From Synechocystis sp. PCC 7509 (GTDB lineage Bacteria; Cyanobacteriota; Cyanobacteriia; Cyanobacteriales; Chroococcidiopsidaceae): 64,000 nucleotides of DNA. Under the pieces are notes generated by a model that searched no databases, was not told where the DNA came from, and worked only from the letters and a program-made list of their open reading frames with translations. The translations under genes were made by a program, and so were the position numbers. Location of the stretch: assembly GCF_000332075.2 (NCBI RefSeq), contig NZ_ALVU02000001.1, positions 2,182,324 to 2,246,323 of the forward strand, given 5' to 3'. This document shows positions 1-64,000 of this stretch, in pieces. The first letter of the stretch is position 1. Each line of letters starts with the position of its first letter.

Positions 1-77
1 AAGTTAATGCCCGAAAGATTGAATAAACGAGTAAATGATTTAGCTTCCACAATATTTTTTATACTCACACTTAGCAA

Positions 78-113
78 GTAAGAAGCTCTGAGGATATTCT
101 CAAAGCTTCTTAC
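78..113 (-). terminator. Stem-loop downstream of the DUF3134 gene
   Basis: Positions 78-87 (GTAAGAAGCT) pair perfectly with 104-113, and TGAG at 89-92 pairs with CTCA at 99-102. The hairpin lies just past the stop of the minus-strand gene at 142. There is no clear U-run after it on either strand, so calling it a terminator is inference; it could equally protect the 3' end of the mRNA. Confidence 0.4.
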
Positions 114-141
114 TAATAACTAATCTTTTGCCTAATAACAA

Positions 142-393
142 CTAGCCAACTTCTTCTTCAGCAGGTTCTTCATTGTCTTCAAAGTCATCTTCGTAGCTAG
201 GATCGTCAGGATCGATAATATCGGCAATGTCAGACATGGGTTCACCTTGAGCTATAGCATCGGCTTCGGTGCGATCGCGGGCTACTAATCTACCGCTAGC
301 TTTTAACCAGTCTAAGATTGATAACTCGTTTTTGGCAGGAATTACCGATGCTACTCGATTGCGGGGCTGTTCTTGTAGAGGCGAGTTAGGCAT
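142..393 (-). CDS. DUF3134 family small acidic protein
   Basis: This encodes 83 residues. The N-terminal half contains the pattern PRN..ASVIPAK, then SILDWLKASGRLVARD. The C-terminus is strongly acidic (DPDDPSYEDDFEDNEE). This layout matches the small cyanobacterial DUF3134 family, whose function is unknown. No membrane segment or signal peptide is visible, so it should be cytoplasmic. It is transcribed alone, and a stem-loop follows at 78-113. The family call rests on recognised sequence patterns only. Confidence 0.75.
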   Translation of the reverse strand: MPNSPLQEQPRNRVASVIPAKNELSILDWLKASGRLVARDRTEADAIAQGEPMSDIADIIDPDDPSYEDDFEDNEEPAEEEVG

Positions 394-524
394 AGGAATT
401 GTTTAAATAAATGGCTTCAAGTATAGTACAAAGTTTACCATTATAATCAATAAATTCTGCGCAGACTTCGTACTATGCGTATAATGTGCGACTTGTAACC
501 TATTTTTTGCTACCAACAACCTTT

Positions 525-965
525 TCAATTGTCTAGGGAATAGGCTACATCTCTACCAAACGGATCGGATAAATGCGCCCATTCTGCTTGGGGGATATCT
601 ACACCCAATTCAATCACATGGCGATCGGGATCGAGTACATAAAACGAGCGCATAATTGTATGGTCAACCGCACCTAAAATAGTCACTCCAAAAGTTTTAG
701 TGCGATCGTGCAACTCGGCTAAGGCGCTTTCATCGCTAACATTAAAACAAAGATGAAATAATCCTGTCTGCGGCATTTGTGGCACTGTTGTTGGGTTGCC
801 AACTTCTACTAAAGCTAGGTCATGGTGATGGTTTCCGGCGCTGTAAAACCACATTTTGTCCCGCTTACCTACTTGTCGCATTCCTAAGATTTCTCGGTAA
901 AAATAATCGCTTGCTTCTAAGTCTTTGACTTTTAAAACAATGTGATTAATTCCTGTTAATGCCAT
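525..965 (-). CDS. VOC-family (glyoxalase/dioxygenase fold) protein
   Basis: This is a 146-residue single-module vicinal oxygen chelate protein. It opens with INHIVLKVKDLEASDYFYREILGM, the usual beta-alpha-beta start with a metal-ligand His near residue 8. It ends its second half with the repeat RSFYVLDPDRHVIELGVD, which supplies the typical C-terminal Glu ligand. A central His-rich stretch (GNHHHDLALVEVG) may add a further ligand. Family members include glyoxalase I, fosfomycin-resistance enzymes and ring-cleavage dioxygenases, and the substrate cannot be read from the sequence. The stop codon of the DoxX gene lies 16 bases upstream, so the two are probably cotranscribed. Confidence 0.8.
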   Translation of the reverse strand: MALTGINHIVLKVKDLEASDYFYREILGMRQVGKRDKMWFYSAGNHHHDLALVEVGNPTTVPQMPQTGLFHLCFNVSDESALAELHDRTKTFGVTILGAVDHTIMRSFYVLDPDRHVIELGVDIPQAEWAHLSDPFGRDVAYSLDN

Positions 966-981
966 TGTTCTACACCTGATT

Positions 982-1419
982 CTAGTGCTTATCTAAACTA
1001 ATTCGACCTGCCCCATATTGAATAATCATCAGCAATCCGCCGAAAATAGCGAGATTTTTCATAAACATAATCTGCTGGATTTGGTTAGCAAAATTGGTAT
1101 GAAAAATCAATGTAGCTGGGATGAGAAAAATTGCTAAAGCGATCGCACCCCAACGCGCTTTGTAGCCTAGCAGTACCGATAATCCGCCTCCTACCTCAAT
1201 TACAACGGCGGCGATGTATAGTAGCCCCACTAGCGGCATTCCATTGGCTGTCATGTACTGCTGCGTACCTGCGGGATTCATTATTTTATTTACCGCCGAT
1301 AGCAGAAAAAGTGCTGATAATAAAATCCGTGCAATTAGAGAAATTACGTTTTTTGAGGTGTATAAACGGCGATCGCTCCCATTAATGGTGCTTTCTGATT
1401 CTGAAGTCTTCATTCTCAC
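982..1419 (-). CDS. DoxX family membrane protein
   Basis: The 145-residue product has about four hydrophobic segments (around residues 25-45, 62-82, 88-105 and 117-138). It carries the DoxX-like pattern ARILLSALFLLSAVNKI near the start and ALAIFLIPATLIFHTNF in the middle. DoxX proteins are small inner-membrane proteins linked to quinone, thiosulfate or oxidative-stress redox reactions; the exact role here is unknown. A VOC-family gene follows 16 bases downstream on the same strand. Met-3 is an equally plausible start. Confidence 0.75.
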   Translation of the reverse strand: MRMKTSESESTINGSDRRLYTSKNVISLIARILLSALFLLSAVNKIMNPAGTQQYMTANGMPLVGLLYIAAVVIEVGGGLSVLLGYKARWGAIALAIFLIPATLIFHTNFANQIQQIMFMKNLAIFGGLLMIIQYGAGRISLDKH

Positions 1420-1697
1420 GTTTTTAGCACTCCTTTACTATTGATAACAAAAACACAGCGTTCGTCTTAGCAATGTACTAACACGTACTAATTAGTAATA
1501 ACACAATTTGAGAGTAATTTTTGATAGTGGGTCAAATACGGTAGGAAAAAACTTATTGTGATACTTTTGCTATGGAATAGCCTAAAAAATTGCGATCGCA
1601 AATGATAGTTAACAAACAACCGTTGAATAGGTTGATGATGGCTACAATAATCACAAACTCAGCCAATTCACAAAACTCATAGCGAAAGAGGCTACTT

Positions 1698-2255
1698 ATG
1701 TCAATTCAGCTATTAAAACGACAATTTACTATCCAAAATTACCACCAGATGGTAGTTGCAGGTATTTTAAGCGAAGACGAGCGCGTTGAACTCATCCAAG
1801 GAGAAATTGTCAAGATGTCGCCCATTGGTATTCGTCATGCTAGTTGTGTAAATCGATTGCTCAAACTTTTTTCGCAATCGTTAGGCGATCGCGCTACAGT
1901 TATCGTGCAAAATCCCGTAGTATTGAACAATTTATCTGAACCTCAGCCTGATGTAGCTTTACTTAAGCCCCGCGCGGACTTCTACGCTACGGGACATCCC
2001 CAACCCCAGGATATATTGCTATTAGTAGAAGTTGCTGATACTACCATTGAAAGCGATCGCGCCATCAAAATTCCTTTGTATGCAAGTAGTGGAATTAGCG
2101 AAGTTTGGCTAGTAGATGTAAACCAGCAAGTTATCGAAGTATTTAGAGAACCTACGGATAATAGTTATCAGAGTATTCAAAAATTCCAGCTTGGTGAGAT
2201 ATTTGTGCAAGCTTTCCCAGATGTTAGCTTTGCTGTAGAACGGATACTAAGGTAA
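1698..2255 (+). CDS. Uma2 family endonuclease-like protein (DUF820)
   Basis: This encodes 185 residues. The order of motifs is that of the very abundant cyanobacterial Uma2/DUF820 family: a start similar to YHQMVVAGILSEDERVELIQGEIVKMSPIG, then QPDVALLKPRADFY, then LLVEVADTTIESDRAIKIPLYASSGISEVWLVD. The conserved D, E and K positions of the PD-(D/E)XK fold are present (PDVAL; VEVAD; the K/R before the final helix). Members are predicted nucleases, often linked to mobile DNA, but their physiological role is unproven. Remnants of a second paralogue lie at 2343-2368 and 4061-4123. Confidence 0.85.
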   Translation: MSIQLLKRQFTIQNYHQMVVAGILSEDERVELIQGEIVKMSPIGIRHASCVNRLLKLFSQSLGDRATVIVQNPVVLNNLSEPQPDVALLKPRADFYATGHPQPQDILLLVEVADTTIESDRAIKIPLYASSGISEVWLVDVNQQVIEVFREPTDNSYQSIQKFQLGEIFVQAFPDVSFAVERILR

Positions 2256-2342
2256 CTGTTGATGAGATATAGATAATTTTCTTATCAATCAATTGAGTCT
2301 CTTTAGCTAATAATACGAGGTCTAATACTCAAATATTTTTTT

Positions 2343-2368
2343 GAGAAATTGTCAAAATGTCACCTATT
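2343..2368 (+). pseudogene. Left remnant of a second uma2 gene
   Basis: This 26-base stretch matches positions 1803-1828 of the intact uma2 gene with three differences. All three fall at third codon positions and are silent, so both read EIVKMSPI. No such gene continues from here: the apeA-like gene begins 77 bases later. The fragment is short, but it pairs with the 3' remnant at 4061-4123. Confidence 0.55.
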
Positions 2369-2444
2369 AAGTATTAAACGTTAAGGTACTTTAATTATCT
2401 TTTTTGTGCAGTTACAATTAAGATAAATTCTGTGCGGTAAAGCA

Positions 2445-4028
2445 ATGAATAGTATCGAAGAAGATGGCGTTTGGTTTCTTCCAAACAATCCAGAGAAGCA
2501 AGTCGCTGGTAGACTCACGTTTTCCGAAGATAAACCTCCAAAACTCTATTTACTCGATCAATTGCAAGAACTCAAATTTGACAATATAATTCCTTCTCAA
2601 TTTGAGCTTGATGTTATCAATGAATATTTAGTCAATGGTAAGAAGGTTACACTCTGCCATTGCTATCAATCAATAGGCTTTAAGACAGGTATTCAAACAA
2701 GTGAAATTTACGCTAAATATTTACTTGTTGGACATCATTTTAAAACATTAAAGGAAGTCTCATTTAAAGATGTTGCTTTAAGATATAAAAATTTAGAAGA
2801 TTGGATAAAATTGCCAAATTTTGAGGTTAAATGGTCTACTAATGAAGGTCAAAATCAGGTTAAAGAAATTGATGTAAAGCAGACAACATTAGAAACTATT
2901 GAGCTTGGCAAGTTGTTAGGTTTCTCATTAATTCTTTATGATAAATCAATTGAACTAATGAGGTTACAACTAGCTAATCTCTTCGGTAATATAGGGAGAA
3001 AAATTACACTTGAAGAAAGAAAATCTGTCATCATCCGAGCAGATGTTGAAAAAAGTTTAGAGGATATTATTGATGTTATCTACTTGTTTCAAGACTTATT
3101 AATTTTTGCGTCTGGTCAAATAACGTATCCCTACGAAATTCAATCGAGCATTGTAGTCATAGAAAAAGAATTTATAGTACCCGAACATCTTGCTTTGAAC
3201 ATAATGGCAGGCTTAATTGAACCGACACAGAGTGCCAAAAGTGACTTGGGTTTTGAAATTCATACTTTTGGTGAAGAAATCAAAGCTATCGAAGAAGAAA
3301 AAGAAAAAATTATTTCAATCGAGATATATTTTCAGATACCAGAAGTAAATAATTTAGAGGTAAGTTTTGACCCTAGAAGAGTTTTATTTGATTTTAAAAA
3401 AGTAAAAGAGCAATTTTCGGAACTTTTAGGTCTTTGGGAACAAAACTCAAAAGAATTAAAGTCAATTATAGATATATATCTTAGATTGACGTATATACCA
3501 AAACGACATATAAATGATTTCTTTCTAAGCCTTGCGCAAGCAATAGAGGCATTTCATAGTCTTGCACATAACGGAAGATACATTAATGAGCAGGTTTACA
3601 AAAAAGTAGTAAAGGAAATATTAAAAGAAGCTGTAAATTCTATTCCAGATTCTGTTCCCCTAGAAAATGGAGAAGAACCTTTAGATTTAAGAGAATACAA
3701 AAAAATTTTAAAAGGAGAAAAATTTTCCCAATTAAATAGCTATTCATTGGGAAAACGGCTGGAAGAAATAATAAGTGAATATGGGAATTGTCTCCCTGAT
3801 AACTTTTTTGCATCTCTGGGAGAACAGGATATTTTCCTAAAAAACATTAAAAACACAAGAAATTACTTAACTCATTTATCTTCTAAAAAGGATAAATATG
3901 TAGTTTCTGGTCAAGATTTACTAATTTTGAGTAGGAAGTTAAAGGTATTACTAGAGGTTTGTTTGCTCAAACAGCTAGGTTTGAAGGATTTAGATATAAA
4001 AACTATTACTAGAAATCACTGCAACTGA
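2445..4028 (+). CDS. ApeA-like HEPN-domain protein, probable anti-phage factor
   Basis: This encodes 527 residues. The N-terminal part (about 1-130) starts GVWFLPNNPEKQVAGRLTFSED and continues as a beta-rich region matching the ApeA N-terminal domain 1 pattern. The C-terminal part is helical and carries the HEPN RNase signature R-x4-H (RNYLTH, about Arg472/His477), preceded by a FFLSLAQAIEAFHSLAHN helix. ApeA was described as an abortive-infection HEPN protein that acts alone against phage; RNA cleavage on infection is the expected role, by inference. The gene is AT-rich and has no HIP1 sites, unlike its neighbours, which suggests recent acquisition. It sits between scars of a disrupted uma2 gene. 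A divergent HEPN protein with another trigger cannot be excluded. Confidence 0.7.
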   Translation: MNSIEEDGVWFLPNNPEKQVAGRLTFSEDKPPKLYLLDQLQELKFDNIIPSQFELDVINEYLVNGKKVTLCHCYQSIGFKTGIQTSEIYAKYLLVGHHFKTLKEVSFKDVALRYKNLEDWIKLPNFEVKWSTNEGQNQVKEIDVKQTTLETIELGKLLGFSLILYDKSIELMRLQLANLFGNIGRKITLEERKSVIIRADVEKSLEDIIDVIYLFQDLLIFASGQITYPYEIQSSIVVIEKEFIVPEHLALNIMAGLIEPTQSAKSDLGFEIHTFGEEIKAIEEEKEKIISIEIYFQIPEVNNLEVSFDPRRVLFDFKKVKEQFSELLGLWEQNSKELKSIIDIYLRLTYIPKRHINDFFLSLAQAIEAFHSLAHNGRYINEQVYKKVVKEILKEAVNSIPDSVPLENGEEPLDLREYKKILKGEKFSQLNSYSLGKRLEEIISEYGNCLPDNFFASLGEQDIFLKNIKNTRNYLTHLSSKKDKYVVSGQDLLILSRKLKVLLEVCLLKQLGLKDLDIKTITRNHCN

Positions 4029-4060
4029 AATGTAGGAGTTTATATATAAAATGTCATAAT

Positions 4061-4123
4061 GAGCAAATGTTTGTTCAAACTTTCCCCAATGTTAGTTTTG
4101 TTGTAGAACAGGTATTTGGGTAA
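4061..4123 (+). pseudogene. Right remnant (3' end) of a second uma2 gene
   Basis: Twenty codons plus TAA read EQMFVQTFPNVSFVVEQVFG. This aligns with the last residues of the intact Uma2 protein (EIFVQAFPDVSFAVERILR, ending at 2255). It has no start of its own and lies 33 bases after the apeA-like stop. Together with 2343-2368 it marks a uma2 paralogue whose middle is missing and whose place is occupied by the apeA-like gene. Confidence 0.65.
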
Positions 4124-4191
4124 ATCTAGGTAAGATGCGATCGCCAAACGTAGGGATATTACCGAGAAACGTAGATAGTTTTCTAGACTAA

Positions 4192-4419
4192 CTACTGTAT
4201 TACCTCAAATAAGTTACGTGGTAATCCAGATTGGCGGATGATTGACTGCAAAGTTCCAATACGTAGTTCTCGATAATTAGGAACAACTACAGTAATAGTT
4301 GTCGATTCTTTTAGCTGCTGCATAATTATATGGCTACCTCGTTGCCTCATCAAAACAAAGCCGTGTTGTTCTAGTATTTGACAAACTTCCCGCGCCGACA
4401 AAATCCTTAAGCTACCCAA
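4192..4419 (-). CDS. hicA: HicA-type mRNA interferase toxin
   Basis: The 75-residue protein has the YcfA/HicA layout: an N-terminal helix (SAREVCQILEQHGFVLMRQ), the GSH motif with the catalytic His (RGSHIIM), and a C-terminal IGTLQSIIRQSGL segment. HicA toxins are small double-stranded-RNA-binding-fold ribonucleases that cleave mRNA during stress. The upstream gene encodes the HicB partner and overlaps this one by eight bases, the normal arrangement in antitoxin-first cyanobacterial pairs. The catalytic His is intact, so the toxin should be active if expressed. Confidence 0.88.
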   Translation of the reverse strand: MGSLRILSAREVCQILEQHGFVLMRQRGSHIIMQQLKESTTITVVVPNYRELRIGTLQSIIRQSGLPRNLFEVIQ

Positions 4420-4663
4420 CTGCTACCTCTAGTCTGGTGATAAAAATCTCAGCTTTGGTACGGTTTTTGATTTCTACTGGATTGGCACATTCAAAAAATA
4501 ATTCTAAAGCTTCAGCTAAGTTACTTTTTGCTTGTTCAACAGTATCGCCTTGACTAGCAATATCTAATTCAGGACATAAGGCAACATATCCATTGCCTTC
4601 GCGTTCAATAATCGCTGTAAATTGTTGGATAGTTTTCATACTGATTTTAAAATTATTCTCCAT
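4412..4663 (-). CDS. hicB: HicB-type antitoxin
   Basis: This encodes 83 residues of the HicB partial RNase-H-like fold: FTAIIEREGNGYVALCPELDIASQGDTVEQAKSNLAEALELFFE. It lacks a C-terminal DNA-binding extension, so operon control may need another contact or rely on the toxin-antitoxin complex. It overlaps hicA by eight bases and the two must be cotranscribed. Met-9 (position 4639) could be the real start, because the family usually begins close to the QQFTAIIE strand; the longer form is given as the open frame. Confidence 0.88.
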   Translation of the reverse strand: MENNFKISMKTIQQFTAIIEREGNGYVALCPELDIASQGDTVEQAKSNLAEALELFFECANPVEIKNRTKAEIFITRLEVAVG

Positions 4664-4702
4664 ACTTAAAGCGCGATCGCACTTTAAGCCTATCTTTAAA
4701 TA

Positions 4703-4719
4703 GGGGGCATAACGCCCCC
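4703..4719 (-). terminator. GC-rich stem-loop after the DUF427 gene
   Basis: GGGGGC at 4703-4708 pairs with GCCCCC at 4714-4719 around a five-base loop. It lies between the stop of the minus-strand DUF427 gene (4727) and hicB. The sequence after it on the minus strand is T/A-rich (TATTTAAAG) but is not a pure U-run, so it is a plausible but imperfect intrinsic terminator. Confidence 0.5.
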
Positions 4720-4726
4720 GTTACTG

Positions 4727-5011
4727 CTACGATTCGACTTTTACACCTTTCCAGAATGCTACATAACCCTCAATGTTTTTCGCCTTCTCTTTGGCGCTGG
4801 GATAGTACCAGGCAGCATCTTTATTTACTTGCCCGTCTACTTCTACACTGTAATAACTAGCTTGCCCTTTCCAAGGACAACTTGTGTGGGTGCTGCTTTC
4901 CTTGAAATATTCCTTTTTGATGGAGTCAATCGGAAAGTAATGGTTTCCTTCTACAACTTCTGTGCGATCGCTCTCGGCTAAAACTGTACCATTCCAAACT
5001 GCTTTAGGCAT
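4727..5011 (-). CDS. DUF427 domain protein
   Basis: The 94-residue product starts PKAVWNGTVLAESDRTEVVEGNHYFP, contains CPWKGQASYY and ends DAAWYYPSAKEKAKNIEGYVAFWKGV. This is the complete DUF427 pattern, including the conserved CPWKG and AWYYP motifs. The family is widespread and cytoplasmic, with unknown biochemical function. It is the gene before hicB on the minus strand but is separated from it by a stem-loop, so it is probably a single-gene unit. Confidence 0.85.
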   Translation of the reverse strand: MPKAVWNGTVLAESDRTEVVEGNHYFPIDSIKKEYFKESSTHTSCPWKGQASYYSVEVDGQVNKDAAWYYPSAKEKAKNIEGYVAFWKGVKVES

Positions 5012-5136
5012 GATTTTGAGTTAATTTAAGTAGGTATACATAATTAAACTTAACTTCCCCGCCCCCTTTGCCACAAGTTCGGATTCCCACTTAATCAATG
5101 CGAAAATATATATAGTTATTGCAAAGTTCGGCTAAT

Positions 5137-7311
5137 ATGCCTCAGTTACAGCCCTTAGAATCTACCCTAAAAAAATATTTTGGCTACACTAGCTTTCGCT
5201 TAGGTCAACAGCAGATTATCGAACAAGCGCTTAATAATCAAGATTTGCTGGTAGTAATGCCTACTGGTGGCGGTAAATCTTTGTGCTTTCAGTTGCCTGC
5301 GTTGCTGAGAAAAGGCTTAACAGTGGTAGTTTCGCCACTAATTGCCCTGATGCAAGATCAAGTGCAGTCGCTACGAAATAACGGGATTGGGGCAACGTTT
5401 CTCAATAGTACGCTGACTACTTATCAAGTGCGATCGCGCGAGGAAGCAATACTTAGTGGTAAAGTAAAACTGCTTTATGTTGCCCCCGAAAGATTATTAA
5501 GCGATCGCTTTTTACCATTTATAGATTTAGTACAACATCAAATAGGTATTGCTAGTTTTGCCATTGATGAAGCGCACTGTGTTTCGGAATGGGGACACGA
5601 TTTTCGCCCAGATTATCGTCAATTACGCGCTTTGCGCCAACGTTACCCAAATGTTCCTACTATAGCCCTTACGGCTACCGCAACCGATCGCGTTCGTAGT
5701 GATATCATTCAACAACTCAATTTAACAAAACCGATAATTCATGTTGCTAGTTTCAATCGTCCCAATCTCTACTACGACGTACAGCCAAAGCAGAAGCAAG
5801 CTTATAACCAATTAAAACAATTAGTTACTAAACATGAAGGTGCGGGCATAATTTACTGTCTCAGCCGCCGTAAAGTAGACGATATTACAATGAAATTGCA
5901 GCAAGATGGCATCTCTGCTTTGCCTTATCATGCTGGCTTAAGCGACGCAGAAAGAGAATCTAATCAAACGCGGTTTATTCGAGATGATGCCCGTTTAATG
6001 GTTGCAACTGTTGCCTTTGGGATGGGAATTAATAAGCCGGATGTTAGGTTTGTAATTCATTATGATTTGCCTCGCAATATCGAAAGCTATTACCAAGAAT
6101 CGGGTAGAGCGGGGAGAGATGGCGGCGCGGCGCGGTGTACAATCTTTTTTGGTTATGGTGATGTCAAAACTGTAGAGTATTTGATTGATCAAAAAACCGA
6201 TGTTCAAGAACAGCGCATCGCTAAACAACAACTGCGGCAAATTATAGACTATGCCCAAGGTACAGTTTGCCGTCGCACGATTCAACTAGGATATTTTGGC
6301 GAAAGTTTTGCGGGTAATTGTGGCAACTGCGATAATTGCTGTAATCCCAAACCCGAACAAGATTGGACAATTGAAGCGATGAAATTTCTTTCTTGTGTGG
6401 CGCGTTGTCAAGAAAGATTTGGGATGAGTCACATTATTGATGTGTTACGCGGCTCAAGAAGTCAAAAAGTTTTGCAGTACAATCACGATAAATTGACTAC
6501 TTATGGCATTGGTAAAGATAGAACTGCCGACGATTGGCGGCTTTTGGGGCGAAGTTTGTTACATCAAGGCTTATTAGGACAAACTACAGATGGTTACTCA
6601 GTTTTGCGGCTAAATGCTCTTAGTTGGGAAGTCATGCGGCGAAAAAAGTCAGTTTTACTTGCTATTAGTCCTGCACCAAAACCTGTAGAAGACCGTAAAG
6701 AAACGCCAAAGGCTGCGGATATAGAAATGCTATATCAAAAGTTACGTGCCTTACGCAAGCAACTAGCTGATGAACAAGGAATAGCACCTTATATAGTATT
6801 TGCTGATTCTAGCTTGAAAATGATGGCTCAAGTTCAGCCGCAAACTCTAGCAGAATTTAGCAAAGTTTCTGGAGTTGGAAGCAGTAAGTTAGCTCAATAC
6901 GGTGAGCATTTTGTTGCAGAGATTACTACTTATACTCAGCAATCGGTTAAGGTAGAAGTGCCTAGTGCGATAGCGCAAGCGCGCCCGGTTACGGGCTTCG
7001 CATCTTTTCCTTCTGATAGTCAATTATTGACTCTCAAACTGCATCGTCAAGGACTAGACACCGCAGACATAGCTACTGAGCGCAGTTTAAGTACAAGTAC
7101 GATCGCAAGTCATTTAGCTGAACTAATCGAAATGAATCAGCCTGTAGACTTAGACCAATTGGTGATTCCCGTGCGTCAGCAATTTATTATCAAAGCGATA
7201 AAAACTATCGGTGCAGATTCCCTCAAGAGTATCTACGAGCATTTGGGGGAAAGCTACACCTATGATGAAATTAAGTTAGTCCGAGCTTTGTGGCGGCGGC
7301 AAAAAGTCTAG
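5137..7311 (+). CDS. recQ: ATP-dependent DNA helicase RecQ
   Basis: This encodes about 724 residues from the ATG at 5137; an in-frame TTG at 5119 would add six. Helicase motifs appear in order: FRLGQQQIIEQAL, Walker A MPTGGGKS, DEAH box (AIDEAHCVSEWGHDFRPDY), ALTATAT, then GRAGRDG. The zinc-binding cysteines of the RecQ-Ct region follow (CRRTIQLGYFGE..CGNCDNCC). An HRDC domain (about residues 535-610) and a C-terminal HTH-like segment complete the protein. RecQ unwinds recombination intermediates 3' to 5' and restarts stalled forks. An in-frame GC-rich palindromic stretch at 6967-7003 encodes part of the linker after HRDC. No operon partner is visible. Confidence 0.96.
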   Translation: MPQLQPLESTLKKYFGYTSFRLGQQQIIEQALNNQDLLVVMPTGGGKSLCFQLPALLRKGLTVVVSPLIALMQDQVQSLRNNGIGATFLNSTLTTYQVRSREEAILSGKVKLLYVAPERLLSDRFLPFIDLVQHQIGIASFAIDEAHCVSEWGHDFRPDYRQLRALRQRYPNVPTIALTATATDRVRSDIIQQLNLTKPIIHVASFNRPNLYYDVQPKQKQAYNQLKQLVTKHEGAGIIYCLSRRKVDDITMKLQQDGISALPYHAGLSDAERESNQTRFIRDDARLMVATVAFGMGINKPDVRFVIHYDLPRNIESYYQESGRAGRDGGAARCTIFFGYGDVKTVEYLIDQKTDVQEQRIAKQQLRQIIDYAQGTVCRRTIQLGYFGESFAGNCGNCDNCCNPKPEQDWTIEAMKFLSCVARCQERFGMSHIIDVLRGSRSQKVLQYNHDKLTTYGIGKDRTADDWRLLGRSLLHQGLLGQTTDGYSVLRLNALSWEVMRRKKSVLLAISPAPKPVEDRKETPKAADIEMLYQKLRALRKQLADEQGIAPYIVFADSSLKMMAQVQPQTLAEFSKVSGVGSSKLAQYGEHFVAEITTYTQQSVKVEVPSAIAQARPVTGFASFPSDSQLLTLKLHRQGLDTADIATERSLSTSTIASHLAELIEMNQPVDLDQLVIPVRQQFIIKAIKTIGADSLKSIYEHLGESYTYDEIKLVRALWRRQKV

Positions 7312-7682
7312 ATACTGGCGCGATTCTTGCGGAAATTAATTAAAGAGATTGCTTTAGGTAGTGCGATGCAGATTACGGCATTTGCCAAGGTGAGAAATAA
7401 ACAATCAATGAATGCCATAGCTGTAAATTTCCTGGTAAAATTACTGTTTACATAATTTGGTTTTTCTTATACCTTCAGTGTGAAATAAAAAGGCTGTAAT
7501 TAGCTACTCATAAGCTTTTGAATAAGTTGTATATGCTATAAGTAAAGCTTATGCAAAGTAAAGCTAGATTTTAGGCGATCGCCCTAACTAAAAATAGCAA
7601 TAATATAACCATCAATGAGCTTGCACTAAAAACAAGCCGAAGATATCAAAAGGTTACTTTATAAGTTGGTGCAGATAAAGCT
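7312..7682. other. Intergenic region with no supported gene
   Basis: About 370 bases follow recQ. I see one HIP1-containing stretch near 7576 and no open frame with coding character, no strong hairpin and no tRNA-like cloverleaf. It probably holds the promoter of the membrane-protein gene at 7683. Confidence 0.4.
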
Positions 7683-8189
7683 ATGACAGTTAATAACGGA
7701 CTAATTGTTGCACTTTTTATTTTGTTTACAACTAGCCTAGCTGTTGGCTACGGTTTTGGCGTTAAAACTCAACGTCTTCCCTTTACGGCAAATATTGGAT
7801 TTAGCGAACAACAATGGCAATTCCTGCGGTGGTGGGTCAAATTAGCCTTGATTGCTGGGGTTTTATTGCCAATTTATTTGTTTGTTCAAGCTAGGGGACA
7901 AGCTTACTCATTGATATTTTGGGAAAGCTACTTATTAGTAGTAGCTGTGCAATTAATCTCTGAACTTGTGTTTAGTCGGTGGTTAGTACCAAGTATCGTT
8001 GTACCTATTGGCTTTTTCTACACTATTTTTCGGTTGTGGCAATTACTAGATGGATTTACACACTTATCATTGTCCTCTTTGGCATTGGTAAGCTTTGTTG
8101 GTGTTGTGCTGTTTTGGACTGCAAATTTGGCGATGTTGATAATGTTGGCGATTCCCACAATCTATCAAAGACAGAGATTTCAAGAGTAG
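7683..8189 (+). CDS. Hypothetical four-helix membrane protein
   Basis: I do not recognise this 168-residue family. Four hydrophobic segments are clear: about residues 5-25, 52-72, 80-120 (likely two closely spaced helices) and 130-155. Loops are short and no catalytic motif is visible. Cyanobacteria encode many such proteins without assigned function. The start ATG at 7683 gives a short N-terminal helix typical of an uncleaved signal anchor. The next gene on the same strand begins about 50 bases downstream. Confidence 0.6.
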   Translation: MTVNNGLIVALFILFTTSLAVGYGFGVKTQRLPFTANIGFSEQQWQFLRWWVKLALIAGVLLPIYLFVQARGQAYSLIFWESYLLVVAVQLISELVFSRWLVPSIVVPIGFFYTIFRLWQLLDGFTHLSLSSLALVSFVGVVLFWTANLAMLIMLAIPTIYQRQRFQE

Positions 8190-8243
8190 GGCTTAGTTGA
8201 AGATGGCGATCGCCTTTGCTTAAAAGATAAAGTGAACTTTATA

Positions 8244-8633
8244 ATGAAACCGAGTAATTATTATAATAAAATTGCCGAATCTTACGATCGCACGCGCTGG
8301 TTAACCGCACCTATCGCCGAAGAAGTAGCGAACTTTATCATCGATCTTGTTAGTGCAACGCCAGATACATCTTTTTTAGAACCTGGTGTTGGTACAGGAT
8401 TAAATGTTATTCCTCTAGTTAAACACGGTTACTCGGTAACGGGGATTGATATTTCCCCAGAAATGCTCGATTGCTTTCGGCAAAAGTTAGGGAAAGTTCC
8501 GAGTAATTTACAACTCATTCATGCGGATGCTTCGCGCTTGCTATTTCAAGACCATAGTTTTGATGTGGTCTTAACAGTACATATGCTACACGCGGTTTCT
8601 GACTGGAAAGCATTACCGGAAAAATGGGTCTAA
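8244..8633 (+). pseudogene. 5' part of a class I SAM-dependent methyltransferase, split by insertion
   Basis: The reading frame gives the Rossmann-like first half of a methyltransferase: YNKIAESYDRTRWL, motif I FLEPGVGTGLNVIPL, motif II VTGIDISPEMLD, and a later segment SFDVVLTVHMLHAVSDW. It then stops two codons inside an inserted IS605-type sequence (TGG GTC TAA). The rest of the protein continues at 8954. A GTG at 8232 is an alternative start; ATG at 8244 is preferred. The enzyme cannot be complete, though the N-terminal fragment may still be made. Confidence 0.85.
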
Positions 8634-8953
8634 AGCCCCGTTGCTTCAGCACGGCTTTATATTTTCTTTGATTTTTATATTCTTCAATGTGCTATAATAT
8701 ACATACCGCCTAACCGACGGGCAACTTGACTCAACCGAACACGTCCTAGTAGCGTGGTGTCCGGGCAAACGTTGTATACGGTGTAGTACCGATGGGCAGT
8801 CGGGAATCGAAAGTGTCTGGGCAATCAGATCGCCGGGGATGTGTAGTTTTTGCATATCTAGGTAGTGGGTGAAACACCAGTAATGGAAATAACCAGAAAA
8901 ATCTAAATCGTGAGGTTTGGAAGCTCCGCACCTTCAGGTCGGAGAGATGTCAC
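8630..8953 (+). mobile_element. Transposase-less IS200/IS605-type element (PATE-like)
   Basis: About 324 bases interrupt a methyltransferase gene. The left end folds: TAAAGCC at 8631-8637 pairs with GGCTTTA at 8653-8659. The right end has a hairpin in which CTCCG and ACCT (8924-8933, one bulged C) pair with AGGT and CGGAG (8936-8944), followed by GATGTCAC, the usual right-end style of cyanobacterial IS605 elements. There are no terminal inverted repeats and no target duplication, as expected for this group. No tnpA or tnpB frame is present. A TATAAT box lies at 8693-8698. The last 79 bases recur identically at 55834-55912. Exact borders are uncertain by a few bases. Confidence 0.7.
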
Positions 8954-9354
8954 TAAATGATATTATGCGGGTACTTAAGACCAAAGGCTATTATCTCAAT
9001 TGTCAATGGATTACACCGCCAGCACGATTAGAATTTGAAGGTTATTTTCGAGGGATATTGTCTAAATATGCAACTTCTTTGCAGCCAAGTTTTGAACAAA
9101 TTGATGTAGCTGATTATTTACAAAAAAGATGCGAGTCAAATTACTATGTTGCTAAAGAATGGACAGTTAGCAACACAGTTAGAGAATTACTCAGTTTTTT
9201 TAGAGAGCGCGCTTATGGCTTATGTTGGCGGGTATCAGAGGAAATACACAACGAAGTAATGAACGAGTTTGAAGCATTCTGTCAAGCACATTATGGTCTA
9301 GATAAAATAATATCTTCTAACGCCAAGTTTGAGGTTGAAGCGTATAGATTTTAG
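8954..9354 (+). pseudogene. 3' part of the split methyltransferase
   Basis: The frame reads LNDIMRVLKTKGYYLNCQW and onward for about 130 residues, the second half of a class I methyltransferase (post-motif II helices and C-terminal cap). An open frame from 8917 would add 12 residues that are encoded by the inserted element, so that start is not native. Excision between the left border near 8630 and the right border after TCAC (8953) would give TGG GTA AAT GAT, which keeps both halves in one frame. Confidence 0.82.
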
Positions 9355-9375
9355 TATCAAAAAAATGAGATAATT

Positions 9376-9852
9376 ATGGCATCTGAGCTAAAAATACGTC
9401 CGGCGGCGATCGCAGAAGCAGAAATAATTTATTCATTTATCGAGAAAAAAGCGGAATTTGACCGCAATATCGGCGCTTTTTCGGGAAAAATTGAAACTTC
9501 AGCCGAGAAAATTCGCCAAACTGTCTTTAACTCAACACCTTTCGCACAAGTTTTGTTTGCGGAAATAGAACAACCGATTGGCTTTGCTTTGTACTATTTT
9601 AGATATTCCTCCTTCAGAGGGTTGCCGAGTATTTGGCTTGACGATTTGTATATAGATGAAGGTTTTAGAAGTAAAGGAGCAGGTGCAGCTTTGATGAGTT
9701 ATCTAGCTCAAGAAGCCCAAAATAATTGTTGCACTCACCTTGCTTGGACGGCGGATATTCGCAATATTCGCACGGTTAGTTTTTATCATTGTTTGGGGGC
9801 AAAAATTGCCCTGCAAAACGGTAATGTTTGTTTTTTTCAATGGATACCGTAA
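9376..9852 (+). CDS. GNAT family N-acetyltransferase
   Basis: This encodes 158 residues with the GNAT order: N-terminal IRPAAIAEAEIIYSFIEKKAEF, central beta strands (IGFALYYFRYSSFRGLPSIWLDDLYI), and the acetyl-CoA loop FRSKGAGAALMSYLA, an R-x-x-G-x-G/A variant. The spacing resembles diamine or small-amine acetyltransferases, but the substrate is not defined. It follows the broken methyltransferase by 22 bases on the same strand and may use the same promoter. Confidence 0.88.
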   Translation: MASELKIRPAAIAEAEIIYSFIEKKAEFDRNIGAFSGKIETSAEKIRQTVFNSTPFAQVLFAEIEQPIGFALYYFRYSSFRGLPSIWLDDLYIDEGFRSKGAGAALMSYLAQEAQNNCCTHLAWTADIRNIRTVSFYHCLGAKIALQNGNVCFFQWIP

Positions 9853-9948
9853 TCGGGCGCTAATACAGCATAATTTACCTGCTTGAGGACAGATACAGTT
9901 TTGCAACTGGGCGCGCTAAATTAGAGACTGTAGAAAGTTCTCTAGGGC

Positions 9949-10206
9949 ATGAATTTACCTCAACTCGACTCGGAAACTATCGATCGCATTTTAGAAATGG
10001 CGTGGGAAGATCGCACCCCTTTTGAAGCGATTTCTTTACAATTTGGTTTACAAGAACCTCAAGTTATTGAGCTAATGCGGCAAAAAATGCAAGCATCTAG
10101 TTTCAAAATGTGGCGCAAGCGTGTAAGCGGACGCAAAACCAAACACCTTAAACAGCGAGACTTTATAAGCGGACGCTTTCGTTCGGACAATCAAAAAGGT
10201 TCATAG
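9949..10206 (+). CDS. TIGR03643/DUF2805 family protein
   Basis: This encodes 85 residues. The pattern IDRILEMAWEDRTPFEAISLQFGLQEPQVIELMRQKM, then SSFKMWRKRVSGRKTKH, matches the small DUF2805 (TIGR03643) family. The first half looks like a helix-turn-helix, and the second half is basic, so nucleic-acid binding is plausible but unproven. It is cytoplasmic, has no partner gene, and points toward the oppositely transcribed gene at 10229. Confidence 0.85.
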   Translation: MNLPQLDSETIDRILEMAWEDRTPFEAISLQFGLQEPQVIELMRQKMQASSFKMWRKRVSGRKTKHLKQRDFISGRFRSDNQKGS

Positions 10207-10228
10207 TTGAAATTTATTTTACTCATCT

Positions 10229-10426
10229 TCAACAGCAAGAGTTTTTTGAATTTGACGATCTAAAGTTTCTTCGAGTGCGATCGCTATTCAAATCTATGCT
10301 AATCATACGTCCTGTAGCTTTTGAGAAGTCAATATAAGCCTGAAACGCGCGATCGTCTTCTCTATGAGTCAAGACGTACTGACGTAACTCATCTAAGCTC
10401 ATACCATCGTAGTTAGTCTCGTTCAT
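10229..10426 (-). CDS. DUF6887-like small protein, probably frameshifted near its C-terminus
   Basis: This encodes 65 residues starting NETNYDGMSLDELRQYVLTHREDDRAFQAYIDFSKATGRMISIDL, which resembles a small cyanobacterial family (DUF6887-like) of unknown function. After a HIP1 octamer the current frame becomes basic and ends NSKNSCC. The neighbouring frame instead reads ALEETLDRQIQKTLAVEDE and stops at 10219-10221, which looks like a native acidic helix. A single-base indel at or near the HIP1 site is therefore likely. The gene lies just upstream of gcvT's 3' end on the same strand. Confidence 0.6.
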   Translation of the reverse strand: MNETNYDGMSLDELRQYVLTHREDDRAFQAYIDFSKATGRMISIDLNSDRTRRNFRSSNSKNSCC

Positions 10427-10440
10427 GGTTTAGATCCCAA

Positions 10441-11559
10441 TTAGTAAGCTTTTTTATAAAAAGGTTTTTTGACTACCAATGCTGGGTAAGTTTTGCCTCT
10501 AATTTCTACTTCTAAAGGTTGCCCAATCTTAGCTAGTTCTGTTGGTACGTAAGCAAGAGCAACAGGATAACCCAAGGTTGGCGATATTGTCCCGCTAGTA
10601 ACTTCTCCTACTATGCGACCGTTTGCCAAGACCTGGTAGCCGTGACGGGCAATATTACGCCCCTGCATTTGCAAACCTACAAGTTTCCTTGGTATACCCT
10701 CTAATTTTTGCTGTTCTAATACTCCACGCCCAATAAAATCGCCCTTCGTATCTAAATGCACTAACCAACCTAAACCAGCCTCTAAAGGTGTAGTAGTATC
10801 GTCAATATCCTGCCCGTAGAGTGCCATTGAAGCCTCTAAACGCAACGTATCTCTTGCCCCCAAGCCGCAGGGAATTACGCCTGCTTGAAACAGATTTTGC
10901 CATAGCTGTACCCCTACACTTGGTTCTACCATAACTTCAAAGCCATCTTCCCCGGTGTAACCCGTCCGCGCAATAAAGCCCGATCGCTCTAATACAGTGG
11001 CGTTTAGATGTCCAAAAGCCGGAATTGGCGTTAAATCTTCTTTTACAAACTGCTGTAGGTAGGTAGCCGCTTGAGGCCCTTGGATGGCAATTAATACTTG
11101 GGGTGGTAGTTCCTGAAGCTGGGCTAGATTTGGGTCTAACTGAGACAATAACCAAGCTTTATCTTTGGCATTAGTTGCCGCATTAACTATTATTACTCCG
11201 TGCTGCTGCCCTGTGGCATCCTCACCCTGGTAGTAAAAAATAATATCGTCAATAATCCCCCCTTGAGGATTTAATAGTACCGTGTACTGCGACTTCCCGC
11301 TTTGCAATCGACTTAAATCGGAGGGAACTAAACGCTGAAATTGATCGATTAATCCCATCCCTTGACAGGTAAATTTGCCCATATGGGAAATATCAAACAT
11401 TCCCGCCGCAGTTCTAACCGCTTGGTGTTCCTGCCCAATTCCCACAAATTGTACAGGCATTTCCCAGCCGCCAAAGCTAGTTAGTCTAGCTTTGAGTTCT
11501 ACAGCTAATTGGAATAATGGTGTTTGAGCTAAAGGTAGGATAAATTCTTCGTTTGCCAC
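10441..11559 (-). CDS. gcvT: Aminomethyltransferase (glycine cleavage T-protein)
   Basis: The 372-residue length is normal for GcvT. The start TPLFQLAVELKARLTSFGGWEMPVQF, FDISHMGKF, the folate-site region YTGEDGFEVMV and the C-terminal GEVTSGTISPTLG are all present. The enzyme transfers the methylene group from the aminomethyl-lipoyl H-protein to tetrahydrofolate and releases ammonia during glycine breakdown, which serves photorespiration in cyanobacteria. The start codon is GTG at 11557-11559. The gcvH and gcvP partners are not in the window. It is divergent from the amidotransferase gene. Confidence 0.95.
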   Translation of the reverse strand: MANEEFILPLAQTPLFQLAVELKARLTSFGGWEMPVQFVGIGQEHQAVRTAAGMFDISHMGKFTCQGMGLIDQFQRLVPSDLSRLQSGKSQYTVLLNPQGGIIDDIIFYYQGEDATGQQHGVIIVNAATNAKDKAWLLSQLDPNLAQLQELPPQVLIAIQGPQAATYLQQFVKEDLTPIPAFGHLNATVLERSGFIARTGYTGEDGFEVMVEPSVGVQLWQNLFQAGVIPCGLGARDTLRLEASMALYGQDIDDTTTPLEAGLGWLVHLDTKGDFIGRGVLEQQKLEGIPRKLVGLQMQGRNIARHGYQVLANGRIVGEVTSGTISPTLGYPVALAYVPTELAKIGQPLEVEIRGKTYPALVVKKPFYKKAY

Positions 11560-11666
11560 AGATATTTTTTTGGGTAGGTGAATATTATCTACTTATATCT
11601 GGTGCGATCGCATCAGTCAAAACTAGAGATAGACCAAGCGAGTATTCCTGTGTAAAATTCTTGGAT

Positions 11667-12497
11667 ATGAATAACGATAAATTTGCATTAACTATTGGCT
11701 GGCTTTATCCTACGTTGATGAGTACCTACGGCGATCGCGGTAATGTTATTTGTCTGCAAAGGCGCTGTCAATGGCGGGGATACGACGTAAATATATTACC
11801 TTTAGAACGCGATGCTACGGCGGAGGATATTCACAAAGTAGATATATTAGTAGGTGGTGGCGCTCAAGATCGGCAACAAGAAATTGTCATGCGCGATTTG
11901 CAAGGTAGCAAAGCTGAAGCAATTAAAAGCATAATTAATGCTGGTATTCCTGGAGTTTTTACTTGCGGCGCACCTCAGTTATTAGGGCATTACTACGAAC
12001 CAGCGTTAGGTAAAAGGATTCAAGGATTAGGTTTATTTGATTTTGTTTCTGTCCATCCAGGGGAAAATGCCCGCCGTTGTATTGGCAACTTGGTTGTAGA
12101 AGTTACTGCTAGTCGTTTAGCTCAAGAATTAACAGCGATGAGCGGTACGCCTTATTTGATTGGGTTTGAAAATCATGGAGGACGGACAAAATTAGGTAAT
12201 GTCGAAGCTTTGGGGCGTGTAGTTTCAGGATTAGGCAATAATGGCGAAGATGGGACAGAAGGGGCTTTTTATCGTAATGCGATCGCTACCTATTCTCACG
12301 GGCCGCTTTTACCTAAAAATCCCGCCCTTGCCGATTGGCTAATTCAAACCGCCTTAAAACTAAAATACCAACAAGAAATTGCGACTTCTCCTGGCGCTAA
12401 TTCCTGGGCAATCCCACCCATTGACGATACTTTAGCAACTAGAGCAAGAGTTGCTATGTTTAAAAAGCTGCGTTTAAGCATTCCAGTCACTGCTTGA
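11667..12497 (+). CDS. GatD-like type 1 glutamine amidotransferase (lipid II amidation subunit)
   Basis: From the ATG at 11667 the product is 276 residues; the open frame begins upstream at 11553, inside the gcvT promoter, and is not a credible start. The pattern LTIGWLYPTLMSTYGDRGNV, VDILVGGGAQDRQQ, the nucleophile loop GVFTCGAPQLLGHYY (Cys near 100) and GFENHGGRT matches GatD. GatD supplies ammonia to MurT, which amidates lipid II glutamate in peptidoglycan synthesis. The partner murT is usually adjacent but is not in this window, so assignment as GatD rather than a cobyric-acid-synthase-like relative is by motif only. Confidence 0.8.
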   Translation: MNNDKFALTIGWLYPTLMSTYGDRGNVICLQRRCQWRGYDVNILPLERDATAEDIHKVDILVGGGAQDRQQEIVMRDLQGSKAEAIKSIINAGIPGVFTCGAPQLLGHYYEPALGKRIQGLGLFDFVSVHPGENARRCIGNLVVEVTASRLAQELTAMSGTPYLIGFENHGGRTKLGNVEALGRVVSGLGNNGEDGTEGAFYRNAIATYSHGPLLPKNPALADWLIQTALKLKYQQEIATSPGANSWAIPPIDDTLATRARVAMFKKLRLSIPVTA

Positions 12498-12499
12498 AT

Positions 12500-14593
12500 T
12501 TAACGCACCGTTTTGGTTGTCCATCGGTAAGATTGTTGGCGGCGAGAGCTTGTTTTTGCTCTGGTATTAACGCGCTTGAAAACTCTTGTCGTTCGCACTT
12601 TCACTTGGGAGTTAGTAGCGACTTTTCTACTAATCCGCAAAGTTTTTTTACTAATAGAGAGGCGTAGAGGTGAGCGTTTACTACTAATGCTGATTGGTAG
12701 TCGTTTACTTGGTACTATCCGTCTCGTCTGCGAGGTTGGGCGCATCTTCGCCGTTCTGGCAACTACTCGTTTATTTGAAACTTGTCTTAGGTATACTTTA
12801 GGCTTTTTATAGTTTGAAGGCGATCGCACTACTGTTTTTTTAGCGGGAGAATAACTTCTAATTCTAGGCGATCGCACTACTATTTTTTTAGCGGGGGAAT
12901 AACTCCTAATTCTAGTTGTGGGCTTATAGTTTGAAGGCGATCGCACTACTGTTTTTTTATTTATTACCGTAGTAGGTTTTGCCTGAGTCGGGGTAGGATT
13001 TACTGTAGCGGCTGAGTAATAAGTATTTTTTGCTGTCTTGGCGGCTTGCCACTGTTTAATTGATGCTTGCGCTTTTTGATATACAGAACTATTAGCAGGA
13101 ATATTTTGAGCTAAAACAATCGCTTCCTTGAGTTTTCCAGCTTGATATCTATCTGTAGCTAGATCCAAAATACTGTTAGACCACTGACTTACTAGCGGTT
13201 TTGCTTGGTTGTAAGCATTCGTATCTTTAGGTAACGAACTAACCAAGGCGATCGCTTCCTTAAAATTATTATTTGCCGCTAACCTTTTTGCCTCTATCAG
13301 TTTGCATTCATGTAAAACATTTTGAGCGTTGATATATAAGCTGGAATTTTTGGGAATAGCGTTAGCGCCAACAATACATTCTGAATATTTGCCTGTAACT
13401 TTAAGATTTTCTAACTGTTCCAAAGTTTGCTCAATCTGTGTACGCGGTTGCCAATAAGTAGCATAGCCTGCGCCTACAACGGCTACTAAAGCCGCTCCAA
13501 GGGCTGCGCCTAGGGTACGGTAATAGGGGCGACGACTGGCGGTGGTTGGTCGTGACTTGGGCGGCGAAACAATTGTTGTCCTTGGTACTTGTAATTTATT
13601 AGTAGCTTGGGCAGGAGAATTAAAGCTTGGCTTGGCACTGACGGGAAATGTAGGGGTAGTAATTTGTGTAGAGTTAAGATTTTGCTCAGGAAGTAATTGA
13701 GTAGGTGCTAGGTTTAAATTGATTTCCGTAGGTAAATAAAGCGGGGCTAGTTGCTCTATTTCTGTTAAGGCATCGGTGGCGCTTTCGTAACGGTCTTTGA
13801 AGTGGTAGCGCACCATTTTTGTAATAATTACCGCTAAAGCATCGCTAACTTGCGCTTGTTGCCGCCACAATAGTTCTCCAGTTTCAAAATCTTCTTCTAT
13901 TTGCATAGGATACAAGCCTGTTAGCGCTTGAACGGCGATCGCTCCTAAAGCATAAATATCGCTGTTGGGGCGGGGTCTACCTCGCGCTTGTTCCATAGGC
14001 ATATAACCGGGCGTACCAATACCTACGGTGGCGGGCATTTCTATATTGGAAGTTTGGCTAAGTAATTGCGCCCAGTTTTGTTTGACTGCACCAAAATCAA
14101 CTAATACTAATTTGTTGTCTTGGTGGCGTTGAATTATATTATTTGGTTTAATATCACGATGAATAAATCCTTGATCGTGAATAAATACTAATATTTCTAA
14201 AATCTCTCTAATAAATTCCCATACCTGGTTTTCTGTCCAGCGTTGATTTGGTTGTAATTTATCTACTAATAGTTGCCCTTGGATAAATTCTTGGACTAGG
14301 TAAAACTCTTGATTTTCTTCAAAGTAGGCGAGTAACCTAGGAATGCGATCGTGATGTCCTAGTTTTTCTAAAGTTTCTGCTTCGCAATTAAATAATCGTC
14401 TCGCACTTTCCAAAAAGCTTTTGTTGGTATTGGCAGGTTGAAGATGTTTGACTACGCATTGGGGATTCCCTGGTCTATGAGTATCTTGGGCGACATAGGT
14501 TTTACTAAAACCGCCACTTCCCAAAGTTTTAACGACGCAGTAACGTCCACCTAGCAATGTATTAATTATCCCCTGATTTTCCAGCATCTTCAA
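12500..14593 (-). CDS. Membrane-anchored Ser/Thr protein kinase with long basic tail
   Basis: This encodes 697 residues. The kinase domain (about 17-280) is complete: GSGGFSKTYVA loop, CVVKHL lysine, HRDIKPNNII catalytic loop, DFGAVKQ, and GTPGYMPMEQ. A Pro/Thr-rich linker leads to one transmembrane helix near 362-382, then a helical repeat region (about 385-530). The last 160 or so residues are Arg/Lys/Ser-rich with repeated SYSPAKK.VVRSP units. By topology the tail lies across the membrane from the kinase, where it could bind cell-wall polymers (inference). Tandem DNA repeats with HIP1 sites underlie the tail at 12818-12957. No partner phosphatase is nearby. Confidence 0.9.
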   Translation of the reverse strand: MKMLENQGIINTLLGGRYCVVKTLGSGGFSKTYVAQDTHRPGNPQCVVKHLQPANTNKSFLESARRLFNCEAETLEKLGHHDRIPRLLAYFEENQEFYLVQEFIQGQLLVDKLQPNQRWTENQVWEFIREILEILVFIHDQGFIHRDIKPNNIIQRHQDNKLVLVDFGAVKQNWAQLLSQTSNIEMPATVGIGTPGYMPMEQARGRPRPNSDIYALGAIAVQALTGLYPMQIEEDFETGELLWRQQAQVSDALAVIITKMVRYHFKDRYESATDALTEIEQLAPLYLPTEINLNLAPTQLLPEQNLNSTQITTPTFPVSAKPSFNSPAQATNKLQVPRTTIVSPPKSRPTTASRRPYYRTLGAALGAALVAVVGAGYATYWQPRTQIEQTLEQLENLKVTGKYSECIVGANAIPKNSSLYINAQNVLHECKLIEAKRLAANNNFKEAIALVSSLPKDTNAYNQAKPLVSQWSNSILDLATDRYQAGKLKEAIVLAQNIPANSSVYQKAQASIKQWQAAKTAKNTYYSAATVNPTPTQAKPTTVINKKTVVRSPSNYKPTTRIRSYSPAKKIVVRSPRIRSYSPAKKTVVRSPSNYKKPKVYLRQVSNKRVVARTAKMRPTSQTRRIVPSKRLPISISSKRSPLRLSISKKTLRISRKVATNSQVKVRTTRVFKRVNTRAKTSSRRQQSYRWTTKTVR
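12818..12957 (-). repeat. Tandem HIP1-containing repeats in the kinase tail
   Basis: A unit of about 48 bases, starting GGCGATCGCACTACT, running through a T7 tract and AGCGGG and ending near CTAATTCTAG, occurs twice in a row. A third partial copy is separated by a short spacer. All are in frame and encode the SYSPAKK.VVRSP motif of the kinase tail. Copies differ at only a few bases, which points to recent duplication or recombination between units. Confidence 0.8.
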
Positions 14594-14804
14594 TTTTTTT
14601 AACTATAAAAGTAAATTAAGTTTTCTGAGTTTTATTGACAAGATAGACTTTTGTTTAAAATTTTAATTGAGGTTTATTAGTAATAATAAGGTATGAATTT
14701 GCTAGGGTAGGGCTAGGATTTTAGGCAAAAAGAGGGTGACTTCTTTTTAGCTCATCATAACAAATCTTTTTCTAGCTAATGTAAAACTATCCTTCACAAT
14801 AGCA

Positions 14805-15830
14805 ATGGCACATATTGGAATTGTTGGCACGTTCTTACTGCAAGTTCTAATCTCTCCGATGATCTTTTGTCTTGTACCTAGAGAGGTAATCAGGCAAGTT
14901 TTTAACCAGCCACCGTTGCAGCAGGTTTTACTAGCGACGAAGTGGCAAGAAAAAAAGTTAAAGGTTGATACTATCAGTAGCGGTCATACAAGAGTAGTGT
15001 ATGCAGTGGCGTTTAGCCCCAATAGTCAAATTTTAGTAAGTGGAAGTGGTGACAAAACTATCAAAGTTTGGAGTTTGAATCAAAAAAAACTCGCCTATAC
15101 TTTGACGGGACACTCGCAATGGATAAGTTCTGTAGCTTTTAGCCCCGATGGTAAAACTTTAGCAAGTGGGAGTGGCGATCGCACGATCAAGCTCTGGAAT
15201 TTACAAAATGGGCAGTTAATCAAGACTATTTTGGGCCATTCTGACTGGGTAAGTTCTGTTGCTTTTAGCCGGGATGGGCAAACTTTAATTAGTGGTAGTG
15301 GCGATAAGACGATTAAGGTGTGGAATCCAAATAATGGCAAACTTATTCGCACCCTTGTAGAGCAAGGAGGGGTAACTTCAATAGCAATTAGTCCTAATAG
15401 TAAAAGTCTAGCAAGTGGTAGCTATAACAACACTGTTAAGCTTTGGGATCTAGCCAGTGGTAGATTATTGCAAACTCTTTCTGGACACTTGCGACCGATT
15501 TATGCCGTAGCTTTTAACCCAGATGGTAAGACTATTGCAAGTGGGAGCAATTCTGGAGAGATTAGACTTTGGCAACTCCAAAATGGCAAGCTACGAAAAA
15601 GGATGTTAGGGCATACCAAAGCCGTAAATGCGATCGCTTTTAGTGCCGATGGTCAAACTCTAGCAAGTGGTAGTGACGATCGCACAATCAAGCTCTGGAA
15701 TCCAAATAATGGCGAACTGCTCCGCACTCTCACAGATAACTTAGATGGAATTACTTCTGTAGTTTTTAGTTCTAGTGATGCGTTGGGGAGTGGTAGCCGA
15801 GATAAAACTATTAAAATTTGGAAACAATAG
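14805..15830 (+). CDS. WD40 repeat protein with N-terminal hydrophobic segment
   Basis: This encodes 341 residues. A hydrophobic stretch at about 5-25 is either a signal peptide or a membrane anchor. Seven WD repeats follow from residue 57. Each has GH...V..VAFSPDG..LASGS.D.TIK(L/V)W, and all seven WD Trp codons are intact TGG, so a closed seven-bladed propeller is expected. Such domains are protein-interaction platforms; no enzymatic domain is present. It is divergent from the Ser/Thr kinase, with about 210 bases between them, suggesting a linked signalling role (inference). The second, stop-containing WD40 frame at 16802 contrasts with it. Confidence 0.88.
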   Translation: MAHIGIVGTFLLQVLISPMIFCLVPREVIRQVFNQPPLQQVLLATKWQEKKLKVDTISSGHTRVVYAVAFSPNSQILVSGSGDKTIKVWSLNQKKLAYTLTGHSQWISSVAFSPDGKTLASGSGDRTIKLWNLQNGQLIKTILGHSDWVSSVAFSRDGQTLISGSGDKTIKVWNPNNGKLIRTLVEQGGVTSIAISPNSKSLASGSYNNTVKLWDLASGRLLQTLSGHLRPIYAVAFNPDGKTIASGSNSGEIRLWQLQNGKLRKRMLGHTKAVNAIAFSADGQTLASGSDDRTIKLWNPNNGELLRTLTDNLDGITSVVFSSSDALGSGSRDKTIKIWKQ

Positions 15831-15912
15831 GGTTATCCATCGTTTGATAGAGATTTTAGAAGCTAGAACTTGAAACAATAGGACTAACCCCGTGCAAGTT
15901 CTCTAATTGTCT

Positions 15913-16797
15913 ATGAATTTTAACTTTTTTGATATATTTTGGGTATTTCTTGCCCTATCTTCCTTACAACCTGTATGGCAGCGCCGTCAAGTTGAATATC
16001 GCCGGGTGCAAACTTTACGAGCTTTCGAGCAGCAACGCAATAGTCGCGTAATTTTGTTAATTCATCGGCAAGAATCCTTAAGTTTACTAGGAATTCCGAT
16101 ATCTCGTTATATCACTATTGAAGACTCCGAGCAGGTATTAAGAGCAATTCGGTTTACACCGCCGGATGTTCCTATCGATCTGATATTGCACACTCCTGGG
16201 GGGTTGGTACTTGCCACAGAACAAATTGCTAGAGCGCTAATTCGCCATCCGGCAAAAGTTTCGGTATTTGTGCCACATTACGCGATGAGCGGGGGGACAA
16301 TGTTGGCATTGGCATCGGATGAAATAGTTATGGATGCTAACGCAGTTTTAGGACCCGTCGATCCGCAGTTGGGTAATTTTCCCGCCGCTAGTATTCTTAA
16401 AGTTGTGGAAGATAAGCCGATTGGGGAAGTGGACGATCAAACACTGATTATGGCAGATATATCACGCAAAGCGATCGCCCAAGTCCAGCGTTTTGTAAGA
16501 ACTTTGCTTAAAGACAATATTCCCCAACAAAAAATCGCCCCGGAAAATGTCGAGTCAATTATTGAAGCATTGACCACCGGACGAGTTACCCACGATTACC
16601 CAATTACGGTAGAAGAAGCAACCGAATTAGGCTTGCCAGTTACTGTCGGGCTACCCCTCGCTATTTATAGCTTAATGGAATTGTACCCGCAGTCTCAAGG
16701 CGGAAAACCAAGCGTACAATATATTCCGATGCCCTATGGCGATCGCAGTCCCATGTTACCAGCACCCAAAGGTAGACCGCTTGAAGAACCACATTAG
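15913..16797 (+). CDS. Clp-like membrane serine protease (SDH/ClpPP family)
   Basis: From the ATG at 15913 the product is 294 residues; a TTG at 15907 would add two. An N-terminal membrane segment (FFDIFWVFLALSSLQPV) precedes a crotonase-like serine protease domain: IDLILHTPGGLVLATEQIARAL, then the nucleophile motif HYAMSGGTMLALASDEIVMD, then ANAVLGPVDPQLG. This matches the SDH-type/SppA-like family (PF01972) thought to degrade membrane proteins or signal peptides. The catalytic Ser in SGGT is present. It ends five bases before the putative start of the WD40 frame at 16802. Confidence 0.85.
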   Translation: MNFNFFDIFWVFLALSSLQPVWQRRQVEYRRVQTLRAFEQQRNSRVILLIHRQESLSLLGIPISRYITIEDSEQVLRAIRFTPPDVPIDLILHTPGGLVLATEQIARALIRHPAKVSVFVPHYAMSGGTMLALASDEIVMDANAVLGPVDPQLGNFPAASILKVVEDKPIGEVDDQTLIMADISRKAIAQVQRFVRTLLKDNIPQQKIAPENVESIIEALTTGRVTHDYPITVEEATELGLPVTVGLPLAIYSLMELYPQSQGGKPSVQYIPMPYGDRSPMLPAPKGRPLEEPH

Positions 16798-16801
16798 GGA
16801 A

Positions 16802-17524
16802 TTGGTGAAGGGGGCAATTGGTCATCAAGATAAAGTGTTATCTGTAGCTACTAGCCCTGATGGACAATACATTGTTAGTGGTAGCGATGATAAAACCATT
16901 AGACTTTAGGATAAACAAGGGTTAGAGATTGCTCGTTTGACCGGACACCAAGGGGTGGTTTACGAGGTTGCTTTTAGCCCCGATGGACAAACAATTGTCA
17001 GTGGTAGCGATGATAAAACTATCAAGTTATAGGATTTGCAAGGCAATGTTATTGAGCGACCATTTAAGGGACATACAGACGAAATCAACTCCGTTGCTTT
17101 TAGCAATGGAAAATACATTGCTAGTGGTAGCCGCGATCGCACAGTGCGGTTATGGGATATCCAACGGTTAGCGGTCGGTCAACCTTTTTTAGGACATGGT
17201 AGTACAGTTACTGCTGTTACTTTTAGCCCTGATGGACAATATATTGTCAGTGGTAGCCGCGATCGCACGGTGCGGTTATAGGATCTATCCGGTAATCCCA
17301 TCGGTCAACCCTTTGTAGGACATGGTAGTGCGGTTACAGCCATTAGTTTTAGCCCCGATGGACAATATATTGTCAGTGGCAGTGGGGACAACAAGCTTAA
17401 GCTATGGCAGGGGGGCAATTTTTCCAGTTGGTTAAAAGTAACCTGCAATAAATTGGGTGATCGCTTACTATTGGTAGCACAAAATGAACTAGCAAATAAA
17501 ACCTGTCAAAAGTATGAAGGGTGA
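16802..17524 (+). pseudogene. WD40 repeat frame with three in-frame TAG codons at WD tryptophans
   Basis: One continuous frame of 241 codons encodes five WD40 repeats and a C-terminal tail ending TCQKYEG. It has no frameshift but three internal stops, all TAG: 16907-16909, 17030-17032 and 17279-17281. Each replaces TGG at the Trp of the WD motif (context TTA/CTT-TAG-GAT) in repeats 1, 2 and 4; repeats 3 and 5 keep TGG. The rest of each repeat is well conserved (SPDGQYIVSGS.D.T). With standard decoding this is a pseudogene, and possibly only the 3' part of a once larger WD40 protein. Suppression or repeat conversion are discussed as a finding. Confidence 0.8.
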
Positions 17525-17540
17525 ATATCTGCGTAGATTA

Positions 17541-17647
17541 GCGATCGTACAGCTTGCAACCATCAAAGGCAATCTAAAGGCAACGAGATTGTAGCACTTG
17601 CGATTGCCTTTAATAGCAGCAGTCATTAAAATGTTGAATTTTCTGAG
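17541..17647. repeat. Direct repeat, copy A
   Basis: This stretch shares three blocks, in the same order, with 17989-18083: a HIP1-like GCGATCG..ACA.CTTGCAAC.ATCAAA block, an AAAGCAA.GAG.TTGT block, and TTAAAATGTTGA.TTTTCTGA. Each copy lies just past the 3' end of a minus-strand gene. The function is unknown. Confidence 0.7.
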
Positions 17648-17679
17648 ATTACAAGCAGAGCGATCGCCCTTCAGGATAT

Positions 17680-17958
17680 CTAGCTATAGGCTTTAGCAAA
17701 ATTAGCCTCTATCTTGATTTTTGCATCGGGAATCTGATCGACAATACTTTGATTCCATTGACCCCCCTGAAATATTACTTTCGTTCCTGATGCGTCCTTA
17801 TAGCCTAAATAAGCCATTACTGGCTTTCCTGAATCTAGTACAGAGGTTAGATGTAGGTGTGGTGTCCCCTCTTTTAGAGGATAGAAAAAACCTGGTGGAA
17901 ACATGGGATCTAATTCCCATCCTCGGCTAGCAAAGTCGTTTGGGTTAATCTCTTTCAT
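17680..17958 (-). CDS. Hypothetical protein, 92 residues
   Basis: I do not recognise this family. The start at 17958 is preferred over the longer frame (18000) because AAGGA precedes it at good spacing. The sequence includes RGWELDPMFPPGFFYPLKEG, then HLHLTSVLDSGKPVMAYLGYKD, then a Lys/Asp/Glu-rich C-terminus. It is compact and soluble with no signal peptide. It lies downstream of the 312-residue orphan gene on the same strand, and both are followed by copies of the same direct repeat, so they may have arrived or been rearranged together. Confidence 0.55.
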   Translation of the reverse strand: MKEINPNDFASRGWELDPMFPPGFFYPLKEGTPHLHLTSVLDSGKPVMAYLGYKDASGTKVIFQGGQWNQSIVDQIPDAKIKIEANFAKAYS

Positions 17959-17988
17959 TTTGTTTTCCTTAATTAAAATGTTGTCCGG

Positions 17989-18083
17989 GCGATCGCACAA
18001 CTTGCAACTATCAAATCGCTTTTAAAAGCAATGAGCTTGTTGTATATGCGATCGCCGAAGTATTTAAAATGTTGAGTTTTCTG
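17989..18083. repeat. Direct repeat, copy B
   Basis: This is the second copy of the composite repeat at 17541-17647. The first 26 bases match with three mismatches, and the final block TTAAAATGTTGA.TTTTCTGA matches with one. It sits between the 92-residue and 312-residue orphan genes. Confidence 0.7.
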
Positions 18084-18097
18084 ATGCTACTAACAGC

Positions 18098-19036
18098 CTA
18101 CAAAGTGAAAGTAGCATTGTTGCCATTTTTTGCAGTACAGGTGTAGCCCCTAAAAGGACCGCCGTTGGATCCAACTTGATAATCAGAATGAAGGTTAATA
18201 GCATTAGGTTGGCTTAAACCATTAACAACGAAAGGAGAATTAAGATTAGCGGCGGTACCTGTAGATATAACTGCTGTTCCTGCCTCATTTTTAATATCTA
18301 CGTTTATTAATGATAGAGACAGAGCATGGTCAAGACCCATTAACTGAGTTAAACCAGGTTGTCTCAGGGCGGCATTAGTAATAGACCAACTGCCATCTAC
18401 GTCGTAAGAAACATTAAAAGTTGTTAATCCTTGAGTCGTGTCGCAGGTGGCAGAACCTACTGAAGAAGTTGTGAAGTTAATTACTGTACCAGATTGGTAT
18501 CCTCCAGTCTGGACATAAAAGATTAGTACAGGTTGACAATCAATATTTTTATTTGGTTCAGCATTGATAAAATTAGACAGAACTATCGAGCCAGTCTGAA
18601 GATTTTTAACGGCTAATCCAGCATTAAATTTATTTGTCACAGGATTAAATTGAGGGGTGACAATCCGATAAGCGCCCGGTTGTACCCCTTGGGTATAGGA
18701 CGGTGGTGTTAATCCTAGGGGTATAGTCATTGCCGTACTGTTATTGTTTGGAGTATTACCTGTGGTTAAGTCTACTGGTTGACTCGCCGTTGTGTATCCA
18801 GAAGCTTGCCCTACTATGGGTGGGTTAACCTGGCTTTGAACACCAGCATAGTACTGTTGCAGAAAGTTAAAAGTTAAAACCGCTCCCGATAGAGCGTAAG
18901 GCTGCAAGGTCTGAGAATAGATACTGTTAGAATAAACTACTTGACCTCCACTATAGACCGCAGGTTTTTGAAAGAAAAAGAAATCCTGACTAGAGGGGCT
19001 GTTATTGGTCACATTAATTGTGTATAGAGTAGGCAT
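18098..19036 (-). CDS. Hypothetical 312-residue beta-rich protein
   Basis: I do not recognise the family. The protein starts PTLYTINVTNNSPSSQDFFFFQKP and is rich in Ser, Thr, Asn, Gln and Gly, with short beta-type stretches throughout and only three cysteines. No signal peptide, lipobox or membrane helix is visible, although the composition is typical of surface or extracellular beta-sandwich proteins. The family could be structural, carbohydrate-binding or an exported effector; none of these can be shown from the sequence. It is divergent from the HTH-AAA ATPase gene, with about 380 bases between them. Confidence 0.6.
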   Translation of the reverse strand: MPTLYTINVTNNSPSSQDFFFFQKPAVYSGGQVVYSNSIYSQTLQPYALSGAVLTFNFLQQYYAGVQSQVNPPIVGQASGYTTASQPVDLTTGNTPNNNSTAMTIPLGLTPPSYTQGVQPGAYRIVTPQFNPVTNKFNAGLAVKNLQTGSIVLSNFINAEPNKNIDCQPVLIFYVQTGGYQSGTVINFTTSSVGSATCDTTQGLTTFNVSYDVDGSWSITNAALRQPGLTQLMGLDHALSLSLINVDIKNEAGTAVISTGTAANLNSPFVVNGLSQPNAINLHSDYQVGSNGGPFRGYTCTAKNGNNATFTL

Positions 19037-19420
19037 GATGTGTTTTTTTTAGTAAATTAATAAACTTGGCTGGCGAGCGCTTTTTTGATTATTCAATAAG
19101 CTCTAACCTGCTTAATGTCTTAATCATGGGGAGTTTTCACCTGTAATACCAGCAAAGTTTGCAACCTTAAGAAAAAAGTTAAGTATTTAGTCCCAATAAC
19201 TTATCAAAGCTAGTTTCCATAACTTTTCTAGCTATGAAAAACTTTAGAATTTCATCACTCTTGATCGAGAGATTTGGTTAACTTTATCCAAAGCCTAAAA
19301 TTAAGCACTATTTTGCTGACTATCTTTAGGTCAAAGGGTTGACAGCACACAAATCGACATAGATGGCTACTAAAAGTAGAGCCTACAATCACAGGCATAA
19401 AATAATTGTTTTCATCAGAT
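19037..19420. other. Divergent intergenic region of about 380 bases
   Basis: This AT-rich region lies between two divergent genes. A TTGACA hexamer at 19340-19345 could serve as a -35 element toward the ATPase gene, but no matching -10 at 17 bases is convincing. No RNA gene or strong hairpin was found. Confidence 0.35.
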
Positions 19421-20866
19421 ATGCCATCACAACTAAACAGCCCTGTCCGGCGGCGGGGAGTAACTCTAACGGCTCAAGGCTCAATAAAACTTAGTCGGGC
19501 AATCGCCACCGCAGAAATTGAACTCAACTTTAAACGTTACACTCTTGAAGCTCTTAGCGAAGAAATCGGCTTAACTCCTACGACCCTCAGTAAAGTCTTT
19601 ACTGGCTCCTCCGGCGTAGATAAGCGCACCTTAGAGTGCTGCTTCCGGTACTTTAGTCTAACCTTATCGACAGAAGATTATCTCTATTTAAAATCAGAAT
19701 TAGACAATTTTGCTGAGATGAAATCAACAATTCCAGAGCAAATTTACTCTTTGATCGAACTAGTTGGCGATCGCCCAAATACCTCTCAAACCCCTAAAAT
19801 GGATCGAATACACAATGATGTTCAACCTCGTTTCCCTACTACCATCCCAGGGGGACAGATGCCCTTAAATTCAGTTCAATACATTGACCGTCCCATCCTC
19901 GAATCCCTCTGTTACGAGGCTATTGGGCAACCTGGGACGATGCTAAATATCCGCGCTCCGAAACAAATGGGCAAAACTTCCCTAATGACTCGGATCCTAG
20001 CTTACGCCAAAACTCAAGGGGCTTACACCGTTTCCATATCGTTGCAACTAGCTGATACTGAGATTTTACAGAACCTAGAAAGCTTCCTTAAATGGTTTTG
20101 TGCCAGAGTTAGCAAGCAGTTAGGGTTGTTACAGGCAATCGTCAATGGGGATAACTTAGGCATTAAATCAAAGGTCACTGACTACTTCGAGGATGTTTTG
20201 TTAGCAAAAGTCGATCGCTCTTTGGTCATAGCGATCGATGAACTTCACCAGCTTTTTGCCTACCCGGATATTGCTTGTGAATTTCTCCTTTTGCTTCGCA
20301 CTTGGACGGAGCAAGCCAAAGCCAGATTACCAAACGGTAATCCCTGGTGCAAACTGCGACTTGTGACAGTTCATTCTACAGAAATTTTACTACCTGCGGT
20401 CATCGATCTTGCTTTGTTAAATACTGGACTGGTCATAGAGTTACCGGAGTTGACCTTGGCTCAAACACAAGATTTAGCCCATCGGTGCGGACAGGAGATA
20501 ACCGAGCCACAAAATAAGCAACTAATTACCCTTGTGGGGGGACATCCCTATCGCTTGCAGTTGGCGTTTTATTACCTACAGCAGCAGACAATAACTCTAG
20601 AACAATTGTTAGAAAATTCTGAACTTACTTTGGCTATCTATTCCGAACACTTACAACAGCAATGGTGGAATTTGCAACGCTATCCTAACTTATGCATAGT
20701 ATTTAAGCAGATTGTCCGGCAGTCAAGTTCGGTAGATTGCGACGCAGAAATTGGCTACCAGTTGCAACAGCTAGGGTTGGTTCATCTGCAAGGATTACAA
20801 GCGAGACTCGCCTGTGAGTTATTTCGTCCGTTTTTTGACCAACGTCTGCAACAATTGAGCAGTTGA
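19421..20866 (+). CDS. HTH-like domain fused to an AAA-like ATPase (AAA_35 type)
   Basis: From the ATG at 19421 the product is 481 residues; an upstream TTG at 19406 is possible. The first 90 residues look like an HTH-type recognition domain (RRRGVTLTAQGSIKLSRAIA, then YTLEALSEEIGLTPTTLSKVF). After a linker comes the AAA-like domain: YIDRPILESLCYEAIGQPGTMLNIRAPKQMGKTS (Walker A) and SLVIAIDELHQLF (Walker B). Many cyanobacterial proteins of this build carry WD40 or effector domains; this one ends after the ATPase part. A role as a STAND-like regulator or conflict-system sensor is inference. The 312-residue orphan gene lies divergently upstream. Confidence 0.75.
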   Translation: MPSQLNSPVRRRGVTLTAQGSIKLSRAIATAEIELNFKRYTLEALSEEIGLTPTTLSKVFTGSSGVDKRTLECCFRYFSLTLSTEDYLYLKSELDNFAEMKSTIPEQIYSLIELVGDRPNTSQTPKMDRIHNDVQPRFPTTIPGGQMPLNSVQYIDRPILESLCYEAIGQPGTMLNIRAPKQMGKTSLMTRILAYAKTQGAYTVSISLQLADTEILQNLESFLKWFCARVSKQLGLLQAIVNGDNLGIKSKVTDYFEDVLLAKVDRSLVIAIDELHQLFAYPDIACEFLLLLRTWTEQAKARLPNGNPWCKLRLVTVHSTEILLPAVIDLALLNTGLVIELPELTLAQTQDLAHRCGQEITEPQNKQLITLVGGHPYRLQLAFYYLQQQTITLEQLLENSELTLAIYSEHLQQQWWNLQRYPNLCIVFKQIVRQSSSVDCDAEIGYQLQQLGLVHLQGLQARLACELFRPFFDQRLQQLSS

Positions 20867-21109
20867 CAGCACTGCAAAACTCTAGGAGTTCTTCATAGTC
20901 TTCTTCTACCCAAAAGGAATATAGTTTTGCTCCAAAAGTCGATCCACACTGAATTCGATGCTAAATAGTTTTTTAGGAATTCTTGATAGGCATTCAGCGA
21001 CTATTTGAAGTTAGTTCAAAATTAGCCTAGCTAAGAGATTGAGGAGTCGCAACTTGTTTTTGCAATTGAGCGATCGCATTTATTACCCTAAAATCAAAAA
21101 CAAACTCTA

Positions 21110-21988
21110 ATGAAATATTACATTGTCGATGTGTTTGCCCAGGAAAAATATAATGGCAATCAATTAGCCGTATTTGTCGATGCTGGAAGTCTAACAAGTC
21201 ACAAAATGCAGCGTATAACCAAAGAAATCAACTATTCTGAGACAGCTTTTATTACTAATAATGAAAGCCGTGAGGGTGGCTACGACGTGCGGATTTTTAC
21301 CCCAGCGCAAGAACTGCCTTTTGCGGGTCATCCGACTTTAGGGACTGCATATATTATTCAACAGGAGATTGTTAAGCAACCTGTGGAAAAAGTTACCTTA
21401 AACTTAAAAGTTGGGCAAATACCTGTAACTCTGCACTATGTGGATAATTCTTTAGAGTTGCTGTGGATGCAGCAAAAGCCGCCGATTTTTGAACAGATAT
21501 TTGCAACGAAGGCGATCGCACAAGTATTAAATTTACCTATAGACGATATAGATAGTAACTTTCCGATTCAAGAAGTTTCTACAGGTTTACCATTTATAAT
21601 CGTGCCTTTAAAAACCCTAGCCGCCATTAAAAAAGCTAAAGTCAATCTAGAAAAGTGTTTTGAACTAATTAGTAACACCGAAGCTAAGTCAATTTTAATA
21701 TTTTGCCCAGAAACCTATCATCCAGAAAATAACTTGAATGTGCGCGTGTTTTGCGATTACTTTGGTGTTCCCGAAGATCCGGCGACGGGGAGTGCTAATG
21801 GTTGTTTGGCTGGGTATTTAGCGAATTATGCTTATTTTGGGGCTGATTCAGTCGATATTCGCGTTTAACAAGGTTATGAAATTGGCAGAGATGCACTTTT
21901 ATTATTGAAAGCTCAGAAAACAGACGCAGACATTGATGTTTTTGTTGGCGGTAAAGTAATTATGGTAGCTAGAGGTGAATTTGTCTAA
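21110..21988 (+). pseudogene. PhzF family isomerase, cut by an in-frame TAA
   Basis: The frame gives 252 residues typical of PhzF: MKYYIVDVFAQEKYNGNQLAVF, TAFIT, FTPAQELPFAGHPTLGTA, and DYFGVPEDPATGSANGCLAGYL. It then meets TAA at 21866-21868. The same frame continues without a shift for 39 more codons (QGYEIGRDALLLL...VGGKVIMVARGEFV) to TAA at 21986-21988. PhzF proteins normally end with this RVEQGYEIGR segment, so the stop probably arose from GAA. PhzF-like enzymes are diaminopimelate-epimerase-fold isomerases. Loss of the last strands would probably inactivate it. Confidence 0.88.
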
Positions 21989-22116
21989 GAGAATGTCTTT
22001 TGGTCGGTAGGTGATGGGAAAGATCCCCCCTTAGAAAGAGGGGAAAATATCTAAGTTCGGCAAGTTGCAAACTATATCTTTTAAAAACGTGGATCTTAAA
22101 CAACGTTTATACGATC

Positions 22117-22145
22117 ATTGGTCATTGGAAACTATCACCCATTAC
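22117..22145. repeat. Interspersed repeat overlapping the kinase stop codon
   Basis: These 29 bases (ATTGGTCATTGGAAACTATCA and onward to CCCATTAC) match 51084-51112 with three mismatches. The repeat overlaps the 3' end of the hybrid kinase gene and encodes its last residues (VMGDSFQ) and stop. Confidence 0.65.
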
Positions 22146-23729
22146 TACATTTTCCTGATTTACTTGCACAAGGGGCAACTTAATTGAAAATGTTGCTCCT
22201 TTCCCTTCTCCGTTGCTATCGGCGGCAACATTGCCGCCGTGTTGTTCTACCAAGTGACGAACGATCGCAAGTCCCAAACCCAAACCGCCATAAGCCCTAC
22301 TAATCGTGCTATCTGCTTGGCGAAAGCGCTCAAAAATATAAGGTAAAAAATCTGGCGCAATGCCAATTCCTGTATCCCTAATTTGGATCTCTGCGTAATC
22401 ATCTATTTTCAGCAGCTTCACTTCAATTAAGCCACCAGAATCTGTAAATTTGATCGCATTAGTTAGTAGATTCCAAATTACTTGCTGCAAGCGATCGCAA
22501 TCTCCAGAAACGACCAAAGGTAAATTTGCGCTATTAATAACTACCGTTTCCATCACAATATTTTTAGCTTCCGCCGATAAGCGGACGGTATCTATAGCTG
22601 ACGCGATCGCCTGATCTAACTTAATGGGCTGAAATATTAAGCGCAACTTGCCGCGAATTATCCGCGAAACATCTAAAATATCTTCAATTAGTTGCGCCTG
22701 CATTTTGGCATTACGCTCAATAGTTTCTAAGGCTCGTTTTGTTGTAACTTCATCAAAATTACGTGTAGATAGCAGTCTTGCCCAACCCAGAATCGAGTTA
22801 AGTGGTGTGCGTAATTCGTGAGATAAAGTGGCTAGAAACTCGTCCTTCATTTGATTTGCTGCTTCAGCCTCTTGTCTTGCAGCTTGGGCGCGTACTAGCT
22901 CTGTACGTTCGGCTTCTACAAGCTTTTGATCGCTAATATCTTCAATTGTGCCGACATAGCCGATTATTTTACCTTCCTCAAACATGGGCGACGATCGCAA
23001 ATGCACCCAACGAGTGGCAGCTTCCAATTCCAATTGAGGCAAGTATAAACGAAATTCTTGAGAGATTTCATTTTCTAGCCAACTAAACCAATCGGCGGTT
23101 AAGGTTTCTCGATCTGCTAAATGAACTAATTGTAATAAATTAGCTCTAAAATTACCCTCAATCTTAGAGCCGCAAATAGCTTGACAGCGTGGATTTGTGT
23201 AGGTGCAATTGCCAGCAATATCTACTAAAAAAATCCCTACTGGAGAAGAAGCACTCAAACACCGAAACCTCTGTTCGCTTTCTCTTAGTTCAATGTTAGC
23301 AACTTCTAATTTTGCCGCTTGGCGCTTAATTTCGGCAGTTTTTCTAAATAATTCCACAAATACTGTTACTTTGGAAACTAATATTTCTGGTTGTATAGGC
23401 TTCAACAAGTAATCTACCGCGCCCGTAGCGTACCCTTGAGAGACAAAAGCATCGCTTTTACTAAAAGCAGTTAGAAAAATAATTGGTGTGTGTCGAGTTT
23501 TTTCCCGTTGGCGAATTAGTGTTGCTGTTTCAAAGCCATCTATTCCAGGCATCTGCACGTCTAACAAAATTACGGCAAAGTCTTGATTTAGCAGACACCT
23601 TAAAGCTTGTTCGCCAGAATTTGCTCTAACTAAATTTTCCCCAAGTTTATCTAAGATTGCCTCCAAAGCTAACAAATTCTCTGGATGGTCATCAACTAAT
23701 AAAATGTTAACTTGCTCTTGAGATGTCAT
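22122..23729 (-). CDS. Hybrid sensor kinase (REC-PAS-HisKA-HATPase)
   Basis: This encodes 535 residues. An N-terminal receiver domain (about 6-122) has VNILLVDDHPEN, the phosphoacceptor in ILLDVQMPG and LKPIQPE. A PAS domain (about 150-275) follows, with a PAC-like YVGTIEDISDQK end. HisKA carries the phospho-His motif FLATLSHELRTPLNS, and the ATPase domain has NLLTNAIKF, DTGIGIAP and GGLGLGLAIVRHLVEQHGG. No membrane segment is present, so it is a soluble two-component protein whose receiver gates the kinase. No cognate regulator is adjacent. The last few residues come from an interspersed repeat, replacing the native C-terminus. Confidence 0.93.
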   Translation of the reverse strand: MTSQEQVNILLVDDHPENLLALEAILDKLGENLVRANSGEQALRCLLNQDFAVILLDVQMPGIDGFETATLIRQREKTRHTPIIFLTAFSKSDAFVSQGYATGAVDYLLKPIQPEILVSKVTVFVELFRKTAEIKRQAAKLEVANIELRESEQRFRCLSASSPVGIFLVDIAGNCTYTNPRCQAICGSKIEGNFRANLLQLVHLADRETLTADWFSWLENEISQEFRLYLPQLELEAATRWVHLRSSPMFEEGKIIGYVGTIEDISDQKLVEAERTELVRAQAARQEAEAANQMKDEFLATLSHELRTPLNSILGWARLLSTRNFDEVTTKRALETIERNAKMQAQLIEDILDVSRIIRGKLRLIFQPIKLDQAIASAIDTVRLSAEAKNIVMETVVINSANLPLVVSGDCDRLQQVIWNLLTNAIKFTDSGGLIEVKLLKIDDYAEIQIRDTGIGIAPDFLPYIFERFRQADSTISRAYGGLGLGLAIVRHLVEQHGGNVAADSNGEGKGATFSIKLPLVQVNQENVVMGDSFQ

Positions 23730-23950
23730 GAAGTTAGCTAGGTCTTGAGCTATCTACAGCTTTCTTGCCAAAAAAATAGGATTGATGAAGTCTAATAAGA
23801 TAGTGGTTTTTCTAGTTTAAAGGAGAATGTTACTGCTTGGGCGATTATAGGATTGCAACGGCAGTTAAATGGGTTGAATATTTGCAACTATAAAGCGCGA
23901 TCGCATTTATTCCATATCAAAGCTAGTTAAGAAACTTGAAAGCTCGACTT

Positions 23951-24883
23951 TTAGCTATGACTAAGTTCTAAATCTATTTGAGCTACCATTTGCTTACCTT
24001 CATTTAAAAGATATTCCAAAAAAGTGCTGGCAACTACAGATAGTTGTTTGCTGGCTGGATATACGATATACCAATGGCGTTGGATGGGCAAACCCTCTAC
24101 ATCCAAAATAGTCAACGGCCCTTTTGTACCTTCCAAAGCTAAAACATGGCGTGACAATACTGATACTCCTAAGCCACCAACGATCGCGTGTTTGATTGCT
24201 TCATTACTGCCAATCTCCATTTCTACATTGATCTCACAGCGATTTTCGCCAAAAAACTGCTCTACAGCCATGCGTGTTCCCGATCCCGCCTCCCGCATGA
24301 TAAAAGGTTCTTGGGCAAAGCGTTGTAGGGTAATATTTTTTTCCTTCGCTAAAGGATGATCCGACGGTGCGATCGCGACTAAAGCATTTTCTAAAATTGG
24401 ACGCAGATTAATGTCTAGTCCTTCGGGTGGTTGACCAAGAATATAAAGATCGTCTACATTTTCACTCAATCGTTCTAGTACCTGCTTGCGGTTTGTAACT
24501 TGGAGCGCAATTTTGATCCCTGGATAACGGTGGCGAAACTGTCCTAGCAACCGAGGTACAAAATATTTAGCCGTTGTAATTACTGCTAAACGTAGATTTC
24601 CCTGTTTTAATCCTTTCAAGTCTGCCAGAGTCATTTCTAACTGGGACATTTTCTCCGAAATATCTTTACACGCACTCAAAACTTCTTTTCCAGCATCGGT
24701 AAGATAGATTCGCTTGCCTATTTGTTCAAACAACGGTATTCCCACCGCTTTTGTTAGTTGCTTGATCTGTTGAGAGACAGTGGGTTGACTCAAAAACATT
24801 TCCTCTGCTGCTTTGGTAAAACTACCGGATCTGGCGACTTGTTCAAATACTTTTAGCTGATGCAGAGTTGCGTGCTTCAACAT
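23951..24883 (-). CDS. cmpR: LysR-type regulator of the divergent transporter operon (CmpR/NtcB-like)
   Basis: From the ATG at 24883 (AGGA at good spacing) the product is 310 residues; a TTG at 24898 opens the frame. The winged HTH starts HATLHQLKVFEQVARSGSFTKAAEEMFLSQPTVSQQIKQL, which closely resembles the cyanobacterial RbcR/CmpR/NtcB subgroup. The effector domain follows (REAGSGTR, GSNEAIKHAIVGGLGVSVLS). It is divergent from the ABC transporter operon, the normal place for CmpR, the low-CO2 activator that senses photorespiratory metabolites. NtcB-type nitrate control is the alternative, because nirA and narB are absent here and the ligand cannot be read. Confidence 0.8.
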   Translation of the reverse strand: MLKHATLHQLKVFEQVARSGSFTKAAEEMFLSQPTVSQQIKQLTKAVGIPLFEQIGKRIYLTDAGKEVLSACKDISEKMSQLEMTLADLKGLKQGNLRLAVITTAKYFVPRLLGQFRHRYPGIKIALQVTNRKQVLERLSENVDDLYILGQPPEGLDINLRPILENALVAIAPSDHPLAKEKNITLQRFAQEPFIMREAGSGTRMAVEQFFGENRCEINVEMEIGSNEAIKHAIVGGLGVSVLSRHVLALEGTKGPLTILDVEGLPIQRHWYIVYPASKQLSVVASTFLEYLLNEGKQMVAQIDLELSHS

Positions 24884-25089
24884 CAATTTTCCTACCAATA
24901 TTAACTATTGGCATATTCTATCATTATTTTTATATATAAGTTTTTACCTATTAATATTCAAGCAATTTATTACTTTTAGCACATCTTTTGTTTATGCTTT
25001 ACATATCCAAAGCCTTTATTTGTAGGCTTTTAAGCCGCAATTAGCCTGCAACTTGTTTGTTGTGGCTTAATAGGTTTTGTCTATAGCAA

Positions 25090-25102
25090 TTATAAAAATT
25101 AA
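25090..25102. promoter_or_regulatory. Candidate CmpR-type site TTA-N7-TAA
   Basis: TTATAAAAATTAA fits the TTA-N7/8-TAA recognition pattern described for CmpR. It lies in the divergent intergenic region, 155 bases before the transporter ATG. The region is AT-rich, so chance matches are likely; this is only a candidate. Confidence 0.3.
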
Positions 25103-25256
25103 TAGCTTGTCTCTATGTTTGTTTTGGGATATTGTCAATTCAATCGCCAAAGCGACCGCCTAAAAGTTGTTCTTAACCGGAGTTAGAACTTGTGGCGAGA
25201 GTACAAAAAAGTTGCGATCGCTGTTTAGCAATCTAAATTTATTACCAGGATATTTT

Positions 25257-26612
25257 ATGAGTCAATTAATAAATCAATTTTCCCGGCGCAAATTTCTGTT
25301 AACGGCGGGAGCATCGGCGGTAGGCGCGGTGTTGCTCAACGGTTGCTTGGGAAATCCCCCCGATTACGCTAGCAATCAAGTTCAACAGGTGGCGGCAGTT
25401 GACCTTAGCCCTGAACAAACACCGGAAGTTACAAAGGTAAAGCTTGGCTATATACCGATTGTAGAAGCTGCACCCTTCATTATTGCTAAAGAAAAAGGCT
25501 TTTTTGCTAAGTATGGGATGACTGGGGTTGAACTTGCTAAACAAGCCTCGTGGGGGGCGATGCGGGACAATACCGAGATTGGGTCGAGTGGTGGCGGCGT
25601 TGATGGCGGTCAATATCAAATGCCTATGCCTCACTTAATAACCGAAGGGGTAATTACTAAAGGCAATCAAAAAATTCCCATGTACGTCCTGGCGCAGCTA
25701 ATTACGCAAGGAAATGGAATTGCTGTAGCCAATAAGCACAAAGGAAAAGATATAGGTTTAAACCTAGCTAAGGGCGGTAAGGCAGTTTTTGACCAACTCA
25801 AATCTACAAAAAATCCTTTTTCTGCCGCTTATACTTTTGCTCAAGTTAATCAAGATTTTTGGCTGCGCTATTGGTTAGCCGCCGGGGGCATTAATCCCGA
25901 TACCGATGTTAAGTTAATTCCCGTCCCCGCCGCCCAAACTGTCGCCAACATGAAAACCGGGACAATGGATGCTTTTAGCACCGGAGATCCTTGGCCCTAC
26001 CGAATTGTTAAAGATGATATTGGCTTTATGGCAGTATTGACCGCCGAAATGTGGAAAAATCACCCCGAAGAATACTTTGCAATGCGTGGAGATTGGGCAG
26101 ACAAAAATCCCAAAGCTACTAAAGCAATCTTAAAAGGGATCATGGAAGCGCAGCAATGGTTAGATAACTTTGACAATCGTAAAGAAGCTGCTGCCATATT
26201 AAGTTCCCGCAATTATTTCAACCTACCATCGGAAATTTTAGAAAATCCCTTTCAAGGCAAGTATGACATGGGCGACGGTCGGGTAATTGATGATAAGTCA
26301 ATGGCGGCGTACTACTGGAAAGACGAAAGAGGTAGCGTTTCTTATCCTTACAAGAGTCACGATCTTTGGTTTTTGACAGAAAGTGTGCGTTGGGGATTTT
26401 TGCCCAAAGATACCTTGACGAATGCTAAGGCATTGATTGATAAAGTGAACCGCGAAGATATTTGGAAACAAGCCGCAACGGAAGCCGGAATTGCAGCTAG
26501 TGATATTCCAACAAGTACATCTCGCGGAATTGAAACCTTTTTTGATGGTGTCACCTTCGATCCAGATAATCCCAGCGCCTATTTGCAGAGTTTGAAGATC
26601 AAAAAAGTGTAG
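25257..26612 (+). CDS. cmpA: ABC transporter substrate-binding lipoprotein (CmpA/NrtA type)
   Basis: The ATG at 25257 follows CCAGGA and gives 451 residues; the open frame starts upstream at 25167 without a good site. The N-terminus combines a twin-arginine-like [11 protein letters not shown] with a lipobox (LLNGC), so it is a lipoprotein of the outer face of the plasma membrane. The mature part has the NrtA/CmpA pattern: [44 protein letters not shown], then [15 protein letters not shown]. CmpA binds bicarbonate and NrtA binds nitrate or nitrite; they are about equally similar. Divergent cmpR favours bicarbonate. A 9-bp hairpin immediately follows the gene. Confidence 0.82.
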
Positions 26613-26633
26613 AGACGTTGCACCGCAACGTCT
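26613..26633 (+). promoter_or_regulatory. Perfect hairpin between cmpA and cmpB
   Basis: AGACGTTGC at 26613-26621 pairs fully with GCAACGTCT at 26625-26633 around an ACC loop, one base after the cmpA stop codon. A sister hairpin lies at 29612-29632 between the two ATPase genes. One stem pair differs as G-C versus C-G, a compensated change. Placement suggests a role in mRNA processing or stability, giving more binding protein than permease (inference). Confidence 0.65.
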
Positions 26634-26686
26634 AAATCATCCCGCGCGATCGCCCATTTAACTATAAAACGAGGAGAACATAGCCA

Positions 26687-27520
26687 ATGACTACAATTGC
26701 CCGCAAACCCGCCAAAAATTCCAAAGGTTGGGCTGCTTATGTAAATAAGCAATTGCCCGAACTTGTACCGCCAATGATTGCGCTGCTTATTTTTCTCGCG
26801 GTATGGCAATTATTTTCTTGGACACCAGGGGCAACTTTACCAGGGCCAATACAGGTTGTTCAAGACACTTGGGTACTAATTTTCTGGCCCTTTTACGATC
26901 GCGGTGGCACAGATAAAGGTTTATTTTGGCAGATTCTCGCCAGTCTGCAAAGAGTAGCTATCAGTTACACCTTAGCGGCAATTGTCGGCATTGGTTTAGG
27001 GATACTAATCGGCACAAATAAAATGATGTCCAAGGCATTAGATCCCATCTTCCAATTATTGCGGACTGTACCGCCTTTAGCCTGGGTTCCCATTGCTTTA
27101 GCCGCCTTACGCCAAAACGAACCCGCCGCTTTGTTTGTAATTTTTATCACGGCAATTTGGCCCATCTTAATTAATACAGCCGTAGGGGTAAAGCAAATTC
27201 CCCAAGACTACAACAACGTTGCCAAAGTATTACAACTAACGCGCAAAGAGTATTTCTTTAATATCTTAATTCCGGCAGCCCTACCTTACATATTTACAGG
27301 TTTGAGAATTGCGATCGGACTAGCTTGGTTGGCAATTATCGCCGCAGAAATTGTTATGTCGGGAATTGTTGGGATTGGCTTTTTCATCTGGGAAGCTTAC
27401 CAAAACAACAATGTTAGCGAAGTAATTTTAGCTCTAATCTACATCGGCGTTGTTGGTCTGTTGCTAGACAAAGCTATGGGTTGGCTTGAAAACAAGATTT
27501 TACCCGCCGAAACTAAATAG
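26687..27520 (+). CDS. cmpB: ABC transporter permease (CmpB/NrtB type)
   Basis: The 277-residue protein has about six membrane helices and the BPD-type inner-membrane signature with the EAA loop around GVKQIPQDYNNVAKVLQLTRKEYFFNILIPAALPYIFTGLRI. Segments such as LIFLAVWQLFSWTPGATLPGP at the start are typical of NrtB/CmpB/TauC permeases. It forms the channel dimer through which bicarbonate (or nitrate) passes. It is the second gene of the operon, 74 bases after cmpA, with the hairpin between. A GAGGAG site precedes the ATG. Confidence 0.88.
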   Translation: MTTIARKPAKNSKGWAAYVNKQLPELVPPMIALLIFLAVWQLFSWTPGATLPGPIQVVQDTWVLIFWPFYDRGGTDKGLFWQILASLQRVAISYTLAAIVGIGLGILIGTNKMMSKALDPIFQLLRTVPPLAWVPIALAALRQNEPAALFVIFITAIWPILINTAVGVKQIPQDYNNVAKVLQLTRKEYFFNILIPAALPYIFTGLRIAIGLAWLAIIAAEIVMSGIVGIGFFIWEAYQNNNVSEVILALIYIGVVGLLLDKAMGWLENKILPAETK

Positions 27521-27552
27521 AAACAAATTTTCCCTCATCCCCCAAATAACTT

Positions 27553-29559
27553 ATGTCTGTATTCGTTGCTGTTGACCAAATTGATAAAGTTTTTCCCTTG
27601 CATGGCGGTGGTAGCTACATCGCGCTTAAAGGTATCAATCTACAAATTAAAAAAGGCGAATTTGTCTCCCTTATCGGTCACTCTGGTTGTGGTAAATCTA
27701 CGTTGTTAAACATGATTGCAGGTTTAGATTTACCAACCGAAGGCGTAGTCACTCTAGAAGGACAAAGAATTACTAAGCCTGGGCCCGATCGCATGGTAGT
27801 ATTTCAAAATTATTCCCTGTTACCTTGGCGCACAGTCCGCGAAAATATTGCTCTAGCGGTGAACTCGGTAATGAGCGATTTACCAGAGCGCGATCGCAAT
27901 AGTATTATCGAGCAACATATAGATATGGTAGGTTTGCGCCTTGCTGCTGATAAGCAACCAGGACAATTATCAGGAGGAATGAAACAAAGAGTTGCGATCG
28001 CTCGTGCTTTAGCAATTCGTCCCAAACTCTTGCTACTTGATGAACCTTTTGGGGCTTTGGATGCCTTAACGCGGGGCAATTTGCAAGAGCAATTAATGAA
28101 AATCTGCGAAGAAAACGAAGTCACCGCCGTCATGGTTACGCACGATGTAGATGAAGCGGTGCTATTATCTGACCGAATTGTGATGTTAACTAACGGGCCA
28201 GAATCAAAAATTGGACAGATTTTAGAAGTAGATATTCCCCGTCCTCGCAAACGGATGGAAGTAGTAGAACATCCCAGCTACTACAGTTTGCGAAGTGAGA
28301 TGATTTACTTTCTCAATCAGCAGAAACGGATTAAAAAAATTCGCGCCAGAAAGGTTACTGCGACTTCCCGTCATGGTTTAGAAAAAGTTAACTTAGAGCT
28401 AGGCTTTTTACCTCTAACCGCCTGTGCGCCTTTAGCTGTAGCCAAAGAAAAAGGTTTCTTTACCAAGCATGGCTTAGATGAAGTTACTTTAGTTCGGGAA
28501 TCGAACTGGCGAGGAATCACCGATGGCATAGTTGGCGGTTATTTAGATGCGGCGCAAATGCCGTCAGGGATGCCGATGTGGTTGACTTTGGGCGGTCATG
28601 AAAATAAACCCGTCCCCGTCGTTACCTCCTTAACCATGACCCGTAACGGCAACGCTATCACCCTGGCAAAGCGCTTTTACGACCAGGGAGTTTACACGCT
28701 TTCCGACTTCAAGGAAATGCTACAAAAAACTCCCCAAGGTCAACATCGTATGGGTATGGTGCATCCTTCCTCTATGCACAACTTACTATTGCGTTACTGG
28801 TTAGCCGCCGGAGGTATCGATCCAGACCGAGATGTGAAGCTATCAATCATTCCCCCCGCACAGATGGTTGCAGACTTGCAAAATGGCAGTATTGACGGTT
28901 ATTGCGTGGGAGAACCTTGGAACTACCGCGCCGCCGACATTGGGACTGGCTTTACTATTGCTACAGACTTAGAAATTTGGCTAGGACATCCCGGTAAAGT
29001 TTTAGGAGTGCGGGAAGATTGGGCGATCGCCTATCCTAATACTCACATTGCTTTAGTCAAGGCTCTATTAGAAGCTTGCCATTATTGTAGCGATCCAAAT
29101 CATAGCGAAGAAATCCGCGAGATTTTATCCCGGCGCGAGTATGTAAGCACGGATATAGACTACATCCAAATAGGCGATCCAACTACCTCTACTTGTAGCC
29201 TAGAGCATCCGATGCGCGAGTATGCACACCATCAGTTTTATGGAGATTCTGGCGTTAATCGTCCCAGTCGCACCGAACAACTATGGATTATGACCCAACT
29301 CGCTCGTTGGGGGGATACTCCTTTCCCTAGAAACTGGGTAGAAATTCTAGAACGTATCTGTAAAGTTGGGGTATTTAGTACCGCCGCGCGAGAACTTGGT
29401 CTTGGCGATATTACTTACACTCGCAAAGCAATCCAACTCTTTGACGGTACGGTGTTTAACGCTGACGATCCGATCGCCTATCTCAACAGTTTACCAATTA
29501 AACAAGACTTTTCCATTGCCGAAGTTATCCTCGATTCTCGTCCAACAGTAGCCGCTTAA
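27553..29559 (+). CDS. cmpC: ABC transporter ATPase fused to a substrate-binding-like domain (CmpC/NrtC type)
   Basis: This encodes 668 residues. The first 270 or so are an ABC ATPase: GHSGCGKSTLLN Walker A, QLSGGMKQRVAIARAL signature, LLLLDEPFGALDALT Walker B, and VTHDVDEAV. After about residue 280 it carries a domain related to the substrate-binding lipoprotein (VNLELGFLPLTACAPLAVAKEKGFFTKHG), but without a signal peptide, so it is cytoplasmic. In NrtC and CmpC this extra domain senses intracellular substrate and inhibits transport. This fusion is diagnostic of the Nrt/Cmp family. It lies 32 bases after cmpB. Confidence 0.9.
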   Translation: MSVFVAVDQIDKVFPLHGGGSYIALKGINLQIKKGEFVSLIGHSGCGKSTLLNMIAGLDLPTEGVVTLEGQRITKPGPDRMVVFQNYSLLPWRTVRENIALAVNSVMSDLPERDRNSIIEQHIDMVGLRLAADKQPGQLSGGMKQRVAIARALAIRPKLLLLDEPFGALDALTRGNLQEQLMKICEENEVTAVMVTHDVDEAVLLSDRIVMLTNGPESKIGQILEVDIPRPRKRMEVVEHPSYYSLRSEMIYFLNQQKRIKKIRARKVTATSRHGLEKVNLELGFLPLTACAPLAVAKEKGFFTKHGLDEVTLVRESNWRGITDGIVGGYLDAAQMPSGMPMWLTLGGHENKPVPVVTSLTMTRNGNAITLAKRFYDQGVYTLSDFKEMLQKTPQGQHRMGMVHPSSMHNLLLRYWLAAGGIDPDRDVKLSIIPPAQMVADLQNGSIDGYCVGEPWNYRAADIGTGFTIATDLEIWLGHPGKVLGVREDWAIAYPNTHIALVKALLEACHYCSDPNHSEEIREILSRREYVSTDIDYIQIGDPTTSTCSLEHPMREYAHHQFYGDSGVNRPSRTEQLWIMTQLARWGDTPFPRNWVEILERICKVGVFSTAARELGLGDITYTRKAIQLFDGTVFNADDPIAYLNSLPIKQDFSIAEVILDSRPTVAA

Positions 29560-29611
29560 CCCGTCTCAAAACCAATCCAAAAGACGTTTTACGTTGCCAA
29601 ACCAATACAAA

Positions 29612-29632
29612 AGACGTTCCACCGGAACGTCT
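29612..29632 (+). promoter_or_regulatory. Perfect hairpin between cmpC and cmpD
   Basis: AGACGTTCC at 29612-29620 pairs with GGAACGTCT at 29624-29632 around the same ACC loop as the hairpin at 26613. Just upstream (about 29571-29592) is a partial direct duplicate of its left flank (AACCAAT.CAAAAGACGTT), so the element seems to have duplicated locally. Confidence 0.65.
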
Positions 29633-29664
29633 CTACCATTAAAATTTTTACTACCACTAAACCA

Positions 29665-30522
29665 ATGCACGATCGCACTCTTGCTTATATCTCTCCAACT
29701 GCAACCACCCCAGCAAAAAAGACTCAAACCAGTCCTTTTTTATTAATTGAGGATGTTTCTAAGGTCTATCCCACCGCTAACAAAGGCACTTACACGGTAC
29801 TTGAGGGAGTCAATCTCACCGTAAATGAAGGGGAATTTATCTGCGTCATCGGTCACTCTGGCTGTGGTAAATCTACATTACTAAATATGGTGTCGGGTTT
29901 TACTACCCCAAGTAGCGGTAGAGTCGAACTTAATTCTGTGCCAATTACTCAGCCTGGACCCGATCGCATGGTAGTGTTTCAAAACTACGCTTTGCTACCT
30001 TGGAAAACTGCTTTTGAGAACGTCTACATCGCTGTGAATGCCGTATATCCCAATAAACCAGAAGCAGAAAAACGGGCGATCGTCCGGGAACATTTGGCAA
30101 TGGTAGGACTAACAGAAGCCGCCGATAAAAAGCCGCCGCAACTATCTGGAGGGATGAAACAGCGCGTTTCTATTGCTAGAGCTTTAGCAATTCGTCCTCA
30201 AGTTTTGATTTTAGACGAGCCATTTGGGGCATTAGATGCGATTACCAAAGAAGAATTGCAAGAAGAATTACTCAAAATTTGGAACGATCATCGCTGTACA
30301 GTATTGATGATTACTCACGATATTGATGAAGCTTTGTTTCTTGCCGATCGCCTAGTAATGATGACCAATGGCCCCGCCGCTAGTATTGGGGAAGTAATGG
30401 AAATTCCTTTTTCTCGTCCGCGCGATCGCACTCGCATCATGGAAGATCCCGAATACTACAAGTTGCGTAACTACGCTCTAGACTTCCTCTATCATCGTTT
30501 TGCTCACGACGACACCGCTTAA
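29665..30522 (+). CDS. cmpD: ABC transporter ATPase (CmpD/NrtD type)
   Basis: This encodes 285 residues, a single ABC ATPase: GHSGCGKSTLLNMVSG Walker A, QLSGGMKQRVSIARALAIRP signature, VLILDEPFGALDAITK Walker B, and ITHDIDEALFLADR with the H-loop. It lacks the fused sensor domain of CmpC, so the pair forms the asymmetric ATPase core of the transporter, as in Nrt and Cmp systems. It lies 105 bases downstream of cmpC, with repeats and the second hairpin in the gap. A 22-bp direct repeat begins 6 bases after its stop. Confidence 0.9.
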   Translation: MHDRTLAYISPTATTPAKKTQTSPFLLIEDVSKVYPTANKGTYTVLEGVNLTVNEGEFICVIGHSGCGKSTLLNMVSGFTTPSSGRVELNSVPITQPGPDRMVVFQNYALLPWKTAFENVYIAVNAVYPNKPEAEKRAIVREHLAMVGLTEAADKKPPQLSGGMKQRVSIARALAIRPQVLILDEPFGALDAITKEELQEELLKIWNDHRCTVLMITHDIDEALFLADRLVMMTNGPAASIGEVMEIPFSRPRDRTRIMEDPEYYKLRNYALDFLYHRFAHDDTA

Positions 30523-30528
30523 AAAAGT

Positions 30529-30550
30529 GCGATCGCCTTTGTAACTTTAG
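30529..30550. repeat. 22-bp direct repeat, copy 1
   Basis: GCGATCGCCTTTGTAACTTT plus AG occurs here and identically at 33388-33409. The two copies bracket the large fusion gene between them. The first eight bases are a HIP1 octamer, but the other 14 are not. Confidence 0.85.
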
Positions 30551-30565
30551 TAAAAAGGTTTATTT

Positions 30566-33376
30566 ATGTTTGCACAAATACCAGAGCGTAAAATGCACTG
30601 GGTTCGCTGGGTTTTGACTATTGGTTGGCTGATTGCGATCGCTTCATTGTTTTACGATCCTTGGACATCGGCATTAACCGAACCAAATCATCCCTGGAGT
30701 CCGTTAAGACTACCCAACACTTGCGTTCTGGTACAAGGGCAATGTTTGTCTGAACAACCCTACCCCTTGGGAACTACCCTGTTTTGGGGTGCTATTGTCC
30801 CCGCCGCCATTTTTATTTTATTGGTGTTTGGTCACGAGCTATGGCGGCGGATTTGTCCCTTATCTTTTTTATCTCAGATTCCTCGTGCTTTGGGATGGCA
30901 ACGACAATTTAAACGGGAGAATAAAAAAACTGGCAAGATTCGCTACGAACTAGCAAAGGTTAATGCTGATTCGTGGTTGGGGAAAAACTATCCTTACCTG
31001 CAATTTGGCTGGCTATTTGCGGGATTATGCGGAAGAATTTTATTTTTTAACGCCGATCGCCTAATACTAGCAAGTTGGTTACTATTTACCATTGCGGCGG
31101 CAATTTCTGTCGGCTACTTGTATGGCGGTAAGTCTTGGTGTCAATACTTTTGCCCTATGGCTCCGGTGCAGAGCATCTATAGCGAACCAGGGGGATTGTT
31201 AAGCAGTAAAGCCCATACAAGCGATCGCCTCATCACTCAATCTATGTGTCGCACTGTTCTACCCGATGGTAAAGAGCAAAGCGCTTGTGTAGCCTGCCAA
31301 AATCCCTGTATTGATATTGACGCTGAACGTAACTATTGGGATAGCTTAAACAAACCTGAAACTTCATTTTTGCGCTACGGCTATGTTGGTTTAGTAGTGG
31401 GCTATTTTGGTTATTACTATTTATATGCAGGCAATTGGAACTATTATTTTTCTGGAGCGTGGCTGCGACAAACCGATCAATTAGCCTCTTTGTTTAGTCC
31501 CGGACTTTATTTATTTGGGCAATCTATCAACATTCCTAAATTAGTTGCTGTTCCCCTCGTCTTGGGGGTATGTACGGCGATCTCCTATAAGATGGGACAA
31601 TGGATTGAAAAACGCGCTAAATCCTACAGTCGTAAGCAACAGCCACAACTAGAACTTGCAACCATTCGCCATCGTATTTTTACCCTTTGCACCTTTGGCA
31701 TTTTCAATTTCTTCTTTATTTTTGGTGGTCGTCCCCTAGTTCAACTTATGCCCTGGTCGGTACAATATCTTTACGATCTAGGTCTTGTTTCCTTAAGTAC
31801 CCTCTGGCTTTACAAAACTTGGCGGCGACATAGCGATCTCTATGCTCGTGAAAACCTTGCTAGTCGCTTCCGCAAACAATTAGAGAAATTACAGCTTAAT
31901 GTTTCACAGTTTTTAGATGGGCGGGTAATAAACGACCTCAATATTCACGAAGTATATGTTTTAGCTAAAGTTCTGCCCGGATTTACTCGTGAAAAACGAC
32001 ACCAGGCGTATAAAGGTGTGGTTCGTGACGCACTAGAAGAAGGTTATGTTAACTACTCCAGCAGTCTAGAAGTTTTACAGCAAATGCGCCAAGAGCTAGG
32101 GATTACCGATGACGAACACCGCATTGTATTAGAAGAATTGGGCATTGAAGATCCAGAATTACTCAGTCCCAACCGTCAACGCAGTTTAGAAAATCAGATC
32201 CGACTAAGCGGCTATCGCAAATCTCTAGAACGATTGATGTTACTACAAAGCAAACAGCCCGATCGCGCAACTTTAGTACAATTGTCGCCCGAAGATACAG
32301 CCGAAGTTCGCTCTCTGCGCCGTGAATATTCAATTACCGCCCAAGATGAAGAATGGATTTTAAGTGGATTTTCTGTAAACGAAAATAGCGCCAAAAAAGC
32401 AGAGTTTTTACTTACTCAGTTACCAGACTTGATTGCTTGTTATCGCGCCTTAAATCAACCTATGCTGCAAAAACATCAAGCGGTGTTGACTCTGTTGCGA
32501 GAAAATATTAGTCACAAAAAAGAACTAATTGTTCGCTCGGTTTTAGAAACTTTGGTAATACTCCAAAACGAGCCGCCAGCCCCAATATTGGCACAATCTT
32601 TGCAGCAAGCGTCACCATCAATTTTAATAGAAATTCTCCAAGAGGAGGGCGTAGGCGATCGCTTAAGCGCAGAGATTCGGCAAGTTTTGACCCAACCGGG
32701 AGAAATACCCGTCTTTTGTTCGCTAGAATTTTCATCGTCAGAGATTTTAGACCGTTTAGCAACGCTGCTCCAAGAACAAAATCCGATGATTCAAGCAGCA
32801 TCACTATATATAATTGCTCAATTAGATCCAGAACGCGGCGCGGCGAGTTCTCACTATCAGCATTCCAACTCTAGTTCTCCTTTAGTTCAAGAAACTGCTA
32901 AAAAGCTACTATCTTCCCCAAACTCATCTCTGAGCGAATTTCCCCTGCTAGAAAAGTTGGTTTATTTATATAACAGCAATTTTTTCCACCGGATGCAGAG
33001 TCAAACCCTAATTGCTCTAGCTGAACGCGCAACGGTAAAAAACTATGCTCAGGGCGAGACAATTACAGAAGCGGGGGACACCTGTAGAGAGTTGTTGCTA
33101 TTAATTGAAGGCGATGCCAAAATTCATTATCAAACGGGTGGTTTAGCTCAAACCGAGCAGGTGCGTCCGGGGCAAACTCTAGACGAGCTAGAGGTTTTAG
33201 CACACAGCAACTCAGAAAACACAATTGTTGCAGATAGCAAAACCACGCGAATTTTAGCTATTTCCATCGATACCTTTGACGACTTACTCGACCAAGATCC
33301 AGATTTTGCCCGCCGAGTTTTGGAATTAGAAAGTAAGCATTTACAAAGATTTGTGCGATCGGTACAGTCTTTATAA
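30566..33376 (+). CDS. Membrane polyferredoxin-like protein fused to a C-terminal cyclic-nucleotide-binding domain
   Basis: This encodes 936 residues. The first 430 or so have about eight membrane helices and Cys motifs of the NapH/NosR/CcoG kind: RRICPLSFLSQIP, WCQYFCPMAPVQSIYSEPGG, and C...C.AC.NPCIDIDAE. These could hold iron-sulphur clusters and move electrons across the membrane. A helical middle region (about 430-800) has two segments ending GYVNYSSSLEVLQQMRQELGI and a HEAT-like part. The C-terminus (about 805-930) is a Crp-type cNMP-binding domain (FFHRMQSQTLIALAERATVKNYAQGETITEAGD). It follows cmpD by 43 bases on the same strand and is probably cotranscribed. The role is unknown: redox-linked regulation of ion uptake is inference. 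Confidence 0.72.
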   Translation: MFAQIPERKMHWVRWVLTIGWLIAIASLFYDPWTSALTEPNHPWSPLRLPNTCVLVQGQCLSEQPYPLGTTLFWGAIVPAAIFILLVFGHELWRRICPLSFLSQIPRALGWQRQFKRENKKTGKIRYELAKVNADSWLGKNYPYLQFGWLFAGLCGRILFFNADRLILASWLLFTIAAAISVGYLYGGKSWCQYFCPMAPVQSIYSEPGGLLSSKAHTSDRLITQSMCRTVLPDGKEQSACVACQNPCIDIDAERNYWDSLNKPETSFLRYGYVGLVVGYFGYYYLYAGNWNYYFSGAWLRQTDQLASLFSPGLYLFGQSINIPKLVAVPLVLGVCTAISYKMGQWIEKRAKSYSRKQQPQLELATIRHRIFTLCTFGIFNFFFIFGGRPLVQLMPWSVQYLYDLGLVSLSTLWLYKTWRRHSDLYARENLASRFRKQLEKLQLNVSQFLDGRVINDLNIHEVYVLAKVLPGFTREKRHQAYKGVVRDALEEGYVNYSSSLEVLQQMRQELGITDDEHRIVLEELGIEDPELLSPNRQRSLENQIRLSGYRKSLERLMLLQSKQPDRATLVQLSPEDTAEVRSLRREYSITAQDEEWILSGFSVNENSAKKAEFLLTQLPDLIACYRALNQPMLQKHQAVLTLLRENISHKKELIVRSVLETLVILQNEPPAPILAQSLQQASPSILIEILQEEGVGDRLSAEIRQVLTQPGEIPVFCSLEFSSSEILDRLATLLQEQNPMIQAASLYIIAQLDPERGAASSHYQHSNSSSPLVQETAKKLLSSPNSSLSEFPLLEKLVYLYNSNFFHRMQSQTLIALAERATVKNYAQGETITEAGDTCRELLLLIEGDAKIHYQTGGLAQTEQVRPGQTLDELEVLAHSNSENTIVADSKTTRILAISIDTFDDLLDQDPDFARRVLELESKHLQRFVRSVQSL

Positions 33377-33387
33377 GCCGTTTTCGG

Positions 33388-33409
33388 GCGATCGCCTTTG
33401 TAACTTTAG
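33388..33409. repeat. 22-bp direct repeat, copy 2
   Basis: This is identical to 30529-30550 and starts 12 bases after the stop of the fusion gene. The pair delimits a segment of 2859 bases (repeat start to repeat start) that holds just that gene. Confidence 0.85.
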
Positions 33410-33590
33410 ATAACAGAAAAGCGCTAGATAATACCAAAAGTTATACAGAAAAATTCCGTACAATACCCCATAAAGGTTGGATATACGGAAATTTTTTTAT
33501 AATTTGCAACTGTGGATGTTGGGAATAAACTTTCTGTATATTATGCTTAAAAAATAGCTACAATGTATACATATTTTTAAATAAAATTAA

Positions 33591-34619
33591 ATGTCACAAT
33601 TAGAAAAGCAGCATTACGTTCCCCAGCAATATTTAAGGCTTTTTAGTCATAATAGAAAAAAAATATTTGCATTCTCCAAGCCTGAGCAAAAATTTTTTTC
33701 TCCCAATGTGAATAATGTTGCAAGTGAAAAATGTTTCTATGATTTCCCTCAAAATGCAACTCAGCCTGAGAATATCAAGTTTATTGAAGAACTATTTGGA
33801 GACTTAGAGGGGAGACAAGATAGATTTTTGAGGCATCTTCAAAAGAAGATAGATGGAATTTTTCGTTTAAGTCTCAATCCCAACAAAGAGGCTAGAAAGA
33901 TCCATTTAATAAATGCTCTCACCACAGATCAACGAAAGGATTTAGCCTGTATTGCTGCAATTCAGTTTCTTAGGACAAAAGAGTTTCGGAAATTTATAGT
34001 TGAGATGCGTAAATCAACCGAGTCTCTAAGAACCAATATTCTAGAAGAAGAAATCATAAAAGAATTTGATAAACTATTGTCCATAAGCTTTGACGAAAAA
34101 CTAATTTCTGATATTAAATCTCTTATTGTTGATAAAAGTAGTTCTATTGAATCTTCAATGTATAAAGAAGGTTTGGCTGTAATACACGCCAAATTCATTC
34201 TCGACCATTATAAACAAGTAGCACAAATCTTTAACAGTCACATCTGGTTAATTGGAATCAATGATACAGACCGACCTTTATTCACCTCAGATCATCCTGT
34301 AGCTCGACATCCTTATCTGTCTCTAGGAGGTATTGCTTCTGAGGGAATCGAAATTGCATTTCCTCTTAATATCAGAGCAATTTTGATTATGCGAGATAAA
34401 CAATATTTTCAAGAGCAGGTTAATCAAGACAATAAACTTTTCTTCCTTACTCTTGAGGATGTTGAGCATTACAATAAATTGCAAATATATAACAGCAATC
34501 GATATGTTTTTTGTTCTGATGACTGCTTTGACTTAGTTAAGATAGTCTGCAAACAGCAACCTGAGATATGCTCAGAAGATAGAAATAGAGTTCAACTTAA
34601 AAATGGTGAACCACAATAA
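33591..34619 (+). CDS. DUF4238 domain protein
   Basis: This encodes 342 residues. It opens with the family hallmark KQHYVPQQYLRLFS, followed by KKIFAFSKPEQKFF and NNVASEKCFYDFP. Later it has PLFTSDHPVARHP, another conserved DUF4238 motif. The molecular function is unknown; one DUF4238 protein has been reported as a phage-defence gene from prophage hotspots, so a defence role is possible here. The gene is AT-rich and free of HIP1 sites, which suggests transfer. Upstream bases 33449-33494 contain an imperfect inverted repeat around TTCCGTA / TACGGAA. Confidence 0.82.
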   Translation: MSQLEKQHYVPQQYLRLFSHNRKKIFAFSKPEQKFFSPNVNNVASEKCFYDFPQNATQPENIKFIEELFGDLEGRQDRFLRHLQKKIDGIFRLSLNPNKEARKIHLINALTTDQRKDLACIAAIQFLRTKEFRKFIVEMRKSTESLRTNILEEEIIKEFDKLLSISFDEKLISDIKSLIVDKSSSIESSMYKEGLAVIHAKFILDHYKQVAQIFNSHIWLIGINDTDRPLFTSDHPVARHPYLSLGGIASEGIEIAFPLNIRAILIMRDKQYFQEQVNQDNKLFFLTLEDVEHYNKLQIYNSNRYVFCSDDCFDLVKIVCKQQPEICSEDRNRVQLKNGEPQ

Positions 34620-34700
34620 TGCGCCATAACGAATCATTAGAGCGGATGATACGGCATTAGAAAAGGTATTCACGCTGTTAGCTATGACTTAAATATACGA

Positions 34701-35117
34701 TCATTTTGTTGGTGGGTAACGACCAAGTAGTTCTTCTTCTGCCCGAATTGATAGAATAATTGCACGATTCAGTTTCAAAGCATTGACAGTCGCACGTCCC
34801 ACTAATGTCAAACCAATAACCTGAAAATCTCTCCAGTAAAAATGCTCCTTCCAAGCTTGTTGACGAGGATTAAAAATTTTCACAAATTCACTCGTTTCGG
34901 GATCTTCTACGTCTTGCCTTGCCCCTTTGTAGAGTGAGCAAGATACACACGCAAGAGCTAAGTTATCTGCCGTTGTTGAGCCACCCGCTACTACAGGAAT
35001 CACATGATCGACATGAAATGTAGCTGCTTGCCCCAATTGTGATAAACCGCAATACTCACAATAGTTTTCTGCCCTTTGAATAACCAATCGACGCAAAGAT
35101 ACAGGGATTGATGCCAT
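34701..35117 (-). CDS. HNH endonuclease
   Basis: The 138-residue protein carries a full HNH motif with a zinc ribbon: CEYCGLSQLGQAATFHVDHVIPVVAGG, then STTADNLALACVSCSLYKG. The HVDH His-Asp-His and the later Asn are present, and four cysteines form the two CxxC knuckles. Such stand-alone HNH proteins are common in cyanobacteria; a role in mobile-DNA or defence nicking is possible but not shown. It follows the small 67-residue gene by six bases, and the pair occurs as a unit in other cyanobacteria as far as I recall. Confidence 0.88.
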   Translation of the reverse strand: MASIPVSLRRLVIQRAENYCEYCGLSQLGQAATFHVDHVIPVVAGGSTTADNLALACVSCSLYKGARQDVEDPETSEFVKIFNPRQQAWKEHFYWRDFQVIGLTLVGRATVNALKLNRAIILSIRAEEELLGRYPPTK

Positions 35118-35123
35118 CTATTT

Positions 35124-35327
35124 TTACTTTGCTACTCTTTGCGATCGCAAATGTAGCAGAGACAGAAACTCAGCTAATTCAACTAAACCCTCTGCCTCGT
35201 CTCTTTCTAATGGAGTTAACATTTCACCAGTATCTTGATGATCTAGCAAGAGTTGAAGACGATTGTGAACCGCTTTAGGGAGTTGAAAGTGAGTCAATTC
35301 AATAGGTATCTCAATGACTTCAGGCAT
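35124..35327 (-). CDS. Small helical protein upstream of HNH
   Basis: This encodes 67 residues: EVIEIPIELTHFQLPKAVHNRLQLLLDHQDTGEMLTPLERDEAEGLVELAEFLSLLHLR. The pattern, with a leading beta strand and two amphipathic helices, is one I associate with small cyanobacterial proteins placed in front of HNH genes. No enzymatic motif is present. It may modulate or bind the nuclease encoded six bases downstream (inference from spacing only). Confidence 0.65.
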   Translation of the reverse strand: MPEVIEIPIELTHFQLPKAVHNRLQLLLDHQDTGEMLTPLERDEAEGLVELAEFLSLLHLRSQRVAK

Positions 35328-35417
35328 AGAGGTAAGGGATGTAGAATACTAACGAGTATTTAATGCTATTGTAACTCAATGATCTTTTTTGCCGTTTTGC
35401 GCTAAGGTAGCACTGCC

Positions 35418-35506
35418 ACCTAACACATCGCTGCACCAAAACGGAATCATAAGCTATTGATTGAGTTGCAGAGTGTGTTGCCGTCTGGTGAGCTTTGCTA
35501 TTGGGC
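35418..35506 (+). other. Degenerate attC-like inverted repeat
   Basis: ACCTAAC at 35418-35424 fits the integron R'' core. GCTGCACCAAAACGG (35430-35444) pairs imperfectly with CCGTCTGGTGAGC (35481-35493), and TATTGGGC follows near 35499-35506. No good GTTRRRY core closes it. It could be a decayed attC site or a chance hairpin. Confidence 0.25.
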
Positions 35507-35579
35507 TGCTGAACTGATTTTTAGGGAAGGTATGTTGAAGTTATCTGTTAGCTTTAACACTGTTTTGCTATCTTCTGTG

Positions 35580-35740
35580 ATGCCGAAGTTTGAAGATCGA
35601 CTAGAAACTATTTATGCCAAAAGTCGCTAGGCGTGGCGAGAATGGTTAGAAAGGAACTATGTTTCAGTTTGGTGTTTTAAGGCGGCAGGAAAAGCGATCG
35701 CCTTCCATCCTATTTTCACCCATTACCAAGCATTTTAATA
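35580..35740 (+). pseudogene. Remnant of a YdeI/OmpD-associated family gene
   Basis: From the ATG at 35580 the frame reads MPKFEDRLETIYAKSR, a TAG stop, then AWREWLERNYVSVWCFKAAGKAIAF, and soon loses similarity. This is the start of a YdeI-like protein, with CAG changed to TAG after the AKSR segment and the remainder deleted. No functional product is expected. Confidence 0.55.
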
Positions 35741-36140
35741 TTTGCTTTGACGTATAAGTTTTTATAGCAACGAGCCTTAAGAATATCTGAGCGGGAGCGC
35801 ACTTTTACTTGCTCCCACAGTATTTTAAAGCGACTTCTGGCAACGACTGACAATGTACATCAGACTTTTTGCGAAAGTAAAATTTAAAATTGATTTGCAT
35901 TTATGTAAAGCTCATAATTGTAAATAGAAGCTATTAAATTAAACCTTAATTCAAAGGTTTTCTTCGGTTTCGATATCGCCCTTGTAAAATTCTAAATCTT
36001 TTCAAATGTGCAAAGATATTTTCAATAACTATTCTCTCTTTTGCTAGCTCTCTATTCTCTTTTTTATCTGCTATAGAAAACTTACCTTTTTTTGGCTTCT
36101 TTTTAGGTGTTTTACTGAAATGATGATACTTTTTAATTCC

Positions 36141-36188
36141 TTCTCTTGAAAAGCTTGGGGGAAGGAAACCGCTCCCCCCAACTTTTCG
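36141..36188. repeat. 48-bp palindromic insertion in the transposase gene
   Basis: AAAAGCTTGGGGG and CCCCCCAACTTTT form an imperfect inverted repeat. Removing exactly 48 bases restores DKGYQGIKKYHHFS, the normal transposase reading. It is related to the unit at 36583-36625 (shared AAAGCT...GGGGGAAG). Confidence 0.7.
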
Positions 36189-36582
36189 CTGATATCCTTT
36201 GTCTGCTAAACATCTAACCTCTTTTTTAATCCTGATCTTACTCCTTTTATACAACTTAAAATCATGCTCAGTCCCTTTTCTATATGCTGTACATAGTATT
36301 TCTCCATTCCTTTTATCGATAATTACTTGGGCTTTCAATGTATAGATTTTTTCTTGCCGCTATAATAGCTCTTTTGTTTTTTTAGGTCTTTCTATGGGGG
36401 TTTCGCTTACATCTATCACTACTGTTTCTAGCTGACAATCATCTTGGATTAGTCTTTTTTTTCCTGGTAATCTTAATTCGGGTGCTTGAATTAATATATT
36501 TTCTATTTTCCTAGTGCTTCGATAGGCTGTGGACTCGTTTACTCCCCAAGTTGCTCCTAAATGAAAATATGTTCTGTACTCT

Positions 36583-36625
36583 CGTAAAGCTCTGTGGGGG
36601 AAGCTTCCACTCGCGTGACTTTACG
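36583..36625. repeat. About 41-bp palindromic insertion in the transposase gene
   Basis: It is bounded by CGTAAAG / CTTTACG with an inner GGAAGCTTCC palindrome. Removing 41 bases restores EYLREYRTYFHLG and repairs the frame. It resembles the unit at 36141-36188. Confidence 0.7.
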
Positions 36626-36866
36626 TAAGTATTCTATGGTCATTAAAACTTGGTCTTCTACCCCTAATTTCGATGGTTTCCCTGTTATCTTACGTGAACA
36701 ATATACTTTTTTGACTATTTCTACCCTTTGCTTAAATGTCTCATACTGCACTCCACATAGACGCTTAAAGTCTTCAGCCTTTAGCTTTTTTACTTGTTTA
36801 TAAGTCATTTTTGTATTTATCTAATCTCTTTCTCCCCATTGTAATTCGTACTTTTGCAAGAGGTCT

Positions 36867-37192
36867 AGTATTAACGATCTTTGGCTCTGCTTTGAATTGT
36901 CGTCCTAAATCCTACTTTGAAATTATTTTCTAGCTCAAAACTTACTGTCAAAATAGTTGCATAAATAAACTATTAGGTGATTTGGTAAAGTAAATATTAA
37001 ACGATCGCCTCACCTTGATTGCCACCAATACTTAGCGGCTAAAACCAGGACAAAGATAGCTTTTCTACAGCAATGCTATCTTTTATCCCATCTCAAGCAG
37101 GCGATCGCTAATTGGCACAGAAACTAATGGCGATCGCACTTTACCTACCAATTTTCGCTAAATTAAAAAAATATCCTAGAGGAAACCGATTA
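36867..37192. other. Intergenic region upstream of the response regulator
   Basis: About 325 bases. A perfect 9-bp inverted repeat, AAAGATAGC at 37052-37060 and GCTATCTTT at 37075-37083, is followed by TTATCCC. It could end incoming transcription or form a 5' leader structure of the next gene. Several HIP1 sites are present; nothing else is evident. Confidence 0.45.
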
Positions 37193-37888
37193 ATGTCGTC
37201 AGCACAACTATTATTGGTAGATGATGAGCCGGGATTGCGCGAAGCTGTCAAAGACTATTTATCTGAAAGCGGTTTTAGCGTTCAAGTAGCTAGTTCTGCT
37301 CGTGAAGGCTGGGAACTAATCCAACAAAATACCCCAGACCTGGTAATTTCTGATATTATGATGCCCCAAGTAGACGGCTACCAGTTTCTTAAGCAATTAC
37401 GCGACGATCCTCGGTTTAAAGCCCTGCCCGTGATATTTTTAACTGCTAAAGGGATGACAGGCGATCGCATTCAAGGCTATCAAGCAAGGTGCGATGCCTA
37501 TTTATCCAAGCCTTTCGACCCCGATGAATTAGTCGCTATTGTCGAAAACTTACTAGAACGCCGCGTAGTAGCAACGGCTACTACCGAACATGGCGATATC
37601 CCAGATATTGCCGATTTAGCTCATCAAATTGCGCAAATTAAGGCGATTCTTACTCAAAAAAACGGCATCGTCCAAACACCCATGCCGTTTAAAATCGACC
37701 TCACACCTAGAGAGCAGAGCGTATTAGATTTAGTTACAACAGGATTGATGAATAAAGAAATTGCCCGTCAACTGCAAACTAGCGTCCGTAATGTCGAAAA
37801 GTATGTTAGCCGTCTATTTAGCAAAACTGGGACAAATAGCCGTACCGAATTAGTCCGTTTTGCTTTAGAACATGGGTTAGCTAAATAA
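37193..37888 (+). CDS. Response regulator, REC-LuxR type (NarL/FixJ family)
   Basis: The ATG at 37193 with AGAGGA upstream gives 231 residues; the open frame begins at 37112 in non-coding sequence. The receiver domain shows AQLLLVDDEPGLREAV, phosphoacceptor LVISDIMMPQVDGY, and YLSKPFDPDELVA. The C-terminal LuxR HTH reads LTPREQSVLDLVTTGLMNKEIARQLQTSVRNVEKYVSRLFSKTGTNSRTELVRFALEHG. Cyanobacterial members of this kind (RpaA/NblR relatives aside) often act with distant hybrid kinases. No kinase gene is adjacent. Target genes are unknown. Confidence 0.92.
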   Translation: MSSAQLLLVDDEPGLREAVKDYLSESGFSVQVASSAREGWELIQQNTPDLVISDIMMPQVDGYQFLKQLRDDPRFKALPVIFLTAKGMTGDRIQGYQARCDAYLSKPFDPDELVAIVENLLERRVVATATTEHGDIPDIADLAHQIAQIKAILTQKNGIVQTPMPFKIDLTPREQSVLDLVTTGLMNKEIARQLQTSVRNVEKYVSRLFSKTGTNSRTELVRFALEHGLAK

Positions 37889-37890
37889 CT

Positions 37891-38619
37891 CTAGGCAGCG
37901 ATCGCGGCAACTAAAAATAAGCTATCTACTAAAATCGTACTCAATACCGCGCCCCCAAATGCCCACCAATGCAATTGTTTAGATAGTAAAGGTAACGTTC
38001 CGCAAACTAGCAATACGATAGCAAGAACTATTGCTAGACCCTGCCCCAGGGGTGTTTGAACCTGTCCTAAAGCACTGTGCAAAATTGTGGGCGTTGACTC
38101 TGGCTCTATCATAATTTGCCGCCAGTAGGGAATTAAATCTACTAACCAAAAATATATATCTGTTAACACAGTTCCCAGTAATGAACCCAGATAAAAATAG
38201 TTGCCTACTTTGCCCCAACCGCGTCTCAAACAAACGATCGCAAAGGGCAGCGCGATCGCTTCTACGGGCAAGTGTAACAACGGTTCCCAGCGCAGCCAGC
38301 CCCAGTAAACTGAACCCGCTAACCAACTCCAACTAAAACCTAGTAATAAGTCTCCCCAAATATAAGTTTTGGGTTGTGACATCAACTTATAACCTAGCCA
38401 TAACCAAGCCGCCGTTAGTACCAAACTCAGCCAAGGAAGCACTCTTACAAGTGGCGCTTCTATAAATACTGGCACGGTTACTAAAAAAACTGCTGCTCCA
38501 AAAGTTAACCAGGCTTGTTTAAAGCCAACTTGCCAAGAAATATTACTAACTCTTTGCGTCTCGGCGGTTGCCAGCGAGGAAGTTACGACGCTATAAGGGG
38601 GCAATGTTTGGTTAACCAA
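37891..38619 (-). CDS. DUF3120 membrane protein
   Basis: The 242-residue product has about six membrane helices (AAVFLVTVPVFIEAPLVRVLPWLSLVLTAAWLWLGYKLM, then later pairs) and matches the DUF3120 cyanobacterial family, whose function is unknown. The pattern WGDLLLGFSWSWLAGSVYWGW and LPVEAIALPFA is typical. It is convergent with the response regulator gene, stop to stop, with two bases between. It is conserved in cyanobacteria, so a role linked to thylakoid or plasma-membrane biology is possible but not shown. Confidence 0.85.
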   Translation of the reverse strand: MVNQTLPPYSVVTSSLATAETQRVSNISWQVGFKQAWLTFGAAVFLVTVPVFIEAPLVRVLPWLSLVLTAAWLWLGYKLMSQPKTYIWGDLLLGFSWSWLAGSVYWGWLRWEPLLHLPVEAIALPFAIVCLRRGWGKVGNYFYLGSLLGTVLTDIYFWLVDLIPYWRQIMIEPESTPTILHSALGQVQTPLGQGLAIVLAIVLLVCGTLPLLSKQLHWWAFGGAVLSTILVDSLFLVAAIAA

Positions 38620-38813
38620 GGTACTATATTAATATTATTTACTTAACTTAATCTTACTTAACGATACCATAAAATCGATGCCCTGGGGGGGCATATTAAT
38701 AATACCTTAATTATTAAGCTCTACCGGGGTGTAAGCAGCTAAAGATTTGACGGCGGTTAGCAAAAGTGTCAATTTAAGGAGAAACTGCGATCTCACTCCA
38801 AAAAAAACAAATT

Positions 38814-39752
38814 ATGGCTTCAGCAAAATATCAAATCTTAGCTTTGGGTAGCCTCTTTGCAGTTATTGCACTACCAGTCCAAAGTCAAACATTGCCAGCA
38901 GTAACTACAACACAGCCAAATATTTTTCAAGCAATTATTCTGGGGATGGTGCAGGGACTAACAGAATTTTTACCTATTAGTAGTACCGCTCACCTGAAAG
39001 TAATCCCTGTATTATTAGGCTGGGGAGATCCGGGAGTCGGTCTAACTGCTGTAATTCAGTTGGGAAGTATCGCCGCCGTACTATGGTATTTTTGGAGTGA
39101 TCTAACTCAAATAACCCTCGGCGCATTCACCGCAATTAGGCAAAAAAATTACAAATCCTATGACTTGCGCCTAGCCATCGGCATTATGCTAGGAACTTTA
39201 CCAATAGTATTTTTTGGACTATTAATTAAAGTATTTATCCCCGACTACGATAATTCCCCCGTGCGGAGCTTAGAAGCGATCGCAATTTCTTCAATAGTAA
39301 TGTCGCTTCTACTTGGACTTGCCGAACAAATTGGCAAACGCAAACGCAACTTTGAACACCTAACCGTTACCGATGGCGTAGTGATGGGATTAGCGCAAGC
39401 TCTGGCTTTAATTCCTGGTGTATCGCGCTCTGGATCGACATTAACGGCGGGGTTATTTATGGGTTTAGAAAGAGGTGCGGCGGCTCGATTTTCTTTCTTA
39501 CTGGGAATTCCAGCAATTACTTTAGCCGGACTTGTGGAATTAAAAGACTTAGTAGACATAGGAATAACCAACGACAGCATAGTTACAATGATTGTGGGCG
39601 TAATTTCTGCCGCTATATTTTCCTATTTAGCGATCGCTTGGTTACTGCGCTTTTTGCAAACTCAAAACACTTGGGTATTTGTTTGGTACAGACTAGCCTT
39701 TGGGATAGCGATATTAATTGCGATCGCCACTAACTTATTGCCAAATAGCTAA
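38814..39752 (+). CDS. uppP: Undecaprenyl-diphosphatase (UppP/BacA)
   Basis: This encodes 312 residues. Both signature motifs are intact: QGLTEFLPISSTAHL and PGVSRSGSTLTAGL, with the Glu and Arg needed for pyrophosphate hydrolysis. About eight membrane helices are visible. It recycles the C55 lipid carrier for peptidoglycan and surface polysaccharides. The first 35 or so residues are an additional hydrophobic, signal-like stretch compared with the usual 270-residue enzyme. The next gene begins 23 bases downstream, on the same strand, and a third overlaps it, so a three-gene unit is likely. Confidence 0.94.
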   Translation: MASAKYQILALGSLFAVIALPVQSQTLPAVTTTQPNIFQAIILGMVQGLTEFLPISSTAHLKVIPVLLGWGDPGVGLTAVIQLGSIAAVLWYFWSDLTQITLGAFTAIRQKNYKSYDLRLAIGIMLGTLPIVFFGLLIKVFIPDYDNSPVRSLEAIAISSIVMSLLLGLAEQIGKRKRNFEHLTVTDGVVMGLAQALALIPGVSRSGSTLTAGLFMGLERGAAARFSFLLGIPAITLAGLVELKDLVDIGITNDSIVTMIVGVISAAIFSYLAIAWLLRFLQTQNTWVFVWYRLAFGIAILIAIATNLLPNS

Positions 39753-39775
39753 AAGCTGCGCCGCCGGAAAGATTT

Positions 39776-41098
39776 ATGAATGCCACCAACCCCGCCATAA
39801 TTACAAAAATAATCCCTGAGTCCATCGCCGCCGAAATGGGCTTTGAAGTTGGAGATAAAATTTTATCTATCAACGGTACGCGCCCCCGCGACTTAATAGA
39901 CTATCAATTTTTGTGCGCTGACGAACTATTAGAACTAGAAGTAATCGACACTACTGGAAAAACTCATCTCTTAGAAATTGAGAAAGAATACGATGAAGGC
40001 TTAGGATTAGAATTTGACAGCGCCTTATTTGACAATTTAATTCAGTGTAATAATCGTTGCCCTTTTTGCTTTATAGATCAACAGCCCCCCGGTAAACGCG
40101 AAAGCTTATATTTTAAAGATGACGATTATCGCCTCAGCTTTCTTTATGGTTCTTACCTTACTTTGACTAACTTAAGTCAAAAAGAATGGGCAAGAATTGA
40201 GCAAATGCGCCTATCGCCTTTGTATGTATCCGTCCACGCCACCGAGCCAGAAATTAGAACTAGACTATTAAAAAATCCTCGCGCTGGGGAAATATTAAAA
40301 CAATTAAAGTGGTTTCAACAAAAGCGGCTACAAATTCACGCTCAAGTAGTCGTATGTCCTGGAATAAATGACGGTCAGCATTTAGAAAAAACTCTACTTG
40401 ATTTGGCATCTTTTCACAAAGGCAAAATCCCCGCCGTCGCCTCGGTGGCTATTGTACCTGTAGGCTTAACTAAGTTTCGCCCCAACGAAGACGAATTAAT
40501 CCCCATTACTCCCCAAAAAGCCGCCGAAGTTATCCAACAAGTACAAAATCTACAAACTAAATTTCGGAATTCTCTAAAATCTACCTTTGCTTGGTTAGCT
40601 GACGAGTGGTTTTTGATTGCTGGGCAATTCTTGCCCCCCGAATCTGATTATGAAAACTACCCGCAGATAGATAATGGTGTCGGTTCAATTCGTTCATTTT
40701 TGAAAGAATTTCAACTAGCAGCCGAAAACCTGCCAAAACAAATTGTTAAACCAAAAAAGTTTACTTGGATAGTAGGTAACGCTGTAGAAAAAGCATTTCA
40801 ACCAATTGTAGAGCGGCTAAATAAAGTAGAAAATTTGGAAATAACTATGGTGGCTTTATGTAGCAATTATTGGGGACAAAGCATTACAGTTACAGGTTTA
40901 CTTACAGGAGAAGATTTGTTATTAGGGTTACAACAGAAATCTTTGGGCGATGGGGTGCTATTACCTGCTATGATGCTTAAGCATGGTGATACTTGTTTTT
41001 TAGACGACATGACCGTTACAGAACTTGCCTCCAGACTCAGTACGCCAATTTTACCCGTCCGGGGGATTGCCGAGCTAATCGAGACTTGTATTAAATAA
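39776..41098 (+). CDS. TIGR03279-type PDZ/radical SAM protein (DUF512)
   Basis: This encodes 440 residues. A PDZ-like N-terminus (AIITKIIPESIAAEMGFEVGDKILSINGTRPRDLIDYQF) precedes an atypical radical SAM core with CNNRCPFCFIDQQPPGKR, and a DUF512 C-terminal region (GVGSIRSFLKEF, then GNAVEKAF, VALCSNYWGQSITVTGLLTG). The CxxxCxxC cluster motif is present. This is a cyanobacteria-wide protein named TIGR03279 with no assigned substrate. It lies 23 bases downstream of uppP; its stop overlaps the start of the next gene (TAATG). Confidence 0.9.
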   Translation: MNATNPAIITKIIPESIAAEMGFEVGDKILSINGTRPRDLIDYQFLCADELLELEVIDTTGKTHLLEIEKEYDEGLGLEFDSALFDNLIQCNNRCPFCFIDQQPPGKRESLYFKDDDYRLSFLYGSYLTLTNLSQKEWARIEQMRLSPLYVSVHATEPEIRTRLLKNPRAGEILKQLKWFQQKRLQIHAQVVVCPGINDGQHLEKTLLDLASFHKGKIPAVASVAIVPVGLTKFRPNEDELIPITPQKAAEVIQQVQNLQTKFRNSLKSTFAWLADEWFLIAGQFLPPESDYENYPQIDNGVGSIRSFLKEFQLAAENLPKQIVKPKKFTWIVGNAVEKAFQPIVERLNKVENLEITMVALCSNYWGQSITVTGLLTGEDLLLGLQQKSLGDGVLLPAMMLKHGDTCFLDDMTVTELASRLSTPILPVRGIAELIETCIK

Positions 41099-43869
41099 TG
41101 CCAATAAAATTAACTTTACCCGTGCTGCTACCAGCAGTGATGGCTACTTCTAGCCGAGAAAAAGTAGGGAAAAATTTATATGCTTGGTTAGGAGCAATTT
41201 TTTGGGGAGCAAGTTTGCTACCAATATTTACTTTGCCTGCCAAAGCTGTAGAAACAGAAATATTGGGAGTAGTCAAGAGCGAAGAAAACACTCAACACTG
41301 GCAAACTATAACCACGCGCTTGCAGGCATCGAGAATAAATTATTGTGTGATTGACTTAGCAAGTGTAAGAAGCGTAACAGATTTAAGCGATCGCCCAGTG
41401 GTATTTTTGCCGAATATTGAGACAATTTCCCCGGCTCAGGCGATCGCTCTAGAATCATGGATGAGCAAAGGCGGACGGATAATTACAAGCGGCGCTATCG
41501 GTAACAGAAGTCAGCCTGGGGTTCGGCAACTAATGCGGAGCCTGTTGGGGGGCTACTGGGGCTTTGGATTTAAAGCGCCATCAAAGTTGCAACCATTAAA
41601 AACTAACTCCCAACAGTGGGTAAAAAATTCTTTAGGAGGTACAGCTTGGGGAGGAACGGTAATTCCAACTAGCGTTACTAGCCAAACCGCCGCCGTTTGG
41701 CAAATGTCTAACGCTCCCTCCGCCGTCGTCACCACCGAGCGCACAACACTTTTAGGCTGGAATTGGGGAACAAATGCCGCCACTACTGCCGAATTTGATA
41801 CAGCGTGGTTAAAAGCTGCTCTTAGTCGTCATGTCAAATTAGTCGCTACGAATAATACCGCTAAACCAAAAAACTGTAATGGGACAGTAGCTTCAAATAC
41901 AAATAGAATTTCCGTCAAACCAAAAACGCCAGAAATTACGCCTTTAAGGACAATTCAACCTGAAATAACTAGACAAACAGTTACTCTGCCAACAAATCAA
42001 CTGCCAAGGGTTGCAAAGCCCCCAATAGCTATAAGCCCTAATAGTAGAGTAGAAACAGGCTTTATTACTCCTGCTGCTGACGAGCCTTTAGATAGGCTGG
42101 CACCAAGAGGATTAATTGCTCCCAACGCCAAAACTCCAATTACAGGATTAGAGGCGATCGCACTGCGCCAAGAATTAGATAATTTAATTGGGAGATTTGA
42201 AAGCGCCCAACTAGCGGCATCTTCGCGCAATCATCGCCCTACCGAATCAACACAAATAGCTAGTTCTGACATTACGACCATACCCCAAAGCGCTACTCAA
42301 GCCTTGGATAAAGCTAGAGAAATTGCCAAAACTTTACCGCAATTAGTTAGCACTAGAAACTACACCAAAGCAAGAAGCGAATGGCTCAAAGCTTCTCAAT
42401 TATTGTGGGACAATTACCCTACTAGCCGCCCGACTTCGCAACCAGAAATTCGTGCCATGTGGTTAGATCGTGGCACAATCGTCCGTGCAGGCTCGGAGCA
42501 AGGATTAGCAAAAATTTTTGATAAATTGGCAGCGTCGGGAATTAATACTGTTTTTCTAGAAACCGTCAATGCTGGCTATCCTATCTATCCAAGTAAAGTT
42601 GCACCCCAAGCAAATCCTTTAGTCAAAGGTTGGGATCCTTTAGAATCGGGAGTTAAGTTAGCTCACGAACGTGGGATAGAGTTGCACGCTTGGGTATGGG
42701 CTTTTGCTGTAGGCAATCAACGTCATAATACTTTAGTTAATCTTCCGACGAACTATCCAGGGCCAGTTATTGCGGCTCATCCCGATTGGGCAAGCTATGA
42801 TAACCGAGGTAACTTGTTTCCCCTTGGTCAAAATAAACCGTTTTTAGATCCGGCAAATCCCGAAGCACGACAGTATTTACTTGCTCTATGCGATGAAATT
42901 GCCCAGCGCTACAAAATCGATGGCTTGCAACTAGACTATATTCGCTATCCGTTTCAAGATCCCGCCGCCGATCGCACTTACGGTTATGGTAGAGCCTCAA
43001 GGCAGCAATTTAAGCAGTTAACGGGAGTAGATCCGACGAAAATTAGTCCGCGCGATCGCCTTTTGTGGCAAAAATGGACTAATTTTCGCACCGCACAAAT
43101 CGATTCTTTTGTGGCTCAAGTAGCGCAGAAATTGCGTAAAACCCGCCCAAATGTAATTATGTCGGTTGCAGTGTTTCCGCTTTCGGAACACGATCGCCTC
43201 AATAAGTTACAGCAGCATTGGGAAGTATGGGCGCAACGGGGGGATGTAGATTTAATTATTCCCATGACTTATGCGCTGGATACTTACCGTTTCCAGCGTC
43301 TAGCGCAACCTTGGATTAGTTCGATAAATCTAGGTTCAGCGCTGATTGTACCGGGAATTCGTTTATTTAATTTAACTTCTCCTGTGACCGTAGACCAAAT
43401 TCAGTTGGCGCGAGACTTGCCAATTAGCGGTTATGCGTTATTTGCTGTAGAAAATCTCAATAGCGACTTACAAAACATTTTTCAACGCACCCAAGGCAAA
43501 GTTAATGAGCCAATTCCTTATCGTCAGCCTTTCGGTGCGGCGGCGGCTAGGTTTACATCGTTGCAACAGCAATGGGATTATTTATTAGCTAATAACCAAT
43601 TGGTTCTAGTGAAAAGTGGTCAATCAACTTTTAACGCCAAAGCCAAAGTCTTAGAAACCGCTTTAGCAGAACTTGCTGCTAATCCTACATCAGGGCGATT
43701 GAGTACCGCAAAGACGGCGTTAGCTGCTTTTGAGTTGCAGTTTATTGACGGAATGCGCTTTTACAGGTTAGAAAATCCTTATCAATTTAAAGTTTGGTTA
43801 AATCGGATTGATACTATAGAGCGATTATTAGTTTATGGCGATCGCATGGTGATCAAAAAGCACCGCTAA
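41098..43869 (+). CDS. GHL10 family glycoside-hydrolase-like protein
   Basis: This encodes 923 residues. A hydrophobic segment near 25-50 acts as a signal or anchor. Residues 60-255 form a ThuA-like/GATase-like domain (ETEILGVVKSEENTQHW, IETISPAQAIALESWMSKGGRI). A Pro/Thr linker leads to the GHL10 domain (about 450-780): EIRAMWLDRGTIVRAG, INTVFLETVNAGYPIYPSKV, HAWVWAFAVGN, KIDGLQLDYIRYP and SVAVFPLSEHD. The HWD/QLDYIRYP-type active-site Asp is present. The family (DUF187) is predicted to act on cell-surface polysaccharides. It overlaps the previous stop by one base, so translation is likely coupled. Confidence 0.88.
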   Translation: MPIKLTLPVLLPAVMATSSREKVGKNLYAWLGAIFWGASLLPIFTLPAKAVETEILGVVKSEENTQHWQTITTRLQASRINYCVIDLASVRSVTDLSDRPVVFLPNIETISPAQAIALESWMSKGGRIITSGAIGNRSQPGVRQLMRSLLGGYWGFGFKAPSKLQPLKTNSQQWVKNSLGGTAWGGTVIPTSVTSQTAAVWQMSNAPSAVVTTERTTLLGWNWGTNAATTAEFDTAWLKAALSRHVKLVATNNTAKPKNCNGTVASNTNRISVKPKTPEITPLRTIQPEITRQTVTLPTNQLPRVAKPPIAISPNSRVETGFITPAADEPLDRLAPRGLIAPNAKTPITGLEAIALRQELDNLIGRFESAQLAASSRNHRPTESTQIASSDITTIPQSATQALDKAREIAKTLPQLVSTRNYTKARSEWLKASQLLWDNYPTSRPTSQPEIRAMWLDRGTIVRAGSEQGLAKIFDKLAASGINTVFLETVNAGYPIYPSKVAPQANPLVKGWDPLESGVKLAHERGIELHAWVWAFAVGNQRHNTLVNLPTNYPGPVIAAHPDWASYDNRGNLFPLGQNKPFLDPANPEARQYLLALCDEIAQRYKIDGLQLDYIRYPFQDPAADRTYGYGRASRQQFKQLTGVDPTKISPRDRLLWQKWTNFRTAQIDSFVAQVAQKLRKTRPNVIMSVAVFPLSEHDRLNKLQQHWEVWAQRGDVDLIIPMTYALDTYRFQRLAQPWISSINLGSALIVPGIRLFNLTSPVTVDQIQLARDLPISGYALFAVENLNSDLQNIFQRTQGKVNEPIPYRQPFGAAAARFTSLQQQWDYLLANNQLVLVKSGQSTFNAKAKVLETALAELAANPTSGRLSTAKTALAAFELQFIDGMRFYRLENPYQFKVWLNRIDTIERLLVYGDRMVIKKHR

Positions 43870-44600
43870 ATTTCGCGTTTGGGAATAACTATATAACCCG
43901 TTGCGCGATCGCCCAATACTATATTTTTTTCCTCTCCCCAGTACCACCAATAAGCGCCCACATAAGCGCAAACTATACTATCTAACTTGTCTTCCAATGC
44001 TTTTAAAGCTTTTCCAGTAGTGGGGATTTCAGCAAACAGCACTGGATGAGAATTGAGATTGAGGGCGGGTGTAAAGGTGGGTAAAACTTCTACGATATAT
44101 TTATACAGTTTAATTAGTTCTAAGCGACGCTCTAACAAGCGTCCTTTTTTGTACTTAAGGATCAAAGGTAAATTAAATAATTCTACGATCGCCGGATGGG
44201 GGAATACTTCAATTTGATATTTACCCAGTTTTTGGGGTGTAATTTCTGGCGCGTGGACAAAACCTCGATGTTCTAACTCTACGCCGAAGTTTACAGTGCG
44301 ATCGGCAAAAGCAAGACCAAGATTAGCAGGATAACAACCCGCATGGTAACGTCCAAAATATTTGTGGGTAAGTTTATCAGGTAAGCGTGATCCTGTAAGG
44401 TTGGGAATAATTGTCGGCGCATCTACCGCCGCGATCGCATTATCTTGTGGTTGAACCCAATTATCTAACCAAGAAAGTACATCGGCGATTTCTTCAATCC
44501 GATCTAAATTTAATAGATGCAACTGTTCGTTTACTAATTCCAAACAACATAGTCCGCTTGGTTGCGATTTCCAACCTAGATCAATACCAATAAATTTCAA
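43866..44600 (-). CDS. DUF429 domain protein
   Basis: The 244-residue protein starts MKFIGIDLGWKSQPSGLCCLEL, an RNase-H-like first strand with the nucleophile-type Asp, then has AAVDAPTIIPNLTGSRLPDKL and the later EVFPHPAIVELFNLP. These are the DUF429 marks. The family is predicted to be nuclease-like, and its substrate is not known. It overlaps the 3' end of the GHL10 gene by four bases, convergently. Confidence 0.85.
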   Translation of the reverse strand: MKFIGIDLGWKSQPSGLCCLELVNEQLHLLNLDRIEEIADVLSWLDNWVQPQDNAIAAVDAPTIIPNLTGSRLPDKLTHKYFGRYHAGCYPANLGLAFADRTVNFGVELEHRGFVHAPEITPQKLGKYQIEVFPHPAIVELFNLPLILKYKKGRLLERRLELIKLYKYIVEVLPTFTPALNLNSHPVLFAEIPTTGKALKALEDKLDSIVCAYVGAYWWYWGEEKNIVLGDRATGYIVIPKREI

Positions 44601-44846
44601 TCGCTTTAAAAATCCCGCAAAAACTTGACCAAAATTTGCCCTAGGCTTGCTAACACATTTTTAGACTATGATAGTTTACCTAGTGCGATCGCCTTTAATA
44701 TTTATCTATGTTTCCCATAGCCGAATGCAATCAAAAGAACTTTTTTCATGAGCTAGTAATCAGTAAAATAAAAGCCGATATATGAAATGTAGATGCACGT
44801 CTGGGGTCTAAAACTATTTGACTCAATACGCCAACGGTCTATTTAT
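44601..44846. other. Intergenic region, nothing recognised
   Basis: Between the DUF429 start and the ELWxxDGT-type stop there are one HIP1 site and AT-rich sequence. I found no coding frame, hairpin or RNA-like fold. Confidence 0.35.
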
Positions 44847-45656
44847 TTAATCAAAAGTGACCTGAACAGTCCCAGCAGCCGTACCATTACTTTTCCACAG
44901 GTTTGTAGAGGAAGAGAAGCTTCTCCTAGCAGTAAAGTACAATATGCCATTAACATTTGCTAAGTCCTCCGGATTAGAACCGTAATTTCCAGGGAAAATG
45001 TCTTTAACTAGAACAGTCCCGGCAACCGTACCATTACTTTTCCACAGTTCTTTACCATGAAGGACGCTCTCAGCACTAAAGTACAGTATGTTATTGACAC
45101 TGACCAAGTTACTTGGTCTAGAACCATCAACCCCAAGATTAATATCTTTAAGTTGAATAGTGCCAAGTCTTGTACCGTCACTCTTCCAAAGCTCATTGCC
45201 GTAAGCAGCACTATAAGCCGTGAAATACAGTATGTTATTGATGACGACTATATTGGATATAGAAGAATTGACAGATCCTCTATTAATGTCTCTGACCATC
45301 ACTGTACTAGCCGCCGTCCCATTACTCTTCCACAACTCATAGCCTCCGATAGGATTGTAGGCAATAAAATATAACGTGCCATTGACAACCATTAGGTTAG
45401 ATATGTCAGAACTACTACTTCCAGGATTGATATCTTTGACCAAGACTGTGCCATTAGTTGTGCCATTACTTTTCCACAATTCATGCCCTGTAGCCGAGGT
45501 ATAGGCAACAAAGTATGCAGTGCGATTGAAGTTTATGATGTTGGATATGTTGGACTGGGCATTGGTGGGTTCTTGCATGAATATTCCAGAGGTTAATCCA
45601 AAAAGGGCAAGTCCCGAACACAGCTTTGTAAGCAGCTTAATTCCTGGCAATTTCAT
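44847..45656 (-). CDS. ELWxxDGT-type repeat protein, secreted
   Basis: This encodes 269 residues. A signal peptide (about 1-33; KLLTKLCSGLALFGLTSGIFM) is followed by six copies of a roughly 40-residue repeat with the core ELWKSNGT..GTV.VKDI.PG....SNL..VNG.LYF.A. This is the ELWxxDGT repeat, which forms beta-propeller-like surface proteins. No catalytic domain is attached. Copies are close to each other at the DNA level, so recombination within the gene is likely. It is divergent from the glycerate kinase side by about 200 bases. Confidence 0.88.
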   Translation of the reverse strand: MKLPGIKLLTKLCSGLALFGLTSGIFMQEPTNAQSNISNIINFNRTAYFVAYTSATGHELWKSNGTTNGTVLVKDINPGSSSSDISNLMVVNGTLYFIAYNPIGGYELWKSNGTAASTVMVRDINRGSVNSSISNIVVINNILYFTAYSAAYGNELWKSDGTRLGTIQLKDINLGVDGSRPSNLVSVNNILYFSAESVLHGKELWKSNGTVAGTVLVKDIFPGNYGSNPEDLANVNGILYFTARRSFSSSTNLWKSNGTAAGTVQVTFD

Positions 45657-45864
45657 AAGTCTCCTATGATTACGGGCAAATTTACAGTAGCAATGTCACA
45701 ATATATACCACTGATTAAATTAATATCAAAATTTTCAGAAATTGTACAGAAAGCTTTTCTTAAGTTTTTAAATACCAATATCTGTGAGCATTGCCTGTGG
45801 AAAGTTTCAAAAAGCTATAATGACGAAATCTTGACAAGAATCCGCACCAAGCTTTAGATTTCTA

Positions 45865-46845
45865 ATGGATTTGTGGCTTGAACAAATTTTGACAAATAGC
45901 CGATCGCTATTGTTCGATGCAGCATGGGCGAAAGCTTTTGGCATTACACCAGAAACTGGAGAATATGCGCCTATTTTCCGCTTTATTTACCCTGTTTGCA
46001 GCCAATTTAATCAACAAACTCTAAAGCTTCCAGAAGATAAGTTTGCAACCAATCTATGGACTTGGTGGCTACCTTTGGCAATGCTCATAGCTGAGTATCG
46101 AACTAGGCAATCAAAGCCATTAATTCAAGGCATTTTAGCCGCTCAAGGAACGGGCAAATCTACCTTAGCTGCAATTTTAAAATTGATTCTGGGCGAGATG
46201 GGTTATCGGACGATTTGCTTATCTTTGGATGACTTGTATAAAACCTATCGCGATCGCCTAATTTTACAACAGCAAGACCCGCGTTTAGTTTGGCGTGGCC
46301 CTCCCGGTACTCACGATTTAGATTTGGGCTTAAAGGTCTTGGAGGCACTGCATCAAGTCAATTCTGACGCAATTATTCAACTTCCCCGTTTCGATAAATC
46401 TGCCTTTAACGGTGCAGGAGATCGAGGGAATTCTGAAGCAATTACTAGAGCAGATATTATCTTGTTTGAGGGTTGGTTTGTAGGGGTTCGACTTATCGAT
46501 CCAGTAGTTTTTGACACCGCACCACCGCCAATTGTTACCGATAGCGATCGCCAATTTGCCCGTGATATGAATGCCAAATTGCAGGATTATTTACCTTTAT
46601 GGGAACAAATAGACAGGTTAATTTTGCTATATCCGCTCGATTACCGTTGGAGTTTAGGCTGGCGACAACAAGCCGAACATCAAGCTATTGCTCTTGGTAA
46701 GAAAGGGATGAGTGACGAAGAACTTGAGCAATTTGTCAATTACTTTTGGCGCAGTCTGCACCCAGAGTTATTTATTAAACCTTCTATTTGGGTAGACGTG
46801 GTAATTGAAATCAATAGCGATCGCTCTTGGGGGAGAATTTATTAG
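45865..46845 (+). CDS. glyK: D-glycerate 3-kinase, plant type
   Basis: The 326-residue length fits the plant/cyanobacterial glycerate kinase. Walker A GTGKSTLAAILK, then YRTICLSLDDLYKTYRDR, GPPGTHDLDLG, PRFDKSAFNGAGDR and LFEGWFVGVR are all in place. The enzyme phosphorylates glycerate to 3-phosphoglycerate, the last step of photorespiratory glycolate recycling. Four bases overlap the stop of a convergent HNH gene. The product is cytoplasmic. The gcvT in this window belongs to the same pathway but is not linked. Confidence 0.93.
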   Translation: MDLWLEQILTNSRSLLFDAAWAKAFGITPETGEYAPIFRFIYPVCSQFNQQTLKLPEDKFATNLWTWWLPLAMLIAEYRTRQSKPLIQGILAAQGTGKSTLAAILKLILGEMGYRTICLSLDDLYKTYRDRLILQQQDPRLVWRGPPGTHDLDLGLKVLEALHQVNSDAIIQLPRFDKSAFNGAGDRGNSEAITRADIILFEGWFVGVRLIDPVVFDTAPPPIVTDSDRQFARDMNAKLQDYLPLWEQIDRLILLYPLDYRWSLGWRQQAEHQAIALGKKGMSDEELEQFVNYFWRSLHPELFIKPSIWVDVVIEINSDRSWGRIY

Positions 46846-47162
46846 CCAAATCCTTTGGCGCACTTAGATACAATAGTCAAATTTACATCACTTCTAGACA
46901 AAATCTTTTGCAGCCGTTTCTGGCAATAAAAAGGTAGCTTGGCAATGTACCAGTCTGTTAGATGCTTAGAGCCTTTGCTTTTATTACATCTTGCACAGGC
47001 TGGTACTAAATTTTGCCGCGACTTTATCCCGCCTTTTGACTCCGCTAATACATGATCTAAAGTAAGTTTTTGAGACTTAACACCACAATAGGCACAGCAA
47101 AGCGCAAACTCTAATTTTATTTGAGCTTTGAGATTTTTAGACTTGGCGGAAGTAGACTGCAT
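46842..47162 (-). CDS. HNH endonuclease, small
   Basis: The 106-residue protein has CAYCGVKSQKLTLDHVLAESKGG, then RQNLVPACARCNKSKGSK, a complete HNH motif with zinc-binding cysteines. The N-terminus is basic (QSTSAKSKNLKAQIKLEF). It is six bases downstream of the 74-residue gene and convergent with glyK. No restriction or phage gene is nearby, so its role is undefined. Confidence 0.87.
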   Translation of the reverse strand: MQSTSAKSKNLKAQIKLEFALCCAYCGVKSQKLTLDHVLAESKGGIKSRQNLVPACARCNKSKGSKHLTDWYIAKLPFYCQKRLQKILSRSDVNLTIVSKCAKGFG

Positions 47163-47168
47163 AGGAGA

Positions 47169-47393
47169 TTAAAGGGATGCAAACTGGGCTGCAAAACCTT
47201 CTAAACTTTGACATTCATCAGTAAAAACCTCCGCATCAGCAACATCTTCAATTTTGTATTCCATCGTGCGATCGCCCTGGGGTGTTTTTTTGGAAGAAAG
47301 GCAAGTACCTTGATACTTATCTACCAGAGTGAGAAAGGCTGCACTCCATTGTTTCCAGGCATCCGTTGAACAGTTTATAGTTACCAGCCACAT
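47169..47393 (-). CDS. Hypothetical protein, 74 residues
   Basis: I do not recognise it. The sequence WLVTINCSTDAWKQWSAAFLTLVDKYQGTCLSSKKTP, then an acidic EDVADAEVFTDECQSLEGF tail, suggests a small alpha/beta soluble protein. It sits between msrB (3 bases upstream) and an HNH gene (6 bases downstream) on the same strand, so the three are probably one transcript. Confidence 0.55.
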   Translation of the reverse strand: MWLVTINCSTDAWKQWSAAFLTLVDKYQGTCLSSKKTPQGDRTMEYKIEDVADAEVFTDECQSLEGFAAQFASL

Positions 47394-47396
47394 ATA

Positions 47397-47804
47397 TTAG
47401 TCGGCGATAAACTTAAGTGAAACACCATTCATGCAATAGCGATCGCCTGTAGGTTGTGGCCCATCATTAAATACATGACCCAAATGCCCACCACAGCGAG
47501 AGCAATGAACTTCTGTCCGGGTCATAAATAAAGCTTTATCTACCGTTGTACCTACCGCACCTTCAATCGGGGCAAAAAAGCTCGGCCAGCCAGTACGGCT
47601 ATTAAACTTAGTTTCGGAGGTAAATAATGGCTGTCCACAGCCAGCACAAGCATAAGTTCCCTCACCATATTGCTTATCAAGTTCGCTAGTATGAGCGCGT
47701 TCTGTGCCATGTTTGCGCAACACTTTAAATTGTTCTGGGGTTAAATCTTTTTGCCATTCTGTTTCTGGCTTAGTAATCTCAAACTCGTTGTTTGCAACGG
47801 ACAT
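47397..47804 (-). CDS. msrB: Peptide-methionine (R)-S-oxide reductase MsrB
   Basis: This encodes 135 residues. It has two CxxC zinc sites (CAGC, CSRC) and the catalytic [33 protein letters not shown] and [10 protein letters not shown] complete the family pattern. It repairs R-methionine sulfoxide in proteins with thioredoxin. The length is normal and the start at 47804 is the only good one. It is the first of three closely spaced minus-strand genes. Confidence 0.95.
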
Positions 47805-47845
47805 AGTGTCTAACTTCCAATGATTAACTGTAACGCCCTTTTATT

Positions 47846-48715
47846 TTACCGTTTCCCGATCGTGCTTTTATCTGCAACTAAAGCATCTAATTCCCCTTGC
47901 ATCTGCGTACAAACTTTTTCATAACAAGTATCCACATAATCGCGGTCAAGAGCCGCCGCCCGACCATAACGCTCAAACTCAATAGGCGCACAAATCCTTG
48001 TATGGATTGGAACAGGGAGGGGAATGTTGGGTAATGGGCCAATTGCCAAACCCCAAGGCAATCCTAAATAAATTGGAAATACCATCGGGTCGAAGCCAAA
48101 GGGCCAAGGCATACCCCAATCGTGGAGTTGGCGCAGTTCTTTGTAAAAGTCCGCTAAAACAATTAGAGTATCGTGAGCGCCATGAGAAATTGCCGGGATA
48201 ATCGGCACTTTTTCTCGCAAGGCTAATTTAATAAATCCTTTACGTCCAGCAAAGTGAATGCGATCGCGTTCTTTATGCAATCGCCATAAATCTTGCGCTC
48301 CTCCAGGATAAACCAAAACCGCCGCCCCTTGTCTTAGCGCCGCTCTAGCCATTTTTGGGTGCGCCATCACTGCCCCAAATTTAACCGTTAACTGAGAATA
48401 TATAGGTAGCATCCACACATTCGGGTGCATTAACCCGTAGACGGGGCGATGTGCGCCAAAATGACGAAACCAGTCCACCATAAACATCAGCGTATCTGGA
48501 GCTAGTAAACCGCCGTTATGAGAGCCAACAATTAGCATACTGCCATCGGTGGGCAAGTGCTGCCAGCCATCGGTTGTGACTCTAAAATAGTGACGGTGCA
48601 GCCATTCCCCCACTGGTAAGAGCGATTCAATGACCGCCGGATCTCGTTCATCCAAAGACCAACCATCGAAACGATTAGAGTTGAATAGTGCGATCGCATC
48701 CAAATAAGTAAACAA
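47846..48715 (-). CDS. Lysophospholipid acyltransferase family protein
   Basis: This encodes 289 residues. The pattern LHRHYFRVTTDGWQHLP, MLIVGSHNGGLLAPDTLMFM (the acyltransferase His/Asp motif), VLVYPGGAQDLWR and IPAISHGAHDTL matches the PlsC-like/DGAT-like group that cyanobacteria use for neutral lipids or plastoquinol acylation. A weak hydrophobic segment suggests membrane association. The acyl acceptor is not determinable. It lies 41 bases upstream of msrB, on the same strand. Confidence 0.85.
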   Translation of the reverse strand: MFTYLDAIALFNSNRFDGWSLDERDPAVIESLLPVGEWLHRHYFRVTTDGWQHLPTDGSMLIVGSHNGGLLAPDTLMFMVDWFRHFGAHRPVYGLMHPNVWMLPIYSQLTVKFGAVMAHPKMARAALRQGAAVLVYPGGAQDLWRLHKERDRIHFAGRKGFIKLALREKVPIIPAISHGAHDTLIVLADFYKELRQLHDWGMPWPFGFDPMVFPIYLGLPWGLAIGPLPNIPLPVPIHTRICAPIEFERYGRAAALDRDYVDTCYEKVCTQMQGELDALVADKSTIGKR

Positions 48716-48836
48716 TTAGTCCAAACTCCTCTAAAATTTTGTCTGACGATAAAAACATTTTTACTCAAGTCTGACATCATCCACTAAAAACAAATACTTC
48801 GCAGTTTCTAAACTTACTAATTTTGGAGATTGATTA

Positions 48837-49337
48837 ATGTCATCATCGATTTATTTAGCGGCTCCCCTGTTTACCCAAGCTGAGATCGCCTTTAACCAAA
48901 GCTTGGCTGACCAATTAAAAGCGGCGGGTTATAAGGTTTATTTGCCACAACAGGAATGTGCGGGAACGACCGATCCCGTTGAGTTATTTAATATTTGTAT
49001 TCAAGGTTTAGATAACGCCAGTATGGTGCTAGTAATTTTAGATGGCACTGACGCAGATTCTGGTAGTTGTTTTGAAGTTGGCTATGCTTTTGCTAAAAAT
49101 ATCCCCATTGTGGGTTTGCGGACGGATTTTAGGGGTAGTGGCGAACATATGGGAGTAAACTTAATGCTTTCCAATAGTTGCCAGCACTTGCTTTTGACGA
49201 CCTCTAATATAGATTCTTCCCCGGCTAAAGTTACTTACCTGAAAATGGGCGAAAACTTTTTCCCAACGCTTCAAGAAGTTTTATCTAAAATACCTGTGGC
49301 GCAGACTGCCCTTATTGACCAAGATTTTGAAATATAA
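48837..49337 (+). CDS. Nucleoside 2-deoxyribosyltransferase
   Basis: The 166-residue protein has SIYLAAPLFTQAEIAFNQSLADQLKAAGYKVYLPQQE, the catalytic-Glu helix SGSCFEVGYAFAKNIPIVGLRTDFR and a final MLSNS segment. It exchanges bases on 2'-deoxynucleosides in purine/pyrimidine salvage. A GGAG site precedes the ATG. It is divergent from the acyltransferase by about 120 bases. A tiny lysine-rich frame begins 80 bases after its stop. Confidence 0.9.
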   Translation: MSSSIYLAAPLFTQAEIAFNQSLADQLKAAGYKVYLPQQECAGTTDPVELFNICIQGLDNASMVLVILDGTDADSGSCFEVGYAFAKNIPIVGLRTDFRGSGEHMGVNLMLSNSCQHLLLTTSNIDSSPAKVTYLKMGENFFPTLQEVLSKIPVAQTALIDQDFEI

Positions 49338-49417
49338 TTAGCGACGCTATATAGTTTTATCCCCCGATTAATGAAAGTTCGTGCCAAGATGAAGGTAACC
49401 TCTATTAGGGAATCGTT

Positions 49418-49531
49418 ATGTCTAAAGAGCAGAAAGGCAATAAAGAAACCAAAAAGCCAAAAGCACAGTCTGAAGATTCTAAAAAGCAAAAGAAAGACCC
49501 TAAAAGACATGATGGCTTAGGAGGCAAGTAG
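49418..49531 (+). CDS. Very small lysine-rich protein, 37 residues
   Basis: ATG at 49418 to TAG at 49529-49531 encodes SKEQKGNKETKKPKAQSEDS and a Lys-rich remainder ending HDGLGGK, with twelve Lys. AGGG lies 8 bases upstream, and a terminator-like stem-loop follows at 49590. Similar short Lys-rich proteins exist in bacteria with no known role; RNA or ribosome binding is speculative. Composition alone makes it look like a real gene. Confidence 0.5.
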   Translation: MSKEQKGNKETKKPKAQSEDSKKQKKDPKRHDGLGGK

Positions 49532-49589
49532 CCATTAGGGTTTTTACAGATATTGGGTTTGATTTAGCTAAATAAATAGTTTGATTAGC

Positions 49590-49615
49590 CCGCCTGGGGC
49601 TTTAATCCTAGGCGG
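49590..49615. terminator. Stem-loop terminator between convergent genes
   Basis: CCGCCT at 49590-49595 pairs with AGGCGG at 49610-49615, and TTTGTACT follows on the plus strand. It lies between the tiny lysine-rich gene and the convergent selO gene, so it may serve both directions. Confidence 0.5.
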
Positions 49616-49625
49616 TTTGTACTAC

Positions 49626-51032
49626 TTACTCTCCTTTTTGCAATCCCTTAACTAATTCATTAAAAGGTTGCCAGTTATCTTCTGTTGCTATAGACTCCCA
49701 TACTGATTCTATAATGGGTCTTAATGGCACGATTTTAGGATTATTTTGCTGTAATTGTTGGGCTACTTTTTCCATCTCATCAATAGGTAAATTTGATAAG
49801 CCTTGCTGATATAAGTTTTGCCATTTTGATAAAAGTTCTGCTGGAAGTTCTCCAAAGTTAAATATTAAATCTGCTTTGTCTCTCCATTTAGGTGTAAACC
49901 TTTCTCTCAATTGGGTAAAAAAGTCGTGATAACCAATTTGAGTATCTTTTAACAGTTGAATTGTTACTTCTAATAGATCCTCTGATTGAGGAAAATCTGG
50001 ATTTGTAAAACCCAACTTTTTCAACATCAAATGTTTATATTCAAGCTGATAATATTCATAGAATTTTGCTAGTCCTTCCGCCATAGCTTCGACATCAATA
50101 ACGGCGGCTAAAGGCTGCTGCAATGCTTTCAAATTTGTGCAACATACATCTGGCTGATTGCCGTAACTATAACGCCTGTAATGGTCAAAATAAGCGGCGG
50201 TAAATTCTAAATCGTAGCTAGGAATAAAAGCATAAGGGCCATAGTCAAAACTTTCACCCGTAATTGACATATTATCGGTGTTTAGTACCCCATGACAAAA
50301 TCCTGCTGCCATCCATTGCGCGGCTAATTTGGCTACTCTAGCGACTAATTGGGCGTAAAAAAGTATGTATTGGTCGGGTTTGTTGTGAATATCTGGATAA
50401 TAATATTCAATTACATGATCTAATAGCTTTTGCGTCAAATCTGGGCGATTGAGATGATGAAGTCGCTCAAAAGTACCGAAACGAATATGCGACCTGCTAA
50501 ATCTTACCATTACTGACGATCGCGTTGGTGAAGGTTCATCTCCTCGCCATAGTTGTTCGCCCGTCTCCACTAAACTAAAAGTGCGAGAAGTATACACCCC
50601 TGTTTGATGTAATGCTTCGGTTGCTAAGACTTCGCGTACACCGCCTTTGAGCGTAAGTCTACCATCACCGCCGCGAGAATAAGGAGTTTTACCCGATCCT
50701 TTAGTCCCAAAATCGTACAATTCCCCGTCAGTACCGCGTACTTGTCCAAAAAGAAAGCCTCTACCATCGCCCAAATCGGGGTTGTAGTAGCCAAATTGAT
50801 AACCATGATAGCGTAAGGCAAGTAAAGGCTGGCGTTGAAACTTACCAAAAGCCTCAATAAAATCTCTATCGGTTATGTTTTGAGCTTCTAATCCCAAAGT
50901 TGGTAATACTAAGTCATTGCGAAAACGTAAAATTTGTTCGGGAAATTGCGCCGCTTGAACTATATCGTAGTATTCACCGCCCAAGGATTCAATGGTGGGT
51001 TCGTAATTGATACTAAGCAGGGGATTTGTCAT
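49626..51032 (-). CDS. selO: Protein adenylyltransferase SelO
   Basis: The 468-residue length is normal for SelO/YdiU. The kinase-like fold shows [38 protein letters not shown], then [43 protein letters not shown] with the metal-binding Asn and Asp. SelO AMPylates redox proteins using an inverted ATP orientation. The protein has no transmembrane segment. It is followed by the convergent terminator and is preceded upstream by a repeat at 51084-51112. Confidence 0.93.
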
Positions 51033-51083
51033 GTTGATGTCTGCGCTACTACTTTCTTTTAGCTCAAAACTAGAGGCTTAGTG

Positions 51084-51128
51084 ATTGGTCACTGGAAATT
51101 GTCACCCATTACCCATTATCCATTACCC
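51084..51128. repeat. Interspersed repeat with CCCATTA heptamers
   Basis: Positions 51084-51112 match 22117-22145 with three differences. The copy continues with tandem ACCCATT / ATCCATT heptamers to about 51128, immediately after the end of the relA/spoT gene. Confidence 0.7.
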
Positions 51129-51133
51129 ATTTA

Positions 51134-53383
51134 TTAGTCTTCAATTTGACCAACGCGACGAATATTGAGAATATCGCTCATTTTTTTGATTTGGACAAAT
51201 ACTTGTTCTAATTGATGACGATCGCGTATTTCCAAACCCAAGTCAATAATAGCCGGTTGTCCGTTAGTGGTTTTAACGTTAGCATTTCGTACATTGATAC
51301 TGTAATCGCTGAGGCGAGATAAAATGTCTTTGAGTACGCCTACCCGGTCAATGGCTTCTATTTGTACGTCAATGGGGTAGGTTTGGGGACGACCTTTGTT
51401 TGAGTCTATAGGATTCCAGTTTACCGGAATTAAGCGATCGCCTTCCACAGTTTCAACATTTTGACACCCTTGGCGATGAATAGAAATCCCGCGATTGCTG
51501 CGCGTCACTACACCAATAATTGCTTCTCCAGGAATTGGACTACAACAACCCGCCAAGTGATACAACAATCCCTCTACCCCCGCAATGGGCGATTCGCTGG
51601 CTTTTTTGGTCGGTAAAGTAGTTCGGGGCGCAGTTGTTGGTAAAGTAATAACTTCTGTATTATCAACGCTTTGCTGGGTTTTAAATACTTCTCGCCAGCG
51701 ATTGAGTACCAAGTTTAAAGTTACTTCTCCGTAACCCACCGCCGCTAATAAGTCTTCTACACTGTGATAGTTACACTTTAGGGCTACTTGCTCCATTGGC
51801 GCAGATTTTAGCAAAGATTCAAAGCCAGTTTTGCCTAGTTCTTTTTCTAACATATCTCTACCACGAGTGATATTTTCGTCGCGGTGCGATCGCTTGTACC
51901 ATTGTCTAATTCGATTTTTTGCTGCCGATGTGCGCGCAAAATTCAACCAATCTAAGCTGGGATGGCTGTTTTTATGGGTCAGAATTTCGACAATATCGCC
52001 ATTTTTAAGTCGTGTATCTAGCGTTACCATCCGTCCATTTATCCGCGCACCACAACAGCGATTTCCTACTTCTGTATGAATTCGATAGGCAAAATCTACC
52101 GTAGTTGCACCCGGATTCAAAGCAATTACATCGCCTTTAGGCGTAAACACATAAACATCGTCTTCAAACAAATTATCTTTGACGCTTTCCAAATATTCCT
52201 GCGCGTCTTTAAGATCGTTTTGTCCTTCTACTAACTGTCTTAGCCAGGTAAACTTTTCTTCCCCTGGGGCTATTTGCGTATAGTTGCTACCTTTTTCTTT
52301 ATACTTCCAGTGTGCCGCAATTCCATACTCGGCGATATGGTGCATTTCTACCGTGCGAATTTGCAATTCTACGGGTCGCCCAGTGAAGCCTACCACCGCC
52401 GTATGCAACGATTGATAGTGATTTGGCTTCGGTAAGCCGATATAGTCCTTAAACCGCCCTGGAATCGGTTTAAATTCGTCATGAACTATAGCTAAAGCTC
52501 TGTAACATTCTTCATTAGTTTGAACCACAATCCGAATGGCGGCTAAATCGTAAATTTCCCTAAATTCTTTCTGTTGGCGCTGCATCTTTTGATAAATGCC
52601 ATAAAGATGCTTAGGACGACCGCTAATATCAGTGTATTTAATTCCTGCTTGGTCTAGCCTAGCTTTTAATACTTCGGTAACTCTCGCAAGTCTAGCTTCT
52701 CGGTCGCCGCGTTTTTCGGCAACTAAGTCTTGCATTTGACGATAAGCTTCGGCTTCTAGGTATTTAAACGCCAAATCCTCCAATTCCCATTTAAACCGCC
52801 CAATTCCCAACCGATGAGCTAGAGGAGCAAAAATATCGCGGGTTTCAGTGGCAATACGGCGGCGCTTTTCGTCGGCTAAGTGTTCTAAAGTTCGCATATT
52901 GTGCAAGCGATCGGCAAGCTTGACTACAATTACCCGTATATCTTGCACCATTGCCAAAAACATTCGGCGGATGTTTTCTGCTTGACTTTCCGTCTTGCTA
53001 GAAAAATTAAACTTAGATAACTTAGTAACACCTTCTACTAATTGCCGGACTTCTGGATTAAATATTTGTTCTATTTGTTCAATTGTGATATCTGTATCTT
53101 CTACTACATCGTGGAGGAATCCCGCCGCAATCATTGCGCCATTACCGCCTAAATCGCGCAATAAACCCGCTACGGCTACCGGATGACAGATATAAGATTC
53201 GCCGGATTTGCGATATTGTCCTGCGTGGAGTTTATAGGCAAACTCAAAAGCACGACAGATGATCCCCGCGTCGCTAGAATCGTTATCTGATGATGTAATC
53301 AAACACTTATGTAGCCATTCAGGAAGATCGCAATCAAAGGAGGCAGTAGGAGCAACAACAACATTCATAGGATCGGGCTGCAA
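51134..53383 (-). CDS. spoT: Bifunctional (p)ppGpp synthetase/hydrolase
   Basis: This encodes 749 residues in the Rel/SpoT order. The hydrolase region has the HD motif (AGFLHDVVEDTDI). The synthetase region has RPKHLYGIYQKMQRQ, DLAAIRIVV, GRFKDYIGLPKPNHYQSLHTAV and ELQIRTVEMH. TGS (VYVFTPKGDVIALNPGATTVDFAYRIH) and ACT (YPIDVQIEAIDRVGVLKDILSRL) follow. It makes and degrades the alarmone in the stringent response to nutrient or light stress. Both catalytic sites look intact. It is divergent from the patD-like gene. Confidence 0.96.
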   Translation of the reverse strand: MQPDPMNVVVAPTASFDCDLPEWLHKCLITSSDNDSSDAGIICRAFEFAYKLHAGQYRKSGESYICHPVAVAGLLRDLGGNGAMIAAGFLHDVVEDTDITIEQIEQIFNPEVRQLVEGVTKLSKFNFSSKTESQAENIRRMFLAMVQDIRVIVVKLADRLHNMRTLEHLADEKRRRIATETRDIFAPLAHRLGIGRFKWELEDLAFKYLEAEAYRQMQDLVAEKRGDREARLARVTEVLKARLDQAGIKYTDISGRPKHLYGIYQKMQRQQKEFREIYDLAAIRIVVQTNEECYRALAIVHDEFKPIPGRFKDYIGLPKPNHYQSLHTAVVGFTGRPVELQIRTVEMHHIAEYGIAAHWKYKEKGSNYTQIAPGEEKFTWLRQLVEGQNDLKDAQEYLESVKDNLFEDDVYVFTPKGDVIALNPGATTVDFAYRIHTEVGNRCCGARINGRMVTLDTRLKNGDIVEILTHKNSHPSLDWLNFARTSAAKNRIRQWYKRSHRDENITRGRDMLEKELGKTGFESLLKSAPMEQVALKCNYHSVEDLLAAVGYGEVTLNLVLNRWREVFKTQQSVDNTEVITLPTTAPRTTLPTKKASESPIAGVEGLLYHLAGCCSPIPGEAIIGVVTRSNRGISIHRQGCQNVETVEGDRLIPVNWNPIDSNKGRPQTYPIDVQIEAIDRVGVLKDILSRLSDYSINVRNANVKTTNGQPAIIDLGLEIRDRHQLEQVFVQIKKMSDILNIRRVGQIED

Positions 53384-53587
53384 TTAACTATTATTAGGTA
53401 GAACTATTAGGAAATGCGATCGCAATTATTGAGCGACTAAGAAAAAAAATATTAGGTTTGTTAATATTAGCGCCAATTGTGCCAAAACATAGTCAGCGCA
53501 AGTAGAAAAAATATTTGGATCGAAGTAGCAATAGTTTGCTAAACATCTCCAATTCATTTGTAGGGCAAAATTCTTTATATTAATTCT

Positions 53588-53938
53588 ATGCTAAGTAGCC
53601 TTATGTTGCCAGAATATCAACAATTTGCTCAACTTTTAGAACAGATGCAAGCGGCATCTCAACAGCAAGATGTTATCGAGTTACGTTCTCGCTACCAAAA
53701 AGCCCAGCAATTTTTCCTAGAACAAATACTAACTTTAGAGCCAGCAGATAATTATCAAATCCGCTCCTACCAAACCGAGATTGCTAAGGAGTTGCAATTA
53801 ATCGGAATGGATGTAAGATTTTTGCAAGCAGCCAAAGTACCAGAAACTTCCGCAATTAGACAAAAGCAACTACTCGCTCGCCTTCCCACCTTACTTAAAT
53901 ATTGCAATGCCATCCTGCAATTAACAACAAGTCTGTAA
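53588..53938 (+). CDS. PatD-like (heterocyst frequency control) protein
   Basis: The 116-residue protein has a helical pattern ending IRSYQTEIAKELQLIGMDVRFLQAAKVPETSAIRQKQL, which resembles PatD, a small cytoplasmic helical protein that influences heterocyst frequency in filamentous cyanobacteria. Homologues occur in non-heterocystous species too, so its presence does not prove heterocysts. Met-6 (53603) is an alternative start. The ABC gene follows four bases after its stop, and the two are probably cotranscribed. Confidence 0.7.
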   Translation: MLSSLMLPEYQQFAQLLEQMQAASQQQDVIELRSRYQKAQQFFLEQILTLEPADNYQIRSYQTEIAKELQLIGMDVRFLQAAKVPETSAIRQKQLLARLPTLLKYCNAILQLTTSL

Positions 53939-53941
53939 AAC

Positions 53942-55585
53942 ATGAAATCCCTACTCAGTATAGAAAATCTTAAAGTAGCCTATCCTCAACGCCGACAACT
54001 AGAACAACAGACTACTTGGGCAATAAACGATGTATCTTTAACTTTACAACCAGGCGATCGCTTAGGCTTAGTAGGAGAATCGGGCTGTGGTAAATCAACG
54101 TTAGGTAGAGCCGTGATGCGTTTGCTACCAGCAGGATCGCAAATTGAAGGTAGTGTAAGTTTTGATGGTAAGTCAGTTTTTGAAATGACGAGCGCCGAAG
54201 TACGAAAGTTTCGCGGCGAAGCTGTGGCGCTAGTATTTCAAGACCCGATGACAAGATTAGATCCGTTGATGACTATTGGCAAACATTGTACCGAAACTTT
54301 GCAAGCTCACTTGCCCCAACTTTCTGCCAAACAAGCTAAAGACAAAGCAATTTCTACTTTAGAAGCTGTAAGTATACCTTCTAGTCGCTGGAATCAGTAC
54401 CCTCACGAGTTTAGCGGTGGTATGAGACAAAGAGTAGCGATCGCTTTAGCATTATTACTCAATCCCAAACTAATTGTTGCTGACGAACCCACTACAAGTT
54501 TAGATGTAACTGTCGCCGCGCAAATACTTAAAGAATTAACGAGATTGTGTCAAGAGCGAGACATGGCGCTGTTATTGATATCTCACGATTTGGCGCTAGT
54601 AGGGGAATACTGCGATCGCATGGGCGTAATGTACCAGGGATCGCTCGTGGAGTTAAACGACTCTAAAAGCGTCTTGCAGCAGCCCCAGCATGAATATACT
54701 AAAAGCCTTTTAAAAGCTGCGTTACGCTTGCACGAGAACGATGTCAAAGCCCCAATAAATCAGCAAGAGCGATCGCCATTACTAAAAATTTCTAACTTAC
54801 AGCAACACTACACCATCGAGCCAAATATAATTGAGCGCTTGTTAAAAGTACAAGAGCAGACCATTAAAGCCGTAGATAACGTCAATTTAGAACTGTATGA
54901 AGGGGAAATATTGGGACTTGTGGGGGAATCTGGTTGTGGCAAAAGCACCCTTTCTCGTACCATATTGCAGCTAATTCGCCCTACGGGGGGAAAAGTACAG
55001 TTGCAAAACACCGAACTTACAACCTTGTCGCGGCAAAACTTGTTACAGCAACGGCGACAAATGCAAATGGTATTTCAAGATCCCCATGCTTGTCTAAATC
55101 CGATGATGACTGTAGGCGAAAATATTGCCGATCCTGTATTGATTCATAAGCTAGAAACTCCAGACTTTTCCGCACAGCAGCAAGCGCTAAAGATGTTGGA
55201 AAGAGTGGGTTTAGTTCCAGCACAGGAGTATTACGAACGTTACCCATCGCAGTTATCGGGAGGACAACAACAGCGAGTTGCGATCGCACGAGCGGTAATT
55301 ACTCATCCTAAACTACTAATATGTGACGAACCTGTAAGTATGCTAGACGCGAGTATTCAGGCGCAAGTATTAGATTTGATGTTGGAATTGAAGCAGCAAT
55401 TTGAACTAACGTATTTATTTATTACACACGATCTTTTTGTAGCGCGATTTTTATGCGATCGCATTGCGGTAATGCAAGCTGGACAAATTGTTGAAATTGG
55501 TGCTACCGGAGATATTTTTAATAATCCCCAGCATCCTTATACGCAAACGTTATTAAGTGCTGCACCGTTATTAGCGCGATCGTAA
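53942..55585 (+). CDS. Double-ATPase ABC protein, YejF/oligopeptide type
   Basis: The 547-residue protein contains two ABC ATPase halves. The first has GESGCGKSTLGRAVMRL, SGGMRQRVAIALALL and ADEPTTSLDVTVAAQ. The second has GESGCGKSTLSRTIL, SGGQQQRVAIARAVI and CDEPVSMLDASIQAQ. Each ends with the oligopeptide-transporter C-terminal extension (QQPQHEYTKSLLKAA; NNPQHPYTQTLLSAAP). It powers uptake of a peptide or similar substrate with membrane and binding proteins encoded elsewhere. It is 3 bases downstream of the patD-like gene. Confidence 0.92.
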   Translation: MKSLLSIENLKVAYPQRRQLEQQTTWAINDVSLTLQPGDRLGLVGESGCGKSTLGRAVMRLLPAGSQIEGSVSFDGKSVFEMTSAEVRKFRGEAVALVFQDPMTRLDPLMTIGKHCTETLQAHLPQLSAKQAKDKAISTLEAVSIPSSRWNQYPHEFSGGMRQRVAIALALLLNPKLIVADEPTTSLDVTVAAQILKELTRLCQERDMALLLISHDLALVGEYCDRMGVMYQGSLVELNDSKSVLQQPQHEYTKSLLKAALRLHENDVKAPINQQERSPLLKISNLQQHYTIEPNIIERLLKVQEQTIKAVDNVNLELYEGEILGLVGESGCGKSTLSRTILQLIRPTGGKVQLQNTELTTLSRQNLLQQRRQMQMVFQDPHACLNPMMTVGENIADPVLIHKLETPDFSAQQQALKMLERVGLVPAQEYYERYPSQLSGGQQQRVAIARAVITHPKLLICDEPVSMLDASIQAQVLDLMLELKQQFELTYLFITHDLFVARFLCDRIAVMQAGQIVEIGATGDIFNNPQHPYTQTLLSAAPLLARS

Positions 55586-56047
55586 ACTAACTACAATTAT
55601 TTTTACCTATTCAGGACGAGGTTACTGAATTAATTGCGATCGTATTACATAGTACCTAAATTTTTAAGTATCCTTATTTGGGCAGATGTCAAATCAGAAG
55701 CACTAGAGATATTCAGGGAGAATCTCAGTTTTGCAAATAGTTAGTTGTAGATAGCATTCCATTAAGATAAGCAGTGCGATGAAAGAGAACTTGCGACACA
55801 TTGTGTTTGTTTCATTGTGCGCCGGAGATTTTTACCAGTAATGGAAATAACCAGAAAAATCTAAATCGTGAGGTTTGGAAGCTCCGCACCTTCAGGTCGG
55901 AGAGATGTCACTCTAGTAGCCTAACAGACGAAGAGTAGGAAATCCTTGAACCCTTGTCGAGGGCTTTTGTCGTTACAATTTTATTTCCAAATAATATCCC
56001 GATGTGGGGTGATATCAAGAAAGCTTCTGAATATCGTTCTAATTTAT
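55586..56047. other. Gene-free region with an IS605-type right end and half of a palindrome-ended sequence
   Basis: About 460 bases follow the ABC gene. They hold the 79-bp right-end copy at 55834-55912 and the left arm TGGGGTGATATC at 56005-56016. No left end for the IS605-type copy and no coding frame was found. Confidence 0.55.
55834..55912 (+). repeat. Solo right end of the IS605-type element
   Basis: These 79 bases are identical to 8876-8954, including the CTCCG(C)ACCT/AGGTCGGAG hairpin and terminal GATGTCACT. No LE-type hairpin lies within the 250 bases upstream, so this is a truncated copy. Confidence 0.8.
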
Positions 56048-56951
56048 GGTAGTGCGTCAATTCAATGTGGGATGATATAGTGACAGGGTGGTTTTAAACT
56101 CGAAGCATCTCTATGGATTGTCCTCTGTGTGGTCACATTAAAGCCCATAAACATGGCAAGATGCCGAACGGACATCAACGTTACCTGTGTCCCGCTTGCC
56201 ATCAAACGTTCTCGGAATCCTTCGACAGTTTGTACTATCGTCGACATATTAGTCCTGAACAAATTCGCCAAGTGTTGCAAGCACATAGTGAGGGCAGTAG
56301 TTTACGAGGGATTAGTAGAACAACTGGGCTTGCCTACAACACAGTTGTGAGTATTGTTCGCGCTGCCAGTCAAAAAGCCCAATTGGTTCACAATGCCGAA
56401 GTCCAAGCTGTACAAACAGAGGAGGTAAGTGCCGATGAGATGTGGTCATTTGTCTCAAAAAACAGAAACAGTGTTGCGCTCAAGAACTAGAAGTCGGGGA
56501 TTGTTGGATCGGTCTGAGTCTTGCCGATTCAAGTGGCTTAATTCTGGCGGCGCGAGTTGGCAAACACACTGATGAACTGATTGGTCAGTTAGTCCTCAAC
56601 ACCGAGGGAAAAACAAATTGCAAGCAATTTAACAGTGATGCTTGGGGCGGGTATGAGCGAGTTCTACCTCCTGAAATTCACCACTACATTGGCAAAGACA
56701 AAACGCAGCGATTAGAACGTACTAATGGTACTGTGCGACAACAAACCGGAAGATGGCATCGACGACAGAACAAGTTTGGTAAGGTGTGGGAACAGACAAA
56801 AGTGACAACTCGATTAGTGGTGAGTTACTTCAACTGGATTTGGCAGCATAGCCGATTCAAAACAACTGCTGCACAACGAGCCGGATTAGCAACGAGAGCG
56901 TGGAGTTGGCATGATATTGCTACCTATCCCACATTAATTTGATGCATCACC
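56048..56951 (+). mobile_element. IS1-family insertion sequence
   Basis: The 904-base element starts GGTAGTGCGTC and ends GCATCACC. The terminal 25 or so bases are imperfect inverted repeats that begin GGT, as in IS1. Its target site duplication is TAATTTAT at 56040-56047 and 56952-56959. It holds the two-frame transposase with an A-AAA-AAC slippery site at 56456-56462. Intact ends and TSD indicate a recent insertion. Confidence 0.9.
56113..56942 (+). CDS. IS1 transposase, joined by -1 frameshifting
   Basis: Frame 1 (56113-56490) gives the InsA-like part: CPLCGHIKAHKHGKMPNGHQRYLCPACHQTFSES zinc finger, then an HTH (LRGISRTTGLAYNTVV). Frame 2 continues from the slippery A-AAA-AAC (56456-56462), where TCA AAA AAC shifts to read SKKQKQCC, through DCWIGLSLADSSG, the catalytic region CKQFNSDAWGGYERVLP and LERTNGTVRQQTGRWHRRQNKFGK. 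IS1 elements use the same A6C site. The full-length product is about 275 residues and appears intact. Confidence 0.9.
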
Positions 56952-57073
56952 TAATTTATGATGATACTTAGAAAATCTCGACGATTGATCGGGCTTTACT
57001 TTATGCCGATATTTTTGGCGGATATCACCCCAATTTTCAGGGAATAGACGGAAACTTTCCGTACAATAAATAA

Positions 57074-57580
57074 TTAGGCTTCATCTCATCTCTTTCACCT
57101 ACCTCTTATGCCAAATCAACCCGCATCAGAAATCGAGTTGCTGCGCGCAGCGTACGCGGCTTTCAACGCGCGCGACATTGATACCGCTCTCGCCCTCATG
57201 ACTCCCGACGTAGCTTGGCCGAGGGCGTTCAAAGGCGGTTTTGTCCGTGGGACTGAAGAAGTCCGCGCTTACTGGACGGAGCAGTGGAGCGAGATCGATG
57301 GACGCGTCGAGCCAGTTGCCTTTCACCCAGAGGATGCTGGGCAGATATTGGTCGAGGTGCATCAGGTCGTGCGCGATCTGTCCGGCGGCGTGCTTGCCGA
57401 TGAACACGTTGGACACCGTTTCACCATTGAGCATGGCTTGATTCAAGCCATGGAAGTTTGTTCACTTCCATCGTCCAACCCCGGTGACTAACCAAGCGCT
57501 GTAGCCGACCGCCAGGGCGTACAGCGTCTCTGCTGAACTCCGTGCTTGGTTTCGCTCCGGCGGCGGTTGAGCTTGGCTCG
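57074..57580 (+). mobile_element. Putative single integron gene cassette
   Basis: The left junction is TTAGGC at 57074-57079, which would complete GTTAGGC in the circular form. The right junction is GTTAGAC at 57580-57586, cut after G. The gene's stop codon TAA lies inside the R''-like GACTAAC (57486-57492), typical for cassettes. The 507 bases are visibly richer in G+C than the flanks and contain no HIP1 site. No integrase gene is in the window. Confidence 0.6.
57108..57491 (+). CDS. SnoaL-like NTF2-fold protein
   Basis: This encodes 127 residues. ASEIELLRAAYAAFNARDIDTALALMTPDVAWP, then GTEEVRAYWTEQW and EDAGQILVEVHQVVRDLSGG are the standard SnoaL-like fold pattern. Such proteins are isomerase- or hydratase-like or simply ligand-binding, and are frequent cargo of integron cassettes. 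Codon use is GC-rich, unlike neighbours. Its stop codon overlaps the putative attC R'' core. The function here is undetermined. Confidence 0.88.
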   Translation: MPNQPASEIELLRAAYAAFNARDIDTALALMTPDVAWPRAFKGGFVRGTEEVRAYWTEQWSEIDGRVEPVAFHPEDAGQILVEVHQVVRDLSGGVLADEHVGHRFTIEHGLIQAMEVCSLPSSNPGD

Positions 57581-57586
57581 TTAGAC
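57486..57586 (+). other. Putative attC recombination site
   Basis: R''-like GACTAAC (57486-57492) and R' GTTAGAC (57580-57586) enclose an imperfect palindrome: CAAGC at 57493-57497 pairs with GCTTG (57571-57575), and ACCGCC (57508-57513) pairs with GGCGGT (57562-57567). A length of 101 bases fits attC sites. The bottom strand should fold as the substrate for an integron integrase. Confidence 0.55.
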
Positions 57587-57705
57587 AGAAAGATATTCAG
57601 TGATTTTTGCTGTGTATCCTTGCAACTAATTCAATTTGGCGTTGGCGTAAGCCTGCCGTAGGCACAACCTGTCCTTTGGATAATCGCCCATAGTATCGAG
57701 ATATC

Positions 57706-58620
57706 TCAAATAGGTTCTATATTAGTAGCAGAAGCAAAAGCGGCGGCAAACTCTTTAGCAAAATCCGTCAGCTTAACTCTTCCCATAATTGGTTTATGGC
57801 GATAATAATCCTCTGCTAGTAAACCGCTATAAAGACTGGCATACATTTCAACTAAACCAGCAGCAATTTGTGGATTCATCCCAGCGCCTTCTAAACCACT
57901 TAGCATTTGTTCGTTGGGAATAATTTTCCACTTTAGATCGGGGTTTCCCATAGCTGCACCTAAAATGCTTGCCGTTTCGTTACCTGTAAGTTCTTCACTT
58001 GCTACATACCGCACTTTTCTACCTACAAACGGTGTAACAATTTCTTCAGCAATTGCAGCAGCAATATCTATGGGAGAAACCCAAGGGATGATTTTGTCTG
58101 CACCATAGTTTGCGGCAATAAATCCTTGATTTTTAACCATATCTACATAAGCATATAGATTGTAGTAGAAAGAAGTTGGGCGAATATGGGTAAGGGCTAC
58201 ATCTGGTGGTAGTTCATTAAGAATCTTCTCTACATTGTGAGCGCCAAATAGAATTCCTGAACCTTTCTCTAGATGAGCGCCAATGGTACTTAGGTTGACT
58301 ACACGCTTTACGCCCGACTGTTGAATGGCTTGGGCATAGTTATTGCCGATTCTGCGATAGTACGCAATTAGGTCGAGGCTAAGATCGAAGTAGTTGTTTG
58401 GCGGCACCATACAATACACGGCATCTGTACCTGTAAAAGTGGAAACTAGGAAATCAACGTCTTCCAATGTACCAATCGCGGCGATCGCACCCATTGCTTC
58501 AATATCTTTTTGCTTTTCAAGATTGCTGCTAATCACCGTAACCGTATGACCTTTTTGCACTAATTCCGTTGTCAGTGGCTTACTGATGTTTCCTAATGAA
58601 CCTGTGACTACAAGTTTCAT
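57706..58620 (-). CDS. NmrA-like atypical SDR oxidoreductase
   Basis: The 304-residue protein begins KLVVTGSLGNISKPLTTELVQKGHTVTVISS, a modified Rossmann motif of the NmrA/QOR2-like atypical SDR group. No classic YxxxK pair is placed in the usual position. DAVYCMVPPNNYFD and VALTHIRPTSFYYNLY are characteristic of NAD(P)-binding NmrA-like proteins that sense redox or use quinones. It is the first gene after the integron-like cassette and starts a minus-strand run of oxidoreductases. Confidence 0.85.
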   Translation of the reverse strand: MKLVVTGSLGNISKPLTTELVQKGHTVTVISSNLEKQKDIEAMGAIAAIGTLEDVDFLVSTFTGTDAVYCMVPPNNYFDLSLDLIAYYRRIGNNYAQAIQQSGVKRVVNLSTIGAHLEKGSGILFGAHNVEKILNELPPDVALTHIRPTSFYYNLYAYVDMVKNQGFIAANYGADKIIPWVSPIDIAAAIAEEIVTPFVGRKVRYVASEELTGNETASILGAAMGNPDLKWKIIPNEQMLSGLEGAGMNPQIAAGLVEMYASLYSGLLAEDYYRHKPIMGRVKLTDFAKEFAAAFASATNIEPI

Positions 58621-58723
58621 AAATTTTTCCTTTCATGTGATTTGCTTGAGTGAAAGTGAGCAGGATCTCGTTGCCGATGACCTGCCATACATGGCTTTTT
58701 CCCTAAAAAGAGTGGGGAAGATG

Positions 58724-59323
58724 TCAGTTTAGATTGCTATTACCAGTCGCATCTACATGGGGTCTAAATGTCCAGTTAATGCGATCGCCAACTGGACGAG
58801 CAGTTTTTGGCACTGCGTGAACCCAGTCTTCTTGACAGCCAGGGAGCATGATTAACAAAGACCCGCTCTCTAGTTGGTAGTCAACGGCTTGACCGCTCTC
58901 CTTGTGCCGCAGCTTAAATTTGCGAGTGCTACCCAAGCTTATTGATGCGATCGCAGGTCTTTTACCGATTTGAGGAAAATCATCGGAGTGCCAGCCAATC
59001 GAGTCTTTGCCTGTGAGGTAACGATTACCGACGGCAAAATTAAACTTATATCCGCTTAAAGCGTGAATGCGGTCGCGCGCCTCTAGCAAGAAGTCCGGCC
59101 AGGGAGCGGCTTTTATTTGGCTGCCACGATATGCGTAGTGCAGGTCGTCGCCAAATAAGGACTCCTCACGCGGTACAGGAATTAATTTTCCATACATACT
59201 TATTTCACCCCGCGTCCATTCTAGTTTCTGTGACTTTTGAAACCAATCGAGGTTATCTACGGAGTTGAGAAAATTGGGGTAAAACAGAACGGGCGGCTTA
59301 ATTTTGGTTAGAAAACTACTCAT
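58724..59323 (-). CDS. AlkB-like 2-oxoglutarate/Fe(II) dioxygenase
   Basis: The 199-residue protein has GWHSDDFP, giving the HxD iron ligands, WVHAVPKT with the distal His, and GDRINWTFR with the 2-oxoglutarate Arg. The N-terminal nucleotide-recognition lid MYGKLIPVPREESLFGDDLHYAYRGS is present. AlkB enzymes oxidatively remove alkyl groups from DNA or RNA bases. It is placed within the oxidoreductase run but has no clear functional tie to it. Confidence 0.92.
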   Translation of the reverse strand: MSSFLTKIKPPVLFYPNFLNSVDNLDWFQKSQKLEWTRGEISMYGKLIPVPREESLFGDDLHYAYRGSQIKAAPWPDFLLEARDRIHALSGYKFNFAVGNRYLTGKDSIGWHSDDFPQIGKRPAIASISLGSTRKFKLRHKESGQAVDYQLESGSLLIMLPGCQEDWVHAVPKTARPVGDRINWTFRPHVDATGNSNLN

Positions 59324-59427
59324 GTATCTTCTCCTTTTATTAATTCCTTATGGTGAGGGGATGCCAATGGTTCGTTCTTCTCTACGAGACGCTACGCGAT
59401 CGCCATCAGGTTATTAACTAACTGAAA

Positions 59428-60165
59428 CTACCAAGGAATTTCTCCCGTTTCTGGATTGTATTCTTCACTAAAAAACCTTCCTGTTGGACTGTTGCTGTCA
59501 ATAATGGCGTATTTGGCTATACGCGCACCAGCCTCCTCGACGGTTCCGGTTCCTCGGTGATTATTAAAATCGGTGGCAACAAAGCCGGGGTCGACAGCAT
59601 TTACTTTAACTGGTGTATCACGTAATTCGTAAGCCAGGTTAATGGTATACATATTGAGGGCAGCTTTTGAGGATTGGTACACGGCTGCTTTATGGTTGTA
59701 ATACGAATTGGTTGGATCGTCGCTTAAGGTAAGCGAACCCTGACTCGAACTTACATTTACGATGCGGGGTTGGGCGGACTTTTGCAGCAAATCCATAAAA
59801 GCTTGGGTGACTCTAACTACGCCAAACACATTAGTATCAAATACCTTTTTAAATGCGTCTATACTGGCATCAGTTGCTGATTGCGGCAAACCACCGCTAA
59901 TCCCGGCGTTATTGATCAGCACATCCAACACTTCGGTTTTTTTGCCTATTTCGTCACGGGCTGCCTTTACCGATTCATCATCGCTGACATCTATTTGGAT
60001 GGCTTCCAGATTGGTTAATCCTTCGGCTTTAAGCTTTTCGACAGCTTCCAATCCATTCTCCAAATTACGGCTGCCTAAGTAAATGTAGTATCCCTTCTGC
60101 AACAGTTGGCGGGCGGTTTCAAAACCAATACTTTTGTTGGACCCTGTTATTAGTGCTTTTTTCAT
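59428..60165 (-). CDS. SDR family oxidoreductase
   Basis: The 245-residue protein has ALITGSNKSIGFETARQL (Rossmann motif with Asn-Lys in place of a Gly), NNAGISGG, and the catalytic YQSSKAALNMYTINLA. It ends GFVATDFNNHRGTGTVEEAGARIAKYA. This pattern resembles plant-type carbonyl reductase-like SDRs. The substrate is unknown. It is 104 bases before the AlkB-like gene. Confidence 0.9.
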   Translation of the reverse strand: MKKALITGSNKSIGFETARQLLQKGYYIYLGSRNLENGLEAVEKLKAEGLTNLEAIQIDVSDDESVKAARDEIGKKTEVLDVLINNAGISGGLPQSATDASIDAFKKVFDTNVFGVVRVTQAFMDLLQKSAQPRIVNVSSSQGSLTLSDDPTNSYYNHKAAVYQSSKAALNMYTINLAYELRDTPVKVNAVDPGFVATDFNNHRGTGTVEEAGARIAKYAIIDSNSPTGRFFSEEYNPETGEIPW

Positions 60166-60358
60166 GATTTGTTTCCTTGTAGTTATTAATTAATCTACTG
60201 ATACAAGTAGATTTTGAAATACTGTTGTATTTAACCGTCTGGTGGCTGCTGTTACAAAGATCGTGGTAGCTCTCCTTTCTTTAGTTTTGCTTGCATATTG
60301 CTTCTACGTCTTCACGCGCGATCGCCGTCAGCATTAGTCAAGCGAAATATCTGCTCTT

Positions 60359-61108
60359 TCAGGTTGCTGTGTATCCGCCATCAATCACGATAGGCTGACC
60401 TGTAATGTAGCTGGCAGCATCAGAACATAAAAACACAACAGTTGCCGCGATTTCTTCAGCTTGACCCAGCCGCCCCATTGGGACAATCGGTGCCATCTGC
60501 TCTGGATTACCCTTAGAAAGGCGATCTATCATGTCTGTCGCAATCAGTCCAGGATTCACCGCATTAATCCGAATGCCTTGCTTGGCATAGTCAAGGGCAG
60601 CAGAACGAGTCAATCCCATTACGGCATGTTTACTAGCGATATAGGGACTTACCCCAGGAAAGGCAATCAGTCCGCCCATTGAAGAATTGTTGACAATTAC
60701 TCCTGCTCCTTGAGTGAGCATCTGCTGAATTTCGTGTTTCATGCACAGAAACAGTCCCCTGACATTAATCGCTATCAGTTTGTCGAAGTCTTCAACCGAT
60801 TGCTCATGGAGCGGCTTTGTGGGGGGGTCAATTCCGGCGTTGTTGAACGCACAATCTAAGCGACCGTAATATTCAACAGTTTTCTGAATCAGTGCTTTGA
60901 CCTCTGCTTCACTCGATACATCAGAGCGCACAAATAAGCACTCAGCACCCGATTGACGAATCAAATTTGCGGTGTCTTCACCTTCCTTTTCGCGTCTGCC
61001 GGAGAAAACAACTTTTGCTCCAGCTTTGCCGAAGGCAAGAGCGGTTGCTTTGCCAATTCCTGAAGTCCCGCCTGTAACCAAGGCAACTTTATTCTCAAGT
61101 ATTTTCAT
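60359..61108 (-). CDS. SDR family oxidoreductase (glucose-dehydrogenase-like)
   Basis: The 249-residue protein is a classical [74 protein letters not shown], and [17 protein letters not shown]. The Arg-Arg after strand 2 favours NADP. Members reduce sugars, ketones or steroids; the substrate is undetermined. It lies in the oxidoreductase run. Confidence 0.93.
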
Positions 61109-61182
61109 AGCTGTTTATTTTTAGTTGTTTAGTGGTTTCAAAGAATCATCGTGGCATCAGACAGACATCTGTTGGTTCAAAG

Positions 61183-62115
61183 CTATGTCCCGACTTGCAA
61201 AACAATTTTGCCGCGCGATCGCCCGCTTTGAGAAAGTTGATGCGCCTTTTTCACTTCTGTAAGCGGTAGAACCGTTTCGATGTGTATTTTCAATTTGCCT
61301 TCTTCAATCAAACGGTTAATTTCGGCTAGTTGCCCCGCGTTCGGCTTACAAAAGACAAAGGCAGCTTCTACGCCCGATTCGCGTGCTTTTTCTGCGGACG
61401 GAGTCCCCGCCGACGTAACCAGAAAGCCGCCCTTTTTCAGAGTTTGAAAGGCTCTCTCCTGGGTGTCGCCGCCGACTGTATCAAAAACTACATCAACGTC
61501 TTTGACGACTTCTTCAAACGGTTGACGTGTGTAATCAACGAATTCATCCGCGCCCAAATCGCGGACGTACTGTTCATTTTTTCCCGAAGCCGTGCCGATA
61601 ACGATCGCGCCTTTTGCTTTAGCCAATTGAACAGCCATCGAGCCTACTCCGCCCGACGCTCCGGTGATCAAGATTTTTTGTCCGCTACTCAGATTTGCTA
61701 AATCGAACATCGCTTGCCACGCAGTCAATGTGCCGATGGGGATCGCTGCCGCCTCTTCAAAATTTAGGCTTTCTGGTTTGAGCGCGATCGCATCTGCTTT
61801 GGCGATCGCATATTCGGCATAACCACCAGAGAATCCCCCGGACACGGTCATCCCATAAACCGCATCGCCCTGCTGGAAATTTGTAACCTCAACGCCAACC
61901 TCTTCAATAGTTCCGGCGATGTCGCCGCCAAGAATGAGCGGAAGTTTGAGTCCGAAGTTTTCGCCCATCCCATCGCGGATTTTCCAGTCCGAGGGGTTGA
62001 CTGCCACGACGTGAACTTTTACCAGAACTTCGTCTGCTTTCGGCTCTGGACGTTCGACATCGACGTAATTCAAAACGTCCTCATTGCCGTAGGTGTTAAT
62101 GACAATTGCTTTCAT
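61183..62115 (-). CDS. NADP-dependent quinone oxidoreductase-like (zinc-free MDR)
   Basis: The 310-residue protein has [40 protein letters not shown], the N-terminal fold, and the nucleotide motif [23 protein letters not shown]. Cys ligands of zinc-dependent alcohol dehydrogenases are missing. Such enzymes reduce quinones or alpha,beta-unsaturated carbonyls. Its DNA looks somewhat richer in G+C than the window average. It lies in the oxidoreductase run, 74 bases upstream of the SDR at 60359. Confidence 0.92.
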
Positions 62116-62299
62116 CTTTTTTCCGATGTTTAGGTGGATGTTCTAACCAAGTGATTTCTCTGGTAATACTTCCAGTTCAACCGATAGCAATCCAACTTGC
62201 GCGTATTTAGGAGGGCGATCGCTTTGCCCTCCTTTATTTGGAGATAGCAGAAGTAGGTGTTTCGGTAAGGTTTACTGTTTTTGGCAGTCGTTGCAGGAG

Positions 62300-63040
62300 T
62301 TAACTTGATGAAACCTCAACAACATTTTCCGCAAAGCTCTTGTAAGCACTGCCTATTTGTTTAGCCATCGAATCAGGAAAGACATGAAAATCCCCAGTTT
62401 TCAGGGCTTCTATTATCCCTTCTGCCACAAGCAAGGGTGGCTCCGCAATCTCCGTCAGCCCTGCCGCATCGCCCATATCTGTAGCAATCGGCCCAGGATG
62501 AACGCTTAACACAACCGTACCTTGCTCGTTCAGTAGTTCTCTTAGTGCCTGGGTAATCGAATAGGCAGCAGCTTTTGAGGCGCAGTAAGTGACAGAGTTG
62601 GAGTAACTTTTCAGCGAAGCAACAGAATTGATCTGAGCAAAGACACCACCTCCATTAGCTTTGAGAACTGGGGCAAACGCCTGAGCCATGTAAATCAGTC
62701 CGTAGACGTTGATGTTCATCTGAAATTTGAGAGTAGCGATCGCATCGTCGCCCATGAGAGATCCAGCTTGAAAGACTCCCGCGTTATTAACCACCACTTG
62801 CACATCTTTGGCAGTTTGAGCGGCAGCAATAATAGATTGAGGATCGCTTAGATCAACTTGAATCGGCACTACCCGATCGCCGTATTGTTCAACTAATGAG
62901 GAAATACTGTCTAGATTGCGAACAGCCCCATAGACTTTGGCGGCTCCGTGTTTAATAAAGGACTCAACTATCGCTTTGCCAATGCCGCGATTTGCGCCTG
63001 TAACCAGAATAGTTTTGTCTTTGATGTCGTCGTAGTTCAC
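62300..63040 (-). CDS. SDR family oxidoreductase
   Basis: The 246-residue protein has [41 protein letters not shown], and [38 protein letters not shown]. The pattern resembles SDRs that reduce aldehydes or act in sepiapterin-like reactions. The substrate is undetermined. It is the fifth oxidoreductase of the run. Confidence 0.92.
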
Positions 63041-63108
63041 TTGGATCTCTCCTTACAGTTTTCAATCGTTTAAAAGCAAATTCTCTTTAGCAATCTGCAC
63101 GTAACTAC

Positions 63109-63849
63109 TTAATAAGGACTTGCTGTTGGTCTAACTATAATTTCGCTGATATCCACATCATCAGGTTGGGAAATCGCAAATAAAATTGACCGAGCGATCG
63201 CATTAGCCGGAATATATATTTGTCTAAATTCTTCCATTCCTTTTTTGGCAGTTTCATCACTGATGCTATCGGCTAACTCTGATTGTGTTGTACCAGGAGA
63301 AATCACCGTTACCCGAATATCGCCGCCGACTTCTTGCCTCAATCCTTCAGATATCGCGCCAACGGCGAACTTAGTAGCGCAGTAAACCGCCGCCGTTGGA
63401 TATACAGCATGACCGCCAATGGAGGAAAGATTAATAATTTGACCGGATTTTTGGGCTTTCATGATCGGAAGTACCGCCGCGATGCCGTACAAAACACCTT
63501 TGATATTGACATCGATCATGCGATCCCATTCCTCAACTTTCAATCGGTCAAGGGTTGATAAGGGCATGACTCCAGCATTGTTAATTAACACATCCACGCG
63601 ACCAAATTTACTTAGAGTAAATTGGGCGATTTGTTCCATTTGACTTCGTTGAGTCACATCGAGAGTTTGATATTCAGCTATTCCGCCGTCAGCATGAATG
63701 TCTTTGGCGATCGCTTCTAATCTATCGGTGCGCCGCGCTCCTAAAACTACTTTTGCGCCGTTCTTTGCCAGTAACCGGGCTGTAGCTTCACCGATGCCGC
63801 TACTCGCACCTGTAATCACTACAACTTTCTGAGTGTTATCAGAAGTCAT
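63109..63849 (-). CDS. SDR family oxidoreductase (YdfG-like)
   Basis: The 246-residue protein has VVVITGASSGIGEATARLLAKNGAKVVLGARRTDRL, NNAGVMPLS, and YCATKFAVGAISEGLRQEVGGDIRVTVISPG with ELADS following. This is the common 3-hydroxy-acid dehydrogenase/YdfG-like subgroup, NADP-preferring by the ARR motif. It lies 68 bases upstream of the previous SDR and 39 bases after the partial gene at the window end. Confidence 0.93.
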   Translation of the reverse strand: MTSDNTQKVVVITGASSGIGEATARLLAKNGAKVVLGARRTDRLEAIAKDIHADGGIAEYQTLDVTQRSQMEQIAQFTLSKFGRVDVLINNAGVMPLSTLDRLKVEEWDRMIDVNIKGVLYGIAAVLPIMKAQKSGQIINLSSIGGHAVYPTAAVYCATKFAVGAISEGLRQEVGGDIRVTVISPGTTQSELADSISDETAKKGMEEFRQIYIPANAIARSILFAISQPDDVDISEIIVRPTASPY

Positions 63850-63888
63850 TAAAGTATCTCCAATTTCTTTTATGTTCGTGAGGCTAGA

Positions 63889-64000
63889 TTATTTGGTAGT
63901 GCTAGGACTACTAGATTGAGCAGCGAAGACTTCCCGTAATGCTTGTGCAGCATCAATAGAGCGCGGAAATCCCGCCGTTACTGTCGTCAAGTAAACAATT
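63889..64000 (-). CDS. Carboxymuconolactone decarboxylase-like protein, C-terminal part only
   Basis: The last 36 or so codons read VTAGFPRSIDAAQALREVFAAQSSS and stop at 63889-63891. The motif resembles the C-terminal end of carboxymuconolactone decarboxylase/AhpD-like proteins. The gene runs off the window edge, so this call is tentative. It would be the first gene read into the oxidoreductase run. Confidence 0.45.
   Translation of the reverse strand, partial: IVYLTTVTAGFPRSIDAAQALREVFAAQSSSPSTTK

Follow-up and report, generated by a model that had tools for sequence, protein, structure and literature searches.

A SnoaL-like gene at a putative attI site: probable first cassette of a degenerate cyanobacterial integron

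The window, i.e. the whole stretch of 64,000 nucleotides that was analysed, holds a short gene for a SnoaL-like protein that lies between two putative integron recombination sites, with an IS1-family insertion to its left. The features of the locus are as follows.

55834 to 55957, no strand assigned: repeated DNA, found again in identical or near-identical form at other places of the genome, at the place where the integron integrase gene (intI) would be expected
55985 to 56047, plus strand: candidates for additional attI-like repeat units, left of IS1 (AATATCCCGATGTGGGGTGATATCAAGAAAGCTTCTGAATATC), from reading of the sequence and without a model match
56048 to 56951, plus strand: IS1-family insertion within the apparent attI repeats, from Zn_ribbon_InsA and DDE_Tnp_IS1 matches, its ends and a target duplication
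57001 to 57079, plus strand: 3' part of an attI-type site with a repeat unit TTTATGCCGATATTTTTGGCGGATATCACCCC and a core-proximal unit GAATAGACGGAAACTTTCCGTACAATAAATAATTAGGC, from an attI profile and a hand-built matrix
57003 to 57674, plus strand: block in common with a Chamaesiphon MAG (92-93% nucleotide identity, blastn)
57073 to 57079, plus strand: putative attI/cassette junction core ATTAGGC, from the sequence, aligned to the consensus AUAGUUAGGC of attI profile R1
57074 to 57580, plus strand: predicted integron cassette as circularised, delimited by means of the attI and attC models
57108 to 57491, plus strand: gene for a SnoaL_2/NTF2-like protein of 127 amino acids (Pfam PF12680, E 7.5e-11)
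57486 to 57586, plus strand: predicted attC of 101 bases (R'' GACTAAC, L'' GCTGTAGC, L' GTTGAGC, R' GTTAGAC), from a covariance model

A sequence-only reading had described a GC-rich SnoaL-like gene between TTAGGC and GTTAGAC, and this description was verified for both borders (57074-57079 and 57580-57586), for the domain, which spans nearly the whole protein, and for the GC content (0.57-0.60 for the gene versus 0.37-0.47 in most flanking stretches). It was likewise right in placing the stop codon in an R''-like motif and in expecting a perfect core upon circularisation: the stop codon (57489-57491) lies within GACTAAC (57486-57492), the R'' of the attC, and joining G57580 to the TTAGGC from 57074 gives GTTAGGC, a complete GTTRRRY core. 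The protein is like other SnoaL_2/NTF2-like proteins (PF12680) in its domain but differs in having no close solved relative, the best PDB match being a weak one to TerC (E 6e-4). By its family it has an NTF2/SnoaL fold. With dN/dS values of 0.14-0.35 against seven relatives, the gene is evolving under purifying selection.

For the attC a covariance model (R2) was used in which the R and L boxes are paired and which was trained on 19 attCs taken from plasmid integrons (class 1 and related), from arrays beside cyanobacterial integrases and from one neighbouring Verrucomicrobiota cassette, with SnoaL cassettes excluded. This test, of a kind proposed together with the original description, placed its top match in the window on the plus strand at 57486-57586 (33.2 bits, E 9.7e-6; this model and the attI model below are small and their E-values rough), versus only 4.5 bits for the minus strand. 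Such strand asymmetry is an expected property of attC sites. On 33 control loci (136 kb) matches with E < 0.1 were confined to the loci of distant SnoaL paralogues. The attC-like palindrome claimed earlier is thus recovered by the model at these positions, but its folding energy does not discriminate: for the 111 nt attC region the plain folding energy is ordinary compared with shuffled sequences (z -1.3 and -0.3), so that the palindrome alone is weak evidence. An Rfam scan of the window yielded nothing at the gathering thresholds. A home-made attC box scanner was discarded as evidence, since it yields chance matches, and served mainly for gathering candidates.

Relatives of the gene with 75-90% amino acid identity were found on cyanobacterial plasmids and chromosomes and on contigs of other phyla (Verrucomicrobiota, Planctomycetota, Gemmatimonadota, Myxococcota and Fibrobacterota, which are MAG labels with misbinning possible). 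The gene occurs in tens of contexts, with near-identical copies in differing contexts and phyla. The sequence-only reading had suggested a search for copies with other attC partners, and such copies were indeed found on three contigs (L074, L067 and L009). Some of the Verrucomicrobiota copies are enclosed by full attCs; for instance, on the Chthoniobacterales contig L074 the gene stands between two full attCs with perfect R boxes, and a perfect attC accompanies the gene on the Phragmitibacter contig L067. In a protein tree of the family, which has too few columns to resolve its history, the labels of the other phyla are scattered, though each may still have a single origin. The match to the attC model, the attC-flanked copies in other phyla and the spread over tens of contexts together support the prediction that the element at 57074-57580 is an integron gene cassette.

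We also found a clear match to attI at the left border. An attI profile (A1, R1) built from 22 attI sites that adjoin integron integrases, with the window excluded, gave 32.1 bits (E 6.5e-9) for 57039-57079, a score as high as that of real integrase-linked sites, and 18.3 bits for the next best place. A hand-built attI matrix gave 32.8, within the range of integrase-linked sites, with 16.7 as the next best score in 128 kb of strand. In most integrase-bearing genomes several palindromic repeats of the type TTATACGGAAAATTCCGTATAAC lie between intI and the first cassette, and the last of these repeats runs into ...TATAATAAATAGTTAGGC. Integrases with this attI occur in sister and related genomes, and in sister genera intact integrases adjoin the same arrangement as that of the window. 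Judged by these matches, the cassette appears to start at a cyanobacterial attI. Its core, ATTAGGC, departs from GTTRRRY in the first base (GTT to ATT), and because of this mutation the cassette is probably immobile now. A TATAAT-like element is conserved just before the attI core, at which a promoter scan of the window gave only a weak match; the first cassette may be expressed from this promoter-like element within attI. In other integrons the first cassette is expressed from Pc. Within the limited literature searched, neither this attI architecture nor its abundance without integrases was found described.

The attI repeats appear to be interrupted by the IS1 insertion, whose two transposase ORFs, inverted ends (15 of 20 terminal bases) and 8-bp target duplication TAATTTAT on both sides bear out what had been read from the sequence. 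The stretch at 55834-55957, which had been called an IS605-type remnant, was recognised solely by the further copies of it that the genome holds.

The integrase itself was reported missing by the same reading, and this now holds genome-wide: no match exceeded the cut-off of TIGR02249, and the best weak matches are other tyrosine recombinases. In the window, a search for a remnant of intI found none. Across the order, intI scores over the family cut-off in 30 of 293 genomes. The genome contains three more strong attI-type sites, at C1:2030775 (minus strand), C1:3244655 and C1:2721770, two of them with attC model matches nearby. The first (examined over C1:2026000-2036000, L200) is followed by genes for a SnoaL_3 protein, a HAD hydrolase and a GNAT acetyltransferase, with attC matches at C1:2030219 and C1:2028874, and at C1:3244655 an alignment of about 46 nt with the 5' end of intI shows that the site keeps an intI stub. 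Altogether, four of the five attC matches in the genome lie at most 2.5 kb from one of the four attI matches (binomial P 1.4e-9 for random placement).

Among 30 genomes searched, the window genome included, we counted 86 distinct attI places in 26 genomes. At least 14 of these places, several with a broken intI, have a trace of the gene within 1.2 kb, from intact genes to fragments, a number that is a lower bound as the list of intI genes was incomplete for some of the 30 genomes. In related genomes intI fragments were found beside attI sites at all stages of decay. In about 28 cyanobacterial copies of the SnoaL gene the start codon is preceded, at a distance of 26-35 nt, by attI-like sequence. 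Many of these attI-like sequences are degenerate, and no intI was found in the DNA examined around the copies. As attI is still recognisable, as the site at C1:3244655 keeps an intI stub and as relatives show decaying intI beside attI, the missing integrase is better explained by loss than by off-target insertion; moreover, the many integrase-less attI sites in related genomes point to a relic of a known system rather than to a chance insertion.

The locus is thus very probably what is left of a degenerate chromosomal integron of the cyanobacterial type, with the SnoaL gene as its first and here only cassette (a CALIN-type element). An integron integrase would have recombined the circular SnoaL cassette, as the bottom strand of its attC, into attI, giving the order attI-TTAGGC-gene-attC. 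Subsequently intI would have been lost, IS1 would have split the attI repeats, and the change in the attI core would have left the cassette probably fixed; we infer this order of events from the present arrangement. Against a degenerate integron stand the single cassette left, the lack of an intI remnant in the window and the mutated attI core.

Another possibility is that attI and cassette moved here as one block, by transfer of a fragment or in a way similar to delta-attI cassettes, and that an integron never operated at this position. We consider this rather unlikely, yet a serious alternative. With the Chamaesiphon MAG the block at 57003-57674 has 92-93% identity, whereas the housekeeping DNA (RelA and ABC transporter) of the two genomes reaches only 66%, which argues that the block was transferred recently. 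It exceeds the cassette on both sides, taking in about 70 nt of attI on the left and extending about 90 nt to the right of the attC, so that attI and cassette may last have moved together by some other route. However, possible repeat units (read from the sequence) extend to the left of both the shared block and IS1, and the same integron could have reached both genomes. No empty site was found in relatives, in which the flanks are rearranged and other genes follow the left-hand ABC transporter gene.

The sequence-only reading had preferred an insertion at a secondary (attG-like) site by an integrase from elsewhere, which fits the lack of an integrase in the genome and is one proposed origin of integrase-less cassette clusters (PMC8618304). 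This explanation does not stand and seems very improbable: an attG would be unrelated to attI and match it at no more than a few bases near GTT, whereas the sequence before the cassette matches integrase-linked attI sites over 41 bases and has the palindromic repeats seen at intact integrases, and three more such sites, two with attC matches nearby, occur in the same genome. That the gene is an ordinary, vertically inherited one with a chance resemblance to attC and attI would agree with its unremarkable folding energy but is hardly credible, as the two models independently match the correct borders, as the genus yielded just a single further close copy (partial, 78%) while near-identical ones occur across contexts and phyla, and as the genome-wide co-location of attC and attI largely refutes it.

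Returning to the degenerate integron, the locus resembles a CALIN as defined in IntegronFinder (PMC9024848) in that it is an attC-bearing cassette in a genome without intI, but it has a single attC, below the default of two in IntegronFinder 2, and its attI is still recognisable. Loss of intI is one proposed origin of CALINs (PMC8618304). Of the parts of a complete integron, it lacks the intI gene and has an attI next to the first cassette, albeit with a mutated first core base. Integrons and intI have already been reported in cyanobacteria, integrase-less attC clusters are likewise known, and a cyanobacterial attC model exists (PMC2426708, PMC8352920, PMC9668308, PMC9024848; intI in PMC2426708 and the attC model in PMC8352920). 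With the chromosomal integrons of cyanobacteria the locus shares the attI-type sequence and the attC class, but it differs by its lack of an integrase, its single cassette and its IS1-interrupted attI repeats. In delta-attI cassettes of mobile integrons, such as attI1-aadB-delta-attI1 (PMC12901181), part of attI may likewise travel with the gene; in the notation of that paper the attI part follows the gene, whereas in the window it precedes the gene and the attC follows.

The attI of the lineage thus allows one to decide, for a lone cassette, between an integrase that was lost and one that was never present, and one SnoaL-like gene family is marked as a widely travelled cassette. The counts of attI places and of intI suggest that, within this order of cyanobacteria, integrons with an integrase are far rarer than decayed ones; what integrons have contributed to cyanobacterial genomes in the past would for that reason be underestimated by any search that depends on finding intI or two attCs. 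We tentatively propose that large numbers of cyanobacterial multi-repeat attI sites with their TATAAT element could persist without integrase, each supplying a fixed promoter platform to a domesticated first cassette, with which it could at times move from genome to genome.

Several minor observations were made. The attC copy of Chamaesiphon (L007, 5379-5417) has been shortened relative to that of the window by the loss of about 60 nt from its middle. Of the three additional attI-type sites of the window genome, the two besides L200 (L201 and L202) have, in one case, an intI stub, with a DUF5615 gene nearby, and, in the other, a gene for a 207-aa protein and an attC, and a strong attC (46.5 bits) lies on another contig, at C3:91193-91278, away from attI matches. 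At one further locus (L129, on contig C104 of genome G007) an acetyltransferase cassette and the attC preceding it point toward the attI and a broken intI, opposite to the usual orientation. The window itself holds a second integron-like relic at 33440-35506, in which attI-like repeats lacking a clear core (33440-33560) precede a DUF4238 gene (33591-34619), followed by an oppositely oriented HNH gene and an attC-like site at 35418-35506 (21.8 bits, E 0.005) whose R' begins with ATT. Finally, genes of a distant SnoaL-like family (about 43% identical; L093-L098) in sister genera adjoin matches to the attC model, in one case (L094) directly after an attI site, and appear to represent a second SnoaL-like cassette family.
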